Assembly: GCF_003072065.1 (NCBI RefSeq)
Contig: NZ_QCYG01000006.1
Coordinates: forward strand, 1 to 64,000
Direction of reading: 5' to 3'
Length of the DNA: 64,000 nucleotides
From: Thalassorhabdomicrobium marinisediminis
Lineage (GTDB): Bacteria; Pseudomonadota; Alphaproteobacteria; Rhodobacterales; Rhodobacteraceae
Part shown: positions 1-64,000 of the stretch, one piece after another
How positions within the stretch are numbered: position 1 is the first letter of the stretch
How the letters are laid out: each line of letters starts with the position of its first letter
Program-made: the position numbers and the translations under genes
The notes under the pieces: generated by a model
The model's input: the letters and a program-made list of their open reading frames with translations, nothing else
What the model was told of the DNA's origin: nothing
The model's database searches: none

Positions 1-63
1 TGTACGGCATCAGATCGTCCTTCCCGAAAACCTGTCACCCCGATACCGGAAAATCGCTGATCC

Positions 64-456
64 ATGCAACAAGGTCCCGAAAAGGTCGAAATCGTGACCC
101 TGACCACCGCCGAAGTTGAGAGCAACGAAGGCACTGGCGCTGCTGCCGGTGCGACAGTTGGTGCGCTGACGGCCTATGCGCTGGGCGGACCCATCGGCAC
201 CATCGTGGCTTCGGGTCTTGCGGGCGCCGTGGCCGGTGACGTGACCGAGGAAATCACCGAGGACAACATTGTCTATGTCGCAGAAAACCCCGTCGACACG
301 GTCTATCTGGACGGTGAAGTCGTGGTCGGCGCAGCCATCCCGGATACTGTCGAGACCTATGAGATCCCGAACAGTGAATATCACTACCTTTGGGTGAACG
401 GCACGCCCGTTCTGGTTGACACCGAGACGAACGCCATCATCGGCATCGTCAAGTAA
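64..456 (+). CDS. DUF1236-family protein
   Basis: This 130-residue protein has a glycine/alanine-rich, glycine-zipper-like stretch (about residues 20-60) followed by one DUF1236-type module (about 70-130) with the family's VAENPVDTVYLDGEVVVGA and NGTPVLVD signatures. DUF1236 proteins are small exported or envelope-associated proteins of unknown function in alphaproteobacteria. Relatives normally carry a signal peptide, but this ORF starts after an in-frame TGA at 58-60 and has none, and no ribosome binding site is visible before the ATG. Either the N terminus is lost or frameshifted upstream, or the protein is cytoplasmic. A good terminator follows. Confidence 0.7.
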   Translation: MQQGPEKVEIVTLTTAEVESNEGTGAAAGATVGALTAYALGGPIGTIVASGLAGAVAGDVTEEITEDNIVYVAENPVDTVYLDGEVVVGAAIPDTVETYEIPNSEYHYLWVNGTPVLVDTETNAIIGIVK

Positions 457-478
457 GTCGAACCTGTTTCTCCAACAG

Positions 479-509
479 GGGCCCGTCGCATCTGCGGCGG
501 GCCTTTTTG
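479..509 (+). terminator. Rho-independent terminator after the DUF1236 gene
   Basis: An 11-bp stem (GGCCCGTCGCA with TGCGGCGGGCC, one G-T wobble) has a very short loop and is followed by TTTTT. It ends transcription of the DUF1236 gene before the next gene. Confidence 0.8.
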
Positions 510-552
510 TATTGCGATGTGCTGTGATACCCTGCCGTCAGGAGGCCGCGCC

Positions 553-981
553 ATGGCAGACAACAAGACCAAACCGACAGACGTGGACGTGCAGGCCTTT
601 CTGCAGGCGGTCGAACATCCGGTGCGCCGCGCCGACGCGCTGACGCTGGATGCGATGTTTCGTCGGGTGACCGGCTGGCAGCCGCGCATGTGGGGTCCAA
701 CGATGATTGGCTACGGAAGCTACCACTACATCTATGACAGCGGACGGGAGGGGGATTGTCTGGCAACCGGGTTCAGCCCGCGCAAGGCGAACCTGACCCT
801 CTATATCATGCCGGGCTACCAGAATTTCGGGGGCCTGCTGGACCGGCTTGGCAAGCACAAGACCGGCAAAGCCTGTCTTTATATCAACAAGTTGGCGGAC
901 GTGGACCTGCAGGTGCTGGAAGAGATCGTGCGCGCCGGACTTGAGGATCTTGGCACACGCTGGACGATCACGCCGTCCTAG
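553..981 (+). CDS. DUF1801 domain protein
   Basis: The 142-residue protein matches the DUF1801 (YdhG-like) fold throughout, with the typical sequence order R-R-A-D-A-x-x-L near residue 22, a W-G-P-x-M-I-G-Y-G motif near 50, and C-L-Y-I-N-K-L near 110. The family is small, cytosolic and of unknown biochemical role. The ATG at 553 is chosen because AGGAGG lies about 7 bases upstream; the ORF itself is open further upstream. It is transcribed toward a minus-strand small membrane protein whose stop codon overlaps this gene's end. Confidence 0.75.
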   Translation: MADNKTKPTDVDVQAFLQAVEHPVRRADALTLDAMFRRVTGWQPRMWGPTMIGYGSYHYIYDSGREGDCLATGFSPRKANLTLYIMPGYQNFGGLLDRLGKHKTGKACLYINKLADVDLQVLEEIVRAGLEDLGTRWTITPS

Positions 982-1247
982 CGGCGGGTGCGACGCCACA
1001 GCCGGTAAACAAGGTAGAGCGCGAAGCTGCCGAAGGTCACCGTGGCGTGGATCTGCGAATACCACCAGACCGCGGGGGCGACTTCGGTTTCGACCCCGCC
1101 CCTGGACAGGTAGTGAACACCCCCCGCCCGACGCCCGTTGACCGCGTCGCCGCCCAGAACAAAGGCGACCGCCACGAACACAAAAAGGTTGAGGAGCAGA
1201 GCAAAGGGGCCCAAATGTCTGATCCGGTTTCGCCTGCGACGCTGCAT
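978..1247 (-). CDS. Small membrane protein, unknown function
   Basis: The roughly 89-residue product begins with an arginine-rich patch (QRRRRNRIRH) and a transmembrane segment (about residues 13-33). A polar loop follows, then a second membrane segment (about 62-80) and a basic tail (RLWRRTRR). This suggests two passes with positively charged cytoplasmic ends. An upstream start at 1304 is also open and would add 19 residues; the shorter start is preferred because it puts the basic patch directly before the first helix. It is divergent from gltX and overlaps the tail of the DUF1801 gene by 4 bp. I do not recognise the family. Confidence 0.5.
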   Translation of the reverse strand: MQRRRRNRIRHLGPFALLLNLFVFVAVAFVLGGDAVNGRRAGGVHYLSRGGVETEVAPAVWWYSQIHATVTFGSFALYLVYRLWRRTRR

Positions 1248-1318
1248 CTTGCCAATATGGACATTGACCGCCACCTGTGAAAGAGCCTTCTGCACCTTTC
1301 CCATCTGGACCGCACGCT

Positions 1319-2638
1319 ATGACAACCACCCGTTTCGCCCCGTCCCCCACCGGCTATCTGCACATCGGCAACCTTCGGGCGGCCCTGTTCAACGCCGCAT
1401 TGGCGCGGCAGGCCGGGGGAACCTTCATTCTGCGCATCGACGACACCGATCCCGAACGCTCGAAGCAGGAGTATATCGACGCGATCATGGAAGACCTCAC
1501 CTGGCTGGGGATCACCTGGGACCGTGTCGAATACCAATCCAAGCGCCTTGACCGCTACGACGCCGCAAAGCAGCGCCTGATCGAGCTGGGCCGCCTGTAT
1601 GAGTGTTTCGAGACGCCGGTCGAGCTTGACCTGAAGCGCAAGAAGCAGATGAACATGGGCAAGCCGCCGGTCTATGACCGCGCTGCGCTCGCGCTGTCGG
1701 AGGATGAAAAGGACCGGTTGCGGGCCGAGCGCGGGTCGCACTGGCGGTTCAAGCTGGATCACAAGCGGATCGAATGGTGCGACGGGATCATCGGCGACAT
1801 TTCCATTGACGCGGCCTCGGTCAGCGATCCGGTGCTGTTCAAGAACGACGGGCAGATTCTTTACACGTTGGCATCGGTGGTGGACGACACCGAGATGGGC
1901 GTGACGGACGTGGTGCGCGGCTCGGACCACGTGACCAACACCGCGACCCAGATCCAGATGATCGAAGCGCTGGGCGGCACGGTGCCGCGCTTCGCGCACC
2001 ACTCGCTTCTGACCGGCCCGCAGGGGGAGGCTTTGTCGAAACGTCTGGGCACCCTTGCCCTGCGCGATCTGAGGCAAGAGGGGATCGCGCCCATGGCGAT
2101 CCTGTCTCTTATGGCGCGGTTGGGCTCCTCCGACCCGGTGGAGTTGCGCGACACCGTGGATGAGGTTTACGCCAATTTCGATCTGTCGAAATTCGGCTCG
2201 GCCCCCACCAAATTCGACGCCGACGACCTCAAGCCGCTGACCCACCGCTACCTTGCCGCGCGCCCCTATGCCGAGGTGCGCGAACAGGTGCTGGCGCTGG
2301 GCGTGCCCGAGGCGCTGGGTGAGCGGTTCTGGAACGTGGTGCGCGAGAACATCACCACGCTGGACGACATGGAAAGCTGGTGGGCGGTGTTCCGCGACGG
2401 GGCCGAGGCTCAGGTCGACGCCGAGGATGCCGATTTCGTCGCGCAGGCGCTGTCCCTGCTGGATGAGCCGCCCTATACCGACGCGACTTGGGGCGACTGG
2501 ACCGCCCAAGTGAAAGAGGCCACGGGCCGCAAGGGCAAGGGTCTGTTCATGCCCCTGCGCCGCGCGGTGACCGGGCGCAGCCGTGGGCCAGAGATGGCGG
2601 ATGTCATGCCTCTCGTGCAGCGAAAACCCAAGGTTTGA
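1319..2638 (+). CDS. gltX: Glutamyl-tRNA synthetase
   Basis: This class I aminoacyl-tRNA synthetase charges tRNA-Glu in the cytoplasm. The catalytic domain begins at once with FAPSPTGYLHIGN (HIGH motif, about residues 15-18), and the KMSKS-equivalent LSKRLG lies near residue 240. The C-terminal anticodon-binding half completes a 439-residue protein, short for GltX but usual for the second, GluRS2-like type found in alphaproteobacteria. The ATG at 1319 is chosen because the family signature begins within four codons of it; the upstream ORF extension to 1277 is not conserved-looking. Its stop overlaps the TTG start of the following MATE gene, so the two are probably cotranscribed. Whether it also charges tRNA-Gln cannot be told from sequence alone. 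Confidence 0.95.
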   Translation: MTTTRFAPSPTGYLHIGNLRAALFNAALARQAGGTFILRIDDTDPERSKQEYIDAIMEDLTWLGITWDRVEYQSKRLDRYDAAKQRLIELGRLYECFETPVELDLKRKKQMNMGKPPVYDRAALALSEDEKDRLRAERGSHWRFKLDHKRIEWCDGIIGDISIDAASVSDPVLFKNDGQILYTLASVVDDTEMGVTDVVRGSDHVTNTATQIQMIEALGGTVPRFAHHSLLTGPQGEALSKRLGTLALRDLRQEGIAPMAILSLMARLGSSDPVELRDTVDEVYANFDLSKFGSAPTKFDADDLKPLTHRYLAARPYAEVREQVLALGVPEALGERFWNVVRENITTLDDMESWWAVFRDGAEAQVDAEDADFVAQALSLLDEPPYTDATWGDWTAQVKEATGRKGKGLFMPLRRAVTGRSRGPEMADVMPLVQRKPKV

Positions 2639-4044
2639 CGGGCCGCCCCGCACCGGAGGCACAGGCGCGGTTCCTGAGCGGGTCGCTGATGCGGCACATC
2701 ACGGTCATGGCGCTCACCTCTTCCGTGGGGCTGATGGCCGTGTTTCTTGTCGATTTCGTCGACATGATCTTTATCTCGATGCTGGGCAAGGCCGAGCTTG
2801 CAGCGGCCATCGGCTATGCCGGCGCGATCCTGTTCTTCACGTCGTCCTTCGGCATCGGCATGTCCATCGCGGGCGGCGCCTTGGTGGCGCGGGCATTGGG
2901 CAGCGGCGACCGTGAGCGTGCGCAGCGGCTGGCGACCAACGTGCTGATCTTCGGCTTCGGGTTCGGGGCGCTCTTCGCCGCGCTGGTCTGGCTCAACCTC
3001 GGGCCCATCGTCGGTCTTGTGGGCGCCACCGGAGAGACCGCAGCCCTTGCCGTGTCCTATCTGACCATCGTGATCCCTTCGCTTGCGCTGTTGCTCGTGG
3101 GGATGGTCGGGGGCGCGATCCTGCGCGCGCACGGGGATGCGCGGCGGTCGATGATGGCCACGATCATCGGCGGGGTGGTGAACGCTGTACTGGATCCGAT
3201 CCTGATCTTCGGGCTGGGGATGGAATTGCAGGGCGCGGCATGGGCCAGCGTCGCTGCACGGGTCGCCATCGGGGTGGCCGCATTGGTGCCCATCGTGCGG
3301 CATTACGGCGGTTTCGGGCGGCCCAGTCTGGCGAGCATGCTGCCCGATTTCCGGCCCGTGATGGTGATCGCGATCCCGGCAATCCTGACCCAGTTGGCGA
3401 CGCCGCTGGGGCAAGCCTATGTCACCCGCGCCATGTCGCAATTCGGAGAGGATGCAGTGGCGGGCATGGCGATCATCGGCCGTCTGACGCCGGTGGCTTT
3501 CGCCATCCTGTTCGCCCTGTCCGGCGCGATCGGGCCGGTGATCGGCCAGAACTTCGGCGCCTCGCGCCCGGACCGCGTGCGGCGCGCCTTCTTTGACGGG
3601 CTGATCTTCAGCGGCATCGTGGTCTGCGCCGTCTCGGCGCTGTTGTTTCTGGCCCGGCCGGGGCTGGAAATCCTCTTCGCGCTGGACGGAGAGGCCCGCA
3701 CGCTGGTGTTCCTTTTCGCCGGTCCGCTGAGCCTGCTGTGGTTCTTCAACGGCATCATCTTCCTGAGCAGTGCGGCCTTCAACAACATGGGCCACCCCTT
3801 CTATTCGACGCTGCTGAACTGGGGTCGCCATACGCTGGGCACGATCCCCTTCGTGATCGTCTTTTCCACGTGGTTCGGCGCAAGCGGCGTGCTGATCGGC
3901 CAATCGGTCGGCGGCATCCTGTTCGGAATCCTCGCCGTGCTTCTGGCGCTCGGGGTCATCCGGCAGGGCGGCGCGGGGGGCGATCCGTCCGACGGGCTGT
4001 TGCGGCAGGCGCGGGTGTTCGGCTGGCTTTACCGGAACCGGTAG
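2635..4044 (+). CDS. MATE-family multidrug efflux transporter
   Basis: This 469-residue inner-membrane protein has about twelve hydrophobic segments arranged as two homologous halves, as in NorM-type MATE exporters that extrude cationic drugs or dyes in exchange for Na+ or H+. MATE-like features include an early DFVDMIFIS segment, a VNAVLDPILIFG segment near residue 185 (typical of the family's N-x-x-L-D-P motif) and a GAIGPVIGQNFGA segment in the second half. The best start is the TTG at 2635, which overlaps the gltX stop by four bases; AAGG just upstream can serve as ribosome binding site. Substrate is unknown. Confidence 0.9.
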   Translation: MTGRPAPEAQARFLSGSLMRHITVMALTSSVGLMAVFLVDFVDMIFISMLGKAELAAAIGYAGAILFFTSSFGIGMSIAGGALVARALGSGDRERAQRLATNVLIFGFGFGALFAALVWLNLGPIVGLVGATGETAALAVSYLTIVIPSLALLLVGMVGGAILRAHGDARRSMMATIIGGVVNAVLDPILIFGLGMELQGAAWASVAARVAIGVAALVPIVRHYGGFGRPSLASMLPDFRPVMVIAIPAILTQLATPLGQAYVTRAMSQFGEDAVAGMAIIGRLTPVAFAILFALSGAIGPVIGQNFGASRPDRVRRAFFDGLIFSGIVVCAVSALLFLARPGLEILFALDGEARTLVFLFAGPLSLLWFFNGIIFLSSAAFNNMGHPFYSTLLNWGRHTLGTIPFVIVFSTWFGASGVLIGQSVGGILFGILAVLLALGVIRQGGAGGDPSDGLLRQARVFGWLYRNR

Positions 4045-4047
4045 GAG

Positions 4048-6564
4048 TTATTCCCTTGCGCGCAGCACGCGGGCCGGTCTGGCCGCCAGCGGGCGCAGGG
4101 CGAAGCCCAGACTGGCCAGCAAAGTGGCCCCGACGCCGCCCAGAAGGATCGCGGCGGCAGAACCCCAGACCGGCGTATATTCTGTTTCGAAGATGAAGGT
4201 GCTCACTGCCCAGCCGCCCGCGATCCCGGCGGCCAGCGCAACCGCCGCCGCCGCCAGCCCCAGAAGCGCGGCGCGCAGGGCGAAGCTGCGCAGGATTACC
4301 CCGCGCGATGCGCCGACCGTCTTCAGCACCGCCGCTTCATAGGTGCGGGCCGGAACGCCCGAAGCCGCCGCCCCGATCAGCACCAGAAACCCCGTCACCA
4401 GCGTGGCCAGCGCACCGTAGCGGGTGGCTGCGGTGATGCCGCCCAGAAGCTCGACCACCCGGTCGATCGCGTCGCGCACACGGATCGCGGTGACGTTGGG
4501 ATAGGCCCCGGCGATGTCGCGCAGGATCGCGGCTTCGGCCTCGGGTGTGGCATAGACGGTGCTGATCCACGAATGGGGCGCCCCCTGCAGCGCCGACGGG
4601 GTCATCGACATGATGAAGCCGATGCCCGCATCCTCGAACGAAACCTCGCGGAAGTTGGCGATGGTGCCGGTGATCTCTCGGCCCAGAATGTTGGTGGTGA
4701 TCGTGTCGCCCAGCGACAGGCCCATTTCCGCGCCTTCCTCGGCGGCAAAGGAAATCAGCGGCGGGCCGTCGTAGTCCTCGGGCCACCAGCGGCCTTCGGT
4801 GATCACCGTCCCCTCGGCGGGGCGGGCGGAATAGGTCACACCGCGATCCCCGCGCAGCACCCAATGGTCGGCAAAGTCGCGCGCCGGTGCGCCGTTGATC
4901 CGGGTGATGATGCCGCGCAGCATCGGCGCGGCTTCGTAGTCCGACACCTCCGGATCGCCGTCCAGCCGCGCGCGGAAGCCGTTGATCTGGTCGGGCTGGA
5001 TGTCAACGAAGAAGTAACTCGGCGCGACCTGCGGCAATTCCTCGGCGATGGAGCCGCGCAGGCTGCCGTCGATCTGGCCCACGGCGGCCAGCACGGCGAG
5101 GCCAAGGCCCAGCGACAGCACGACTGACGTGGCCTCGCCGTCGCGGGCCCCGATTGAGCCGAGCGCCATGCGCAACGCAGGCCAGCCCCGCGCCAGCCGC
5201 CGGAACCGCCGCGCGGTGAAGCGGGCGAGGGCGGCGGCAAGCACCAGCAGCACCAGCGCGAACAGGATGCCGCCCGCGGTCCAGAGCGTCAGGAACGCGG
5301 TGCCGGAAAACAGGACCGCCGCGCCGATCAGCAGCGCCAGAAGCAGCAGGGTGGCGATGATGTAGCGCGCACCGGGCAGGCCGCCGCCCGCGCCGAAAGC
5401 GTCGCGGAACAGGGTCGCGGGCTTGATCGCTTCGGTCCGCGCCAAGGGCAAGAGCGTGAAGAGCAGCGCCGCGAGAACGCCGTAAAGCGCCGCCTCGAGC
5501 AGGGGCAGGGGATAGAGCGTGAACACTGCCGGGATCGGCAGACGGGCTTCGATCAGGGGCGCCAGAGCAAGGGGCACGGTCGCGCCAAGGATCAGGCCCA
5601 GCCCCACCCCGGCCATCGTCAGCACGGCGATTTGCAAGAAATAGGTGAGAAAGATCGTGCGGCGGCTGGCGCCGAGGGTCTTGAGGATGGCGATCACCTC
5701 GGCCTTGCCGCGCAGATAGGCGCGCACGGCGGAGGAGACGCCGACCCCGCCCACCGCCAGACCGGACAGGCCGATCAGGATCAGGAAGGCGCCGATCCGG
5801 TCCACGAAGCGCGCCACACCCGGCGCGCCTTCGCGCGCATCCCGCCAGCGCAGCCCACTGTCGGCAAAGCGGCGCTTGGCCTCGGCTTCCAGCGCGGCGA
5901 GGTCCGCGCCATCGGGCAGATCAAGGCGGTAGTTCGTCTCCATCAAGGTGCCCGTGGCCAAGAGGCCGGAGCCCGCAAGATCGTCCAGCCGCACCAGCGT
6001 GCGCGGCCCCAGCCCGAAGCCCGCGCCGGAGTTGTCGGGATAGCTTTCAAGGATCGCGGAGAGCGTGAAGGTCTGGGTGCCCAGCGTGAAGGTGTCGCCC
6101 ACCTGCAGCGCCAACCGGTCCGCCAGCACCCGTTCGATCACCGCGCCGGGGTGCGCGCCGTTGCCCGCGAAAGCCCGGTCCAGCGGCATCGGCGGGTCCA
6201 GCACCGTCGCGCCGATCAGGGGGTAGAAGGCGTCGACCGCCTGCACCTGCGTCAGCCCCCGATCCACATCGTCCCGCGGCACCACCAGCATGGAGCGGAA
6301 ATCAACCGTCTCGGAAACAGCTTCGGCAATCGACGCCATCCACGCCGCTTCCTCTTCGTCCGCGAAACGATAGGTCAGCCGCACCTCGGCGTCGCCGCCC
6401 AGCAGCGCCGCGCCATCGGCCACAAGCCCCGCCTGAATCGAGGCGCGCACGGTGCCCACGGCGGCAATCGCCGCCACCCCCAGCGCGAGACAGGCCAAAA
6501 AGATGCGAAAACCGCGCAGACCGCCGCGCAATTCGCGCCGCGCGATGGTCCAGGCCTGCGTCAT
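4048..6564 (-). CDS. ybbP: FtsX-type ABC transporter permease (YbbP-like)
   Basis: The 838-residue protein has an N-terminal membrane helix, a large periplasmic domain, three helices (about residues 255-390), further central helices, a second periplasmic domain (about 500-690) and three C-terminal helices. This duplicated FtsX/MacB-permease layout matches YbbP/LolC-like permeases. It overlaps the stop of its ATPase partner by 4 bp, and the pair is divergent from a TesA-like esterase, reproducing the known tesA-ybbA-ybbP cluster of enterobacteria. The family probably moves or extracts a lipid or lipophilic substrate from the inner membrane; the cargo here is not known. Confidence 0.88.
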   Translation of the reverse strand: MTQAWTIARRELRGGLRGFRIFLACLALGVAAIAAVGTVRASIQAGLVADGAALLGGDAEVRLTYRFADEEEAAWMASIAEAVSETVDFRSMLVVPRDDVDRGLTQVQAVDAFYPLIGATVLDPPMPLDRAFAGNGAHPGAVIERVLADRLALQVGDTFTLGTQTFTLSAILESYPDNSGAGFGLGPRTLVRLDDLAGSGLLATGTLMETNYRLDLPDGADLAALEAEAKRRFADSGLRWRDAREGAPGVARFVDRIGAFLILIGLSGLAVGGVGVSSAVRAYLRGKAEVIAILKTLGASRRTIFLTYFLQIAVLTMAGVGLGLILGATVPLALAPLIEARLPIPAVFTLYPLPLLEAALYGVLAALLFTLLPLARTEAIKPATLFRDAFGAGGGLPGARYIIATLLLLALLIGAAVLFSGTAFLTLWTAGGILFALVLLVLAAALARFTARRFRRLARGWPALRMALGSIGARDGEATSVVLSLGLGLAVLAAVGQIDGSLRGSIAEELPQVAPSYFFVDIQPDQINGFRARLDGDPEVSDYEAAPMLRGIITRINGAPARDFADHWVLRGDRGVTYSARPAEGTVITEGRWWPEDYDGPPLISFAAEEGAEMGLSLGDTITTNILGREITGTIANFREVSFEDAGIGFIMSMTPSALQGAPHSWISTVYATPEAEAAILRDIAGAYPNVTAIRVRDAIDRVVELLGGITAATRYGALATLVTGFLVLIGAAASGVPARTYEAAVLKTVGASRGVILRSFALRAALLGLAAAAVALAAGIAGGWAVSTFIFETEYTPVWGSAAAILLGGVGATLLASLGFALRPLAARPARVLRARE

Positions 6565-7229
6565 GCCTCGATCCGTCCGTCGCGCAGACGCACCACCCGG
6601 TCGCAGCGGGCGGCCAGATCGTGACTGTGGGTGACCATCACCAGCGTCGCGCCGTGATGGTCGCGCAGATCGAACAGCAGCTCGATGATCGCGGCGCCGG
6701 TGGTTTCGTCCAGATTGCCCGTCGGCTCATCCGCGAGCAGCAGTTTCGGTCGGGTGACCGAAGCGCGGGCCAGTGCCACGCGCTGTTGCTCGCCGCCTGA
6801 AAGCTGCGACGGGTAATGATCGCACCGCGCGCCCAGCCCGACGCGCTCAAGCTCGGCCTCGGCGCGGGGAAAGGCATCGCGCGCGCCCGCCAGCTCAAGC
6901 GGCGTTGCCACGTTTTCCAACGCGGTCATCGTCGGGATCAGGTGGAAAGACTGGAACACCACCCCCATATTACCCTGACGAAAGCGGGCCAGCGCATCTT
7001 CGCCCAAAGCGGTGATGTCCGTGCTGAGCACCGAAATCGACCCCGTGGTCGCGGTATCCAGACCGCCCATGAGCATAAGGAGCGACGATTTGCCAGACCC
7101 ACTTGGCCCGACCAGCCCCAAGGTCTCGCCCGCGGCGACGTCAAGCGTGATGTCGTGCAGGATGTCCACCGGACCGGCGTTGCCGGACAGCGACAGGGAC
7201 ACATCGCGCAAACTCAGGGCGTGGGACAT
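6561..7229 (-). CDS. ybbA: ABC transporter ATPase (YbbA/LolD-like)
   Basis: This 222-residue ATPase powers the YbbP permease encoded downstream. It shows Walker [10 protein letters not shown] (about residue 40), the Q-loop [11 protein letters not shown], the ABC signature LSGGEQQR, Walker [14 protein letters not shown] and the H-loop VTHSHD, all typical of the LolD/MacB/FtsE subgroup. The start at 7229 (MSHALSLRD) was chosen because family similarity begins there; the longer ORF upstream runs into the divergent esterase promoter region. Its ATG lies on the same CATG as the proposed start of the divergent esterase gene. Confidence 0.92.
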
Positions 7230-7914
7230 GGGGGCGGCCTTTCGGGGAACGGGTTCCCTGACATATGGGGCAATCCGCGCCGCCCGCAACCTTGCGGTGA
7301 CGTCGCTGATCGCCGCAGGTCCCGCGCAGGCCGACGGGGTCACCATCGCCGCCTTGGGCGACAGCCTGACGCAGGGCTACGGCCTGCCCGCCGAAGATGG
7401 TTTCGTGCCGCAATTGAAGGCATGGCTGCGCGATCAGGGCGCGCAGGTCGAGATCATCAACGCGGGCGTGTCGGGGGACACCACGGCGGGCGGGCTTTCG
7501 CGGGTGGGCTGGACGTTGACGCCCGAGGTGGACGCGATGATCCTCGCCCTGGGCGGCAACGACCTGTTGCGGGGCATCGATCCGGAGGTGAGCCGCGCCA
7601 ACCTTGACGGCATCCTGCAAGCGGCGGAGGCGGCAGCGGTGCCGGTGCTGATGATCGGCCTGGACGCGCCGGGCAACTACGGCCCGCAGTATGAAGCGGC
7701 GTTCGAGGGCATGTATCCGGCGCTGGCCGACGCCCATGACGCCGCGCTGATACCCGATTTCTTCGCGCCCCTGACCGCGGAAACCCCTGACGCCGCCGCC
7801 CGCCGCCGTTTCATGCAGGCGGACGGCATTCACCCCAGCGCAGACGGGGTCGAGGTGATCGTCGAAGGTCTGGGCCCGCGCATTCTGGAGTGGCTGGACG
7901 ACCTCGCGCGCTGA
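7228..7914 (+). CDS. tesA: GDSL-family arylesterase / lysophospholipase (TesA-like)
   Basis: This SGNH hydrolase probably cleaves short acyl esters or lysophospholipids in the periplasm. Block I GDSLTQGYGL (catalytic Ser), block III GGNDLLRG and block V DGIHPS (catalytic Asp and His) are all present. Relatives start with a clean signal peptide. Here the region before ADGVTIAALGDS is poor: the only in-frame ATG is at 7228, giving a 35-residue leader with an Ala/Leu stretch ending PAQA, while non-ATG starts closer in (CTG 7258, GTG 7297) are also possible. It is divergent from ybbA, the usual genomic partner of tesA. Confidence 0.85.
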   Translation: MGAAFRGTGSLTYGAIRAARNLAVTSLIAAGPAQADGVTIAALGDSLTQGYGLPAEDGFVPQLKAWLRDQGAQVEIINAGVSGDTTAGGLSRVGWTLTPEVDAMILALGGNDLLRGIDPEVSRANLDGILQAAEAAAVPVLMIGLDAPGNYGPQYEAAFEGMYPALADAHDAALIPDFFAPLTAETPDAAARRRFMQADGIHPSADGVEVIVEGLGPRILEWLDDLAR

Positions 7915-7981
7915 GCGCCGGACATGGAAAGCCGCGCCGTTCGGGCTAGGGTCAGGGTCTCACAAGCCAAGGAGACATCCC

Positions 7982-8191
7982 ATGAGCACTTCTGTCGCAA
8001 AAGTCACGGAAATCATCTGCGCGTCGTCGAAATCCTTCGATGATGCGGTCGAGAATGGCATCGCGCGGGCGTCGAAAACCATCAAGAACATCAAGAACGC
8101 CTGGGTCGCGGACCAGAAGGTCACGGTCAGCGATGGCAAGATCGATGAATACCGGGTGGTCCTGAAGGTCACCTTCGTGCTGGACGAGTGA
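7982..8191 (+). CDS. Dodecin, flavin-binding storage protein
   Basis: Dodecins form hollow dodecamers that bind and protect riboflavin or FMN. The 69-residue length, the sequence start KVTEIICASSKSFDDAV, the conserved NAWVADQKV segment (the Trp stacks on the flavin ring) and the closing Y-R-V-V-L-K-V-T-F-V-L strand are all diagnostic. AAGGAG sits about 9 bases before the ATG. It stands alone between the esterase and the cold-shock genes, and shares a convergent hairpin terminator with the latter. Confidence 0.93.
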   Translation: MSTSVAKVTEIICASSKSFDDAVENGIARASKTIKNIKNAWVADQKVTVSDGKIDEYRVVLKVTFVLDE

Positions 8192-8206
8192 CCGCCGACC
8201 GGTCAG

Positions 8207-8240
8207 CAAAACGGGCGCCGGTCCAAGGCGCCCGTTCCGG
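8207..8240. terminator. Bidirectional terminator between dodecin and cold-shock gene
   Basis: A perfect 9-bp stem (ACGGGCGCC with GGCGCCCGT) at 8211-8219/8227-8235 has AAAA on its left side, so on the minus strand it is followed by TTTT. It mainly terminates the cold-shock gene and probably the convergent dodecin transcript too. Confidence 0.75.
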
Positions 8241-8254
8241 TCGATCCGCCCAGC

Positions 8255-8461
8255 TTACGCCAGGGCCAGATTGACCGCGTTTTCGCGTCCGTCACGGCCG
8301 GCTTCCACGTCGAAGGTCACCTTCTGGTCATCGGCCAGACCGGTCAGGCCGGAGCGTTCGACAGCCGAGATGTGCACGAACACATCCTTCCCGCCGCCGT
8401 CCGGTGCGATGAACCCATAACCCTTAGTCGTATTGAACCATTTCACGGTGCCGTTTGGCAT
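8255..8461 (-). CDS. Cold-shock protein (CspA family), copy 1
   Basis: The 68-residue OB-fold RNA chaperone has RNP1 KGYGFIAP and RNP2 VFVHIS motifs with conserved aromatic residues for single-stranded nucleic acid binding. It is a near-duplicate of the neighbouring copy at 8755-8961: I count six differing residues of 68 (positions 2, 3, 15, 21, 22, 61). Both are on the minus strand about 290 bp apart with separate terminators. The 8462-8700 leader and intergenic stretch holds no gene. Csp genes commonly have regulated untranslated leaders, but I see no defined thermosensor structure. Confidence 0.93.
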
Positions 8462-8699
8462 GGTGTGTCTTCCTCTTGTCGTGTCCGCTCACGGGATGCA
8501 GCGGTGTGGCGCGTCATTCCGATCGTGTGGACTGGCATGAGGGACAGGCAGAATGTCTGAACCGCAGGGGTAGCAGTGTGGATCGTGGTAACAGGCCCTT
8601 TGATAATGCAAGTGACGCTGGGTCAAGACAAGACATTTTGCGCGCCACCCCGCAGGCGCTGGCATTTCCCCGCCCATCGCCGCGCGGGGCAACAGGCAC

Positions 8700-8731
8700 G
8701 AAAAAGGGCGGCCCCCGAAAGGACCGCCCCC
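8700..8731 (-). terminator. Terminator of cold-shock gene copy 2
   Basis: On the minus strand GGGCGGTCC and GGGCCGCCC form an imperfect GC-rich hairpin followed by TTTTT (AAAAA at 8701-8705 on the plus strand). It lies just downstream of the second csp gene. Confidence 0.75.
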
Positions 8732-8754
8732 ATTCAAACCCGAAGGTTCAATAC

Positions 8755-8961
8755 TTATGCGAGTGCGAGGTTCACCGCGGACTCACGACCGTCGCGGCCG
8801 GCTTCGACGTCGAAGGTGACCTTCTGATCGTCTGCCAGACCGGTGAGGCCGGAACGCTCAACAGCGGAGATGTGAACGAAAACGTCCTTGCCACCGGTTT
8901 CAGGAGCGATAAAGCCGAAGCCTTTAGTTGTGTTGAACCATTTGACTGTGCCTGTGGCCAT
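8755..8961 (-). CDS. Cold-shock protein (CspA family), copy 2
   Basis: The 68-residue cold-shock domain protein carries RNP1 KGFGFIAP and RNP2 VFVHIS and is almost identical to the copy at 8255-8461, pointing to tandem duplication. AAGGAAG lies about 9 bases before the ATG. Upstream (8962-9227) is a 266-bp stretch shared with the divergent PhnA-type gene; it should hold both promoters and the csp leader, but no other gene is visible. Confidence 0.93.
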   Translation of the reverse strand: MATGTVKWFNTTKGFGFIAPETGGKDVFVHISAVERSGLTGLADDQKVTFDVEAGRDGRESAVNLALA

Positions 8962-9227
8962 GTCATGTCTTCCTTATAAAGTGCTGCCGGCGGAAGTGCC
9001 GCAGCGTCGGCGTAGTCAGTGCTAGATCGAAGAACTGTGTGCCGATGAAGGTAGACAGGGGTCGAGATAGAATAACGTTTGCAAGGTTCATATGGGGCAC
9101 GTCGGGCCGCATTGCAAGATTTATCGCGGGCCAGGGCGCGATCGGCTGAATCCTGCCTGCACCGATTAAGGCTTGCCCTTCGCCCGTGGCGGGTGTTGAG
9201 ACAAAGGGCACATCGAAAGGACAGCAC

Positions 9228-9752
9228 ATGCGGTGGGATGAACTGATGGACCGGGCCGGCGGCTGCTGCGAGTTTTGCGGCGCCAAGGATCAACTGACAA
9301 GCGTTGAGGTCCCACCCGAGGATCAGGTCCTGCTGTGCCCCGCCTGCCGGGGCGAGGGGGACGTACCCCCGGCCCATTGGCGCTGCCTTGAAGGGGCGAT
9401 GTGGTCGACCGAGCCTGCGGTGCAGATCGCCGTCTGGCGCAAGCTGGGCGAGATCGACGAGATGTGGGCCACCGACGCCCGCGACGCCATGATGATGGAG
9501 CCCGAGGTGTTGGCGCGGGCCAAGGACGTGACCCCCAAGGTCGAACATTTCGACAGCAACGGCATGCGGCTGGAGCACGGAGATACGGTGGTTCTGGTCA
9601 AGGATTTGCCGGTGAAGGGCGCGGGTTTCACCGCCAAGCGCGGCACGGCGGTGCGCAACATTTCACTGGTGCCCGACAATGGCGCCCAGATCGAAGGCCG
9701 CGTCGAAGGGCAGCGCATCGTGATCCTGACCGAGTTCGTCAAACGCAAGTGA
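9228..9752 (+). CDS. PhnA-type zinc-ribbon protein
   Basis: The protein has an N-terminal zinc ribbon (CCEFCGA near residue 12 and LCPACRG near 40), a helical middle, and a C-terminal SH3-like PhnA domain (about 105-174) with DTVVLVKDLPVKGAGF and KRGTAVRNISL. This is the PhnA/YjdM architecture. Despite the historic alkylphosphonate name, no phosphonate genes are nearby and the family's role is not settled. GAAAGGA precedes the ATG at 9228; the ORF extends upstream to 9186 without support. Confidence 0.88.
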   Translation: MRWDELMDRAGGCCEFCGAKDQLTSVEVPPEDQVLLCPACRGEGDVPPAHWRCLEGAMWSTEPAVQIAVWRKLGEIDEMWATDARDAMMMEPEVLARAKDVTPKVEHFDSNGMRLEHGDTVVLVKDLPVKGAGFTAKRGTAVRNISLVPDNGAQIEGRVEGQRIVILTEFVKRK

Positions 9753-9874
9753 CGCACGCGGCCTGCCGTGCGCAAAATCATCGTCAATCAGCCGCAATCG
9801 CGCCATGATCGGCGCTTAGGTTATTGGTTAATGCCCCGTGAATCGTGCCATGAACCAGTTGAGGCCCCCTGACA

Positions 9875-10789
9875 ATGCGCATCCTTGCCGTTGACGATGA
9901 TCCCGTCATTCTGAAGATCCTGTCGCTGTCCTTCGCGCAGTTCGGATACGAGGACGTGCGTTTCGCCAGCTCTGGCGAAGAGGCGCTGGAGATGATCGAG
10001 GCGGCGGCGGAGCCCTTTGACGTGCTGTTGTTCGACATCATGTTGCCCGGGATCAGCGGCGTCGAATTGTGCCGAACCGTGCGCGCGCAGGACGCCTATC
10101 GCGCCACGCCGATCGTGATGATCACCGCCAGTCGCGCCCATGACATCATGGAGCAGGCCTTCCACGCCGGGGCCACGGATTTCGTCAACAAGCCCTTTGA
10201 CGGGCTTGAGCTCGGCTCGCGGATCAAACTGGCGGTGCTGCTGTCGGACAGCCTGCGCCGTGAGCGGCAGGCCCGCCACGAGATGGCCGATCTCGCCCGG
10301 CTGACCGCGATTGCCTTTGACGAGCCGTTCAAGGTGTCCGCCGGCCCCGCCGCGCTTGAGCTTTCGGTGTTCGAGAATGCCTTGCTGCGCAAACCCGACG
10401 GGCTTTTCGCGATGACGCTATTCTCGGTGGATATCGAGAACGCGCAGAAACTTTATCGCAAGACCAGCGCGGCGCAGTTCCGGCGTCTGATCGAGGATCT
10501 CGCACAGCACCTGTCCAGCGTCCTGCCCTCTGCTCCGACAAGCTTCGCCCATGCCGGGAAGGGGCGTTTCGTCTGCGTCACCCACGGACGCAGCGCGCCG
10601 GATCTTGCGGCCCTGCACGCGCGGCTAGATGAATGGGTGCAGACGAGCCCAGGCGCTGAGGGGCCGCCCTTGTCGCTGGTGGTTGAGACGATCAGCGCCC
10701 AGAAACTCTGGTCAGGACGCTCGGCGGCGGCGGCGGTCTCGGACTTTGTCGCGCAACCGTCGCGCCGGGCGCTTCTGCCGACGCGCTGA
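9875..10789 (+). CDS. Response regulator with a degenerate GGDEF-like output domain
   Basis: The N-terminal receiver domain (residues 1-120) has the acidic triad DDD at 7-9, phospho-acceptor Asp54 in LLFDIMLPG, Thr84 and Lys106 in NKPFDG. A linker helix follows. Residues about 165-290 look like a worn GGDEF fold: F-A-M-T-L-F-S-V-D-I-E-N stands where the family has its metal-binding D-x-D/N, and AGKGR stands where GGDEF is expected. Catalysis is therefore unlikely, and a binding or scaffold role is inferred. No sensor kinase is adjacent. It converges on ettA across a shared hairpin. Confidence 0.8.
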   Translation: MRILAVDDDPVILKILSLSFAQFGYEDVRFASSGEEALEMIEAAAEPFDVLLFDIMLPGISGVELCRTVRAQDAYRATPIVMITASRAHDIMEQAFHAGATDFVNKPFDGLELGSRIKLAVLLSDSLRRERQARHEMADLARLTAIAFDEPFKVSAGPAALELSVFENALLRKPDGLFAMTLFSVDIENAQKLYRKTSAAQFRRLIEDLAQHLSSVLPSAPTSFAHAGKGRFVCVTHGRSAPDLAALHARLDEWVQTSPGAEGPPLSLVVETISAQKLWSGRSAAAAVSDFVAQPSRRALLPTR

Positions 10790-10811
10790 CCGACGGCATC
10801 CTGACCCGAAA

Positions 10812-10842
10812 CAAAAAAGGCGACCCCGCAGGGCCGCCCTTC
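10812..10842. terminator. Shared terminator between response regulator and ettA
   Basis: GGCGACCC/GGGCCGCC form an 8-bp stem with one mismatch and loop CGCA. It is flanked by AAAAAA on the left (T-run for the minus-strand ettA) and by a weak CTTCTGTT on the right. Confidence 0.7.
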
Positions 10843-10861
10843 TGTTCGTGTGGAACCCGGT

Positions 10862-12517
10862 TTAGCGGGCGAATTTCTTGTGCTTCATCCGCTTGGGTTC
10901 CATGGCGTCCGCGCCAAGCCGGCGCTTCTTGTCCTCTTCGTAGTCCTCGAAGTTGCCTTGGAACCATTCGACGTGGGCCTCGCCTTCGAAGGCCAGAATG
11001 TGTGTGCAGATCCGGTCAAGGAAGAAACGGTCGTGGGAAATCACCACCGCGCAGCCGGCGAAATCCACCAGCGCATCTTCCAGCGCGCGCAGCGTCTCCA
11101 CGTCCAGATCGTTGGTCGGCTCGTCAAGCAGCAACACGTTGCCGCCGGACTTCAGCAGCTTGGCCATGTGAACGCGGTTGCGTTCCCCGCCCGAAAGCAC
11201 GCCGACCTTCTTTTGCTGGTCGCCACCCTTGAAGTTGAACGCCGAGCAATAGGCGCGCGAGTTCATTTCCGCATCGCCCAGCTTGATCACCTCGCCGCCG
11301 CTGGAAATCTCTTCCCAGACGGTGGCGTTGGGGTCCAGCGCGTCGCGGGACTGGTCCACGTAGCTTAGCTCGACCGTGTCGCCCAGCGTGATGCTGCCGC
11401 TGTCCGGTTCGATCTGGCCGGTCAGCATGCCGAACAGCGTGGATTTACCCGCGCCGTTGGGGCCGATCACGCCGACGATGCCGCCCGGGGGCAGCTCGAA
11501 GCTCAGATCCTCGATCAGCTGCTTGTCGCCCATGTGCTTGCTGATGTTCTCGACCTCGATCACCTTGTCGCCCAGACGCGGACCATTGGGGATGATGATC
11601 TGCGCACGGCCCAGCTTTTCGCGCTCGGACTGGTTCGCAAGCTCGTTGTAGGCCTGAATCCGTGCCTTGGATTTGGCCTGCCGCGCCTTGGCACCCTGCC
11701 GCATCCACTCAAGTTCGCGCTCAAGCGTGCGTTGCTTGGACTTGTCCTCTTTCGCCTCACGCTCAAGCCGTTTCGCCTTGGCTTCCAGCCAGCTTGAATA
11801 GTTCCCTTCGTGCGGGATGCCCGAGCCGCGGTCGAGCTCCAGAATCCAGCCGGTGATCGCGTCGAGGAAATAACGGTCGTGGGTGACGATCAGGATTGTG
11901 CCCTTGTAGTCGATCAGGTGCTGCTGCAGCCAGGCGATGGTTTCCGCGTCCAGGTGGTTGGTCGGTTCGTCCAGAAGCAGCATGTCGGGCGCATCGAGCA
12001 AAAGCTGGCACAGGGCCACGCGGCGCTTCTCACCGCCTGACAGCGTGGTCACGTCGGCGTCGTCCGGCGGGCAGCGCAGGGCCTCCATGGCGACGTCGAT
12101 CTGGCTGTCGAGGTCCCACAAGTTGTTGCTGTCGATCTCGTCCTGCAGCTGCGCCATCTCGTCGGCGGTCTCGTCGCTGTAGTTCATGGCCAGTTCGTTG
12201 TAGCGATCAAGGATGTCCTTTTTCGCCTTCACGCCGAGCATGACGTTTTCGCGCACGGTCAGGTTCGGATCGAGCTCAGGCTCCTGCGGGAGGTAGCCCA
12301 CACGCGCGCCTTCGGCGGCCCAGGCCTCGCCCTGGAAATCCTTGTCCTGCCCCGCCATGATCCGCATCAGCGTCGATTTACCGGTGCCGTTCACACCGAC
12401 CACGCCGATCTTCACGCCGGGCAGGAAGTTCAGGCGGATGTTTTCAAACACCTTTTTCCCGCCGGGATAGGTTTTGGAGACACCGTCCATGAAATAGACG
12501 TATTGATAAGCAGCCAT
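10862..12517 (-). CDS. ettA: Energy-dependent translational throttle protein EttA (ABC-F)
   Basis: The 551-residue cytoplasmic protein binds the ribosomal E site and gates translation elongation according to ATP/ADP ratio. It has two ABC domains with no membrane part: Walker A GVNGTGKST and GPNGAGKST, two LSGGE signatures, Walker B LLLDEPTNHLD and LLLDEPTNDLD. Between them is the charged linker (LEREAKEDKSKQRTLERELEW) typical of EttA, including an arm region. Length matches E. coli EttA. The start at 12517 (MAAYQYVYFMDG) follows family similarity. Confidence 0.95.
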   Translation of the reverse strand: MAAYQYVYFMDGVSKTYPGGKKVFENIRLNFLPGVKIGVVGVNGTGKSTLMRIMAGQDKDFQGEAWAAEGARVGYLPQEPELDPNLTVRENVMLGVKAKKDILDRYNELAMNYSDETADEMAQLQDEIDSNNLWDLDSQIDVAMEALRCPPDDADVTTLSGGEKRRVALCQLLLDAPDMLLLDEPTNHLDAETIAWLQQHLIDYKGTILIVTHDRYFLDAITGWILELDRGSGIPHEGNYSSWLEAKAKRLEREAKEDKSKQRTLERELEWMRQGAKARQAKSKARIQAYNELANQSEREKLGRAQIIIPNGPRLGDKVIEVENISKHMGDKQLIEDLSFELPPGGIVGVIGPNGAGKSTLFGMLTGQIEPDSGSITLGDTVELSYVDQSRDALDPNATVWEEISSGGEVIKLGDAEMNSRAYCSAFNFKGGDQQKKVGVLSGGERNRVHMAKLLKSGGNVLLLDEPTNDLDVETLRALEDALVDFAGCAVVISHDRFFLDRICTHILAFEGEAHVEWFQGNFEDYEEDKKRRLGADAMEPKRMKHKKFAR

Positions 12518-12588
12518 CAGGTTGATCCCCTGCACTAAATTAAGGTTCGGCCGTAACTACGCGTCCGCGAAGGACGGTGCAATGGGGG

Positions 12589-14487
12589 TCAGGCAGAGCG
12601 GTCCTGCGGGCCTGCGACGCGGTTGGCCAGCCAAGAGGCGAGGTCTTCGGGCTGCAGCGGTCGCGACAGCCAGTAGCCCTGCATCATGCCGCAGCCCATG
12701 GCGCGCAGGGTGTTGGCGGTGTGCAGATCCTCAACCCCTTCGGCGACCACGCCAAGGCCAAGATCGTTGGACAATTCGACGATCTTGCGCACGATCTTGC
12801 GGCTGGTGGGGTCTTCCAGCATGACCGAGATCAGCCCACGGTCGATTTTCACCCCCGTTACGTCGAGCGAGGCGAGGTGTGACAGGCCCGCAAAGCCGAT
12901 GCCGAAATCGTCCAGATGCACCTGAAATCCCGCCGCACGCAGGTCGGCGATGATCGACGCGTGCGACGCCGTCTCGGTCGCTTCGCCGAAATCGGTGTTC
13001 TCCAGCACCTCGATCACGATCTGATGGCGTTCGATGCCCGCAGCCTCGACCCCCCAGATCAGACGGTTGATGAACTCGGGGTGCGAGAGCAATTCCGGTG
13101 AGGCGTTGAAGGCCATGTCGATGTCGCCATACCCCAGCAGGTTGAGGCGGCGTTTCTCGTCGATCGCGGCGGACATGGACAGAAGGTCCAGCGCGCCCAG
13201 CAGCCCGAGGTCCTTGGCGATGGGCAGGAAAGCGTCCGGCGGAATCGTGCCGTCGCGGGGGTGGGTCCAGCGCACAAGCGTCTCGAAGCCGATGATCTGC
13301 TGCGTCTCAAGGTCCATCTTCGGCTGGAACACATGATCCATCGCGCCGGTGTCGATGGCCTCGGTCAACTCGGTCGCATACTGCAGCTCGCGGGTGTGGC
13401 GGGCGTGCAATTCTTCGTCATAAAGCGCGACGCAGTGCCGGCCCGCCCGCTTGGCTTCATAAAGCGCGAAATCCGCCTGCAGCAAAAGCTCGTCCGGGGG
13501 AAGGTCGCCGCTGTCCGAGAAGGCGGCGCCGATGCTGGCCTCGACCCGCATGATGCGGTTGGACCACTCGAAAGGCTCTTCCAGAAGCGTCAGGATGTCC
13601 GTCGACAAGCGGTCAAGCGCCGCGAGGTCGGCGGTGTCGGGGCAGACAACGACGAATTCGTCCCCGCCGATCCGTGCCACAAGATCCCGGTCGCCGATGG
13701 TCGCCTGCACGATCGCGGCGGTGTGGACAAGAACGGCGTCGCCCGCGGAATGGCCGTGGGTGTCGTTCACGATCTTGAAGTTATCCAGATCGATGTGCAG
13801 CAAGCCCAGCGCCCGATGGTCCGGACGGGCGACGGTCTGTTCCATGAAGGTCATAAAGGCCGCCCGATTGGGCACGCAGGTCAGGCTGTCGTGGGTGGCT
13901 TCGTATTCCAGCTTCTGGCTGACGTCGCGCAGGGCGTTTTCCCGCTCGACCTGTTCGGTCACGTCGCGGCAGACCAGAATGGCGCTTTCCCGTCCATCGG
14001 CGGCCCGCCGGATCGAGACACTGATCTGGTTCCAGAAATCCGTGCCGTCGGACCGGGTGTTGCGGTAAAGCTTCAGGCCCAGCGCCTCTTCATCGGCGGC
14101 GTTGTAGCGGAAGGCCTCGATCTCTTCGGGCGGGGGGGTCCGGTCGGGGGAAAACACGAACTCAAGCGGGTTGCGGCCGATCAGCGCCGCGGTGTCGTAA
14201 CCGTGGATCCGTCCATAGGCGCGGTTCGCCCAGATGATCCGGCCGCGCATGTCCTGAATGATGATCCCGTCGGGCGCATGTTCGCAGGCCACACGGTAAT
14301 TCTCGGCCGCGCGCAGCGTCTCGGCCATGTCCTGCTGCGTCTTTCGCAAAATTGTCGTGAGCGATTTGCCCCGCCGATACGACCGCAGCAGAACCGGCAC
14401 CAGTGTCAGCGCAAGTGTTAGCAAAAGAAGATATGAGACGACGAAAAAGGTCACATGGCCTGCCTTGGTTAGGACAGCAGCGGTCAT
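12589..14487 (-). CDS. Membrane-anchored PAS-GGDEF-EAL cyclic-di-GMP enzyme
   Basis: One N-terminal transmembrane helix (about residues 9-33) and a short coiled linker lead into a PAS/PAC sensor (about 55-180). A GGDEF domain with an intact IGGDEF signature follows, then an EAL domain with FETLVRW (E-x-L metal ligand kept), HLDDFGIGFAGL, VKIDRGL and VVAEGVE. Both synthesis and breakdown of c-di-GMP therefore look possible; which dominates cannot be read. The start at 14487 was chosen because it puts the helix at the N terminus; a start at 14538 would add a basic tail. Nothing nearby names its target. Confidence 0.9.
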   Translation of the reverse strand: MTAAVLTKAGHVTFFVVSYLLLLTLALTLVPVLLRSYRRGKSLTTILRKTQQDMAETLRAAENYRVACEHAPDGIIIQDMRGRIIWANRAYGRIHGYDTAALIGRNPLEFVFSPDRTPPPEEIEAFRYNAADEEALGLKLYRNTRSDGTDFWNQISVSIRRAADGRESAILVCRDVTEQVERENALRDVSQKLEYEATHDSLTCVPNRAAFMTFMEQTVARPDHRALGLLHIDLDNFKIVNDTHGHSAGDAVLVHTAAIVQATIGDRDLVARIGGDEFVVVCPDTADLAALDRLSTDILTLLEEPFEWSNRIMRVEASIGAAFSDSGDLPPDELLLQADFALYEAKRAGRHCVALYDEELHARHTRELQYATELTEAIDTGAMDHVFQPKMDLETQQIIGFETLVRWTHPRDGTIPPDAFLPIAKDLGLLGALDLLSMSAAIDEKRRLNLLGYGDIDMAFNASPELLSHPEFINRLIWGVEAAGIERHQIVIEVLENTDFGEATETASHASIIADLRAAGFQVHLDDFGIGFAGLSHLASLDVTGVKIDRGLISVMLEDPTSRKIVRKIVELSNDLGLGVVAEGVEDLHTANTLRAMGCGMMQGYWLSRPLQPEDLASWLANRVAGPQDRSA

Positions 14488-14627
14488 AAGCGGGCAAGGT
14501 TTTCGCTTCCTTAATGGGCGCGTCTTTTTGCGATGCATTTAACGGACGCCCCCCCGCGCCGGTGCGCGCGGACCGGTTCGGGGGCGCCGGGTTTGCCTTG
14601 CCGTGTGCAGGTGGCTAAGCAGGGGCG

Positions 14628-15263
14628 ATGCAACGACACGCGATGCCATATGCCCGCGCCGGACAGGTGATCGGTTTGCTGGGCGGATCCTTCGATCCCG
14701 CCCATCAGGGCCACGTTCACATCACCAAAGCGGCGTTGGTCCGCTTCGGGCTGGACCGGGTCTGGTGGCTGGTCAGTCCGGGCAATCCGCTCAAGACCCG
14801 CGGGCCCGCGCCGCTGGATCACCGCATCGCCCATGCGCGCGCGCTGATCGACCACCCGCGCGTCACGGTCACGGATGTCGAAGCGCGGCTGGGCACGCGC
14901 TACACCGCCACCACCATCGCGAAGCTGCAGCAGCTTTATCCGGGGGTGCGGTTCGTCTGGCTCATGGGGGCCGACAATCTGGCGCAGTTCCATCTGTGGC
15001 AGGACTGGCAAAAGATCATATCGCGGGTGCCCGTGGGCGTTCTGGCGCGGCCCGGCGACAGGATCGCGGCGCGGCTGTCGCTCGCGGCCCGCCTTTATCG
15101 CGGCCACCGGCTGACGGGGCGTGAAGCCGCATTGCTGGGCCGCGCCGATCCACCGGCCTGGGCCTTTGTGAACCTGCCGATGTCGCAAATCTCCTCGACC
15201 GCGATCCGCAGCGCGGGGAACTGGAACCGGCCTTTGGTTGTTACCCCTTCAGCACCCAACTAG
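14628..15263 (+). CDS. nadD: Nicotinate-nucleotide adenylyltransferase
   Basis: NadD joins nicotinate mononucleotide and ATP into deamido-NAD in NAD synthesis. The nucleotidyltransferase signature [14 protein letters not shown] lies near residue 18 and the C-terminal ISSTAIR motif near 188; [12 protein letters not shown] is also family-typical. Length (211 aa) is normal. A second ATG at 14643 could be the true start. It lies 10 bp before a PBP4-type gene on the same strand, so cotranscription is likely. pncA and pncB, which feed the same pathway, lie about 29 kb away in this window. Confidence 0.93.
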
Positions 15264-15272
15264 TTAGGCGAT

Positions 15273-16838
15273 ATGACAGTGATTTTTACACGCAGGGCCA
15301 TGGTGGGCGGGCTTTTGTCCGGTGCGGCGGGTGTCGCGCTGGCCGAGGCGCCGCTGTCGTCCCTGCGACCGAAGATGCGCGCCGGCGATCCCGCGCCCGC
15401 GCTTGCCCCCGAAACCAGCCCCGTGCCGCGCGTCGCTCCCCGCGAACGCACCACCATCGCCGAGCTGATCGACGCGGCAAACCTTGATGGCAAGGTCAGC
15501 GTGATGTTGGCGGACGCGGAAACCGGCGAGATCGTGGAAAGCCTGAACGCAGACGAAGCGTTGCCCCCCGCCAGTGTCACCAAGGCAGTCACGGCGCTTT
15601 ACGCGCTTGACGCACTGGGGCCGGATTACCACTTTGTAACGCGCATATTTGCCACAGGACCCATCGTTGGCGGAGTTTTGGATGGAGATTTGATTTTGTC
15701 CGGTGGCGGGGATCCAACGCTGTCGTCGGACGATCTGGCAGATATCGTCGCCGAATTGCAGACGACGGGCCTGAAAGAGATTACGGGCGATTTCCTGTGC
15801 TGGCGCGGGGCGCTGCCCTACGCGGAAGAGATCGAACCCTCGCAGATGGACTATCTGGGCTACAATCCTGCGGTCAGCGGGTTGAACCTGAATTACAATC
15901 GCGTGCATTTCAAATGGAGCAAATCCGGCAACGGCTGGGACGTGGAGCTGACCGCCCGCACCGAGACCCGCGTGCCGCCGGTGACCATGGCGTCGGTGCG
16001 GGTCGAGGATCGGGACGGCGCGGTGTTCACCGTGCTGGGGCCGGACCGATGGACGGTGAAGCGGTCGGCGTTGGGCAATGGCGGTTCGCGCTGGATGCCG
16101 GTGCGCCAGCCAGCGCTTTATTGCGGCGACGTGTTCCGGGGGCTGGCCGCCGACGCGGGGATCACACTGCCCGCGCCCACGGTGGTGGATGAGCTGCCCG
16201 AGGAGCGCACGGAGTTCATCCGCCATCGCAGCGCCCCCCTGCGCGAGATCCTCAACGAGATGCTGCTCTATTCCACCAACCTCACCGCAGAGATCTGCGG
16301 GTTGACCGCGACGCGGGCACGGTCGCGCACCGCCTTGGGGATTCGGGCTTCGGCGGCGCAGATGAACCAATGGGCGGGGCAGGAACACGGGATTGAATGC
16401 GGTTTCGTGGACCACTCCGGCCTGAGTGACGAGGACCGGATCAGCGCGGGCGACATGACGAAGTTGCTGGTCTCGGCCGGGGCGGACAGTCCGGTGCGGC
16501 CGCTGATGAAGCGGATCACCCTGCGCGACCAGGAAGGGAACTTGCTGGAACATTATCCGGCGGTGGTGCGCGCCAAGACCGGAACGCTGAACTTCGTCAG
16601 CGCCCTGTCGGGCTACATCCAATCGGCGGAGGGCAAGGATCTGGCCTTTGCGATCCTCACGGCCAGTCCGGAGCGCCGCGCCGTGGGAATCGCCTCGGGC
16701 GACGAGATCCCCGAAGGCGCGCGCGCGTGGAACAGCCGGTCGAAGCGGCTGCAATACACCTTGCTGCGCCGCTGGGGCGTGGTGTCACGGGGGGTGATCC
16801 CCGAAGATGCCGCCGCGACGGTGCCGCAGGGCGGTTAA
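15273..16838 (+). CDS. dacB: D-alanyl-D-alanine carboxypeptidase / endopeptidase (PBP4, family S13)
   Basis: This periplasmic serine peptidase trims peptidoglycan peptides. The N terminus has a TRRAMVGGLL stretch resembling a Tat signal, followed by a hydrophobic run to ALAEA. The active-site triad is present: SVTK (Ser101, Lys104), STN near residue 333 and KTG near 434. The inserted domains between SxxK and SxN, as in DacB, explain the 521-residue length. Its stop overlaps the stop of the convergent TerB-like gene by four bases. Confidence 0.92.
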   Translation: MTVIFTRRAMVGGLLSGAAGVALAEAPLSSLRPKMRAGDPAPALAPETSPVPRVAPRERTTIAELIDAANLDGKVSVMLADAETGEIVESLNADEALPPASVTKAVTALYALDALGPDYHFVTRIFATGPIVGGVLDGDLILSGGGDPTLSSDDLADIVAELQTTGLKEITGDFLCWRGALPYAEEIEPSQMDYLGYNPAVSGLNLNYNRVHFKWSKSGNGWDVELTARTETRVPPVTMASVRVEDRDGAVFTVLGPDRWTVKRSALGNGGSRWMPVRQPALYCGDVFRGLAADAGITLPAPTVVDELPEERTEFIRHRSAPLREILNEMLLYSTNLTAEICGLTATRARSRTALGIRASAAQMNQWAGQEHGIECGFVDHSGLSDEDRISAGDMTKLLVSAGADSPVRPLMKRITLRDQEGNLLEHYPAVVRAKTGTLNFVSALSGYIQSAEGKDLAFAILTASPERRAVGIASGDEIPEGARAWNSRSKRLQYTLLRRWGVVSRGVIPEDAAATVPQGG

Positions 16839-17257
16839 TCTAGCGTCACATGCCGCGCCCGCGCGCCGCGCTCAATCGCGGCCGCATGCAGCCGGTCGAT
16901 GTTCAACTCGTAGCGAATTTCCTCAAGCATGCGCAGCTCGCTCTGGGCGATGTTGCCATCCGCGGCGGCCACTTCGCAGGCCAGCGCATAGGCGGTCTCA
17001 TACAGGCGTTCGGGCAAAGTGTCGCGGATCAGGCCGAAGAGCGCGTCAAGCCCGTCTTCCTGATCGAACAGGTCCAGCACCGTTCTTGAGACCCGCGCCA
17101 GATGGTCGGAATCGTAGTCTGCAAACACCGGCAGGTGATTGAGCACGTTGGTGATCTTGACCAGTTCGGCGGTGCGGATGGTCTCATCACTGGCGGAGAC
17201 CGCGATCATCATCGCGCAAAGGGCGTCTTGCGCGGTCAGGGAAGGGGTGTCGATCAT
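16835..17257 (-). CDS. TerB-like tellurite-resistance-family protein
   Basis: The 140-residue all-helical protein fits the TerB/DjlA-like fold: repeated acidic helix caps ([15 protein letters not shown] and [15 protein letters not shown]) resemble the two metal-binding D-G-x-I-x-x-x-E motifs of the family. No other ter genes are present, so tellurite resistance should not be inferred; stand-alone TerB-like proteins are of unknown function. GGAG lies about 8 bases before the start at 17257, which is preferred over the longer open frame. Confidence 0.75.
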
Positions 17258-17367
17258 GGCGGAGGCTCCTGCGTTACAGGTCCAATTTATTGACGTCGAT
17301 GCCCTGCTGCAATAGGACGCGCAAGATGTCGCACCATCGGGGTGCGGCCCTTTGGAACGAGACTGAC

Positions 17368-19011
17368 ATGACCTCTTTGCGCGAAGCAGGAATGACCTCA
17401 AAAGCATGGCCCTTTGAAGAAGCGCGGCGGTTGCTCAAACGGGTCGAGACATCCGGCAAGGATCATGTCCTGTTCGAGACGGGCTACGGCCCCTCGGGGC
17501 TGCCGCATATCGGCACCTTCGGTGAGGTGAGCCGCACGACGATGATCCGGCGCGCGTTCGAGGTGATCTCGGACATTCCGACACGGCTGATCTGTTTCTC
17601 GGACGACCTTGACGGGATGCGTAAGGTGCCGGGCAACGTGCCCAACCCCGAGCAGTTGCAACCCTATCTGCAGCTTCCGCTGACCAAGGTGCCGGACCCT
17701 TTCGGCACCCATGAGAGCTTTGGCCACCACAACAACGCCATGCTGCGCCGGTTCCTTGATACCTTCGGCTTCGAGTATGAGTTCATCTCGGGCAAGGAGT
17801 ATTACGAGAGCGGCGCCTTCGACGAGGTGTTGCTGCGCGCGGCAGAACGCTATGACGATGTGATGGCGGTGATGCTGAAATCCCTGCGCGATGAGCGGCG
17901 TGAAACCTATTCGATCTTCCTGCCCATGCACCCCGAAACCGGCCGCGTGATGTATGTGCCAATGAAGCACGTGGACGCGAAAGAGGGCACGGTGACCTTC
18001 GACGACGAGGATGGCCGCGAGTGGACCGTTCCCGTCACCGGTGGCAACGTCAAGCTGCAGTGGAAGCCCGATTTCGGGGCACGCTGGGCCAGCCTTGGCG
18101 TCGATTTCGAGATGTATGGCAAGGACCATTCCACCAACACGCCGATCTACGACCGGATTTGCGAGATCTTGGGCGGCACCAAGCCGGAACACTTCACCTA
18201 TGAGCTGTTCCTCGACGATCAGGGCCGCAAGATCTCCAAGACCTCGGGCAATGGCGTCAGCATCGACGAATGGCTGACCTATGCCAGCACGGAAAGCCTG
18301 TCGTATTTCATGTATCTCAAGCCGAAGACGGCCAAGCGGATGCACTTCGACGTGATCCCCAAGGCGGTGGACGAGTATCACCAGCAGTTGCGCGCGTTCC
18401 AGACGCAGGACGCGCCGCAGAAGGTCAACAACCCCGTGTTCCACATCCACGGAGAGGACGCGCCGCAGTCTACCATGGTGGTGCCTTTCGCGATGTTGCT
18501 GAACCTCGCCTCGGTGAGCCAAGCGCAGGACAAGGACAAGCTCTGGGGCTTCATCCAGCGCTATGCGCCCGATGCGTCGCCCGAGGCGAACCCCGATCTG
18601 GACGCGGCGGCGGGCCATGCGGTGCGCTACTACAAGGATTTCGTGGAGCCCCACAAAGAGTTCCGCCTGCCCACCGAGCAGGAACGCAGCGCGCTGGAGC
18701 ATCTGGTGCGGGCGCTGAAGTCCGAAGACGAGGCGCTGGCCGTCATCGCCGAGAAGAACGCCAAGGAAGGCAAGGACCAGCCCTTGCCCACAGTGGACTG
18801 GCAGGATGACGAGTTCCTGCAATCCATCGTCTTTGCCGTCGGCAAAGTTCACGGGTTTGACCCGCTGCGGGCGTGGTTCTCATGCCTCTACGAGGTGTTG
18901 CTGGGCGCGAAACAGGGGCCCCGTTTTGGCGGGTTCATCGCGCTTTACGGCATCGAGGAAAGCATCGCGCTGATCGAAAAAGGTCTGCGCGGGGAGCTGG
19001 CCACCGGCTAA
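17368..19011 (+). CDS. lysK: Lysyl-tRNA synthetase, class I
   Basis: This is the archaeal-type class I LysRS, which replaces the usual class II enzyme in many alphaproteobacteria. HIGTF (HIGH motif) lies near residue 45 and KISKT (KMSKS motif) near 288; the C-terminal helical cage-like domain completes 547 residues. The ATG at 17368 is chosen for the GGAACGAG before it and because a basic helix and the catalytic domain follow directly. About 110 bp separate it from the divergent TerB-like gene. Confidence 0.95.
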
Positions 19012-19080
19012 ATCGGGCGGCTTTTGAAACTGCATGGCGCTCTCTTGCGTATCTGTCACAGGATCACGCAGGAGAGCGCC

Positions 19081-19482
19081 ATGAAACATCTGTCCGCAGC
19101 CCTTGTTGGTTTGACCCTTTGGGCGGCCCCGCTGGCCGCGCAAGAGGCCACGATCGAGGATGTGATCACCGGCCAGTTGCAGGCCTTCCGCGACCGCGAT
19201 GTTGACGCCGCATGGCAATACGCCAGCCCCACGATCAAGCGCATTTTCCGCACGCCCGAGACCTTCGGCGGCATGGTGCGCAACGGCTATCCCATGGTCT
19301 GGGACAACGCCGACGCGCGGTTTCTGGATCAGCAGGCCACGGGCGGGCGCACACGGCAAGAGGTGCAGATCAAGGGGCCTGACGGTCTGTTCTATATCCT
19401 TGATTATCAGATGATTATGACGCCCGACGGCTGGCAGATCGACGCGGTGCAGGTGATCCCCGCGCCCGACATGATGTCCTGA
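19081..19482 (+). CDS. DUF4864 secreted protein
   Basis: This 133-residue protein has an N-terminal signal peptide (MKHLSAALVGLTLWAAPLAA, cleavage near AAQ-EA) followed by a DUF4864 domain shaped like an NTF2-type cone: VITGQLQAFRDRDVDAAWQYASP near residue 30, then GGMVRNGYPMVW and a final strand GWQIDAVQVI. The family is periplasmic and uncharacterised. AGGAGAG lies about 8 bases before the ATG at 19081. It follows lysK by 69 bp. Confidence 0.85.
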   Translation: MKHLSAALVGLTLWAAPLAAQEATIEDVITGQLQAFRDRDVDAAWQYASPTIKRIFRTPETFGGMVRNGYPMVWDNADARFLDQQATGGRTRQEVQIKGPDGLFYILDYQMIMTPDGWQIDAVQVIPAPDMMS

Positions 19483-19653
19483 CCCGCGCCCTGCGCGTTG
19501 CGCGGCAGGCCCCTGCACCGTCACGGTCGCGCAAGGCGTCCTTCACCGCGCCCGCCTATCCCTGACTCCGTGATCCTGCGCCCTTTTGGGCCGGGGTGCT
19601 TGGCTTTGTCGGGGTGGCGCGGCGCTGCCCCCAAACTTTTCGGGGGATTTCAT

Positions 19654-21939
19654 ATGAACAAGGTGATTACCGACGGTCTGGTGCTGATGCCGCCACCCTT
19701 TGCGGACGGGCTTGACGTCTGGTCCAGCGGCGACGGCACGCCGGGGTCCGACACCTATGCGCAATCGGGCAACGGGGTCTTCGTGCCGGCGGATCAGGAT
19801 TTCTCCGGCAGTCTTGAGATCGTGAAGACCAGCGCCGTCACCAAGCTGCGCTACATGGGGCAGACCCCGATCGAGCCGGGCCTGTATCTGCGGGTGACGG
19901 CGCGGGTGAAGTGCATCTCGGGCGCCTTGCCCAACGTGCGGATCGCCGGTTGGGCGGCGCAGCCGGACGGGACACATCTGGACGGCGTGGTGGAGACCAG
20001 GCCGGAAACCCCGCTGACCGCCTATGGCGAAGTGGTCGAGGTCTCGGCCATCATCGGCACCGGCGCGCGCATGGGTGTCGATATGACCTGGCCCACCGCC
20101 GACTACGGCCACATCGGGCTGGACCTGACGGGGCCGAACGGGGGCATCGTGCGGATCGACGATCTTGTGATCGAGGATGTCTCCTCGGTTTTTCTGCGCG
20201 ATCAGATGGGCATCGTTGATGTGCGCGATTACGGCGCGATGGGCGACGGCGTGACCGACGATTCCGCCGCCTTCGAGGCCGCCGATCAGGACAGCCAGGG
20301 GCGCGAGGTGCTGGTCTCCGAGGGGACCTATTACCTTGGCAACAACGTCACCTTCAACAATCACGTGCGGTTTCAGGGCACGGTGATCCAGCCGCCGGAA
20401 TATCGTTTGGTGTTCCAGAAGAACTTCGACTACCCGACCTATGTGGATGCCTTCGCCAATGAGGAGTCGGCCTTCAAAAAGGCGTTTCAGGCGCTGCTCA
20501 ATTTCTCGGACCACGAGGGGCTCGACCTTGGCGGGCGGCGGATTTCCCTGTCCGAACCCGTGGACATGCAGGAGGCGGTCCATAACAAGACCAGCTTCGA
20601 GACCCGCCGCGTGATCCGCAACGGCCAGTTCCAGCCCATCGACGGGCCGGCCTGGGACGATGACGTGGTGGTGTCGCAGGCCACCTACAGCGCGTCGAAA
20701 TCGATCAAGCTGACGAATGTGACCAATATCAGCGCCATCGCGCCGGGCAGCCGGGTGACGGGCAACGGCGTCGGGCGCGAGATCTACGTCACCTCGGTCG
20801 ATGTGGCGAAGTCCGAAGTGACGCTGAACGCCCAGCTATATGATGCCATCGGCACCCAGCAGTTCACGTTCACCCGCCATAAATACCTGTTGGATTTCAG
20901 CGGCTTCAGCAAGCTCTCGGACATGATCCTTGATGCGGTCGAGTTCAGCTGCGAAGGCAAGTGCAACGGCGTGTTGCTGGCCCCCAACGGGCTGGTGTTT
21001 CAGGTGCGCGACAGCCAGATCAAGAAGCCGAAAGCCAAGGGTATCACCTCGCACGGGACGGGCTGTCAGGGGCTCATTCTCGATCGCAACACCTTTGTGT
21101 CCAACGAACAGGCGATTGAATCCCGCAACCGCCAGTCGATCGGGTTCAACGTGAACGCCAACGATCCGAAGATCCGCAACAACCGCGGCGTTCGTTTCCG
21201 GCATTTCATGGTGCTGCAGGGCAATGGCAACATCATCGCCAACAACCACTGGTTTCAGGGCGACAATCAGGACGACGGGCCACGTCTGGCCGGCGTCGTG
21301 CTCACCTCGCCCAATTGCCTGACCACGTTCACCGGCAACTACATCGACAACAATTTCATCGAGTGGACAAACGAACACGACGCCACGCCAGATGCCACGG
21401 GCTATTCCTTCGGTGGGCTGACCATCGTTGGCAATATCTTTCTGGTGAGCGAGGTGACAACCGCGTTTTCGTGGATCGTCGTCAAACCCCATGGGGCCGA
21501 TCACGCGATCAACGGGCTGTCGGTGCAGGGCAACGTGTTCCGCACCAATTCGGCCACCGTCGGCCGGGTCGAAAAGATCGACACCACTTTCGCCAACCTG
21601 CGGTTCGACCGGATGCGCAACATCGTCTTTCAGGGCAACGCCTTTAACGGCATCGCCCAGCCCACGCGCAACCCGCATATCGACACGCACCAGGAAAACT
21701 CGGTCGATCAGACATGGACCGTGGACACCGAAGGCTATCTGCCTTTCGGCGGCTGGGCGCGCACCGTGGACGCGCTGGTGCCCGTGGGGCCGATCCGCAA
21801 CGGCAGCAACCAGAAAGTCTGGGCGCAGCCCTATGTGGAACCGGTCAACGGGTCGAACTCGGACGCTTTCGACGTGATCTGGCCCGAGCCCGTCCGGGGC
21901 GAGATTCGCTACTCGGCGCGCATGGACAATCCGGCGTAG
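19654..21939 (+). CDS. Large right-handed beta-helix protein (pectate-lyase-like)
   Basis: The 761-residue protein has an N-terminal beta-sandwich-like domain (about 1-180). The classic entry to a pectate-lyase/GH28-type beta-helix comes next, with VRDYGAMGDGVTDDSAAFEAA near residue 190. Many short N-rich parallel beta-helix turns follow (IIANNHWF, FTGNYIDNNF, IVGNIF, VQGNVF), and a C-terminal cap. Such proteins are polysaccharide lyases, exopolysaccharide-modifying enzymes or phage tail spikes. No signal peptide is visible and no phage or polysaccharide genes are adjacent. The ATG at 19654 follows a GGGGGA stretch. Function is not assigned. Confidence 0.75.
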   Translation: MNKVITDGLVLMPPPFADGLDVWSSGDGTPGSDTYAQSGNGVFVPADQDFSGSLEIVKTSAVTKLRYMGQTPIEPGLYLRVTARVKCISGALPNVRIAGWAAQPDGTHLDGVVETRPETPLTAYGEVVEVSAIIGTGARMGVDMTWPTADYGHIGLDLTGPNGGIVRIDDLVIEDVSSVFLRDQMGIVDVRDYGAMGDGVTDDSAAFEAADQDSQGREVLVSEGTYYLGNNVTFNNHVRFQGTVIQPPEYRLVFQKNFDYPTYVDAFANEESAFKKAFQALLNFSDHEGLDLGGRRISLSEPVDMQEAVHNKTSFETRRVIRNGQFQPIDGPAWDDDVVVSQATYSASKSIKLTNVTNISAIAPGSRVTGNGVGREIYVTSVDVAKSEVTLNAQLYDAIGTQQFTFTRHKYLLDFSGFSKLSDMILDAVEFSCEGKCNGVLLAPNGLVFQVRDSQIKKPKAKGITSHGTGCQGLILDRNTFVSNEQAIESRNRQSIGFNVNANDPKIRNNRGVRFRHFMVLQGNGNIIANNHWFQGDNQDDGPRLAGVVLTSPNCLTTFTGNYIDNNFIEWTNEHDATPDATGYSFGGLTIVGNIFLVSEVTTAFSWIVVKPHGADHAINGLSVQGNVFRTNSATVGRVEKIDTTFANLRFDRMRNIVFQGNAFNGIAQPTRNPHIDTHQENSVDQTWTVDTEGYLPFGGWARTVDALVPVGPIRNGSNQKVWAQPYVEPVNGSNSDAFDVIWPEPVRGEIRYSARMDNPA

Positions 21940-21945
21940 GCGGGA

Positions 21946-22407
21946 TCAGCGGACAATGTGCAGGGCATGGGCGAGATAGGCGAAAAGCTCTCGCCCGGCC
22001 ATTTTGGTCTGCGGCCAGACGCGCGCGCCCTTGAGGCTGGGGGAGGAGGAGCGCGCGCGTAGCCCGTGCCGTCGCGCGATCAGACGGGCGCGGGGGGCGT
22101 GGGACCAGTCGGTGATGACGATCACGTCGGCTTCGTCCAGCAGGGGCAGGGCGAACCGGATATTCTCGCGCGTGGTGGTTGAGCGGTCCTCAAGCGCTAC
22201 GGCGGAGGCGGGGACGCCCTCGGCCTCCAGCAGTGCTGCCATGACGTGGGCTTCGCTGGGCGGGTGCCGGCCCAAGCCACCGCAGACGATCAGGCGCTGC
22301 ACGGCCCCCGCGTGATAAAGCTGCGCCCCGTGGCGCGTCCGCCGCGCCAAGGTTGGGGATGGGCCGGTTGCCCAAACCGCCGCGCCAAGGATCAGACCTG
22401 TTGTCAT
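21946..22407 (-). CDS. YdcF / DUF218 family protein
   Basis: The 153-residue protein shows the DUF218 signatures: a hydrophobic N terminus, L-I-V-C-G-G near residue 40, EAEGVPASAV followed by EDRSTTTRENIRFAL near 72, and a closing strand VIVITDWSHAPRA. DUF218 proteins have a Rossmann-like fold and are linked to envelope or vancomycin-sensitivity (SanA/YdcF) functions. It is convergent with the beta-helix gene, 6 bp away. Confidence 0.82.
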   Translation of the reverse strand: MTTGLILGAAVWATGPSPTLARRTRHGAQLYHAGAVQRLIVCGGLGRHPPSEAHVMAALLEAEGVPASAVALEDRSTTTRENIRFALPLLDEADVIVITDWSHAPRARLIARRHGLRARSSSPSLKGARVWPQTKMAGRELFAYLAHALHIVR

Positions 22408-22455
22408 ATCTGCACCTTACCGCCCTACAGGCGCGTCGCAATGGCGCAAAGGCAA

Positions 22456-22486
22456 AAGCCCCGCCCGTGGAAACGGGCGGGGCTCA
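22456..22486 (-). terminator. Terminator of the PLDc_N-like gene
   Basis: A perfect 12-bp inverted repeat (AGCCCCGCCCGT / ACGGGCGGGGCT) with loop GGAA lies at about 22457-22484, preceded on the plus strand by AAAA, so the minus-strand RNA ends in a short U-run. Confidence 0.75.
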
Positions 22487-22507
22487 GATGTGCGATGACG
22501 TCGTCGG

Positions 22508-22693
22508 TTATACGTTGACCGAGCCGCCCCGTGGGCCTGCCAGCAGCCAGATGATAAAGCCCACAACAGGCAGGATCAGGATCAACAGGGTCCAGAGGAT
22601 CTTCGCGCCCGTGGACGCGCCGGATGTGAGGACCTGATAGATCGCGTAGATGTCCGCGATCAGGACGAGCAGGCCAAGAATGCCATATTCCAT
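22508..22693 (-). CDS. Small membrane protein with PLDc_N-type domain
   Basis: This 61-residue protein has two transmembrane helices (about 3-21 and 32-53) with the sequence order I-Y-A-I-Y-Q-V and LLILILPVVGFIIWLLAGPR. That is the N-terminal membrane module of cardiolipin synthases (PLDc_N) occurring on its own. Stand-alone versions are common and uncharacterised. It has its own strong terminator. Confidence 0.75.
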   Translation of the reverse strand: MEYGILGLLVLIADIYAIYQVLTSGASTGAKILWTLLILILPVVGFIIWLLAGPRGGSVNV

Positions 22694-22916
22694 CGTGAAA
22701 TCTCCAATTTTTGCTTCGTATCTGAAGAGTCAACGAAAGCGTGAGAGATTCTGTTCCCGGGAAATAAATTGGAACGATCCGGGCGGGTAAGCCGTTGATT
22801 TATCGACGCGGACAGGTGGCCCCGCGGGGCCCCGCACCCGCGCCGCGTGAAATTCGTGTGTTATCGCCGAACGGTATCGGGCGCAAAAAAGATAGTAACG
22901 AGTATTCGAGTGTGTA

Positions 22917-22949
22917 TTGGCCCTCGCCCGTCCGGGCGGGGGCTTTTTC
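22917..22949 (+). terminator. Orphan plus-strand Rho-independent terminator
   Basis: A hairpin built from GGCCCTCGCCCG and CGGGCGGGGGC is followed by TTTTT. It points along the plus strand in the 268-bp gap between two minus-strand genes, so no annotated gene uses it in that direction. It may end a small RNA that starts within 22700-22900 (an AT-rich GATAGTAACG stretch near 22889 could be part of a promoter). No other gene is seen in this gap. Confidence 0.55.
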
Positions 22950-22961
22950 ATGGCAGCGGGG

Positions 22962-25172
<2,211 letters not shown>

Positions 25173-25321
25173 CAATGATTCCCTTTGTCCTGTCATAAAT
25201 GAGCCCGATGGCGCTGTGTTCAAGGGGCAACAGGCCGCGCCCGAGCAGGAGTTTGATCTGGCGCAAAGCGGCAAAGGGGCCGCGCGGCTAGGCTTGCCCC
25301 ATCACGCGACAGGAGGATGCG

Positions 25322-25867
25322 ATGTCAGTTCTGATAGCCTATGCCACGATCGAGGGGCAAACCGGCAAGATCGCCCGATTTCTGGAACAGCGTCTGCAGG
25401 CGGCGGGATGCGCCGTCACCGTGGTCGACGCCGGCAACCGGATGGTTGACGTGTCGTTCGACGGGGTCGAACACGTCATTCTGGCCGCGCCGGTGCATGA
25501 GCGGCGGCACCCGAAAGCCTTTGAGGTGTTTCTGACCGCCCACGCGAAAGAGCTTGCCGCCCGCCGCGTGCTGATGCTGTCGATCAGCCTGAGCGCGGCT
25601 TTCCCCGAAGGCCATGCGGACGCGCGGGATTACCTGACCGAGATGAAGATGCGCACCGGCCTGTCACCCGAGCGTGAGGCCTGCGTCGCCGGTGCTGTCC
25701 GCATCGGCAAATACGACTATTACGCGATGCAGGTGCTGGAGCACGTGGTGATGCGCGGGCGCGACTACGAAGCCTCCGAAGGCGATCACGAGTTCACCGA
25801 TTGGCCGGCGCTGGCGCAGACGGCAGGTGAGTTTGTCGGGGTGTCGCTGGAGGCGGAAACCGTCTGA
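25322..25867 (+). CDS. Flavodoxin-domain protein, HemG-like
   Basis: The 181-residue protein has an N-terminal FMN-binding loop ATIEGQTGKIA near residue 8, a second contact region LAAPVHERRHPKAF near 54, and a C-terminal half resembling menaquinone-dependent protoporphyrinogen oxidase HemG (KMRTGLSPE and GKYDYYAMQ with V-M-R-G-R-D-Y). Heme synthesis is the likely role but a general flavodoxin cannot be excluded. AGGAGGATGCG precedes the ATG. Confidence 0.75.
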   Translation: MSVLIAYATIEGQTGKIARFLEQRLQAAGCAVTVVDAGNRMVDVSFDGVEHVILAAPVHERRHPKAFEVFLTAHAKELAARRVLMLSISLSAAFPEGHADARDYLTEMKMRTGLSPEREACVAGAVRIGKYDYYAMQVLEHVVMRGRDYEASEGDHEFTDWPALAQTAGEFVGVSLEAETV

Positions 25868-25880
25868 CGCGCGCGGCCGG

Positions 25881-26168
25881 CTACAGTTTCGACAGCCGTT
25901 TGCGGTTGGCCGACACCTTGCTGCTGACGGGTTTCAGGGCGGCCTCATAGATCGCCAGCGGCGGTTTTCCCGCCATCATCGCAGTGCTCGCCGCCATATA
26001 GGACTGCGCCGCAACGGAAGCTTTTTCATCAACCATGCGCCGGGTCTCGCCCCGGCGGGCGGGCAGCGCACCGGCCATGCCGAGAAGCCGCAGGTTCATC
26101 ACCGTGCCCGTCTCAACCATGAGCGTGGCGAGGCGCATGTTCATCGCAATCAGGTCGGATGGTGTCAT
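25881..26168 (-). CDS. Small helical protein, phasin-like, unknown function
   Basis: This 95-residue, methionine- and alanine-rich helical protein (MNMRLATLMVETGTVMNLR, then R-R-M-V-D-E-K-A-S-V) resembles small alphaproteobacterial proteins sometimes labelled phasin-like or antifreeze without evidence. AAGGAG is well spaced before the ATG at 26168. It ends 14 bp from the flavodoxin gene on the opposite strand. I assign no function. Confidence 0.65.
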   Translation of the reverse strand: MTPSDLIAMNMRLATLMVETGTVMNLRLLGMAGALPARRGETRRMVDEKASVAAQSYMAASTAMMAGKPPLAIYEAALKPVSSKVSANRKRLSKL

Positions 26169-26328
26169 GGGGGCGCTCCTTGCAGGGACGTCAGGTAGCG
26201 CCGCGCGGTGCCGATGTAAGGGGCGGCGGTGGAAATAGATGCAAGGGACGGGCCGGAAAGAGATGGGACTCACTTGCTCCTGCCGGTATTTTGCCGGATA
26301 AGTCGGCAGGTTCTTGAAAGGTTTTGTC

Positions 26329-26640
26329 ATGCGCGCACGAATCTACAAACCCGCCCGCACCGCGATGTCGTCGGGCACCGCGAAGACCCGTTTGTGGGTG
26401 CTGGAATTCGCCCCCTCAGAAGGGCGCGAGATTGATCCGCTGATGGGCTGGACCTCGTCCGCGGACACCCAGACGCAGGTGCGGCTGACCTTCGACACCA
26501 AGGAAGAAGCGCTCGAATACGCCAAGGATAACGGCATCACCGCCGTCGTGCGCGACCCCAACGAGCGGCGACCCAACATCCGCATGGGCGGCTACGGCGA
26601 GAATTTCGCCACCGACCGCCGCGGCACCTGGACACACTGA
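26329..26640 (+). CDS. NDUFS4-type NADH dehydrogenase accessory subunit
   Basis: This 103-residue protein matches the ETC_C1_NDUFS4 family, an accessory subunit of complex I kept in alphaproteobacteria and mitochondria. Conserved pieces are ARIYKPART at the N terminus, the W-V-L-E-F strand, DPLMGWTSS near residue 36, [12 protein letters not shown] near 60 and [11 protein letters not shown] at the end. It sits beside the membrane and contributes to complex I assembly and stability. The start at 26329 matches the family. The transposon target duplication begins on the last base of its stop codon, so its native terminator has been displaced. Confidence 0.9.
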
Positions 26641-26644
26641 GCCT
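26640..26644. repeat. Left 5-bp target-site duplication of transposon 1
   Basis: AGCCT lies directly outside the terminal TGT at 26645 and is repeated at 32628-32632 directly outside the terminal ACA. A 5-bp duplication is what Tn7- and Tn5053/Tn402-type transposition makes. Confidence 0.92.
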
Positions 26645-26683
26645 TGTAAATCGGGGCAAAGTTGTCTCGGAATCGGGGTAAAG
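26645..26683. repeat. Left end of transposon 1: terminal repeat and second binding-like site
   Basis: TGTAAATCGGGGCAAAG (26645-26661) is the outer repeat, and AATCGGGGTAAAG (26671-26683) is a direct second copy of its core. The sequence to 26848, before brxL ends, has no gene; it includes ATCTATATGTAG at 26735-26746 and the inverted CCAGGG...CCCTGG near 26793, possibly ending brxL transcription. Confidence 0.88.
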
Positions 26684-26848
26684 ATCCCGCGCACTGAATT
26701 GTAATACAAGATGTGGTTATTGCTCGGCTATGGTATCTATATGTAGCTGGCGATAGATTTGATTACGTGATCGACCGCTGACGGGATGCCAGGGATATAA
26801 TCCCCCTGGAGTCCCATGCACCATGGGCTGCTCCCGACCGAACATGTT

Positions 26849-28921
26849 CTATTGCCTTACATACGTTACATAAAACCCTTTCAACATGCGATGTTCCTGT
26901 AGGCGATCGCCAAGGCTGAAACCGTCGCGGCGAATAGGGGGTTGGTAGATATCCAAGCCGCGATCGAGCACGATCTTCCAGCCCGTATCGGTTGAGATGT
27001 CCCGCGCGTGCGCGGTTCCGGTAGTATCAAGTGCCCAAGTAAAATCGACGCCGGTACCAGTACATGCTTCGGTGATACTCTCGAGAAGTTCACGCTGCCT
27101 TTGAACCTCTCCGTCATGCGGCCCCGTCACGAGGTGAATTGAAATCTGATCTTCGGGTTTCTTGCGCCGGACAATCATCTCAACGAATTCCATCATCGTT
27201 CTGATCTGATATGGTTTACGCACATAAGGATCAGTAATCACGATCCGGGTGGCGCCGTCCGTATAGGGGCCGAATAACTTGTCGAAACTGATGCCCTTAC
27301 GATTCTCCGCGTAGGTAAAGTGCCCGTCCTTGAGGGGTCGTGCGACCGAGTCCTGGGCTGGTTCCGACGCTCGGCGTTCGACGGTACTTTCGATTACATC
27401 ATCGGAGATCTGCGTTTTCTCATCCGAACGTTGCATCGAATTCGGTGTCGGTTTTTGGTTGTAGAACTGCGGAAACTCTTGCTCTTCGACGGTCTGAATG
27501 TACCGCTTCTCCCCGTCGGATCCGGAATAATAGAAATCAACCTCGGGATAGGTCGCATCGATCCTGAACAGCTGATCCTTGACCCGTTTCCGGCTTTCCA
27601 TCGCCAGTTGCAGCAGCTCCTCGACATCCTCGGCACTTTCGCCGCCGGCCGGGAAAATGACTTTCAGCATTCCGGACATGGTCTTGTAGATCGCATCGCG
27701 GTCACGGGTTGAGACTTTCTCGCTCACACGGAAATGTTGGTCGGGGCGGTTGGAGAAATCTTCCTGGCGCAGATGGCGCAGAATTTCAGCAAGGTAGTCG
27801 ACGATGAAGCCATACCCACTGGTGAACATTTCGCCGCGGATCACATCGATCTCCCAGCCGGGCAAATAGGCGTGCAGCCGGTCGATGAAGGCACTGTCGT
27901 GGAATTGCGGAGGGAGGGCTTCGAACAGGTCGCTGTTCTTCAGCATGTAGGGCACATTGTGATCTGTGTTGCCGACGAAAGCAAAGCTGGCCTCCGCCCC
28001 CATGGGGTTGACCCCGCGGGAGAAAGTCTTGTTGGCCATGTAGTTTTTCATAATGTCGACGAGCGCTTTATTCGCGGTCTTCTCGCGCCCGGCAAATTCA
28101 TCGAACGCCACAACATCCCAGTAGCCAACGAGGCCGATCCGTCCGTTGGAGTTGTTTACGAAGAGTTTCGGGATCGTCACCTCGCCCCCGGATATCAATT
28201 GTCCATGAGGCGAGAATTCAGAGTAGATGTGGGACTTGCCGGTTCCCTTGGGCCCCAGCTCGATGATGTTGTAGTTGCGTTCGACAAACGGGATCAGACG
28301 CATCAGTTGCAAGAGCTTGCTGCGACGCCCGAATGCTTCAGGATCAAACCCGATGGATTGCATGAGCAGATCAATCCATTCATCTTTGCTGAACTGACCG
28401 CGGGCCTCTTTATAGCCGTCATAATCCACACGTGCGATCTGGATCGGCTTGATGGTTTCCAACACCCAGGGAGAGGTACGGGCGTCTTCAGCAAACTCAT
28501 ACTGCACATCGGCGATACACCAAACGCTCGTGACCAGTAGTTTGGGATGGGCCTTAACTGTACCGCTGTCGACAGCGACCTTCTTAATGCCCAGATTATC
28601 AAAGACCGCCTCATAGCTATCGGTCTTTTCGTTCAACGATACGCTGATCTGGTCGATGACCTTGTAGCGCCCTTTTTCCTTAATCGTGGACTGGATCAAG
28701 CCGGCTTCGTTGCGATGGACATAGTGCTTACGCAGGATGTCCTTGACCGTTTCGATGCCACTTTGGATCGAAGCCTCGTCATCGGTCGCGCAGTATTGGC
28801 CCAGCAGGTATTCCAACACATAGGTTGGTACGATGGCATTGCCTTTGACGGCTTTCACCAGATCCTTGCGGACCACATAGCCTGCGAAGTGTTCGTTGAT
28901 CTTGTCATCGAGAGAGCTCAT
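26849..28921 (-). CDS. brxL: BREX system ATPase BrxL with MITD1-like C terminus
   Basis: BrxL is the AAA+ component encoded last in type 1 BREX phage-defence operons. This 690-residue copy looks full length. The N-terminal region (1-200) is followed by Walker A GPKGTGKS (223-230), Walker B VVAFDEFAG (about 271-279) and a sensor-like VGNTDHN. Instead of an obvious Lon Ser-Lys protease domain, residues about 555-690 (ITDPYVRKPYQIR, ISIHLVTGPHDGE, DTGWKIVLDRGLDIYQPP) resemble the phospholipase-D-like C-terminal domain of MITD1. It starts 9 bp after the pglZ fragment. The original operon promoter has been deleted, so expression is doubtful. Confidence 0.88.
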   Translation of the reverse strand: MSSLDDKINEHFAGYVVRKDLVKAVKGNAIVPTYVLEYLLGQYCATDDEASIQSGIETVKDILRKHYVHRNEAGLIQSTIKEKGRYKVIDQISVSLNEKTDSYEAVFDNLGIKKVAVDSGTVKAHPKLLVTSVWCIADVQYEFAEDARTSPWVLETIKPIQIARVDYDGYKEARGQFSKDEWIDLLMQSIGFDPEAFGRRSKLLQLMRLIPFVERNYNIIELGPKGTGKSHIYSEFSPHGQLISGGEVTIPKLFVNNSNGRIGLVGYWDVVAFDEFAGREKTANKALVDIMKNYMANKTFSRGVNPMGAEASFAFVGNTDHNVPYMLKNSDLFEALPPQFHDSAFIDRLHAYLPGWEIDVIRGEMFTSGYGFIVDYLAEILRHLRQEDFSNRPDQHFRVSEKVSTRDRDAIYKTMSGMLKVIFPAGGESAEDVEELLQLAMESRKRVKDQLFRIDATYPEVDFYYSGSDGEKRYIQTVEEQEFPQFYNQKPTPNSMQRSDEKTQISDDVIESTVERRASEPAQDSVARPLKDGHFTYAENRKGISFDKLFGPYTDGATRIVITDPYVRKPYQIRTMMEFVEMIVRRKKPEDQISIHLVTGPHDGEVQRQRELLESITEACTGTGVDFTWALDTTGTAHARDISTDTGWKIVLDRGLDIYQPPIRRDGFSLGDRLQEHRMLKGFYVTYVRQ

Positions 28922-28930
28922 GGCCGGTCC

Positions 28931-30556
28931 TTAAAAATCGAAATCTGTGGTGATGCCGCGGCGCAACTGGAAGCGGTGGCTGGCATAATCTTCGTAGTGG
29001 CTGGTCTTGCCGATCCGCTCGCGCAGTTTCAAGAAGACATCTTGGTCGTTGAACTGGTCCGCTTCGCGGGACAGGAGAAACTTGAGTGGCAGCTCTCGTT
29101 CTCGGGCATTCTCCGAGGCGAAGTCAAACGTGAGATTGTGTTCATCGGAGATAAGCGTGCCGTCATTGGCGTATATGCCTGCCAACAGATCACGCTGCTG
29201 CTGTTTCTCGGAAACGGCCTGGGCCTGGTAGAGCGTGACTGCTGTTTGGCCCGATGAGATCAAGCTTCGACCGGGGACGATAATCTGGACATCGACCTTG
29301 CCCACATCTGCTTCCCGCCGTTTGCCGACCTTTAATACCGGGATGACAACTTCCTGCAGCGATGCGCCCCCATGGACAAATCGGCTGCCCGCGCCTTTGA
29401 CGCGCATACGGTTGATCGAGTTGGGGATCAGCACGTCGAGGTCACCCGACAGACCCAGTTCTGCCGACGAAAATTTCTTCATTCCAGAGGTTTCATTCAG
29501 TCCGCGACCTATAACGAAGCGCCGGTTCTTAAACAGGATTTCCGAACCCGTGGGGTCAGCAACAGAGAAATCGGACTGGTCCAACGGGCGGTGCTGATAG
29601 AGAAACCCGTGATCTGCGGTGATCAAAATATTCGAGAAATTCGCGGTCGTCAGCTTGCGAACAAGCTTTGTCAGATCCTCGATGGCATCTTCAGCGGCCT
29701 CGGTTAAGCGATCCTCGGTTGCCAGCTTGTCGCCGATGATGTCGATGCGGTTGTGATAGAGGTACAGGATATCATGATCGCGGAAGAGCGCTTTGCCCTC
29801 TTCCGCCTTCATGTTCATGAAGTCTTCTGCCTTCATGGCTTTCGCTGTATCGCCGGCGCGGCCTTTGCCGAGGATTTTTTGGCGGTTGACGGTGCCCTGA
29901 GTCGGCTCACCGAAAGACGACACAGCCGCATCGCCGGACAGGGTCAACGCCTCGTTCGGCAGCAGGGCGGCCATGCCAAGCTGGGTGTAGCTGGGGAGCG
30001 TCGAGACCATCGGCTTCAGTTGCGCATCGTAGCGAGACAACTTGCGAATCTCGCGCTGGCATTCCTCGGCCACCTCAAAGCGCAGCGCATCCGAGACAAT
30101 CACGACAACTTTTTGGTCGCGGCGCCGGTACTTGGCCGCATGATCGCGGTAGAAGTCTGTCTGTTTGGCATACCTGGGCACTGACCAGTCGGACAGCTTC
30201 GCGATCTGGTCCTGCCAGGCGTCATTGACCGTTAAAAGAAAGTTGGTGGTGTAGCGGTTCTCAACGCTTTCGAACAATGATCCCAGCAGGGAAGCCTGTC
30301 CGCTCTTCTGCATGTGGTAGATGAACTTACGATAGAGCTGGTCGATTTTGAACCAGCTGGACACGTACCGCTTCACCCCCTCGGCGGGGGAGGTCATAGA
30401 GAGCGTTGCCTCGGCCAGGGCCTGCTGGAATTCCGTGGCGTAGCCAATCGCTTTATAGATATCGCGGTAGATTGGATACCAATGGCTTTGGCGGCGCTCT
30501 CTGACAGTCTTCAACACTTCGGCGGAGGTCATCGTCTGGCTTGACATGGCTGCCAC
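28931..30556 (-). pseudogene. pglZ: 5'-truncated pglZ (BREX alkaline-phosphatase-like protein)
   Basis: The 541 codons match only the C-terminal part of BREX PglZ, whose full length is around 850 residues. The alkaline-phosphatase-type core is kept: VVIVSDALRFEVAEE near residue 153 (metal-binding Asp156), LPSYTQLGMAALLP near 185 and ITADHGFLYQH near 310. The frame is open only back to 30590, where it meets an in-frame stop, and apparent homology fades at the tniB fragment. The nominal GTG start at 30556 is therefore probably not original. PglZ precedes brxL here as in intact BREX loci, which supports the assignment. Confidence 0.82.
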
Positions 30557-30948
30557 CAGCTTTCGCGCTCCTGTCAGAGCCCACGGGCGAAACTATCCGC
30601 CGGTTCAACCAATTCGCGCTGTCGCGGATCTGCCCCGGTAGCAAGGGGGCGCACCTCTTCCGCCGGAATTTCTCAAAATCAGCCAAAATCCTCGAGCTGA
30701 AAGTCGAGGACGAGGAAAATTTTGCTGACCGCATTCTCTTCGCGAAACATGGCCAAGTCGGAAAATCGGTCGAACTGGCCAAGGAAATTCTGCGCGGCGC
30801 CATCTCAAGGAGGCGCGAGGAGATTACGCTCGAATTTGCCGAGCGGGTCTTCAGAAAAACGAACTCAACCATGGGCATGACGCCGTTTGAAGCTGCAGGT
30901 TGGTCTGCTGTGGAGGCTGAGCTGCTTTCGATCGGGTGGGCTCAATGA
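30541..30948 (+). pseudogene. tniB: 5'-truncated tniB (transposition AAA+ ATPase)
   Basis: About 130 codons resemble the C-terminal helical part of TniB/TnsC-type ATPases (FADRILFAKHGQVGKSVELAKE, then ITLEFAERVF and MTPFEAAGW). The Walker A and B regions, which lie in the N-terminal two thirds of a usual 300-residue TniB, are missing. The nominal TTG start lies inside the head-to-head pglZ fragment. Its stop overlaps the tniQ start (ATGA), the usual tniB-tniQ coupling. It cannot be an active ATPase. Confidence 0.72.
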
Positions 30949-32417
30949 TGTCCCTTTGGCCTTCCCTTCCATTCGACCCCGAGGAAACACTCTTGTCCTA
31001 CACAGACCGTTTGGCCGGAATGCACACAGGGCGCGGCATGGCACGATTGCTCCGCGACCTGGGCGTCAATACCGAGCATTTTGCCTCTGGGCGCCCCGGG
31101 GCGGTATCAGCGTTCGCTCAGGCGGTTGGACTGGCCCTCGATGAAGCACAGCGCGCTGCCATCCGCGTGCTCCAGCGGGCGGCCTCTTTCCGAGGCGAAC
31201 ATTTGTCGAAATCTTTCCTGAGTCCACGTGCAGACCGTTACTGCCCGAGCTGTCTCGCGGAAGACGGCGCGATTCCTGATCGCCGATTTCGACTGATCTG
31301 GGGGGTTCGCCATGTGTCTCGCTGTGACCTGCACTCAACATGGCTCGTTGAGGCGCCCTACAAGAATGAGACCAACCTGCGAGAAGCGCTGGGAGGCGAA
31401 CCGATGGCTTCGCCAAGTACGGCGACGCCAGAACCGCCAGAATACCTTAAATGGCTGCGAGGCCGTGTTACCGGCGGTTCAAGTTCCGAAGGCTCTTGGA
31501 TGGCAGGCCAGACACTGGAGCATGTTCTTGCCGCATCTGAGATGCTTGGCGGCATCCTGCAGCATGGCCACAAGGTTGCTCTCACGAGGTTGACCGCCGC
31601 CCAAACCGAAGAGGCCACAGATATTGGGTTCTCGATCTATTCCGAGGGCCCAGGCGCAATCGAGGAGGCGCTGGATACAATCCGCAAATCGTCGTCGGCA
31701 ACCGCGGTCCAGGCGGGACCGTTGGCCTACTACGGCAAGCTCTTTGACTGGTTGGACCGCCGCAGCAACGCGGTCGATCCCGGCCCAATTCGCGACATTC
31801 TGCGCGACCATATTGTAAAGCATTCCGCGGTGGAGCCAGGCACGAAAGTCTTGGGAGCTGAGATCACCGAACGGCGATATCATACCCTCTATAGTCTTTC
31901 GAAAGCGGTTGAAATTGAGCGTCCGCGCCTATCCCGCCTTCTCAAGAAACTTGGCGAAATCCCGCAAGAGGCGACCGAGGTCGAAAGTGGGAAAATGGTG
32001 TTTGAGGTGGCCAGGATCGTCCCGCTTATCGACGCCTTTTCAACCGCTATCCCACTGTCCGAAGTCCCCGTGTATCTGGGCGCAAGCAAAAGTCAGGTAA
32101 AACGGCTCTACCGCCATGGAACCTTGCAGCCTTTGATCCCGACAACTGGACGCGGTTCCGTCCGTAGAGTGGTGTTCGCCCGACGCCATTTAGATGACCT
32201 ATTGGCGCGGGTTGCAGAACTCCCAGAGTTGGGAGCGCAAAATGACGATTTCCACCCGATCTCCTATGCGTGCCAGCGCGGTGCCGGGCATTTCGAGGAA
32301 ATTTTCGCTGAGGCTCTTGAAGGCCGAATTATGGCATTCCGCCACCCGGGTAGGACTGGCATCGACGCCATTCAGGTTGATGTTAAATCTTTGATGCAGG
32401 TGAATGCATCCTCCTGA
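30945..32417 (+). CDS. tniQ: TniQ family transposition protein
   Basis: TniQ/TnsD proteins select targets and link the transposase ATPase to DNA. The 490-residue protein opens with the family signature PEETLLSYTDRLAG (about residues 12-25) and a zinc ribbon C-x2-C-x23-C-x2-H (Cys100, Cys103, Cys127, His130). The C-terminal half contains helix-turn-helix-like stretches (VPVYLGASKSQVKRLYRHGTL near 375). It looks intact and has its own terminator, but without tniA and a whole tniB it has no partners here. It reads toward the right end of the element. Confidence 0.87.
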   Translation: MMSLWPSLPFDPEETLLSYTDRLAGMHTGRGMARLLRDLGVNTEHFASGRPGAVSAFAQAVGLALDEAQRAAIRVLQRAASFRGEHLSKSFLSPRADRYCPSCLAEDGAIPDRRFRLIWGVRHVSRCDLHSTWLVEAPYKNETNLREALGGEPMASPSTATPEPPEYLKWLRGRVTGGSSSEGSWMAGQTLEHVLAASEMLGGILQHGHKVALTRLTAAQTEEATDIGFSIYSEGPGAIEEALDTIRKSSSATAVQAGPLAYYGKLFDWLDRRSNAVDPGPIRDILRDHIVKHSAVEPGTKVLGAEITERRYHTLYSLSKAVEIERPRLSRLLKKLGEIPQEATEVESGKMVFEVARIVPLIDAFSTAIPLSEVPVYLGASKSQVKRLYRHGTLQPLIPTTGRGSVRRVVFARRHLDDLLARVAELPELGAQNDDFHPISYACQRGAGHFEEIFAEALEGRIMAFRHPGRTGIDAIQVDVKSLMQVNASS

Positions 32418-32440
32418 CGACAATCGAAAATCTATAGACC

Positions 32441-32470
32441 AAGAAGCTCGCTTTTGGCGGGCTTTTTTCT
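32441..32470 (+). terminator. tniQ terminator
   Basis: AAGCTCGC (32444-32451) pairs with GCGGGCTT, loop TTTTG, followed by a run of six Ts. It lies 27 bp after the tniQ stop. Confidence 0.82.
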
Positions 32471-32513
32471 TGGGGCATCTGTGTTCGCGAGATCCTTGAT
32501 AAGATTCCGCGCA

Positions 32514-32627
32514 ATCTTGCCCCGATTATCGCGGGATCTTTGCTCCGATTTCATAGTGAGGGCTTTTAAGCCATTGTTTTATAAAGTTTATTTAGGCTTT
32601 TCCGAGACAACTTTGCCCCGATTTACA
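32514..32627. repeat. Right end of transposon 1: three binding-like repeats
   Basis: Three copies of one core are visible: CTTGCCCCGATT (32516-32527), CTTTGCTCCGATTT (32538-32551) and the terminal CTTTGCCCCGATTTACA (32611-32627). They are inverted relative to the two copies at the left end. An asymmetric number of transposase sites at the two ends is typical of Tn7-like elements. Confidence 0.87.
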
Positions 32628-32632
32628 AGCCT
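32628..32632. repeat. Right 5-bp target-site duplication of transposon 1
   Basis: AGCCT follows the terminal ACA and matches 26640-26644 exactly. One base (G, 32633) separates it from the left end of the next element. Confidence 0.92.
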
Positions 32633-32633
32633 G

Positions 32634-34334
32634 TGTAAATCGGGGCAAAGTTGCCTCGGAATCGGGGTAAGGACTGAGCGATCCGAACACTCGCGCAAGA
32701 TATCGTGCGTATTCGCATACAAAATCTATATGTAGGCGGCGGTGAATGCGTAGTGCCTCCTTCCCGGCGATGGCGCCGACAGTCGAAGGCTACCACGGTT
32801 TGGCGTTCTTGCGCGGCGGAATGACCGCATGGGCGCCTCGGTCGGAAAGGGCGTCATGGCATTTGCGCGTCACCGACGTTGCTTCCGTCCACTGGCCTCA
32901 CGGACCAGCGGCATTCGCCGATGAACTGTTGACGGCACGGATCTTCAACGTCTGTGTCATCGACACCCCCTTTGTCTGAATACACTCAGGCGCCCAATTT
33001 CTGCCAGTCTTCTACGCAAATCGATCGTCTATCTGGGATACGACCTTCGGGAAAACTTCCTCGTGCCGGGATAGGATAGTTCGGTAAATATTCGCATAGG
33101 TCTTATTTTTCAGCAACTCTTGTGCGCGCATTCTATGCCAATTAACCGACGCTTTGTGGAGGTCAGCTAGTTCAGTGTCCTTTAAGAGCTCAGCCACCGC
33201 TCCTCGCAGATCAGGATTTCCGGCTTTGGAAATTTCGTCTTCAACTTCATTGCAATTGTAAAGATCCCAATACCTCATGGTGTCCTCTAAGTCCGGCTCG
33301 GTGGGTTTGATCCCCTTGATCGGGTTGGCGCTTCCGCGGTCCTTTTGCAACAGGAAGCCTCTAAAGGAGCGGATCGTATAATGGGCGATGTCAACCAAAC
33401 CGAAAGCGGTCATATTGGGAGGAAGCCTTTTGAACGGGGTTGCAATTTTCTCAGACGGCAACTCGGTCCCGTCTCCATTTACCCAGTTCACCCGGCAGAG
33501 CTCTGGCTCTGCAAGCTCAGGCGAATTGTTTGCGAATTTCGTCCAAGGGAAACCGCCCCGCGCGAGATACTTCACCGGCGCATGACTTTTATTGTTGTCT
33601 TTGCGCCAACGGAACGTTTCAGTCACCAATCCATCGTCTGGCAATATGCCGTCGATACCGCTACACCCAAAGGTACGCAATGACATGGAAATTGCATCGG
33701 CGTCTGGCACCGCATTCACAAGATCCTCCAACCTGCCATTTCCAACCTTGACCCGGATGAATTCATCTGCATCGATATGTGTAACCCAGTCGGATCGCCG
33801 CAGGCGTGGCAATTCATTAACGTAGCGCACCAGTTCAATATGATGACGGGCATTCTGTTTGCGGACCGACGGATTGATCATATGGCGAACAAGGCCGAGT
33901 TCATCCAATCGCTCGAGAATAACATCCGTGAAATCCGAACAATGATTCGAGAACACTAGCATGTCGTTGATCCCGATCATGCGATTGTGGGCGACCCATT
34001 CTAAAATATAGGGTCCCTCATTCTTCATCGGCGTAATTGACGTGACGCGCATTCTGTCTTTCTCCTTTGTCTGGGTTTCGTTTTTGGAAGGATAACCCCC
34101 CCTTATTCCTAATAGGCCGCTGGTATAACTGAGTAGCCCTTCTTGGTCCCACGGCGAGCATAATGCTGTCAACGAGCATGGAGATATGACGCAAGTCAAT
34201 GATGGTCGTCGTCAGGCGACGATTTGTATCTGCTTGGTCCTGTATGGGAACTCAATCTCTTAAATGACCTTCGTCAGATGGTTCGGCCCTAGGTATATTT
34301 GAGCTCTTCCGAGACAGCTTTGCCTTGATTTACA
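32634..34334. mobile_element. Second, related mini-element carrying a glycosyltransferase-like gene
   Basis: The left end repeats that of transposon 1: TGTAAATCGGGGCAAAG (32634-32650), AATCGGGGTAAGG (32660-32672), and ATCTATATGTAG at 32724-32735, exactly 90 bp inside as in transposon 1. The right end (about 34307-34334), read inward, starts TGTAAATCAAGGCAAAGC and has diverged. Flanking bases (GCCTG left, CTGGG right) do not form a clean duplication, so it is older, rearranged, or a hybrid. It holds no transposition gene. From 32736 to 33011 no credible gene is present. Confidence 0.72.
33012..34052 (-). CDS. Glycosyltransferase family 2-like protein (cargo of mini-element)
   Basis: The 346-residue protein begins RVTSITPMKNEGPYILEWVAHN, the start of the Glyco_tranf_2_4/GT92-like fold, and has the metal-binding motif THIDADEF near residue 96. 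A C-terminal helical region with HRMRAQELL follows. Such enzymes transfer sugars to surface polysaccharides or act on glycans of unknown type. AAGGAGA is well placed before the ATG at 34052; the longer open frame upstream lacks similarity. Its lower GC than the flanks fits transfer with the mobile element. Confidence 0.75.
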   Translation of the reverse strand: MRVTSITPMKNEGPYILEWVAHNRMIGINDMLVFSNHCSDFTDVILERLDELGLVRHMINPSVRKQNARHHIELVRYVNELPRLRRSDWVTHIDADEFIRVKVGNGRLEDLVNAVPDADAISMSLRTFGCSGIDGILPDDGLVTETFRWRKDNNKSHAPVKYLARGGFPWTKFANNSPELAEPELCRVNWVNGDGTELPSEKIATPFKRLPPNMTAFGLVDIAHYTIRSFRGFLLQKDRGSANPIKGIKPTEPDLEDTMRYWDLYNCNEVEDEISKAGNPDLRGAVAELLKDTELADLHKASVNWHRMRAQELLKNKTYANIYRTILSRHEEVFPKVVSQIDDRFA

Positions 34335-34405
34335 CTGGGCGCGGCGGTGCATTGCGATTGCGCCCGCGGGCTTGTACCAAGGGGCAACTGTGCAGGAGGT
34401 GCCCG
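34053..34405. other. Intergenic stretch holding the right end of element 2
   Basis: From 34053 to about 34306 there is low-GC sequence upstream of the glycosyltransferase-like gene, with its probable promoter but no gene. The element end lies at 34307-34334, and 34335-34405 is the leader of kbl, including AGGAGGT about 34394-34400. Confidence 0.6.
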
Positions 34406-35593
34406 ATGAGTGATCGTTTCATTGCCGACATGGAGGCCATGCTGTCGCAGATCGACGCGGACGGGCTTATGAAGCGCGAGCGTTTGATCACCTCGCCCCA
34501 GCGGGCCGAGATCACCGTGGGCACGCGTGAGGTGATCAACCTGTGCGCCAACAATTATCTGGGGCTGGCCGATCACCCCGACCTCAAGAAGGCCACGCAG
34601 GACGCGATGGACGACAAGGGGTTCGGCATGGCCTCGGTCCGGTTCATTTGCGGCACGCAGGACCTGCACCGGGAGCTTGAGCAAAAGCTCGCGTCGTTTC
34701 TGGGCAAGGATGACTCGATCCTGTTTGCCGCCTGCTTCGACGCCAATGGTGGCCTGTTCGAGCCGCTTTGGGGCCCCGAGGATGCGGTGGTGTCCGACGC
34801 TCTGAACCATGCGTCGATCATCGACGGCATCCGCCTGTGCAAGGCGCGGCGCTTCCGCTACGCCAACAACGACATGGCCGACCTTGAAGCGAAACTGAAA
34901 GAGGCGCGGGACGGCGGGGCGCGGCATGTGATGATCGCCACCGATGGTGTGTTCTCGATGGATGGCTATCTGGCGAACCTGCCCGAGATTACGCGGTTGG
35001 CGAAAACCTATGACGCCTTGGTGATGGTGGACGACTGCCATGCCACCGGCCTTATGGGGCCGAACGGCGCGGGCACCCCTGACCACTTCGGCGTCGATGT
35101 GGACATCCTCACCGGCACGCTGGGCAAGGCCTTGGGTGGCGCGCTGGGCGGCTATATCGCAGGGCCGCAGGCGGTGATCGACGTGTTGCGCCAGCGTGCG
35201 CGGCCCTATCTGTTCTCGAACGCGCTGCCGCCCATGCTAGTGGCCGCCGGGCTGGAGGCGATCCGGCTGGTGGAAGAGGGGGCCGACCTGCGCGCGCAAC
35301 TCAAGGAGAACGCGACCTATTGGCGCGCCGGACTTGAGGCGCTGGGCTTCGACGTGCTGGCGGGCGAGCATCCCATCGTGCCGGTCATGCTGGGCGAAGC
35401 GCAACTGGCGCAAGACATGGCCGCGGGCCTGTTCGAGGAAGGCGTCTATGTCACCGGGTTCTTCTTTCCCGTGGTGCCCAAGGGGCAGGCGCGCATCCGC
35501 ACGCAGATGAATGCGGCCCTGATGCGCGAGCAGTTGGACCGCGCGCTTGAGGCCTTCGGCAAGGTCGGGCGCGCGTTGGGCGTGATCTCATGA
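34406..35593 (+). CDS. kbl: Glycine C-acetyltransferase (2-amino-3-ketobutyrate CoA ligase)
   Basis: Kbl cleaves 2-amino-3-ketobutyrate with CoA into glycine and acetyl-CoA, the second step of threonine degradation. The 395-residue alpha-oxoamine-synthase fold shows [10 protein letters not shown] near residue 50, [13 protein letters not shown] near 206 and the PLP-lysine motif [12 protein letters not shown] near 242. AGGAGGT precedes the ATG at 34406. Its stop overlaps the tdh start by four bases, so the two are translated together. Confidence 0.96.
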
Positions 35594-36636
35594 GCTTGCC
35601 CAACACGATGAAGGCGCTTGAGAAGTCCAAACCCGAAGAGGGGTTGTGGATGGTGCAGGCGCCGGTGCCCGAGATCGGCCCCGATGATGTTCTGATCCGC
35701 ATCAACGCCACGGGCATTTGCGGCACCGACATCCACATCTGGAACTGGGACGACTGGGCGCAGGCCACGGTGCCGGTGCCGATGATCACCGGACACGAAT
35801 TCGCCGGTGAGATTGTCGAGCTCGGGCGCAACGTCACCGGCTTGCAGCTTGGCCAGCGCTGCTCGGGCGAGGGGCACGTGGTCGGCACAGACAGCCGCCA
35901 GAGCCGGTCGGGGAAGTTCCATCTGGACCCGGGCACGCGCGGCATTGGCGTGAACGTGCAAGGCGCCTTTGCCGGATACCTGCGACTGCCCGCGTTCAAC
36001 GTGGTGCCGCTGCCCGATGACATTCCTGACGAGATTGGCGCGATCCTCGACCCGCTTGGCAATGCCGTGCACACCGCGCTGAGCTATGACCTGCTGGGCG
36101 AGGATGTGCTGATCACCGGCGCGGGGCCGATCGGGATCATGGCCGCCGCCGTGGCGCGCCATGCGGGCGCGCGGCATGTGGTGATCACCGACATCAACCC
36201 CGACCGCCTTGCGCTAGCCCGGGTGGTCTGTCCCAACGTGCGCACGGTGGATGTCACCGCCGAAGACCTGCACGACGTCTCGCACGAGTTGGGGATGAAA
36301 CAGGGCTTCGACGTCGGGCTTGAGATGTCCGGCAGTCAGCAGGCGCTCGATCAAATGGTGGAAAACTTGATCATGGGCGGCAAGATCGCGCTTCTGGGCA
36401 TTCCGCCGGGCAAGTCGCCGGTGGACTGGTCGCGGATCGTGTTCAAGGCGATCACCATCAAGGGCGTTTACGGGCGCGAGATGTTCGAGACCTGGTACAA
36501 GATGATCGCCATGCTGCAGAACGGGCTGGACGTGAGCCGCGTGATCACGCACCGCCTGCCGGTGGATCAATTCCGCGAGGGGTTTGCCGCGATGAAATCC
36601 GGGCAGTCCGGCAAGGTCGTCCTGCGCTGGACCTGA
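35590..36636 (+). CDS. tdh: L-threonine 3-dehydrogenase
   Basis: Tdh oxidises threonine to 2-amino-3-ketobutyrate with NAD+, feeding Kbl. This zinc-dependent medium-chain dehydrogenase has catalytic-zinc ligands in ATGICGTD (Cys) and GHEFAGEI (His-Glu), the NAD-binding [10 protein letters not shown] near residue 178 and the 348-residue length of the family. The usual four-cysteine structural-zinc lobe is altered: the segment around residues 90-112 has one Cys in QRCSGEGH and then a Ser/Arg-rich stretch. It ends 9 bp from the convergent lrp gene. Confidence 0.95.
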
Positions 36637-36645
36637 CGCGCGGCG

Positions 36646-37113
36646 CTAAAGCCGGCCAAGGGGCAGCGGGCGCTGCTCCTCGATCGCTTCCATCGCGAAA
36701 TAGGAGGTCACGGTGTCGAGCTCGATGTTCTCGATCAGCCGTTTATAGACGTTGTCATAGCCCGCCATGTTGTTGACAACGATCTTCAGCAGATAGTCAT
36801 ATTCGCCACCGATGCGGAAAAAGTCGATCACTTCGGGGATCGCCGAGACATGGGCGCGGAACTTGCGCAGCCAGTCGGTCGAGTGGTGCCGCGTTTTGAT
36901 CAGCGCGAAGATGATGAAGCTGCCGCCGAGTTTCTCGCGGTCGATGACCACCGTGCGGTTGCGGATCACGCCGCGCGCCTCCAGCGCCTTGAGCCGCCGC
37001 CAGCAGGCGTTTTGCGACAGGCCGACCTGTTCGGCCAGCGCCCGCTGAGACTGGCCCGCGTCGCGCTGCAGCTCTTCCAGAATGCGGCAATCGAAATGAT
37101 CTAGGTTCTCCAT
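36646..37113 (-). CDS. Lrp/AsnC-family transcriptional regulator
   Basis: The 155-residue protein has an N-terminal winged helix (LDHFDCRILEELQRDAGQSQRALAEQVGLSQNACWRR, residues 4-40) and a C-terminal RAM ligand-binding domain ending with the typical IGGEYDYLLKIVV and S-Y-F-A-M-E segments. Such regulators sense amino acids. It is divergent from the class-V aminotransferase gene, with a 106-bp shared promoter region containing the small palindrome TCATATGA near 37127. Control of that neighbour and perhaps of tdh-kbl is inferred. Confidence 0.9.
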   Translation of the reverse strand: MENLDHFDCRILEELQRDAGQSQRALAEQVGLSQNACWRRLKALEARGVIRNRTVVIDREKLGGSFIIFALIKTRHHSTDWLRKFRAHVSAIPEVIDFFRIGGEYDYLLKIVVNNMAGYDNVYKRLIENIELDTVTSYFAMEAIEEQRPLPLGRL

Positions 37114-37219
37114 AAGATTGGATCATATGACCCAAAACAGGATATGCAACGGTGGTTTTATGTGAAGATTTTTCCGTCTGACGTGTCAGAATGCAGAGGT
37201 TCACAACACCGGAGCCGAC

Positions 37220-38680
37220 ATGACCCCCCTTGAGACCTTCAAAGCATCCCTGTCCCGCGCCGACGTGCACGATCATATCCGCAGCGGGCTGATCGGGGAG
37301 GACGTGAAGATCGACGGGCCGTTCGGGCCGAAGCCGCTGGTCTATGCGGATTACGTCGCCTCCGGGCGGGCTTTGACGCAGGTTGAGGATTTCATCCGCG
37401 ATCAGGTGCTGCCCTACTACGCGAACACCCACACCCAAGCGTCGTTCTGCGGCGAATACATGACCAAGCTGCGAGAAGCCGCGCGGGCGGAGATCGCCCG
37501 TTTGACCAACGCTGGGGTGGGCACCAGCGTGGTCTTCACCGGTGCGGGCTCGACGGCGGGGATCAACCGGATTGCCGGTCTGCTCGACCTCGCGCCCCTG
37601 GTCGCGGCCGGGGAGCGTGTGGTGGTTCTGACCGGCCCTTACGAGCATCATTCGAACATCCTGCCGTGGCGCGAAACCGGGGCCGAGGTGATCGAGATCG
37701 CCGAAGCGGTGGGCGGCGGCGTTGACCTCTCTGACCTGGACCGCGCGCTGCGGGACGCGCAGGGCGCGGCGCGGATCGTCGGCACCTTCTCGGCGGCGTC
37801 CAACGTGACAGGTCTGCGCACCGACACGGACGCGGTGACGCGGCTGCTCAAGGCGCACGGGGCGCTCGCGGTTTGGGACTACGGCTGCGCAGGCCCCTAT
37901 TGCGAGATGGACATGCGGCCCGGAACCGACGCGGAAAAGGACGCCATCGTCTGCTCGATCCACAAGTTCCCCGGCGGACCGGGCGCCAGCGGCGTCGCCG
38001 TGATCCGCGACGCCATTGCCACCCGCGCGGTGCCCACGCTGCCCGGCGGCGGCACGGTCAGCTTCGTGTCGCCCTGGGGGCATGTCTATTCCGACCGGCT
38101 TGCCGCGCGGGAAGAGGGGGGCACGCCGAACGTGATCGGCGATATTCGCGCCGCCCTCGCCATGCTGGTGAAAGAGGCTTTGGGCCAGCATTGGCTGACC
38201 GCACGCCAGACCGAGCTGCGCGAACGCGCGCTTGCGGTCTGGTCCAGGAACGACCGAATCGAGCTTCTGGGCCAGCGCGGGGCAGATGCGCTGCCGATCT
38301 TTTCGTTCCGGTTGACCGACGGGACCGGCGCGCCCGTGCACCACCAGTTCTTCACCCGCCTGCTCAGCGACCTGACCGGGGTTCAGGCCCGCGGCGGCTG
38401 CGCTTGCGCGGGGCCTTACGGCCACCGTCTGCTGGGTCTGGACAAGACGGATTCCGACGCCACGATCGCAGCACTGGAACGGGGCGAGGAAACCGCCAAA
38501 CCGGGTTGGGTGCGCCTGAACCTGTCGGCGTTGATGAGCGATGAGAAGGTCGATTTCGTCATCCGTGCGGTGGACGATCTGGCGCGTCGGGCGTCGGACT
38601 ATGCCGATCGCTATCAAGTCGATCCGCAAACCGCGCGGTTCAAGGCGCGCACCGAAGCGGCGACCCCTCTGGCGTCCTAG
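37220..38680 (+). CDS. Aminotransferase class V-fold PLP enzyme
   Basis: The 486-residue PLP enzyme belongs to the class V/cysteine desulfurase-like superfamily: VYADYVASGRALTQVEDFI near residue 40, FTGAGSTAGINR near 105, GPYEHHSNILPWRE near 140, the PLP-lysine in CSIHKFPGGPGASG near 252 and RGGCACAGPYGH near 390. The last resembles the cysteine-bearing loop of desulfurases, but this longer family is uncharacterised and may act on another amino acid. The divergent Lrp regulator suggests amino-acid-responsive expression. Confidence 0.82.
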   Translation: MTPLETFKASLSRADVHDHIRSGLIGEDVKIDGPFGPKPLVYADYVASGRALTQVEDFIRDQVLPYYANTHTQASFCGEYMTKLREAARAEIARLTNAGVGTSVVFTGAGSTAGINRIAGLLDLAPLVAAGERVVVLTGPYEHHSNILPWRETGAEVIEIAEAVGGGVDLSDLDRALRDAQGAARIVGTFSAASNVTGLRTDTDAVTRLLKAHGALAVWDYGCAGPYCEMDMRPGTDAEKDAIVCSIHKFPGGPGASGVAVIRDAIATRAVPTLPGGGTVSFVSPWGHVYSDRLAAREEGGTPNVIGDIRAALAMLVKEALGQHWLTARQTELRERALAVWSRNDRIELLGQRGADALPIFSFRLTDGTGAPVHHQFFTRLLSDLTGVQARGGCACAGPYGHRLLGLDKTDSDATIAALERGEETAKPGWVRLNLSALMSDEKVDFVIRAVDDLARRASDYADRYQVDPQTARFKARTEAATPLAS

Positions 38681-38774
38681 CGCCCGCAAACCCCAAGCCC
38701 GGGCACAACACGCGTGGATCGGCGAAACCGCCGCTTGAATTCCCCGTGCGTTGCCCATTAAAAGAAGCGCGTGC

Positions 38775-40254
<1,480 letters not shown>

Positions 40255-40274
40255 CGACATTTCGCACAGACAGG

Positions 40275-40298
40275 CGACCGCCCGGGGCCGGGCGGTCG
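40275..40298. terminator. GC hairpin after gdhA
   Basis: A perfect 11-bp inverted repeat (CGACCGCCCGG / CCGGGCGGTCG) with a 2-base centre lies 20 bp after gdhA. No T-run follows, so it may be a weak or Rho-assisted terminator or an RNA-stabilising 3' end. Confidence 0.5.
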
Positions 40299-40403
40299 GC
40301 TGGCGACTGACGGACGGGCTGCGGATTTTCGCACTTTTGTGTGAAAGCCGACAACCAAATCCGGCCTGCCGCGTTGTCCTGATGACACAAAGGAGAATGC
40401 GAC

Positions 40404-40697
40404 ATGGCCGACAAGAAGAACATCGACAGCACACAGCCCCAGTCCGAGGTCACCCCCGAGACCGAGAATCTGACCATCGTGACCCCGGGCGAAGAGCGTG
40501 ACATCCGCAAAGAGCCGCGCGACCGCGATGATCCGCCGGTCGCCGATCTGGCCCGCGAACTGCCGCCGGAGATCAAGGATGCGGTGCGCCGCGAAGGCGA
40601 TTGGGCCGGGGATCCGGGGCGCCACGACGGCGACGACACGCAAGAGGTGTCCGGCGCCCTGAGCGATCTTGAGAACGACCGGGACGCCGAAGAATAA
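40404..40697 (+). CDS. Small acidic hydrophilic protein, unknown function
   Basis: The 97-residue protein is strongly acidic, rich in Asp, Glu, Arg and Pro, and has no hydrophobic core, so it is probably disordered. It contains the short helix-like stretch ARELPPEIKDAVRREG. AAGGAG lies about 8 bases before the ATG, and codon use matches its neighbours, which supports a real gene. It meets the following minus-strand gene tail to tail with no gap. I know of no named family. Confidence 0.65.
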   Translation: MADKKNIDSTQPQSEVTPETENLTIVTPGEERDIRKEPRDRDDPPVADLARELPPEIKDAVRREGDWAGDPGRHDGDDTQEVSGALSDLENDRDAEE

Positions 40698-41945
40698 TCA
40701 GCGGTCGAGAATATCCGCCATCACACTCAGGAACCGGGCCACTTCGGTTTCTGAGTTGTAGTGGCACATGGAGACCCGCACCGCCGCCCCTTGACCCAAT
40801 GGGTCAAGAATGTTGCCGCTGTAGTGGTCCGCCTTGCGCACGTGGGTGCGGATGCCTTCCTTGTTCAGGGCTTCGACGATGTCGGCCGCGGCGACATCAT
40901 CCGACCAGAAACAGACCAGCCCTTCCCGCGCCGGATTGTCGGCACCTCCGACGACATAAATGCCGGCCATTTCGGTCAATCCCTTGAGATTGCCGGTGCC
41001 GTTCAGCATGGCATCCGTCAGCGTCTTTTCGTGGGCATTTATCGCAGCACCTGCGGCTTCGATCCGGCCGCGGCGGGAGTCAGCATCGCTCACCTCAGCG
41101 CCAAGCCAGTCGAAGTAGTCCACCACGTCGCGGAACGTGGCATAGGCCCCGGTGTCGCGGGTGCCGAATTCCCAATTCGCCTCGGGTCCGCCCAGAAGCT
41201 GCTCGGGCCCCAACGCGGTCAACCGGTCGCTGACCCATGCGACGCCGTAGCCGTGGCGCGAGAATACCTTGTAGGGGGAGACCACGTAGCCATCCACATC
41301 CGCGGCCGTCAGGTCCACCAACCCGTGCGATGCATGTTGGATGCCATCGACGATGATGAAACATTCGGGCGCCACCGCGCGGATCGCTTTCGTGATTGCG
41401 GGAAGGTCCATGCCCATCCCGGTGACGGGCGACGTGTGCAGGATCGTCGCGACCTTGGTGTCCGGCGTCACGGCTTCGGCATAGGCCTCGGCGGTGACCA
41501 GACCCTGCGCGTCGTCGTGGGGCACGAGGCGATAGTCGCGGCCCAGCTTCTTGGCCCAGTGATCCATCGCCGAGCGAGAGGCCGGGTGTTCGACGGTCGA
41601 GCCCAGCAGCACGCCGCCTTCGGTGCCCGTCACCGCCGTGCGGATCAGGCGAAACAGCAGTTCGGTGCCGCTTTCGCCCACGAAAACCTGCCCGTGATCC
41701 ACGCCGAACCAGTCTATCGCCGCCACCTTAGCTTCGGCGATGACGTCCATCAGCGCCTGGGCCGCCGGATTGGCGCGGCCCTGATTGTCGGGGATCGCGG
41801 CGAATTTCGCGCTGGTCTCGACGGCGGATTTCAGCGTCAGCGCGCCGCCCGCGTTCTCGAAGAACACACGCGGGCCCTGAAACGGACAGCTGTCCACATG
41901 GGCAAATTTCGACCGGATCGTTTCGAGCAAATCGGGGGTAATCAT
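40698..41945 (-). CDS. Cysteine desulfurase-like / class V aminotransferase
   Basis: This 415-residue PLP enzyme has FFENAGGALTLKS near residue 28, GESGTELLFRLIR near 90, an active region HTSPVTGMGMDLPAI, the Asp-containing IVDGIQHASHG near 198 and the PLP-lysine in VSPYKVFSRHGYG near 223. It fits the cysteine-desulfurase-like subfamily of class V enzymes, but no cysteine-bearing desulfurase loop is evident, so desulfurase activity is uncertain. It is a separate lineage from the class V enzyme at 37220. Confidence 0.82.
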   Translation of the reverse strand: MITPDLLETIRSKFAHVDSCPFQGPRVFFENAGGALTLKSAVETSAKFAAIPDNQGRANPAAQALMDVIAEAKVAAIDWFGVDHGQVFVGESGTELLFRLIRTAVTGTEGGVLLGSTVEHPASRSAMDHWAKKLGRDYRLVPHDDAQGLVTAEAYAEAVTPDTKVATILHTSPVTGMGMDLPAITKAIRAVAPECFIIVDGIQHASHGLVDLTAADVDGYVVSPYKVFSRHGYGVAWVSDRLTALGPEQLLGGPEANWEFGTRDTGAYATFRDVVDYFDWLGAEVSDADSRRGRIEAAGAAINAHEKTLTDAMLNGTGNLKGLTEMAGIYVVGGADNPAREGLVCFWSDDVAAADIVEALNKEGIRTHVRKADHYSGNILDPLGQGAAVRVSMCHYNSETEVARFLSVMADILDR

Positions 41946-42006
41946 GGCAAATCTCCTTGCCGTGACTTGACCCGATCAGCAGCGAAGATGCCAGCCCGAA
42001 TCCGGC

Positions 42007-42321
42007 CTACATTTCCATCATTTCGGCGACTTCGACCGAGCCGCTGCCGTCTTTCACCATGGGGTTCTTGGCCGCGTGGGCGCAGGCGGCCTCATAGCTG
42101 TCGCACGACAGGACCGTATAGCCCGAGACCGGGTTGGCGCCGCCGTTTTCCACGTGTCCATCGGCGCTGACCGTGTGGGACTTGCCCACCGGCGCACCGG
42201 GATCGACGACCGCATCGCCCATGCCCTGATACCATTCCCCCCAAGCCGCCATGGCCTTTTCCCCCTCTTCAGGGGTCTCGGGCATGCCGCCGCCGTGATA
42301 GATCAACAAGAATTTCGCCAT
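42007..42321 (-). CDS. YCII-related domain protein
   Basis: The 104-residue protein fits the YCII/DGPF ferredoxin-like fold: KFLLIYHGGG at the N terminus, a helix AMAAWGEWYQGMG, then GAPVGKSHTV, SGYTVLSCDSYEAACAHA and a short C-terminal E-V-A-E-M-M. Such proteins are small, dimeric and mostly uncharacterised. The start at 42321 matches the family and the open frame upstream does not. It lies about 60 bp from the 5'-upstream class V gene end and 70 bp from trhO. Confidence 0.83.
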   Translation of the reverse strand: MAKFLLIYHGGGMPETPEEGEKAMAAWGEWYQGMGDAVVDPGAPVGKSHTVSADGHVENGGANPVSGYTVLSCDSYEAACAHAAKNPMVKDGSGSVEVAEMMEM

Positions 42322-42391
42322 GGGTCCGCTCCTTTGTTGTGCAGGGGTCCATTTAACGCCACTTTTGCTGAGTCGCGCAAATCGGGGCGGC

Positions 42392-43303
42392 TTAGGGACG
42401 CTTCGGCCCAACGTGCGCCTCGCCCCGCTGGGCGGCAAGGGCGATCTGCTTCTGACGCTCGCGGAAGCGGTCCTTGTCGCGCTCGGAGGTCTCGTCGATG
42501 CATTGGTGGCAAGACACGCCCAGCTCGAAGCCGGGGCGATCCCGATCCTCGGGCAAGAGAGGGCGGCGGCAGGCGTAGCACAGGATGTGGGGGCCTTCCT
42601 TCAAGCCGTGACCGACGCTGACACGCGCGTCAAAGACGAAGCACTCCCCGTCCCATGTGCTGTCTTCTTGCGGGACCTCTTCGAGGTATTTCAGGATGCC
42701 GCCCTTGAGGTGATAGACATCCTCGACCCCCTGACCGATCAGGTAGTTGGTCGATTTCTCGCAGCGGATGCCGCCGGTGCAGAACATCGCGATGCGCTTG
42801 TTGTGGAAGCGGTGCTTGTTGGCCTCCCACCATGCGGGGAATTCGCCGAAGCTCTTGGTTTCGGGGTCGATTGCGCCGTCGAAGGTGCCGATTGCCACTT
42901 CGTAATCGTTGCGCGTGTCGATCACGGCCACGTCCGGGGCGGTGATCAAAGCGTTCCAGTCGGCAGGCTCAACGTAGTGGCCGACGCTGGCCGTGGGGTC
43001 CACGTCCGGCTGGCCCATGGTCACGATCTCACGTTTGAGGCGCACCTTCATGCGGTTGAAGGGTGGCACGCTGGCGGTGCTTTCCTTCCATTCGAGGTCG
43101 GCGCAGCCGGGCAGGGCGCGGATATGGGCCAATACCGCGTCGATCCCACCGCGCGATCCGGCGATGGTGCCGTTGATCCCCTCGCGGGCCAGAAGCAGCG
43201 TGCCCATCACGCCGTGCGCCTCACACACCGAGGCCAGCGGCCCCTTGAGCGCGGCAGGGTCGGGGAAGGGCGTGAAATGATAGAGCGCGGCAACGATATA
43301 CAT
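42392..43303 (-). CDS. trhO: tRNA uridine(34) hydroxylase TrhO (rhodanese family, YceA)
   Basis: TrhO hydroxylates U34 of certain tRNAs to 5-hydroxyuridine using oxygen. The N-terminal acylphosphatase-like domain ([13 protein letters not shown], then [16 protein letters not shown]) precedes a rhodanese domain with [15 protein letters not shown] near residue 126 and the catalytic loop [12 protein letters not shown] (Cys near 173). A C-terminal cysteine cluster ([15 protein letters not shown]) may bind zinc. The 303-residue length is normal. It is divergent from pncA across an 86-bp gap. Confidence 0.93.
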
Positions 43304-43389
43304 GGCGTTCCAATACTGCGTTGCACCGGCGCGCTCAACCCGTAGGGTAGGCGCAAATCATCTGACCTTTTTTACCTCCGAGGCCCGCC

Positions 43390-43989
43390 ATGACCCATGC
43401 TCTTATCGTGATCGACGTTCAAAACGACTTCTGCCCCGGCGGCGCGCTGGCCGTGACGGGGGGCGACGACATTGTGCCCGGCCTGAACGCGTTGATGGAG
43501 GATTTCGACGCGGTGATCCTGACGCAGGACTATCACCCGGCGGGGCATTCCTCATTCGCGAGCACCCACGGCGTTGACCCGATGACCGTGACGGAGATGC
43601 CCTACGGCCCGCAGGTGCTCTGGCCCGATCACTGCGTCATCGGCAGCCCGGGCGTGGCCTTTCACAAGGACCTCGACACCAGCCGCGCCGACATGATCCT
43701 GCGCAAGGGGTTCAATCCAGCCATCGACAGCTACTCGGCGTTCTTCGAGAATGACCACAGCACGCCCACGGGGCTTGAGGGGTATCTGCGCACGCGGGGC
43801 ATCGAGCGGCTGACCCTTGCGGGTCTTGCCACGGACTTCTGTGTGAATTTCTCGGCGGTAGACGCGGCGAAACTGGGGTTTGAGGTGACGGTGCGCACCG
43901 ACCTGTCCCGCGCCATTGATTTTGACGGCAGCCTTGCCGCCGCGACGGCTGGAATGGCCGCCGCCGGGGTCACGCTGTCTGACGGTTAG
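43390..43989 (+). CDS. pncA: Nicotinamidase
   Basis: PncA deamidates nicotinamide to nicotinate in NAD salvage. The 199-residue isochorismatase-fold protein has the catalytic Asp in VIDVQNDFCPGG (Asp9), metal-binding DYHPAGHSSF near residue 48, the lysine in LRKGFN near 101 and the nucleophile Cys in LATDFCVNFSA near 144. pncB, the next enzyme, is encoded about 1.3 kb downstream on the same strand. Confidence 0.94.
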   Translation: MTHALIVIDVQNDFCPGGALAVTGGDDIVPGLNALMEDFDAVILTQDYHPAGHSSFASTHGVDPMTVTEMPYGPQVLWPDHCVIGSPGVAFHKDLDTSRADMILRKGFNPAIDSYSAFFENDHSTPTGLEGYLRTRGIERLTLAGLATDFCVNFSAVDAAKLGFEVTVRTDLSRAIDFDGSLAAATAGMAAAGVTLSDG

Positions 43990-44076
43990 CGCGCCGGCAC
44001 GACAATCCGCCGCAGTTGTCCGACCCGGTCCGGGAACTACCTCATGGGAAACGCCCCAGACCGGAAAGGACAGATC

Positions 44077-44496
44077 ATGACGGACACCAAGGATTACGGC
44101 GCCGAGCCCTTCGTCGTCGATATCGAGAAGGACACGCTGGACAACACCAATTTCCGCACCACGCGCTGGACCGGACACAACCTGCAGCTCACCCTGATGA
44201 CGATCCCCGTGGGCGGCGACATCGGGCTTGAGGTGCATGAGGGCAACGACCAGTTCCTGCGCCTTGAGCAGGGACGCGGACGTGTGCAGATGGGCCAGAG
44301 CAAGGATAACCTGGACTACGACAAAGAGGTTGGCGACGATTGGGCCGTCTTCGTGCCTGCGGGCATGTGGCACAATATCACCAACATCGGGGAAGAGCCG
44401 CTCAAGCTTTACGCGATCTACGGCCCGCCGGATCACCGCCACGGCACGGTCCATGCAACCCAGGAAGATTCCGAGAACGACCCCCACGAACACTAA
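44077..44496 (+). CDS. Single-domain cupin protein
   Basis: The 139-residue protein has the cupin metal-binding motifs: G-x-x-x-x-L-E-V-H-E-G-N-D-Q-F near residue 47 and FVPAGMWHNITN near 92. His and Glu ligands are present (H in EVHEG, E in RLEQG, H in MWHNI), so it should bind a divalent metal; the substrate is unknown. GGAAAGGA precedes the start at 44077, preferred over the upstream ATG at 44044. It lies between pncA and a DUF2585 gene on the same strand. Confidence 0.85.
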   Translation: MTDTKDYGAEPFVVDIEKDTLDNTNFRTTRWTGHNLQLTLMTIPVGGDIGLEVHEGNDQFLRLEQGRGRVQMGQSKDNLDYDKEVGDDWAVFVPAGMWHNITNIGEEPLKLYAIYGPPDHRHGTVHATQEDSENDPHEH

Positions 44497-44497
44497 A

Positions 44498-44530
44498 GCA
44501 GGCGGCCCCCGCCCCGGGGGCACCGCCTGC
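44498..44530. terminator. Long GC hairpin after the cupin gene
   Basis: GCAGGCGG...CCGCCTGC with an inner CCCCCG/CGGGGG arm forms a long stem just after the cupin stop codon. No T-run follows on either strand, so efficient intrinsic termination is uncertain. Confidence 0.5.
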
Positions 44531-44603
44531 GGTGCGGGTCGCCACACTCTTGCCGCAATTGCTGCCTAATCTGCGCCGGCAGAACAAACAGCAGGAGCCG
44601 TAA

Positions 44604-45227
44604 GTGGCCCGCACGATCCTATTCCTTGTGGCCCTTCTGGGGGTGCCCCTCATCGGTGTGACCCTTTGGGCCTGGGGGCAGCCGCTCATTTGCACCTGCG
44701 GGACCGTCCGGCTCTGGGTGCCCTCGATTTTCAGCAGCGAAAACTCGCAACATATTGCGGACTGGTACACGCTCAGCCACATCCTGCACGGCATGCTCAT
44801 CCCGCTTCTGGGCCGCGTGGTCTTCCCGCGTTTGGGCTTCAACGTGCTCTTCGCCATTGCCATCGTCACCGGGATCGGGTGGGAGATCATCGAACATACC
44901 GATTGGGTGCTGAACGCCTTCCGTGCCACGACGATCAACCGGGGCTATCTGGGTGACAGTGTCCTGAACGCGGTGATGGACTACGTCTTCATGATGGCCG
45001 GGTTCTTCGCCGCGCTTGCGCTGCCGATCTGGCTGGTCGTCGCCGCGATGCTGGCGCTGGAACTTATCGCCGGGCTGATCGGCCGCGACAACCTTACCCT
45101 TTCGACCATCCAGCTGATCGCCCCCATCGACGCCATCGACAATTGGCAGCAAGAGCTGAACCCCGATCGGGGGAAGCCCTTGACGCACTTGGGCGCCGAT
45201 GAACCATTGCTTTTCCTTCCGGCCTGA
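44604..45227 (+). CDS. DUF2585 membrane protein
   Basis: The 207-residue inner-membrane protein has four to five hydrophobic segments (about residues 3-22, 68-90, 94-112, 130-165) and the DUF2585/UPF0314 signatures GQPLICTCGTVRLW, NSQHIADWYTLSHILHG, GWEIIEHTDWVL and GDSVLNAVMDY. The conserved His and Asp residues in membrane segments suggest an enzyme or transporter, but the family is uncharacterised. The start is GTG at 44604 with AGGAG about 9 bases upstream. It lies 51 bp before pncB. Confidence 0.88.
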   Translation: MARTILFLVALLGVPLIGVTLWAWGQPLICTCGTVRLWVPSIFSSENSQHIADWYTLSHILHGMLIPLLGRVVFPRLGFNVLFAIAIVTGIGWEIIEHTDWVLNAFRATTINRGYLGDSVLNAVMDYVFMMAGFFAALALPIWLVVAAMLALELIAGLIGRDNLTLSTIQLIAPIDAIDNWQQELNPDRGKPLTHLGADEPLLFLPA

Positions 45228-45278
45228 TGTCGGCTAGACAAGCCGCGCGGGGATTGGCGCGCATTTAAGGGGAAGAAT

Positions 45279-46571
45279 ATGGTCGATATCGCGACTCGGG
45301 TCTGGAACCACAAATGGAAGATTGACCCGATTGTGCGGTCGCTGATCGACACGGACTTCTACAAGCTTCTGATGTGTCAGTCGGTGTTTCGCAACAAGCC
45401 GGACACAAATGTCACCTTTTCGCTGATCAACCGCACCAAATCCGTGCGGCTGGCCGATCTGGTGGACGAGGGGGAGCTGCGCGAGCAGTTGGATCATGTG
45501 CGCTCGCTCTCGCTGTCGCGGGGCGAGTCCACATGGATGCGGGGCAACACGTTCTACGGCAAACGCTCCATGTTCTCGCCCGAGTTCATGGACTGGTTCG
45601 AACAGCTCCGCCTGCCGCCCTATCATCTGGAAAAGCGCGACGGGCAGTATGAGCTCACGTTCGAGGGGAAATGGCCCGAGGTGATGCTGTGGGAGATCCC
45701 GGCGCTGGCCATCCTGATGGAGCTGCGGTCGCGCGCCGTGCTGACGGAGATGGGCCGCTTCGAGTTGCAGGTGCTCTACGCCCGCGCCATGACGAAACTG
45801 TGGGAGAAGGTCGAGAAGCTGCGCCCGCTGGAGGATCTGCGCGTGGCGGATTTCGGCACCCGGCGGCGGCATTCCTTCCTGTGGCAGGACTGGTGCGTCC
45901 GCGCCATGCAAGAGGGGCTGGGCACGCGGTTCACCGGCACGTCCAACTGCCTGATCGCCAAGAACCGCGACCTTGAGGCCATCGGCACCAACGCCCACGA
46001 GCTGCCCATGGTCTATGCCGCGCTGGCCGGGGATGACGCGGCACTGGCCCGCGCACCCTATGACGTGCTGTCGGACTGGCACGACGAGCACGACGGCAAC
46101 CTGCGCATCATCCTGCCCGACACCTATGGCACGCAGGGCTTTCTGGACAACGCGCCCGACTGGCTCGCGGGGTGGACGGGCATCCGCGTGGACAGCGGCG
46201 ACCCCGCCACCGGCGCCGAACGCGCCATTGAATGGTGGAAGTCGCGGGGTGAGGACCCGATGGAGAAACTTGTGATCTTCTCGGACGGGCTGGACGCCGA
46301 CAAGATCGTCGCCCTGCACAACCAGTTCCGCGGCCGCACCAAGGTCAGCTTCGGCTGGGGCACGATGCTCACCAACGATTTCAAAGGCTTGACCGAAGGC
46401 GACACGCTCGCCCCGTTCTCACTGGTCTGCAAGGCGGTCGAGGCCAACGGCCAGCCCACGGTGAAGCTGAGCGACAATCCGAACAAGGCGATGGGGCCGG
46501 ACGCGGAGATCGAGCGGTATAAGCGGGTGTTCGGGGTCGGCGCGCAGGAGCGGGTGGAGGTTGTGGTTTGA
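45279..46571 (+). CDS. pncB: Nicotinate phosphoribosyltransferase
   Basis: PncB joins nicotinate and PRPP, with ATP hydrolysis, into nicotinate mononucleotide, the substrate of NadD. The 430-residue protein has the N-terminal [29 protein letters not shown] (with the phosphohistidine-type His near residue 194), GTSNCLIAK, and the barrel strand VDSGDP near 307. Spacing and strand suggest a pncA-cupin-DUF2585-pncB gene group. Confidence 0.95.
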
Positions 46572-46737
46572 GGGTAAGCCTAGAACGGCCCATAGTCTCG
46601 TCTGTAGAGAACGGCGGCAACTAGACCGACTTGGGCAAGGCTAGAAATCGTATGGGCGTCCGATACTAAGTTCATATCTTCATACTTTACAGTTAGTCAG
46701 TATAAATAGGATTTTAGCGGCGCTAACAGGAAGAGCC

Positions 46738-48099
46738 CTAACTGTTTACACACAACGTGTTTCCGGTCGTTTCATTCAATACACATTGCATTGATTGTTG
46801 CTTCGATATTCGGCTGCCAGATTCGCCATTGATTCGAACAAATTCACTTGTTTCACCATACGAGGTCGCGCCAATGTCTACGATCGTTCGAGCACCAGAT
46901 GGCCAATCGAACACATGCCGTGTCAGAGGACGGCTGCTCTGCGCTAGGAAAATCACGCTGTGAAGACAAGGATCGCTGTCGGTTACCTCGTTGGATGAAT
47001 CCCAGATTTCGCATTGCGCGATCCGTCGAGCATCCGCGCCCAAACCATCGCTTAGCCCAAGTGTCCGGAATTCCGTTTTGGGATGCAGAAGCACCGTAGT
47101 ATTATAGTTCCTCATTCCATACTGTACAGTACATGCGCCCACGTAGGTATCGGTGGTTCCATCATAGCCACAGACAGCGACATAGTTGTTCTGCATTGCT
47201 ACTTTGCAACCCACGCCCGAATATCCTGCCCGGATCGAGGCGACATCTTCTGTCTGTCCTACCACTGCAAGAGGCGCGTTTGCGAATATTTCAACATTGT
47301 AGGCGTTTAAAGGGTCGAAGTCGTAGACCGCATCCCCCAAGAGTCCGTCATTCCCGTTCAATTCCGATGGCAACGCCACTGGATATGCAAGCGCATTTTC
47401 GCACGCATACTGCGGTTTCCTGGCCCCCGGCGGGGTATCGGGTAGACCATCTAAGAAAATACGCCACCGCTCTGCTTCCTCTACCGTAGTAACGTAGAAC
47501 ATCTCCGATCCTGGCGTACCGGTTATCTTCGCCATTAGTTCAGCCTCGATCATGCGCGCTGTACCCCATGGCTCGCGAGTGTTCGCCAAAGTGAAGATAT
47601 CGAAAACCGTCTCAACGCCCAGCCTATACACACTTTCAATGTCATCGGACGTGTAAGAACGGGCTTCATCTGCTTCAAGATATGGACGGTGAAACCCGAG
47701 CTGTGAACGGTAGTGCATAGTCCGACTCAGCCCTGCCACCTCGCTGCCTCTGTAATTACCCATCATAAACATGATGGCGCAAATGGAAGCACACACATCA
47801 CCATCTCCAATGTATGTGCTGATCCCGTTCTCCATGATGAAACGAGCCATCTTCAAGCCCTCGATCACGCTACCCCCCGGGCTATCAAGGCACAGCACTG
47901 ACTCCGAAGTGCTTTCCCCATTATGCACTAACAGATGACCGGACAGCGCCATCAGTCGCGCGGCGTCGCCGTGTGTAATCTCGCCATCAATTTCCACGAG
48001 GCAGTCGCGTGTTTGCGTAGTTCTGATGTCAGCAGCGTTGGATGCATTAGCAACGAAAAGCGTGCTGACCGTGACAATTATCCAAACGAATGAAACCAT
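46738..48099 (-). CDS. Secreted ClpP-fold protein (COG3904-like) with extra C-terminal region
   Basis: A signal peptide (about residues 1-23, cleavage near NAA-D) leads to a ClpP/crotonase-fold domain (about 30-190). It has the oxyanion-type DSPGGS (72-77), a likely catalytic serine in CASIC (Ser105) and a histidine in LGFHRPY (His137). This pattern fits COG3904-like periplasmic ClpP relatives. Residues 190-453 form a cysteine-rich C-terminal region of unknown fold. Lower GC than the flanks and AT-rich gaps on both sides suggest recent acquisition. Protease activity is inferred only. Confidence 0.72.
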   Translation of the reverse strand: MVSFVWIIVTVSTLFVANASNAADIRTTQTRDCLVEIDGEITHGDAARLMALSGHLLVHNGESTSESVLCLDSPGGSVIEGLKMARFIMENGISTYIGDGDVCASICAIMFMMGNYRGSEVAGLSRTMHYRSQLGFHRPYLEADEARSYTSDDIESVYRLGVETVFDIFTLANTREPWGTARMIEAELMAKITGTPGSEMFYVTTVEEAERWRIFLDGLPDTPPGARKPQYACENALAYPVALPSELNGNDGLLGDAVYDFDPLNAYNVEIFANAPLAVVGQTEDVASIRAGYSGVGCKVAMQNNYVAVCGYDGTTDTYVGACTVQYGMRNYNTTVLLHPKTEFRTLGLSDGLGADARRIAQCEIWDSSNEVTDSDPCLHSVIFLAQSSRPLTRHVFDWPSGARTIVDIGATSYGETSEFVRINGESGSRISKQQSMQCVLNETTGNTLCVNS

Positions 48100-48290
48100 T
48101 GCTGTTTAATCACCTCAAGCGGCAGCGCTATATTAAAGGCACAGTATCTATCATGCTAGCTAGACACTGACGTGGCAAGCTGTACTTAATAGTGCTGGAA
48201 TAGACTGTAGGTTTCTGCAGCGAATTAACGCTTTGTCCGCATGTCGGACACTGGCTTAAATATATTGGGCGACGTTAGTCCCCCCCCAAC

Positions 48291-48321
48291 AAAAAAGCGC
48301 CACGGTCCCCCGCAGCGCTCC
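48291..48321 (-). terminator. Terminator of the 48344 gene
   Basis: On the minus strand AGCGCTGCGG pairs with CCGTGGCGCT (two wobble pairs, loop GGGA) and TTTTTT follows. The rest of the 48100-48343 gap is AT-rich and shows no gene; it must also hold the promoter of the upstream-starting COG3904-like gene. Confidence 0.8.
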
Positions 48322-48343
48322 CTCACCTCAACCCGAGCAAACC

Positions 48344-48538
48344 CTAATCCAGCTGCTCCTCGACCGGATCAGCCACGCTCCCGTCCGTCGTCTCTTGCAC
48401 CGCTTCGCCGCCCAGCATCATGAAGGCGACGAGCAGGACGAAGCCCAGCGGGATCAGCACGTAGATCAGGCTGCGGGCGTTGAAGCCGCGGTCTTGGGGG
48501 GTGCGGCTTTCCTCGGGGCCTTTGTCGTCATAGGGCAT
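48344..48538 (-). CDS. Small single-pass membrane protein
   Basis: The 64-residue protein has a polar N terminus (DDKGPEESRTPQDRG), one transmembrane helix (LIYVLIPLGFVLLVAFMML, about residues 24-43) and an acidic tail ending DPVEEQLD. Similar tiny membrane proteins are common in Rhodobacteraceae and unnamed. It follows arfB by 59 bp on the same strand and has a strong terminator, so it may be cotranscribed with arfB. Confidence 0.65.
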   Translation of the reverse strand: MPYDDKGPEESRTPQDRGFNARSLIYVLIPLGFVLLVAFMMLGGEAVQETTDGSVADPVEEQLD

Positions 48539-48597
48539 CGTCGTCTCCTTCTGGCAGTCGGGGACTCAACGCACGAGGCTTCCGCCGGTTCCCGGTG

Positions 48598-49017
48598 CTA
48601 GACCTCGGGCCCCTTGCGCAGGGCCTTCACCTCACCGCGTTTCTTCTTCGCCTCGACCCGTTTGCGCTTCTGGTTGGCGCTGACCCGCGTCTTGACCCGC
48701 CGCTTGGGCGCGACGAGGGCGGCGCGGATCATCTCGGCCAGACGCTCGCGGGCGAGTTCGCGGTTGCGGGCCTGGCTGCGGGTGTCCTGCACGAAGATCA
48801 CCAGCGCCCCGTCGCTGGTCCATTTGCGCCCCGCCAGCCGCCGCAGTCGGGTTTTCACGGGGCCGGGCAGGTTGGGCGAGCGTGCCGCCTCGAACCGCAG
48901 CTCAACGGCGGTGGAGACCTTGTTGACGTTCTGCCCGCCCGGCCCGCTGGCGCGGACGAATTGCTCGGTCAACTCCCAGTCCTCGATGGTGATGCTGTCG
49001 GTGATGCGCAGGGTCAT
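48598..49017 (-). CDS. arfB: Alternative ribosome-rescue factor ArfB
   Basis: ArfB (YaeJ) releases peptides from stalled ribosomes lacking a stop codon. The release-factor-like domain holds SGPGGQNVNKVST (GGQ near residue 25) and the C-terminal tail is strongly basic (KRRVKTRVSANQKRKRVEAKKKRGE), as needed to enter the mRNA channel. The start at 49017 (MTLRITDSI) is preferred to the 49041 start. Length (139 aa) matches the family. Confidence 0.94.
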   Translation of the reverse strand: MTLRITDSITIEDWELTEQFVRASGPGGQNVNKVSTAVELRFEAARSPNLPGPVKTRLRRLAGRKWTSDGALVIFVQDTRSQARNRELARERLAEMIRAALVAPKRRVKTRVSANQKRKRVEAKKKRGEVKALRKGPEV

Positions 49018-49096
49018 GGGGTGTGGGTCCGGCTGGGGCAAAGGGTCGGGTTCAATATAGGGCCCATGGCGCGGATGTCAGCCGGGGGCAAGGCGG

Positions 49097-49135
49097 CGCA
49101 AGAAGAAGGCCGTCCCAAGCGAGGGGACGGCCTTC
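49097..49135 (-). terminator. Strong terminator of the small-ORF unit
   Basis: GAAGGCCGTCCC and GGGACGGCCTTC form a perfect 12-bp stem with a 7-nt loop (49105-49116/49124-49135). On the minus strand TTCTTCTT follows. It lies about 8 bp after the 14-codon ORF. Confidence 0.82.
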
Positions 49136-49142
49136 CGAAAGT

Positions 49143-49187
49143 TCAGGAGGTGATGCCGGTTAGAGAGGCGCTTGCGCGCGCTTTCAT
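49143..49187 (-). CDS. Putative 14-codon ORF with anti-SD in its last codons
   Basis: This tiny ORF (MKARASASLTGITS) has AGGTGA about 7 bases before the ATG. Its last codons, ATC ACC TCC TGA, spell an anti-Shine-Dalgarno complementary to the ribosome binding site of the upstream 18-codon ORF. Translation of it would occupy the anti-SD. No homologue is known to me; it may be only a regulatory reading frame. Confidence 0.3.
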   Translation of the reverse strand: MKARASASLTGITS

Positions 49188-49226
49188 CTTGATCTCACCT
49201 ATGGAATTACATGCCCAAGGGTTGCC

Positions 49227-49283
49227 CTAGACATGCGCCTCCATAGTTGTCCCGACACATCCTTCCACTATCTTTCTCGACAC
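49227..49283 (-). CDS. Putative 18-codon leader ORF with an extreme Shine-Dalgarno
   Basis: The GTG-started ORF encodes VSRKIVEGCVGTTMEAHV. The 13 bases AAGGAGGTGATCC upstream match the 16S rRNA anti-SD without a mismatch, with AGGAGG 7 bases from the GTG. So strong a site argues for real initiation. The ORF is too short to show homology by eye. Confidence 0.4.
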   Translation of the reverse strand: MSRKIVEGCVGTTMEAHV

Positions 49284-49363
49284 TGGATCACCTCCTTTCG
49301 TTGTTTCGCCTAAGGTTAGAGAAGCACAACTTCTGGGGATCACCAAAGAAAAAATGTCGATAT

Positions 49364-49999
49364 CTAGGCGGAATGTTGCAATCGGCCCACAATGACGCGG
49401 AACGGGATCAGGGCCGCCAATGCCACGGCGAGCTTCACGCTCCAGTCGGCAACAGCAAGCGTCGCCCAAAGCGGCGCATCGGGGCCCACCAGCAGGAAGG
49501 GGGCCGCGTCCTGCGCCCAGGCGATTTCGGCGTCGGCCGCAGCCCCGAACGACAGCAGCGCGCTGAACGAGATGACGAAGAACAGCGCGGTGTCGATGGT
49601 TGAGCCGATCAGCGTCGAGGCAAGCGGCGCGCGCCACCAGGCCCCGCTGCGCAGGCGCTGGAACACGGCGACGTCGATCAGCTGCGCCACAAGGAAGGCG
49701 GTGGCCGAGCCGACCGCCACACGCAGCGCCACGGCGGGGAATTCGTAGCCGTCCCCCTGCAGCATGATCTGGCTGCCGATCAGCGAGCAGATCACCCCGA
49801 CGAGAAAGCCCGCGAGAACGACGCGGCGTGCCGGCCCCGCGCCATAGACGCGGTTCATGATGTCGGTGACGAGAAAGGCGAAAGGGTAGGTGAAGGCCCC
49901 CCATGTCAGCAACCCGTCAAGAATGAGGAACTGCACGAGGATGTTGGAGGCCACCACGACGATGGCCATGGCAAGGATGCCGGGAAGAAGTCGGGTCAT
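49364..49999 (-). CDS. yhhQ: Queuosine-precursor / VUT-family transporter (YhhQ-like)
   Basis: The 211-residue inner-membrane protein has six hydrophobic segments and the VUT-family features NILVQF near residue 19, GAFTYPFAFLVTDIMNRVYG near 33 and STLIGSTIDTALFF near 130. YhhQ imports queuosine precursors such as preQ0. No que genes are adjacent and I saw no preQ1 riboswitch upstream. The start at 49999 is chosen by similarity although no clear ribosome binding site is visible. Confidence 0.88.
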   Translation of the reverse strand: MTRLLPGILAMAIVVVASNILVQFLILDGLLTWGAFTYPFAFLVTDIMNRVYGAGPARRVVLAGFLVGVICSLIGSQIMLQGDGYEFPAVALRVAVGSATAFLVAQLIDVAVFQRLRSGAWWRAPLASTLIGSTIDTALFFVISFSALLSFGAAADAEIAWAQDAAPFLLVGPDAPLWATLAVADWSVKLAVALAALIPFRVIVGRLQHSA

Positions 50000-50049
50000 G
50001 ATCAAAATCCGTTTTGACAAGGTAGTCGGACACTTGGCCCTTCGGAACA

Positions 50050-50082
50050 AAGGACGCCGCCCCTATGACGGGCGGCGCCGGA
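50050..50082 (-). terminator. Terminator of mepA
   Basis: CGCCGCCC (50055-50062) and GGGCGGCG (50070-50077) form a perfect 8-bp stem. On the minus strand a short CCTTTGTT follows, so it is a moderate terminator between mepA and yhhQ. Confidence 0.6.
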
Positions 50083-50100
50083 CTTGTCAAACGTGATCGT

Positions 50101-51036
50101 TTACTGGCTTTGCGCGACGCTGAGGCATTGCCCGGGGAGGGAGGCCATGGTCACCGGCCCGCGCGGGGGGCTGGGCGTGGCGTTCGGGTCCGGGGGCGGC
50201 GGGTTGAGGATGTTGTTCACCCAGCTTTGCGCATCGGCACAGCCATCGCCCGGCGGGGGCGGGGCTTGGTTGGTGCAGCCGCTGGCCCCTTCGGGGCAAC
50301 GCAAACGGACATGAAAATGGTAGTGATGCCCATACCAGGGGCGGATCTTGTTGAGCCACGACCGGTCCCCCGTGGCCCAGTTGCACATGGCCACCTTGGC
50401 ACCCGGAAAGACGAAAATGCGGGCGGTGCGCGGATCGCTGGCGGCGGCCCGCAGCAACTGCATGTGCTGCTCGGTCCAGCTGTCGTTGGTATAGGCCCCC
50501 CGCGCGCGACGCATGGAGATCGACGACAGGCTTTCACGCTCCGTCGCCGACAGGTTCAGCCGGTCCGGCGGCAACATCCACACGTCGATGTCGAGCCCGG
50601 TCTGGTGGCTGGCATGCCCTGTCAGCATCGGCCCACCACGCGGCTGGCTCATGTCGCCGATGTAGAGCCCTTCCCACCCCGGGAGGGTCGCGGCAAAGCG
50701 GCTGAGGTCACGCACGTAGTCGATGGTGTCCGGCTGTGCCCAGTTGCGGTTGCGCGACAGGCGCATGGCCTGCCATGTGGGCCCGGTCTCGGGCAGTTGC
50801 ACCGCGCCGGCCTGACAGCCGCGTGAATAGCCGCCGAAGGGTTCGCTGCGTTGGTTCGAAGCGGCCGGGATATGGCCGAACACCTCTTTCGCGACGCGCG
50901 TGTCGCCGGTGTTCTGCGCCGATACGGTGGCCGCCGGTCGCGGATCGCTGGCGGCGCGGCTGACGTCTGCGTCACGACATCCGGCCACTCCGCCGAGCAT
51001 CGCAAGGATTAGTCCGGTCTTGAGGATACTGCCCAT
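50101..51036 (-). CDS. mepA: Penicillin-insensitive murein endopeptidase, lipoprotein-like
   Basis: MepA is a zinc LAS-family peptidase that cuts D-alanyl-meso-diaminopimelate cross-links in the periplasm. Metal and active-site motifs are present: LTGHASHQTGLDIDVW (H-x-x-H-x-x-x-D type, near residue 132) and WYGHHYHFHVRLRCP near 230. The N terminus ends in LGGVAGC, a lipobox, so it may be membrane-anchored, unlike soluble E. coli MepA. Cysteines outside the catalytic core could form disulfides. It overlaps the end of the upstream MFS gene by 28 bp. Confidence 0.93.
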   Translation of the reverse strand: MGSILKTGLILAMLGGVAGCRDADVSRAASDPRPAATVSAQNTGDTRVAKEVFGHIPAASNQRSEPFGGYSRGCQAGAVQLPETGPTWQAMRLSRNRNWAQPDTIDYVRDLSRFAATLPGWEGLYIGDMSQPRGGPMLTGHASHQTGLDIDVWMLPPDRLNLSATERESLSSISMRRARGAYTNDSWTEQHMQLLRAAASDPRTARIFVFPGAKVAMCNWATGDRSWLNKIRPWYGHHYHFHVRLRCPEGASGCTNQAPPPPGDGCADAQSWVNNILNPPPPDPNATPSPPRGPVTMASLPGQCLSVAQSQ

Positions 51037-52400
51037 TCGTCCCGATCTCCTTCTGGGTTAACCCAGCGTAGCAGGATCAACCCGATCAGGAAAAGGAAGA
51101 TTACGGGCAGAAAGCCCAATTGGTTGTTGTTGGTCAGATAGGTGAAGAGGGTGATGCTGGCCGGGGCCAGAAACGCTGTCGCTTTGCCCGAGAGGGCGAA
51201 CAGGCCAAAGGCCTCGGCCGGGCGTTCGGGGTGGGTGTGGCGCACCATCATCGAGCGGCTGGCCGAATAGACCGCTCCGCCCGCGCCCCCGATGATCGCA
51301 CCACAGACGTAGAAAATAAGGTCGGGCAGGGCGGACCCCTCGGTGAAGGGCAGCCACAGGAACCGCTCGCGCGACATGGACACGATGACGATGCAGACGA
51401 TGATCAACAGCCAGACGGCGACGCGGATCACCGGCTTGGGGCCGAAGCGCTGGTCGGCCAAGCCGGCCGCCCAGGTGACGATCGCCGCCGCAATGGCCGC
51501 CACGATCCCGAAGACGCCGACCTGTACGGTCTGCCAGTCCAGCACCAGCGCCGCATAGACCCCGCCAAAGGCATAGAGCGCGTTCAGCGCGTCGCGGTAG
51601 AACATGGAGCCGAGCAGGAAGTTGAGCAAGCTCTTGCGGTCCTTGACCGAACGCAGCGTGGCGAACAGCTCGGCCGAGACGGCGCGCAGGTTTGTCGGCT
51701 TGCCGCCCAAGGATGGATCGTCGCGCACCCAAAGGAAGAACGGGACCATGAAGATGATAAACCAGATCGCGATGAAGGGGCCGACGGCGCGCGTGCCCTC
51801 TCGCAAATCGGGATCAAGGCCGAACAGGGGCGCGTTGCCCAGAAGCGTGACGCCCGCGTCGTTCTCGGCCAGAAACAGCAGCACGATGAACAGGGCCACG
51901 ACGCCGCCCCAGTAGCCCACGGCCACCCCCGAGCCCGAGATGCGCCCCACCTCTTGCCGCGTGCCAAGGCTGGGCAGGATCGCGTTGACGAAGTTCAGCC
52001 CGGACTCCGCGGCAAAGAAACCGACATAGAACACGACAAGCACCCAGATCAGGTTCGCCCCGTCCGGCGTCAGGCCCCAAAGCAAAGATGCTGCAATGAC
52101 ATAGATGACTGAGAAGAAGGCGATCCAGGGCATCTTGCGGCCCGAATTGTCGGCAAACGCCCCCAGAAAGGGCGCCGAGAAGGCGATCATCAGCCCGGCC
52201 ACGGTCTGCCCGCCGGACCACAGCCCCTGCGCCTGCGCGCGCGCCGTGGACAGATCGGCCCCGCTTGTGAGATAATGCTCAGCCGCGACGGCGGCGAAAT
52301 AGGGGCCGAAGATGAAGGTCAGACCCAGCGTGTAGAAAGGCTGCGACGCCCAGTCAAAGGCCATCCAGCCCCAGATGCGCTTTCTTAGAGTTGCCGCCAT
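51009..52400 (-). CDS. MFS transporter, UMF1 (Atg22-like) family
   Basis: The 463-residue inner-membrane protein has about twelve transmembrane segments. The N-terminal WGWMAFDWASQPFYTLGLTFIFGPYF and the FGAVIGG-like sixth-helix region match the UMF1/Atg22-like branch of the major facilitator superfamily. Substrate is unknown (amino acids in yeast Atg22). The start at 52400 (MAATLRKRIW) fits the family. Its 3' end overlaps mepA, suggesting cotranscription. Confidence 0.88.
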   Translation of the reverse strand: MAATLRKRIWGWMAFDWASQPFYTLGLTFIFGPYFAAVAAEHYLTSGADLSTARAQAQGLWSGGQTVAGLMIAFSAPFLGAFADNSGRKMPWIAFFSVIYVIAASLLWGLTPDGANLIWVLVVFYVGFFAAESGLNFVNAILPSLGTRQEVGRISGSGVAVGYWGGVVALFIVLLFLAENDAGVTLLGNAPLFGLDPDLREGTRAVGPFIAIWFIIFMVPFFLWVRDDPSLGGKPTNLRAVSAELFATLRSVKDRKSLLNFLLGSMFYRDALNALYAFGGVYAALVLDWQTVQVGVFGIVAAIAAAIVTWAAGLADQRFGPKPVIRVAVWLLIIVCIVIVSMSRERFLWLPFTEGSALPDLIFYVCGAIIGGAGGAVYSASRSMMVRHTHPERPAEAFGLFALSGKATAFLAPASITLFTYLTNNNQLGFLPVIFLFLIGLILLRWVNPEGDRDEWAVSSRPD

Positions 52401-52459
52401 GTCCGTCCCCCTGCTGGCGCGATAAGACAGGCATTTGCCGCAACAGGCAACCGGCCACG

Positions 52460-53053
52460 TCAGGTGCGGGGGGCGGATTCCCTGGGCTGCGGTTTCGGGC
52501 CGTCTTGCCCCAGGTCGGGCGGCCAGAGGCGCGTCGCCTCGGCGTCGATCCAGTTCTGCACCCATGCGGCCGGTTCGGGGCGCGGATCGGTGATGTCGAG
52601 CGCCTCGATCAGCCGCGCCGTGGGCACCGCGCGGCCCTTCTCGACCACCGCCGTGCGCAGCAACACGTTGCTGGCGCATTCGCCGTTCTTCTTGAACATC
52701 CCCTGTTCGATATAGACGAACCGGTCGTCCCAAGTGGCGATCTTGGTGCGGGTCTCGTATTTCTCGAACGGCGTGATGCGGCGGCGATAGCGGATCGAGG
52801 TGCCCGCCACGGTCAGCCCCCAGCGCCGCTCTTTCAGCAGCGCCCAGAGCCCCATCCGCACCGCTGCCTGAAAGCGGCCCATCTCATACATCGTCAGAAT
52901 GCGCCCGTTGTTCATCTCGGCGAAGATGTCGCAATCAACCAGCCGGCACCGGTGCTGCGAGACGTGCAGCTCAAGCGGGGTCATCGGCGGCAGTTTGCGC
53001 GCGGCCCATAGGTTGAATGCAAGGCGAAGAAACGGATACATAGCGCCAGACAT
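52460..53053 (-). CDS. Hotdog-fold acyl-CoA thioesterase-like protein
   Basis: This roughly 197-residue protein has a hotdog fold of the 4-hydroxybenzoyl-CoA thioesterase type: RCRLVDCDIFAEMNNGRILTMYEMGRFQ near residue 35 (with the D-x-x-x-E-M-N-N-G-R pattern), a central helix, IRYRRRITPFEKYETRTKI near 85 and D-D-R-F-V-Y-I-E-Q near 107. It should hydrolyse an acyl-CoA. Two starts (53053 and 53041) fit. A perfect 14-bp palindrome lies just upstream, in the promoter shared with the yggT gene. Confidence 0.85.
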   Translation of the reverse strand: MSGAMYPFLRLAFNLWAARKLPPMTPLELHVSQHRCRLVDCDIFAEMNNGRILTMYEMGRFQAAVRMGLWALLKERRWGLTVAGTSIRYRRRITPFEKYETRTKIATWDDRFVYIEQGMFKKNGECASNVLLRTAVVEKGRAVPTARLIEALDITDPRPEPAAWVQNWIDAEATRLWPPDLGQDGPKPQPRESAPRT

Positions 53054-53061
53054 AGATAGGG

Positions 53062-53075
53062 TGACGTTAACGTCA
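53062..53075. promoter_or_regulatory. Perfect 14-bp palindrome, candidate operator
   Basis: TGACGTTAACGTCA reads the same on both strands and lies in the 100-bp gap between the divergent thioesterase and yggT genes, 9 bp from the thioesterase start. A partial repeat TGACGTGACG follows at 53081. From memory it is similar to palindromes bound by MerR-type regulators of acyl-CoA catabolism such as LiuR; this was not checked. Confidence 0.55.
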
Positions 53076-53153
53076 ACCTGTGACGTGACGGAAGGGCATT
53101 GCCCTTTGCCGTCCGCGCGCTTACCTGACGCCAAACCCCTAAAGGATACGGAC

Positions 53154-53441
53154 ATGGTCTCTTTAATCGAAATCCTGCTGATGGTGATCGGCGTCGCGCG
53201 CATCTTCATCATCGCGCACTTCATCATGTCGTGGCTGATCAGCTTTCAGGTGCTCAATATCCGCCAACCGCTGGTGAGCCAGATCTGGTATGGCCTCAAC
53301 CGCCTGCTTGAGCCGATCTACGGCCCGATCCGCAGCATCCTGCCGCAGATGGGCGGGATCGACCTGTCGCCACTGGTGGCGCTGCTGGGGCTTGAGGCGT
53401 TGCGGATCATCCTGATCAACAGCCTGATTTCCGTCTCCTGA
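53154..53441 (+). CDS. YggT family membrane protein
   Basis: The 95-residue protein has two transmembrane segments (about residues 5-30 and 70-92) flanking the family motif L-x-x-I-Y-G-P-I-R-S-I-L-P near 60, which is diagnostic for YggT/YlmG. YlmG-like proteins are linked to cell-envelope or nucleoid organisation; the exact role is unknown. AAAGGA lies about 9 bases before the ATG at 53154. Confidence 0.88.
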   Translation: MVSLIEILLMVIGVARIFIIAHFIMSWLISFQVLNIRQPLVSQIWYGLNRLLEPIYGPIRSILPQMGGIDLSPLVALLGLEALRIILINSLISVS

Positions 53442-53539
53442 CACGACGCTGCCGGCCCTGCACCCCTTGTCTTGCAGGGCCGCCTGTGATTCCCTGCCTG
53501 TTAACGAGCAATTAATATCTTCAACACAGGTTGACGGAC

Positions 53540-55573
53540 ATGGGCGCTGCCACGCTTCTTCGTGACGTATTCGGCTTTGACGGGTTCCGCCCCGGCCAGC
53601 AAGAGATTGTCGAGGCGGTCACCGAAGGTCGGAACACGCTTGCGATCATGCCGACAGGCGGCGGGAAATCCCTGTGTTTCCAGCTGCCTGCGCTGGTGCG
53701 CGACGGGGTCACGGTGGTGATCTCTCCGCTGATTGCGCTGATGCGGGATCAGGTCCGCGGTCTGCGTGAAGCCGGGGTTGAGGCCGGGGCGCTCACCTCC
53801 GGCAACACCGAGGAAGAAACCGAGGAGGTTTGGCGCGCCCTCGAACGTGGCAGCCTCAAGCTGCTCTATATCGCGCCGGAACGCCTCGCGTCGAACGGCG
53901 CGCAGCGGATGCTGCGGCAGGCGGGCGTCAGCCTGATCGCCGTGGATGAGGCTCATTGCGTCAGCCAGTGGGGTCATGACTTCCGTCCCGATTACCTTCG
54001 CATCGGTGAGTTGCGCCGCGCTTTGGACGTGCCTCTTGCGGCCTTCACCGCCACCGCTGACGGCGAAACCCGCGATGAGATCGTCGCAAAGCTTTTCGAC
54101 GGCGCGCCGCCCGAGACCTTCCTGCACGGCTTCGATCGCCCCAACATCCACCTTGCCTTCGCCGCCAAGGACAACCCCCGCCGCCAGATCCTCGCTTTTG
54201 CCAACACCCGCCGCGAACAGGCGGGCATCGTCTATTGCGGCACCCGCGCCAAGACCGAAACACTCGCAAAGGCGCTGGCGGACGATGGGCACACAACCTG
54301 CTATTATCACGGCGGCATGGACGCCGAGGATCGCCGCACCGTTGAGCGCCGTTTCCAGCAGGAAGACGGGCTGATCGTCTGCGCGACCATCGCCTTCGGC
54401 ATGGGGATCGACAAACCCGATATCCGCTGGGTCGCCCATGCGGACCTGCCGAAATCCATCGAAAGCTACTATCAGGAAATCGGCCGCGCCGGACGCGACG
54501 GGGCACCTGCGGAAACCCTGACCCTGTTCGGGCAGGACGATATCCGCTTTCGCCGCCAGCAGATCGACGAAGGCCTTGCCCCGCCCGAACGCCGCGCCGC
54601 GGATCACGGGCGCCTGAACGCGCTTCTGGGACTGGCCGAGGCCCTGCACTGCCGCCGTCAGAACCTGCTGTCTTACTTCGGTGAGGATCCGGTGCCTTGC
54701 GGTCATTGCGACCTGTGCGACAAGCCGCCCGAGGTGTTCGACGGCACGCAGCCGGTGCGCATGGCGCTTTCGGCGGCCTTGCGCACCGAGGAGCGGTTCG
54801 GCGCGGGCCATCTGATCGACATCGTGCTGGGCAATATGACCGACAAGGTGCGCCAGTGGAACCACGACCAACTGCCCACCTTCGGCGTCGGTAAGGACTA
54901 CTCCCGCGTCCAGTGGCAGGCGATCTTCCGGCAGATGATGGGCCATGATCTGATGCGGCCCGACGCCGAGCGACACGGCGCCCTGCGGATGACCGAGAAG
55001 GCCCGCCCGATCCTGCGCGATGAGGAGAAAATCGACCTGCGGCGCGACACCATCCGCGCGGCGAAATCCGGCCCCAAGGTCAAGCAAATGGTGGCCGAGG
55101 AAGACGCCCCGCTCCTCTCCGCGCTCAAGGCAAAACGCCGGGCCTTTGCCGAACAGCTGGGCGCGCCGGCCTATATCATCTTCAACGACCGCACCCTGAT
55201 CGAAATGGCCGAGAAACGCCCGCGCACCCTTGATGAGATGGCGCAGATCGGCGGCGTGGGCGCGAAGAAACTCGACAGCTACGGCGCAGCCTTTCTTGAG
55301 GTCATCACCGGAGAGGCCGAGGCCCTGCATCCGCAGCGCCAGAAGCTCGCCGGACGCAACGAGGGCACGATCTATGACCGCCTGCTTGAAGTGCAGGCGG
55401 ACCTGTCGCGCGGCCCCCATGGCACCGACAAGCCGATGTCCTGTTCCGCCAGCCAGTTGGCCAAGGTTGCCAGCCAGAAGCCCCGCGACGCGGCCGCGCT
55501 GGCCCGCCTGGTGGGTGACCGCCATGCGGAACGGTTCGGCCCGGCCTTCCTGACCATCCTGTCCGAGGCCTGA
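53540..55573 (+). CDS. recQ: ATP-dependent DNA helicase RecQ
   Basis: RecQ unwinds DNA in recombination and stalled-fork repair. The 677-residue protein has Walker A MPTGGGKS near residue 45, the DEAHCVSQWGHDFRPDY box near 138, helicase motifs IAFGMGIDKPDIRWV and YYQEIGRAGRDG, and a four-cysteine zinc site (C-R-R-Q-N-L-L-S-Y-F then PCGHCDLC). A winged-helix RQC and a C-terminal HRDC domain (FNDRTLIEMAEKRPRTLDEM) follow. The ATG at 53540 is preferred over a TTG at 53531. Confidence 0.95.
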   Translation: MGAATLLRDVFGFDGFRPGQQEIVEAVTEGRNTLAIMPTGGGKSLCFQLPALVRDGVTVVISPLIALMRDQVRGLREAGVEAGALTSGNTEEETEEVWRALERGSLKLLYIAPERLASNGAQRMLRQAGVSLIAVDEAHCVSQWGHDFRPDYLRIGELRRALDVPLAAFTATADGETRDEIVAKLFDGAPPETFLHGFDRPNIHLAFAAKDNPRRQILAFANTRREQAGIVYCGTRAKTETLAKALADDGHTTCYYHGGMDAEDRRTVERRFQQEDGLIVCATIAFGMGIDKPDIRWVAHADLPKSIESYYQEIGRAGRDGAPAETLTLFGQDDIRFRRQQIDEGLAPPERRAADHGRLNALLGLAEALHCRRQNLLSYFGEDPVPCGHCDLCDKPPEVFDGTQPVRMALSAALRTEERFGAGHLIDIVLGNMTDKVRQWNHDQLPTFGVGKDYSRVQWQAIFRQMMGHDLMRPDAERHGALRMTEKARPILRDEEKIDLRRDTIRAAKSGPKVKQMVAEEDAPLLSALKAKRRAFAEQLGAPAYIIFNDRTLIEMAEKRPRTLDEMAQIGGVGAKKLDSYGAAFLEVITGEAEALHPQRQKLAGRNEGTIYDRLLEVQADLSRGPHGTDKPMSCSASQLAKVASQKPRDAAALARLVGDRHAERFGPAFLTILSEA

Positions 55574-55692
55574 GGCCGCCCGGCCCCCGCTTCATCTGAC
55601 CCAGGCAAACTCCCCCCGGAGGGCCGATCAGCCCTTTTCTTTCCGGCCCGAGGTCATAGGTTGCCCCCATCATCTGCCCCAAGGACCGCGCC

Positions 55693-56469
55693 ATGCTCAC
55701 CGTCATCTCCCCCGCCAAATCCCTCGACTGGTCACCGGTCGACATCCCCGCCACCACGCCGGACTATCAGGCGGATGCGGTGCGCCTTGCCAAGACCGCG
55801 CGCAACCTAACGTTGGGGGCGCTGAAGGATCTGATGTCGCTCTCCGACGATCTTGCTCGCCTCAACCGGGACCGGTTCAAGACGTTTGACGACACGCCCG
55901 CCGCCGAAGCCACCCGCCCCGCCGCTTTTGCGTTCAACGGCGACACCTATCAGGGGTTCGAGGCGCGGACGCTGTCCGAGGATGATCTGGCTTATGCGCA
56001 GGGCCATCTGCGCATCCTGTCGGGGCTTTACGGGCTGCTGCGCCCGCTGGACGCGATCCAGCCCTACCGACTTGAGATGGGCAGCCGCCTCAAGACGCGG
56101 CGCGGCAAAAACCTTTATGACTACTGGGGCACGACCCTGTCCGAAGCGCTCAATGCGCTGGCTGAAGCGCAAGGCACCGACACGCTGGTGAATTGCGCGT
56201 CGCAGGAATATTTCGGCGCGGCGGACACCGCGGCGTTGAAGCTCAAGGTGATCACGCCGCAGTTCATGGAAGTGAAGGACGATCGCCCGCGCATTGTCAG
56301 CTTTTACGCCAAACGGGCGCGGGGTGCGATGGCGCGGCATATCGTCGAGAACCGCGTGACCGATCTGGACGGGCTGAAGGCCTTTAACGCGGGTGGCTAC
56401 GCCTTCGAGCCGGACCTGTCCGAGGGGCAGACGCTCACCTTCTTGCGCGCCTACCCCAAGGCCGGTTAG
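55693..56469 (+). CDS. yaaA: Peroxide stress protein YaaA
   Basis: YaaA limits intracellular iron and protects DNA during peroxide stress. The 258-residue protein shows family signatures: VISPAKSLD at the N terminus, AFNGDTYQGF near residue 77, HLRILSGLYGLLRPLD near 100, YRLEMGSRL near 122, YDYW and F-Y-A-K-R-A-R-G-A-M-A-R near 195. It is convergent with the thiolase gene, overlapping stop regions by 4 bp. Confidence 0.94.
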   Translation: MLTVISPAKSLDWSPVDIPATTPDYQADAVRLAKTARNLTLGALKDLMSLSDDLARLNRDRFKTFDDTPAAEATRPAAFAFNGDTYQGFEARTLSEDDLAYAQGHLRILSGLYGLLRPLDAIQPYRLEMGSRLKTRRGKNLYDYWGTTLSEALNALAEAQGTDTLVNCASQEYFGAADTAALKLKVITPQFMEVKDDRPRIVSFYAKRARGAMARHIVENRVTDLDGLKAFNAGGYAFEPDLSEGQTLTFLRAYPKAG

Positions 56470-57641
56470 AGCCGTTCGATCGCCAGCGCGATACCCTGAC
56501 CGCCGCCGATGCACATGGTGATCAGGGCACGTTTGCCGCCGATGCGCTCAAGCTCGTACATGGCTTTGACCGTGATGATCGCACCCGTGGCGCCCACGGG
56601 GTGACCCAGCGCGATGGCCCCGCCGTTGGGGTTCACCTTCGCCGGGTCCAGCCCCAGCCCCTTGTTCACGGCCAGCGCCTGTGCTGCGAAGGCTTCGTTG
56701 CTTTCGATCACATCGAAATCACCGCCCGACAGGCCGGTTTTCGCCAGCAAGGCCTCGACCGCAGGGACCGGACCGATGCCCATCACCTCGGGGCGCACAC
56801 CGGCGTGCCCATAGCCCAGCACGCGGAACTTCGGCGTAAGGCCTGCGGCCTCGGCGGCGTCCGCCGTCGCCAGCACCACCGCCGCCGCGCCGTCGTTGAT
56901 GCCCGACGCGTTGCCTGCCGTGACCGTGCCGTCTTTCTGGAACGCGGTGCGCAGACCGGCCAGCGCCTCGGCCGTGGTCGCCTTGGGGTGCTCATCGCGG
57001 TCGAACTGCACCGTCTCGCGGCGTTTCTTCACTTCGACCGGAACGATCTGGGCATCGAAATAGCCGGCGTCGATGGCCGCTGCGGCCCGTTCCTGCGACT
57101 GAAGCGCGAAGGCGTCCTGATCGGCGCGGGTGATGTCATGTTCCGCAGCGACATTCTCGGCGGTGATCCCCATGTGACCGGTGCCGAAGGGACAGTTCAG
57201 CGCGCCCAGCATCATGTCCAGCCCGCGCACGTCGCCCATCTTGGCGCCCCAGCGCGCATCGGGCAGGATATAGGGCGCGCGGCTCATGCTTTCGGCGCCA
57301 CCGGCAAGACCGAAGTCCGCGTCGCCCATGCGCAGCGACTGGATCACCGAGACGATGGCCTGCACACCGGACCCGCACAGCCGGTTCACGTTCATCGCCG
57401 GCACGCTGTCGGGCACGCCGGCCTGCATTGCGGCGACGCGGCTCAGATACATGTCGCGGGGTTCGGTGTTGATGACATGGCCGAAGGTCACGGTGCCGAT
57501 GCGGTCAGGGTCCACGCCGCCCCGCTCCATCGCGGCTTTGGCCACGGTGGTTCCCAGATCGATGGGGGTCACCCCCGCCAGACTGCCGCCAAAGCCGCCA
57601 ATGGCCGTGCGTGCGCCGGACAAGATTACGATATCAGACAT
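56466..57641 (-). CDS. Acetyl-CoA acetyltransferase (thiolase)
   Basis: The 391-residue thiolase II condenses or cleaves acetoacetyl-CoA. Catalytic residues are visible: NRLCGSGVQAI (Cys near 88), NPNGGAIALGHPVGATGA (His near 347) and ITMCIGGGQGIAL (Cys near 377). It stands alone, without phaB or beta-oxidation neighbours, so polyhydroxybutyrate synthesis and ketone or amino-acid catabolism are both possible roles. A promoter should lie in the 178-bp gap to the divergent exporter operon. Confidence 0.93.
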   Translation of the reverse strand: MSDIVILSGARTAIGGFGGSLAGVTPIDLGTTVAKAAMERGGVDPDRIGTVTFGHVINTEPRDMYLSRVAAMQAGVPDSVPAMNVNRLCGSGVQAIVSVIQSLRMGDADFGLAGGAESMSRAPYILPDARWGAKMGDVRGLDMMLGALNCPFGTGHMGITAENVAAEHDITRADQDAFALQSQERAAAAIDAGYFDAQIVPVEVKKRRETVQFDRDEHPKATTAEALAGLRTAFQKDGTVTAGNASGINDGAAAVVLATADAAEAAGLTPKFRVLGYGHAGVRPEVMGIGPVPAVEALLAKTGLSGGDFDVIESNEAFAAQALAVNKGLGLDPAKVNPNGGAIALGHPVGATGAIITVKAMYELERIGGKRALITMCIGGGQGIALAIERL

Positions 57642-57819
57642 TCAGGACCTCATTTTGCGAAATTTGGCCCACAGTAGCGGGCTGCGACATCGTGCCAACC
57701 TCTAAATGGACGGTGCGGTCTTCGACGCCATTGCCCTTGCCGGCGATCTCGAACAGGCTACCCCTTGAGCAGGGTTGAAGACCTCGGCGACCGACCGATC
57801 CGGCAAAGGAAACCATGTC

Positions 57820-58472
<653 letters not shown>

Positions 58473-58476
<4 letters not shown>

Positions 58477-60857
58477 CGCGGGCCGGGCTTCAGGCGCTTC
58501 TGTCGCACTGGCGGCGCAACCCGTTGCAACTTTTCACTTTGGTGGTGGGCCTGTCCCTTGCCACGGCGCTTTGGTCCGGGGTGCAGGCGGTGAACGCCGA
58601 GGCCCGCGCCAGCTACGACGCCGCCGCCGAAACGCTGGGCGAGGGGCGATATGCGCAGATCACCGCGCCCGGTGGCGTGATCCCGCAGGACCGCTACATT
58701 GCCCTGCGCCGGGCGGGCTGGCGCGTCAGTCCGGTGCTGGAAGGGCGGTTGGACGGGGTGCGCGTTGTGGGCTTCGACCCGCTGACTGCGCCGAACGGGT
58801 TCGGTCCGGTCGATCTCTCTGATAATGCGTTGACGCTCGACGTGCTGTTGAACGGGGTCCTGTTTGGCACGGCAGAGGCACTGAACCGGCTGGGCGCGCC
58901 CGATGTGGCCCGCGTCGTCTCGGCTCAGGTGGCGCCGAGCATGGTGCTGACGGATGTGGGCACGGCGCAGGAGCTGTTGCAGGCCGACGGCCAGTTGAGT
59001 CGGCTTATTGTCCTGCCCGAACAACCGATCCGCCAACGCGCCTTGGCCGAAGTCGCGCCCGACCTCACCCTGCGGGCGCCGCAAACGGGGGGCGATGTTG
59101 CGCAGCTCACCGACAGTTTCCACCTCAACCTCACGGCCTTCGGGCTGCTCTCTTTCGCGGTGGGCATTTTCATCGTCCACGGGGCCATCGGCCTTGCCTT
59201 CGAACAGCGACGGCCGGTGATCCGAACCCTGCGCGCGCTGGGCTTCCCCCTGCGGCGGCTGATCGCGCTGATTGCGGCGGAACTGCTGGTGATTTCCCTG
59301 CTCGCGGGCACGATCGGCGTCGGGCTGGGCTATGTTGTCGCGGCCGCGCTTCTGCCCGATGTGGCGGCGACCCTTGATGGGCTTTACGGCGCGTCTATCT
59401 CGGGCACCTTGCAGCTGCGGCCCGACTGGTGGCTGTCGGGGCTGGCGATCGCGGTCGGCGGCACGGCGCTGGCGGCGACCTCTTCCCTGTGGCAGTTGGC
59501 GCAGATGCCGCTGCTGGCTTCGGCACGGCCCCGCGCTTGGGCGATGCAATCGGGCGCGCGCCGCCTTTGGCAGGCGGGGGCGGCGGCGGGGTTGTTGGGG
59601 CTGGCCGTGGCCTTGAGCCTTGTCGGGGGAAGCTTGCTGCTTGGCTTCGCCATGCTCGCCGCGCTGCTGATCGGGGCCGCGCTGGCGCTTCCGGTGATCC
59701 TTGACCGTGTGCTGGCCTTCGGCGCGGCGCGGGCGCGCTCGGTCATGGCCGAATGGTTCTGGGCCGACACCCGCCAGCAATTGCCCGGCCTGTCGCTGGC
59801 GCTGATGGCGCTGCTTCTGGCGATGGCGGCGAATGTCGGCGTTTCCACCATGGTGAGCAGTTTCCGGCTGACCTTTACCGGGTTTCTGGATCAGCGGCTG
59901 GCCTCGGAATTATATGTCTATGCCGATGACGCCGAACAGGCGGCAGCGCTGGCCGCTTATCTTGCGCCGCGTGTGGATCAGGTCTTGCCGATCCAGTCCG
60001 TCGATCAGCAGGTCGCGGGCCTGCCGGCCGAAATCCACGGCCCCGCCGCCCATGAGACCTACCGCGCGCACTGGCTGTTTTTGCAGGAAGCGCCTGACGC
60101 ATGGCCCCGGATCGAGGCGGGGCAGGGGGCGGCGATCAACGAACAGCTTGCGCGCCGGGGCGGGCTGTCCATCGGGGACGAGATCACCGTCGCGGACCGG
60201 CGCCTTCCGGTGCTGGGCATCTATGGCGACTATGGCAACCCCATCGGGCAGGTGCTGGTGACGGCGACGCTGTTCGCCGAGCTTTTCCCCGCGGTGCGAG
60301 CGGAGCGCTTCGGTCTGCGCATGGAGGCAGGCGACGTGTCCGCGCTGGCCGAAGACCTGCGCGACGATTTCGGGTTGGCCGAGGACAATATGATCGATCA
60401 GGCGCAGCTAAAGGCCTTTTCGCTTGAGGTCTTCGACCGCACGTTCACGGTGACCGCCGCGCTCAACGTGCTGACCCTTGCCGTGGCGGGGTTCGCGATC
60501 CTGATGAGCCTTCTGACCCTTGCCACCATGCGCCTGCCGCAGCTCGCCCCCGTTTGGGCGCAGGGGCTGACGCGGGCGCGGCTGGGGAGGATCGAGATCC
60601 TGCGCGCGGTGCTGCTCGCCCTGCTTACGGCGGTGCTGGCGCTGCCTCTGGGCTTGGCGCTGGCCTGGACGTTGCTGGCGGTGGTCAACGTTGAGGCCTT
60701 CGGCTGGCGGCTGCCGATGTTCCTCTTCCCGCTCGACTATGCGCGCCTGACGGTCTTTGCCGTGTTGGCTGCGGTGCTCGCCGCACTTTGGCCCGCGCGC
60801 AAGCTCAGTCGCACGCGCCCCTCGGAGCTTTTGAAGGTGTTTTCCAATGAACGTTAG
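58473..60857 (+). CDS. FtsX-type ABC permease (AttFG-like)
   Basis: The 794-residue permease has a periplasmic domain (about 50-230), helices around 235-330, a second helix group (about 370-460), a second periplasmic domain and three C-terminal helices. The duplicated MacB-like permease folds span what attF and attG encode separately in some genomes. It overlaps both the ATPase gene (4 bp) and the following att-type gene (11 bp), showing tight translational coupling. Exported substrate is unknown, but is probably lipid-related. Confidence 0.86.
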
Positions 60858-61884
60858 GGGGCTGGCCTTTTTGCTGTTCCTGCCTGTCGCGGCTGTGGCG
60901 CAGGGCTTTGCGGGCTTGGGCACCGAGACCGAAGGCTTTGCGGTGCCGCAGCGGCCCGCGTTTTTCGACTTCCCTGCCGACCACGGGGCGCACCCGGGCT
61001 ACCGGATTGAGTGGTGGTATGTCACCGCGAACCTCGAAGGGGAGTACGGCACACCCTACGGGTTGCAATGGACCTTGTTTCGCAGTGCCCTTGCCCCCGA
61101 ACCCGGCACGGGGTGGAGCGCGCCGCAGCTCTGGATGGGGCACGCCGCCGTCACCACGCCCGATGCGCACCATGTGGCCGAACGGCTGGCGCGGGGCGGT
61201 ATCGGACAGGCGGGTGCGACGGCGGCGCCTTTCGCCGCATGGATCGACGACTGGCAGATCGCGGGGCCGGATTTCGACACCCTGACCATGACCGCCAGCG
61301 GGCCGGACTTCGCCTTTGACACAACGCTGACGGCGCAAGGTCCCATCGTTTTTCACGGCGATAGCGGCTATTCCGTCAAATCCGCACAGGGGCAGGCGAG
61401 TTATTACTACTCCCAGCCCTTCTACGACATCGCCGGTACGCTGACCCTGCCCGAGGGGGAGGTTGCTGTCACCGGAGAGGCATGGCTCGACCGGGAATGG
61501 TCGTCGCAACCCCTGTCCGAGGATCAGACCGGCTGGGACTGGTTCTCGCTCTCGCTTGGAACCGGAAAGCTGATGGGGTTCCGGCTGCGCCAGATCGATG
61601 GCAGCGTTTATACCTCGGCCACGTGGATTGATCCGCAGGGCCGCACGACCGCCTATCCCGACGGCGCTTTCCAAGCAGAGCCGGTGATGCGGACCGAGGT
61701 GCGGGGCAACACGGTGCCAACGGGCTGGCGCGTGCAGCTTGCGGCCAAGGGCGTGGACGTCACGGTTGCGGCGTTGAACCCGCAGGCGTGGATGGACACC
61801 ACCGTCGCCTATTGGGAAGGGCCGGTCACGGTTTCGGGCAGTCACGACGGGCACGGCTATCTTGAGATGACGGGCTATGACTGA
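60847..61884 (+). CDS. attH: AttH/CrtC-like lipocalin-fold secreted protein
   Basis: A signal peptide (about residues 1-19, AVA-QG) leads to a 326-residue AttH-type double beta-barrel related to CrtC carotenoid hydratase: IEWWYVTANLEGE near residue 54, a middle YSQPFYDIAGTLTL stretch, WLDREWSSQPL near 215 and FRLRQIDGS near 244. Conserved aromatic residues suit a hydrophobic ligand. As the last gene of the operon it is probably the periplasmic partner that receives the exporter's cargo. Binding rather than catalysis is inferred. Confidence 0.85.
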   Translation: MNVRGLAFLLFLPVAAVAQGFAGLGTETEGFAVPQRPAFFDFPADHGAHPGYRIEWWYVTANLEGEYGTPYGLQWTLFRSALAPEPGTGWSAPQLWMGHAAVTTPDAHHVAERLARGGIGQAGATAAPFAAWIDDWQIAGPDFDTLTMTASGPDFAFDTTLTAQGPIVFHGDSGYSVKSAQGQASYYYSQPFYDIAGTLTLPEGEVAVTGEAWLDREWSSQPLSEDQTGWDWFSLSLGTGKLMGFRLRQIDGSVYTSATWIDPQGRTTAYPDGAFQAEPVMRTEVRGNTVPTGWRVQLAAKGVDVTVAALNPQAWMDTTVAYWEGPVTVSGSHDGHGYLEMTGYD

Positions 61885-61929
61885 GCAAAACCCCTCGCCC
61901 GCGCGCGGCGCGGCGGTTAGAACCGGATC

Positions 61930-64000
61930 ATGACACCCAGCATTCCCCTGACCCGCGACCTTGTGTTGATCGGCGGTGGCCACACCCACGCACTGGTGCT
62001 GCGCAGATGGGGCATGGACCCGTTGCCTGGCGTGCGGCTGACGTTGATCAACCCCGGGCCCACCGCGCCCTATTCGGGCATGCTGCCGGGCTTCGTCGCG
62101 GGCCATTACGCGCGCGAGGATCTGGACATCGATCTGGTGCAGCTTGCGCGCTTCGCGGGCGCGCGGTTGATTGCGGGGGCGGCCACGGCGCTGGATGTGC
62201 AGGGCAAGACGATCACGGTTGAGGGGCGCCCGCCGGTGGCTTTTGATGTGGCCTCGGTCGATGTCGGGATCACCTCTGCCATGCCCGCGCTTGATGGCTT
62301 CGCGCAACACGGCATCCCGGCCAAGCCGCTGGGTCCCTTCGCCACGAAGTGGGAGGCGTTCCGCGCCAACGCGACAGAGCCGAAGGTTGCAGTGATCGGC
62401 GGTGGCGTGGCGGGGGCGGAGCTTGCCATGGCGATGGCCCACGCCTTGCGCGACCGTGCGCCCGAGATCACGTTGCTCGACCGGGGTCGGGCGCTGGAAC
62501 AGGTCAACGCCGCCGCCCGCCAAAGGCTTTTGCGGGCGATGGCGGAACAGGGCGTGCACCTGATCGAGAATGCCGAGGTTCGGGCGGTCGCGGAGGATCA
62601 TGTGCTCCTGTCCGACGGCCGACGTATCGCGTCCGGGTTCACCACCGGCGCCGCCGGGGCCCGCCCGCAGGGGTGGCTGGCGCACAGCGGGTTGGACACC
62701 GAAGACGGCTTCCTCACCGTCGGGCCAAGCCTGCAAACCTCGGACCCGTCGGCCTTTGCGGTGGGGGATTGCGCCCATCTGAGCCACGCGCCGCGCCCCA
62801 AGGCCGGGGTCTTTGCCGTGCGTGAGGCGCCCTATCTTTACGACAATCTGCGGGCCGCGCTGTCGGGCGGGCGCATGCGGCGCTACCGGCCGCAGAAGGA
62901 CTACCTCAAGCTCATCTCGCTGGGCGCGCGCGAGGCGCTGGCCGAGAGGTTCGGCACCGCGCGGCGGGGGCGGCTGCTGTGGCGTTGGAAGGACCACATC
63001 GACCGCACTTTCATGGCGAAGTTCGACGCGTTGCCCACCATGCAGCAGAAGCTGCCAAAGGTGGTCGCCGAGGGCGTGCGTCAGATCACCGGCGATGCGC
63101 CCCTGTGTGCTGGCTGCGGTGCGAAAGTCGGGCGCGGCGCGTTGCAGGACGTGCTGGCCGGGATCACCCCGCACGGGCGCGACGATATTCTGTCCACGCC
63201 GGGCGATGACGCGGCGGTGCTGCGGACCGGCGGCGCGACGCAGGTTTTCACCACGGATCACCTGAGCGCGGTGACCAAGGACCCGGTGCTGATGGCGAAG
63301 ATCGCGACGCTCCACGCGCTGGGCGACATCTGGGCGATGGGGGCCGCGCCGCAGGCGGCGGTGCTGTCCCTGACGGTGCCGCGCATGGCGCCGGAGTTGC
63401 AGCGCCGCACCGTGGGCGAAATCACCACGACGGTCTCCGAGGTGTTGCAGGACGCAGGCGCGGCGCTGGTCGGCGGGCATACGACCATGGGCGACGGGCT
63501 CACCATCGGGCTGAGCCTGACCGGCCTGCTTGACGGGGCGGCGATCACCCTGGCAGGGGCGCGGCTTGGGGATGTGATCGTGCTGAGCAAGCCCGTCGGC
63601 TCGGGCACCATTCTGGCCGCAGAGATGCGCGGACAGGCGCGCGGTCAGGATGTGCTGAGCTGTTACGACTGGATGGTGCGCTCAAACGCGCCCGCCGCGC
63701 GGTCGCTGGCGCAGGCGCGGGCGATGACCGATGTGACGGGCTTCGGGTTGGCCGGGCATCTGGCCGGGATATGCGAGGCATCGGGCGTCGGGGCGGTGGT
63801 CGATCTGGACGCAGTGCCGCTGATGCGCGGGGCGCTGGACTTGGCCGAGGCGGGCGTGCGCTCTTCGATCTATGCCGACAACCGCGCCGATTGGCGCGTC
63901 ACCGCGCCCGACACCCCCCGCGCGGCGCTGATGTTCGATCCGCAAACCAGCGGCGGCTTGCTGGCCGTGCTGGACCGAACAGAGGCGGAGCGGCTGGCCG
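61930..64000 (+). CDS. selD: Fused FAD-oxidoreductase / selenide, water dikinase (SelD), 3' end outside window
   Basis: The N-terminal half (about 1-385) is a pyridine-nucleotide disulfide-oxidoreductase-type flavoprotein: FAD motif LIGGGHTHA, NAD motif VIGGGVAGAELAMA near 155 and a second FAD-contact VGDCAHL near 277. The second half is SelD, which makes selenophosphate from selenide and ATP: LCAGCGAKVG near 395 (Cys17/Lys20 equivalents kept, Cys19 replaced by Ala), DDAAVL, ALGDIWAMGA and GGHTTMGDGLTIGL. No stop occurs before base 64000, so about 690 codons are seen and the C terminus is missing. No Sec-machinery gene lies in the window. Confidence 0.93.
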   Translation, partial: MTPSIPLTRDLVLIGGGHTHALVLRRWGMDPLPGVRLTLINPGPTAPYSGMLPGFVAGHYAREDLDIDLVQLARFAGARLIAGAATALDVQGKTITVEGRPPVAFDVASVDVGITSAMPALDGFAQHGIPAKPLGPFATKWEAFRANATEPKVAVIGGGVAGAELAMAMAHALRDRAPEITLLDRGRALEQVNAAARQRLLRAMAEQGVHLIENAEVRAVAEDHVLLSDGRRIASGFTTGAAGARPQGWLAHSGLDTEDGFLTVGPSLQTSDPSAFAVGDCAHLSHAPRPKAGVFAVREAPYLYDNLRAALSGGRMRRYRPQKDYLKLISLGAREALAERFGTARRGRLLWRWKDHIDRTFMAKFDALPTMQQKLPKVVAEGVRQITGDAPLCAGCGAKVGRGALQDVLAGITPHGRDDILSTPGDDAAVLRTGGATQVFTTDHLSAVTKDPVLMAKIATLHALGDIWAMGAAPQAAVLSLTVPRMAPELQRRTVGEITTTVSEVLQDAGAALVGGHTTMGDGLTIGLSLTGLLDGAAITLAGARLGDVIVLSKPVGSGTILAAEMRGQARGQDVLSCYDWMVRSNAPAARSLAQARAMTDVTGFGLAGHLAGICEASGVGAVVDLDAVPLMRGALDLAEAGVRSSIYADNRADWRVTAPDTPRAALMFDPQTSGGLLAVLDRTEAERLA

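What the first reader, a model, noticed from the sequence alone, without database searches (positions are those of the whole stretch)
26640..32632. Transposon with exact inverted ends and 5-bp AGCCT duplication carrying BREX genes
AGCCT flanks both ends, and the 5'-TGT...ACA-3' termini are perfect inverted repeats of 28 bp inside the duplication. There are two inner binding-like repeats at the left and three at the right, with TniB/TniQ-type genes inside. This defines the boundaries to the base and shows that a BREX locus travelled as cargo of a Tn7/Tn5053-type element. Direct reading gives the ends and duplication; the family assignment is from TniQ and the 5-bp duplication.
Basis: partly seen in the sequence, partly recalled or inferred. 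Interest (0 to 1): 0.72.

Follow-up and report, generated by a model that had tools for sequence, protein, structure and literature searches.

The report
Deleted Tn7-like transposon beside NDUFS4 gene
This is the remnant of a Tn7-like jumping element that carried phage-defence genes and, like its relatives in related bacteria, inserts at one fixed place: right after the gene for respiratory protein NDUFS4.

Summary
The interpretation needs correction. The element is an internally deleted relic of a Tn7-like transposon, not a Tn5053 type. It keeps BrxL, a PglZ lacking its first ~290 residues, the C-terminal part of TnsC, and an open 493-aa TniQ. TnsA, TnsB and the other BREX genes are absent; pglZ joins tnsC directly at 30565. 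A second, older element (32634-34334, glycosyltransferase cargo) starts 1 bp behind it. The new result is the target: in relatives the same left end starts 2-7 bp after the NDUFS4 stop codon. The junction occurs in 40 of 390 genomes of the order, own included (control 1); 30 of 30 fetched junctions are at that stop codon. All 15 TniQ rows of the close clade come from genomes whose NDUFS4 carries such an end. Complete relatives encode TnsA-TnsB-TnsC-TniQ; 9 of 16 elements read on both sides have perfect 5-bp duplications; cargo differs. This is a site-specific Tn7-like family homing to NDUFS4, a site I did not find in the papers searched. That TniQ reads NDUFS4 is inferred. BREX as Tn7 cargo is known.

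The parts
26314..26640 (+). NDUFS4 (ETC complex I subunit) gene; its 3' end is the attachment site
   Evidence: PF04800 E 6.5e-34; left ends at this stop codon in relatives
26640..26644 (.). left copy of the 5-bp target duplication AGCCT; its A is the last base of the TGA stop
26645..26672 (+). left terminal inverted repeat, perfect match to 32600-32627; second binding-like site at 26671-26686
26849..28921 (-). BrxL, 690 aa, full length
   Evidence: PADLOC BrxL 1167.7 bits, residues 1-690; TIGR02688 615.7 bits
28931..30565 (-). PglZ (BREX-1 type A) without its N-terminal ~287 residues; ORF 28931-30556
   Evidence: profile from position 315 of 855; TIGR02687; homology begins at residue 288 of an intact 831-aa relative
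30565..30948 (+). C-terminal fragment of TnsC/TniB, from residue 198 of 325; joined directly to pglZ at 30565
30936..32417 (+). TniQ, 493 aa, open reading frame
   Evidence: PF06527 E 1e-14; 63% identical to TniQ of the complete G260 element
32512..32550 (-). two inner right-end binding-like sites (32512-32527, 32535-32550)
32600..32627 (-). right terminal inverted repeat
32628..32632 (.). right copy of the duplication AGCCT
32634..32661 (+). left end of a second, older element (27 of 28 as the first)
33012..34199 (-). glycosyltransferase cargo of the older element
   Evidence: PF13704 E 4.8e-18
34307..34334 (-). right end of the older element; flank CTGGG does not match the left flank GCCTG

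Best explanation
26645-32627 is an internally deleted, now non-autonomous derivative of a Tn7-like transposon family whose attachment site is the 3' end of NDUFS4. In the complete form, TniQ (acting as TnsD does) marks the NDUFS4 end, TnsC is recruited, and TnsA/TnsB cut and paste the element 2-7 bp beyond the stop codon. This duplicates 5 bp, keeps the gene intact and puts the same end next to NDUFS4. The ancestor of this copy carried a type I BREX locus; one deletion, estimated at ten or more kb, joined pglZ codon ~288 to tnsC codon 198 and removed the other BREX genes, tnsA, tnsB and most of tnsC. A previous element of the same family was already in the site and was displaced outward. Shown: ends, duplication, gene content, the pglZ-tnsC join, site use in relatives, complete relatives. 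Inferred: that TniQ reads NDUFS4, the ancestral full BREX, a single deletion and its size, and that neither BREX nor transposition works here.
For: Ends and duplication. Complete relative G260, 17.2 kb, CGTCG on both sides, left end 6 bp after the NDUFS4 stop, then tnsA-tnsB-tnsC-tniQ. Four TnsB relatives share invariant D317, D416 and E452. Site use: the 20-bp end used as sole query hits 22 places in 19 of 294 other family genomes; 13 are left ends at NDUFS4, 4 are partner or tandem ends of such elements, 5 are elsewhere, lack the second site and look like chance. Junction pattern in 40 of 390 order genomes, own included, control 1; all 30 fetched are at the NDUFS4 stop, 10 were not fetched. 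Of 17 same-genus NDUFS4 loci, 4 carry this end (own included), 2 a variant end, 11 none. Perfect 5-bp duplications in 9 of 16 elements with both flanks read. The 11 TniQ rows labelled NDUFS4-anchored fall in one 15-row clade, 100/100; the other 4 rows come from genomes with such an end at NDUFS4. Join at 30565.
Against: No binding or transposition data. The TnsA assignment is weak by profile (PF08722 E 0.0064, below cut-off; the C4 relative had no hit) and leans on position and conserved residues. 7 of the 16 elements do not have a perfect duplication: G349 and G308 agree at 4 of 5 bases; G188, G215, G076, L008 and the older window element do not match. Six of the nine perfect ones pair flanks on different contigs or rest on a tandem comparison. 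11 of 17 same-genus sites are free of these ends. No intact BREX-carrying member was found at NDUFS4. Model of TniQ poor overall (pLDDT 52).
Confidence: 0.88

Rival explanations
1. A Tn5053/Tn402-type element (no tnsA, resolvase, hunting res sites) that landed here by chance.
For: 5-bp duplication, TGT...ACA ends, TniB/TniQ names; a Tn5053-like TniA-TniB-TniQ set exists elsewhere in this genome, C35.
Against: Complete relatives have a TnsA-like gene and a TnsB scoring 88 bits against I-F3 CAST TnsB; repeated insertion at one chromosomal site; no resolvase among the window-element ORFs scanned.
Confidence: 0.04
2. The deleted copy still moves as a satellite: ends plus TniQ are kept, and TnsA/TnsB/TnsC come in trans from complete relatives.
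For: Ends and duplication are perfect although the transposase is gone; G349 and G076 also keep an open TniQ with tnsA/tnsB missing or truncated.
Against: These copies were found by TniQ or by ends, so retention of TniQ is partly a selection effect; other copies have lost or broken TniQ (G188, G308, G300, L008, L011, Thioclava GXIMD4215); no helper with matching ends in this genome; whatever promoter lay upstream of tnsA is lost.
Confidence: 0.12
3. BrxL plus truncated PglZ is a selected, working mini defence module.
For: Both frames are open; BrxL is full length.
Against: PglZ has lost its N-terminal third with its own start; BrxA, BrxB, BrxC and PglX are absent from the element; a fuller BREX set stands on contig C35.
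Confidence: 0.06
4. The NDUFS4-tRNA-Arg interval is a general integration hotspot and the ends are a coincidence of integrase-driven islands.
For: In five same-genus genomes the interval is 47-124 bp with tRNA-Arg(tct) next, and others carry insertions without these ends (G145, G297, G299).
Against: The same end in the same orientation at the stop codon in 26 of 139 genera, with 5-bp duplications; in several other genomes no tRNA-Arg lay in the stretches fetched.
Confidence: 0.03

Closest known systems
Type I-F3 CAST (Tn6677, PseCAST/Tn7016) and their non-CRISPR relatives
   Same: TnsB of the complete relative G260 is nearest to theirs among solved structures (PseCAST 88.8 bits, Tn6677 87.3 bits); winged helix 370-429 of the window TniQ superposes on the last domain of I-F3 TniQ (7u5e, Z 7.0, 60 residues, rmsd 2.4)
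   Different: No Cascade genes among the window ORFs or the ten G260 proteins scanned, out of 18 ORFs listed there; TniQ is ~90-110 residues longer than the I-F3 chains listed and the model adds a further MerR-like winged helix at 438-493; homes to NDUFS4
Tn7 (TnsABC + TnsD, glmS attachment site)
   Same: 5-bp duplication (recalled for Tn7), several binding sites per end, controlled orientation, insertion beside the 3' end of a conserved gene (Tn7 facts from passages of PMC11406308)
   Different: Target NDUFS4 instead of glmS; a single TniQ; no TnsE recognised, though not searched for
Tn7-like transposons carrying BREX (Benler et al. 2021, PMC8649781, passages seen)
   Same: BREX listed as Tn7-like cargo, 40 with BrxC
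   Different: Here BREX is a remnant without BrxC, in a deleted element
Tn5053/Tn402 family
   Same: TniB/TniQ names, 5-bp duplication (recalled)
   Different: Complete relatives have a tnsA-like gene; chromosomal homing site

Membership tests
Tn7-like transposon | TGT...ACA ends with multiple transposase-binding sites | tested here: met
Tn7-like transposon | 5-bp target duplication | tested here: met
   window copy; family: perfect in 9 of 16 elements with both flanks read
Tn7-like transposon | TnsA and TnsB transposase in the element | tested here: not met
   Absent in the window copy; present in complete relatives G260, G006, G205, G135, Thioclava 'Guangxiensis'. The window copy is therefore filed as a deletion derivative, not as a complete member
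Tn7-like transposon | TniQ/TnsD-family target selector | tested here: met
   PF06527 E 1e-14
Tn7-like transposon | Fixed orientation at a dedicated attachment site | tested here: met
Tn7-like transposon | Target selector binds the attachment site | not testable with these tools
   needs a binding or transposition assay
Tn5053/Tn402 family | No tnsA; resolvase and res site | tested here: not met
   tnsA-like gene in relatives (weak by profile). Of ten G260 proteins scanned none hit a serine resolvase; one 210-aa cargo ORF hit PF00589, the tyrosine recombinase family
BREX type I | BrxA, BrxB, BrxC, PglX, PglZ, BrxL all present | tested here: not met
   only BrxL and a truncated PglZ
Type I-F3 CAST | Cascade (Cas5/8, Cas7, Cas6) and CRISPR array | tested here: not met
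   the window element's main ORFs are BrxL, PglZ, TnsC fragment and TniQ; no CRISPR-like array among the direct repeats

The most novel reading that the evidence does not exclude
A CRISPR-free sister lineage of the I-F3 CAST transposons in Rhodobacterales uses one TniQ, lengthened by an extra C-terminal winged helix, to read the end of NDUFS4; this would show how a TniQ becomes, or once was, a direct DNA-reading target selector before or instead of recruiting Cascade. It builds serial tandem defence islands at a respiratory gene.
Probability: 0.3. Interest if true: 0.6.

Novelty: new variant of a known kind. Interest (0 to 1): 0.45.

Why it matters
It adds a homing site, the 3' end of NDUFS4, to those named for Tn7-like elements in the passages seen (glmS, parE, comM, tRNA genes), and gives a simple handle (NDUFS4 stop, 2-7 bp, TGTAAATC) for finding, bounding and comparing cargo islands, several with defence genes, in Rhodobacterales. 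The lineage is close to I-F3 CASTs but no CRISPR genes were seen in the copies scanned, so it is a natural comparison for how TniQ-based targeting works. Tandem elements at one site bear on target immunity. The window copy itself is a relic and unremarkable alone.

Tried and rejected
Exact empty site for the window: none of the other 16 same-genus NDUFS4 loci has the same right flank; kbl-tdh lies elsewhere in G145, G306 and G308. tRNA-Arg as the target: five empty sites have it 47-124 bp downstream, but in several occupied sites no tRNA-Arg lay in the stretch fetched. Trans-helper in this genome: the 20-bp end, up to 3 mismatches, occurs only at the four window places; TniQ/TniB sets on C4 and C35 are distant (TnsB 29% and 25%). 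Intact BREX-bearing member at NDUFS4: BrxL (E up to 1e-60) was found in 21 of 394 family genomes, own included; of the five BREX stretches of 20 kb examined (L153, L155, L156, L157, L159) none shows these ends or TniQ; the others were not examined. Profile of four TniQ against PDB sequences: no hit. TniQ model: N-terminal two thirds unusable (pLDDT 52); Foldseek found nothing with E below 0.001; the VIA-align Z of 5-7 is middling. Inverted-repeat search for the C4 element ends: nothing convincing. A combined alignment of 50 of 74 cargo ORFs was not used further. The tree left out L179 of the loci by oversight. The junction pattern allowed 1-6 bases, so it misses G349 (7 bases); 40 of 390 is a lower count. 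Literature: 'Tn7-like' + 'NDUFS4' 0 papers; 'ETC complex I subunit' + 'transposon' 0; 'Tn7' + 'NADH dehydrogenase' + 'TniQ' 1 and 'Tn7-like' + 'Rhodobacter' + 'TnsD' 1, listings only; listings for other term sets; passages of PMC8649781, PMC10293859 and PMC11406308 name glmS, tRNA genes, parE and comM, not NDUFS4. Supplements could not be read and most subscription papers are not held, so absence from print is not shown.
Full report
OBSERVATION. The two AGCCT copies (26640-26644, 32628-32632) and the perfect 28-bp inverted ends (26645-26672, 32600-32627) are there. The terminal 16-mer has seven matches with up to three mismatches in the window, 0.44 expected. Two sites lie at the left end and three at the right, terminal ones included.

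CONTENT. BrxL is complete (1167.7 bits). PglZ starts at position ~315 of the 855-residue profile. Against an intact 831-aa PglZ its homology begins at residue 288, at window base 30565; TnsC homology begins at residue 198, also at base 30565, on the other strand. The two broken 5' ends face each other, which is what one internal deletion between a leftward BREX operon and a rightward tns operon would leave. TniQ (493 aa) is open. No tnsA or tnsB is present. So the element should not be able to move by itself, and the BREX system is incomplete; a fuller BREX set is on contig C35 of the same genome.

A SECOND ELEMENT. One base beyond the right AGCCT another left end begins (32634; 27 of 28 bases the same), and a right end follows at 34334, with a glycosyltransferase between. 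Reading from NDUFS4: TG-AGCCT-[element 1]-AGCCT-G-[element 2]. Element 2 would have used GCCTG, one base further on; its right flank CTGGG does not match, so its two ends may not belong together. Similar right-end/left-end junctions occur in Antarcticimicrobium (L010), G215, G205 and, with a degenerate right end, L008, and in Thioclava. New elements thus seem to enter between NDUFS4 and older ones.

THE TARGET. The 20-bp end was searched in 295 genomes of the family without any target sequence: 20 genomes had a match, the control (pattern read backwards) 1. Outside this genome there are 22 places in 19 genomes: 13 are left ends just after the NDUFS4 stop, 4 are right or tandem ends of such elements, and 5 lack the second binding site and are probably chance. 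Of 17 same-genus genomes in which the gene was found, 4 carry this end at NDUFS4 (own included), 2 a variant end, 11 none. A pattern for the junction (NDUFS4 3' end, 1-6 bases, TGTRARTC) hits 40 of 390 genomes of the order (own included) in 26 of 139 genera, control 1. The 30 fetched were checked: all lie at the NDUFS4 stop, distances 2-6 bp; the other 10 were not fetched. In G349, missed by that pattern, the distance is 7 bp. Even ends that differ in sequence (TGTAAATCGGGATCAAGTTGC, TGTAAAACTAACC) use this site.

COMPLETE RELATIVES. G260 carries a 17.2-kb element with CGTCG on both sides, cargo, then 227-, 731-, 325- and 490-aa proteins. The 731-aa one matches type I-F3 TnsB (88.8 and 87.3 bits), and four relatives share D317, D416 and E452, spaced like a DDE transposase (spacing recalled). 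The 227-aa one matches TnsA only weakly (PF08722, E 0.0064, below cut-off), but the five relatives aligned keep E70, D90 and K106, in keeping with a TnsA-type nuclease (recalled). G006, G205, G135 and Thioclava 'Guangxiensis' have the same set. Duplications are perfect in nine of 16 elements with both flanks read: window, G260, G006, G135, G350, G205, Celeribacter, Antarcticimicrobium, Thioclava 'Guangxiensis'; 4 of 5 bases agree in G349 and G308; there is no match in G188, G215, G076, L008 and window element 2. In G006, G350, G205, Celeribacter and Antarcticimicrobium the two flanks are on different contigs.

A NAMED PAIR. Thioclava GXIMD2076 and 'Guangxiensis' p2 are 98.6-99.1% alike around NDUFS4. 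The second has an extra ~61 kb, with GAGGG on both sides, between NDUFS4 and the DUF6880 gene that follows it in the first. Because the new and old left ends and the first cargo gene are alike, a tandem duplication cannot be wholly excluded. In GXIMD4216 and GXIMD4215 p2 the annotated 'ETC complex I subunit' is followed 3 bp after its stop by this end, with different cargo.

TNIQ. In a tree of 36 TniQ rows the 11 labelled as NDUFS4-anchored fall in a 15-row clade with support 100/100 (L179 left out). The other four rows had short contigs; their genomes also carry such an end at the NDUFS4 stop, and the right-end flank matches in three (GAGGC, GGCTT, AGCGT), not in the fourth (L008). The remaining 21 rows (26-32% identical to the window) include this genome's own C4 element, which is not beside its NDUFS4; targets of the others were not determined. 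The TniQ model is poor in its first two thirds; the winged helix 370-429 resembles the last domain of I-F3 TniQ (Z 7.0) and 438-493 resembles MerR-type DNA-binding domains (Z about 5). Such Z values are middling, so the DNA-reading role is inferred.

CARGO. Ten of 74 cargo ORFs listed were scanned with PADLOC: on the contigs holding the two ends in G006 are MkoC of Mokosh (1239 bits) and a UvrD-type helicase; G135 has type I restriction and modification subunits; three of the ten had no hit. BREX as cargo of Tn7-like elements is in print (40 transposons with BrxC in PMC8649781, passages).

VERDICT. The ends are as described; the element is a deletion derivative of a Tn7-like family homing to NDUFS4, lying in tandem before an older relative. 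Known kind, with an attachment site that I did not find described.

Noticed in passing
window 34406-38852: kbl, tdh, an Lrp-type regulator and an aminotransferase-like gene lie between the tandem elements and a tRNA-Arg(tct); in G145, G306 and G308 kbl-tdh is elsewhere, and in five same-genus genomes NDUFS4 is 47-124 bp from tRNA-Arg. The names of the regulator and aminotransferase-like gene are by eye, not from a profile call.
   Followed up: partly
G000:C35:62000-81900 (L153) and C35:53-56 kb (L059): A second, fuller BREX set (BrxL 707 aa, PglZ 833 aa, plus 1159- and 1098-aa ORFs) about 15 kb from a Tn5053-like TniA-TniB-TniQ set in the same genome.
   Followed up: partly
G000:C4 (L058:5751-11735): Another tnsA-like, tnsB, tnsC, tniQ (619 aa) set in this genome, of a different TniQ clade; target unknown.
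   Followed up: partly
L008:8901-10013: In a Roseobacter MAG an independent deletion seems to have fused TnsA residues 1-161 in frame to TnsC 115-324, removing tnsB.
   Followed up: no
L238:13751-15013: In Thioclava GXIMD4215 a deletion seems to join part of TnsB to the end of TnsC; a type I-E CRISPR-Cas locus follows the element remnant.
   Followed up: no
L158: In G311 (same genus) a glycosyltransferase 41% identical to the window's 33012-34199 lies between NDUFS4 and tRNA-Arg without visible ends.
   Followed up: no
G135:C11, about 21.7-78.9 kb: A ~57-kb element at NDUFS4 with type I R-M genes, CACGG on both sides; its TniQ is split over two matches in different frames.
   Followed up: partly
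G000:C35:104014-104235: A second, partial NDUFS4-like match (PF04800, 80.7 bits) in this genome, without the end motif after it.
   Followed up: no
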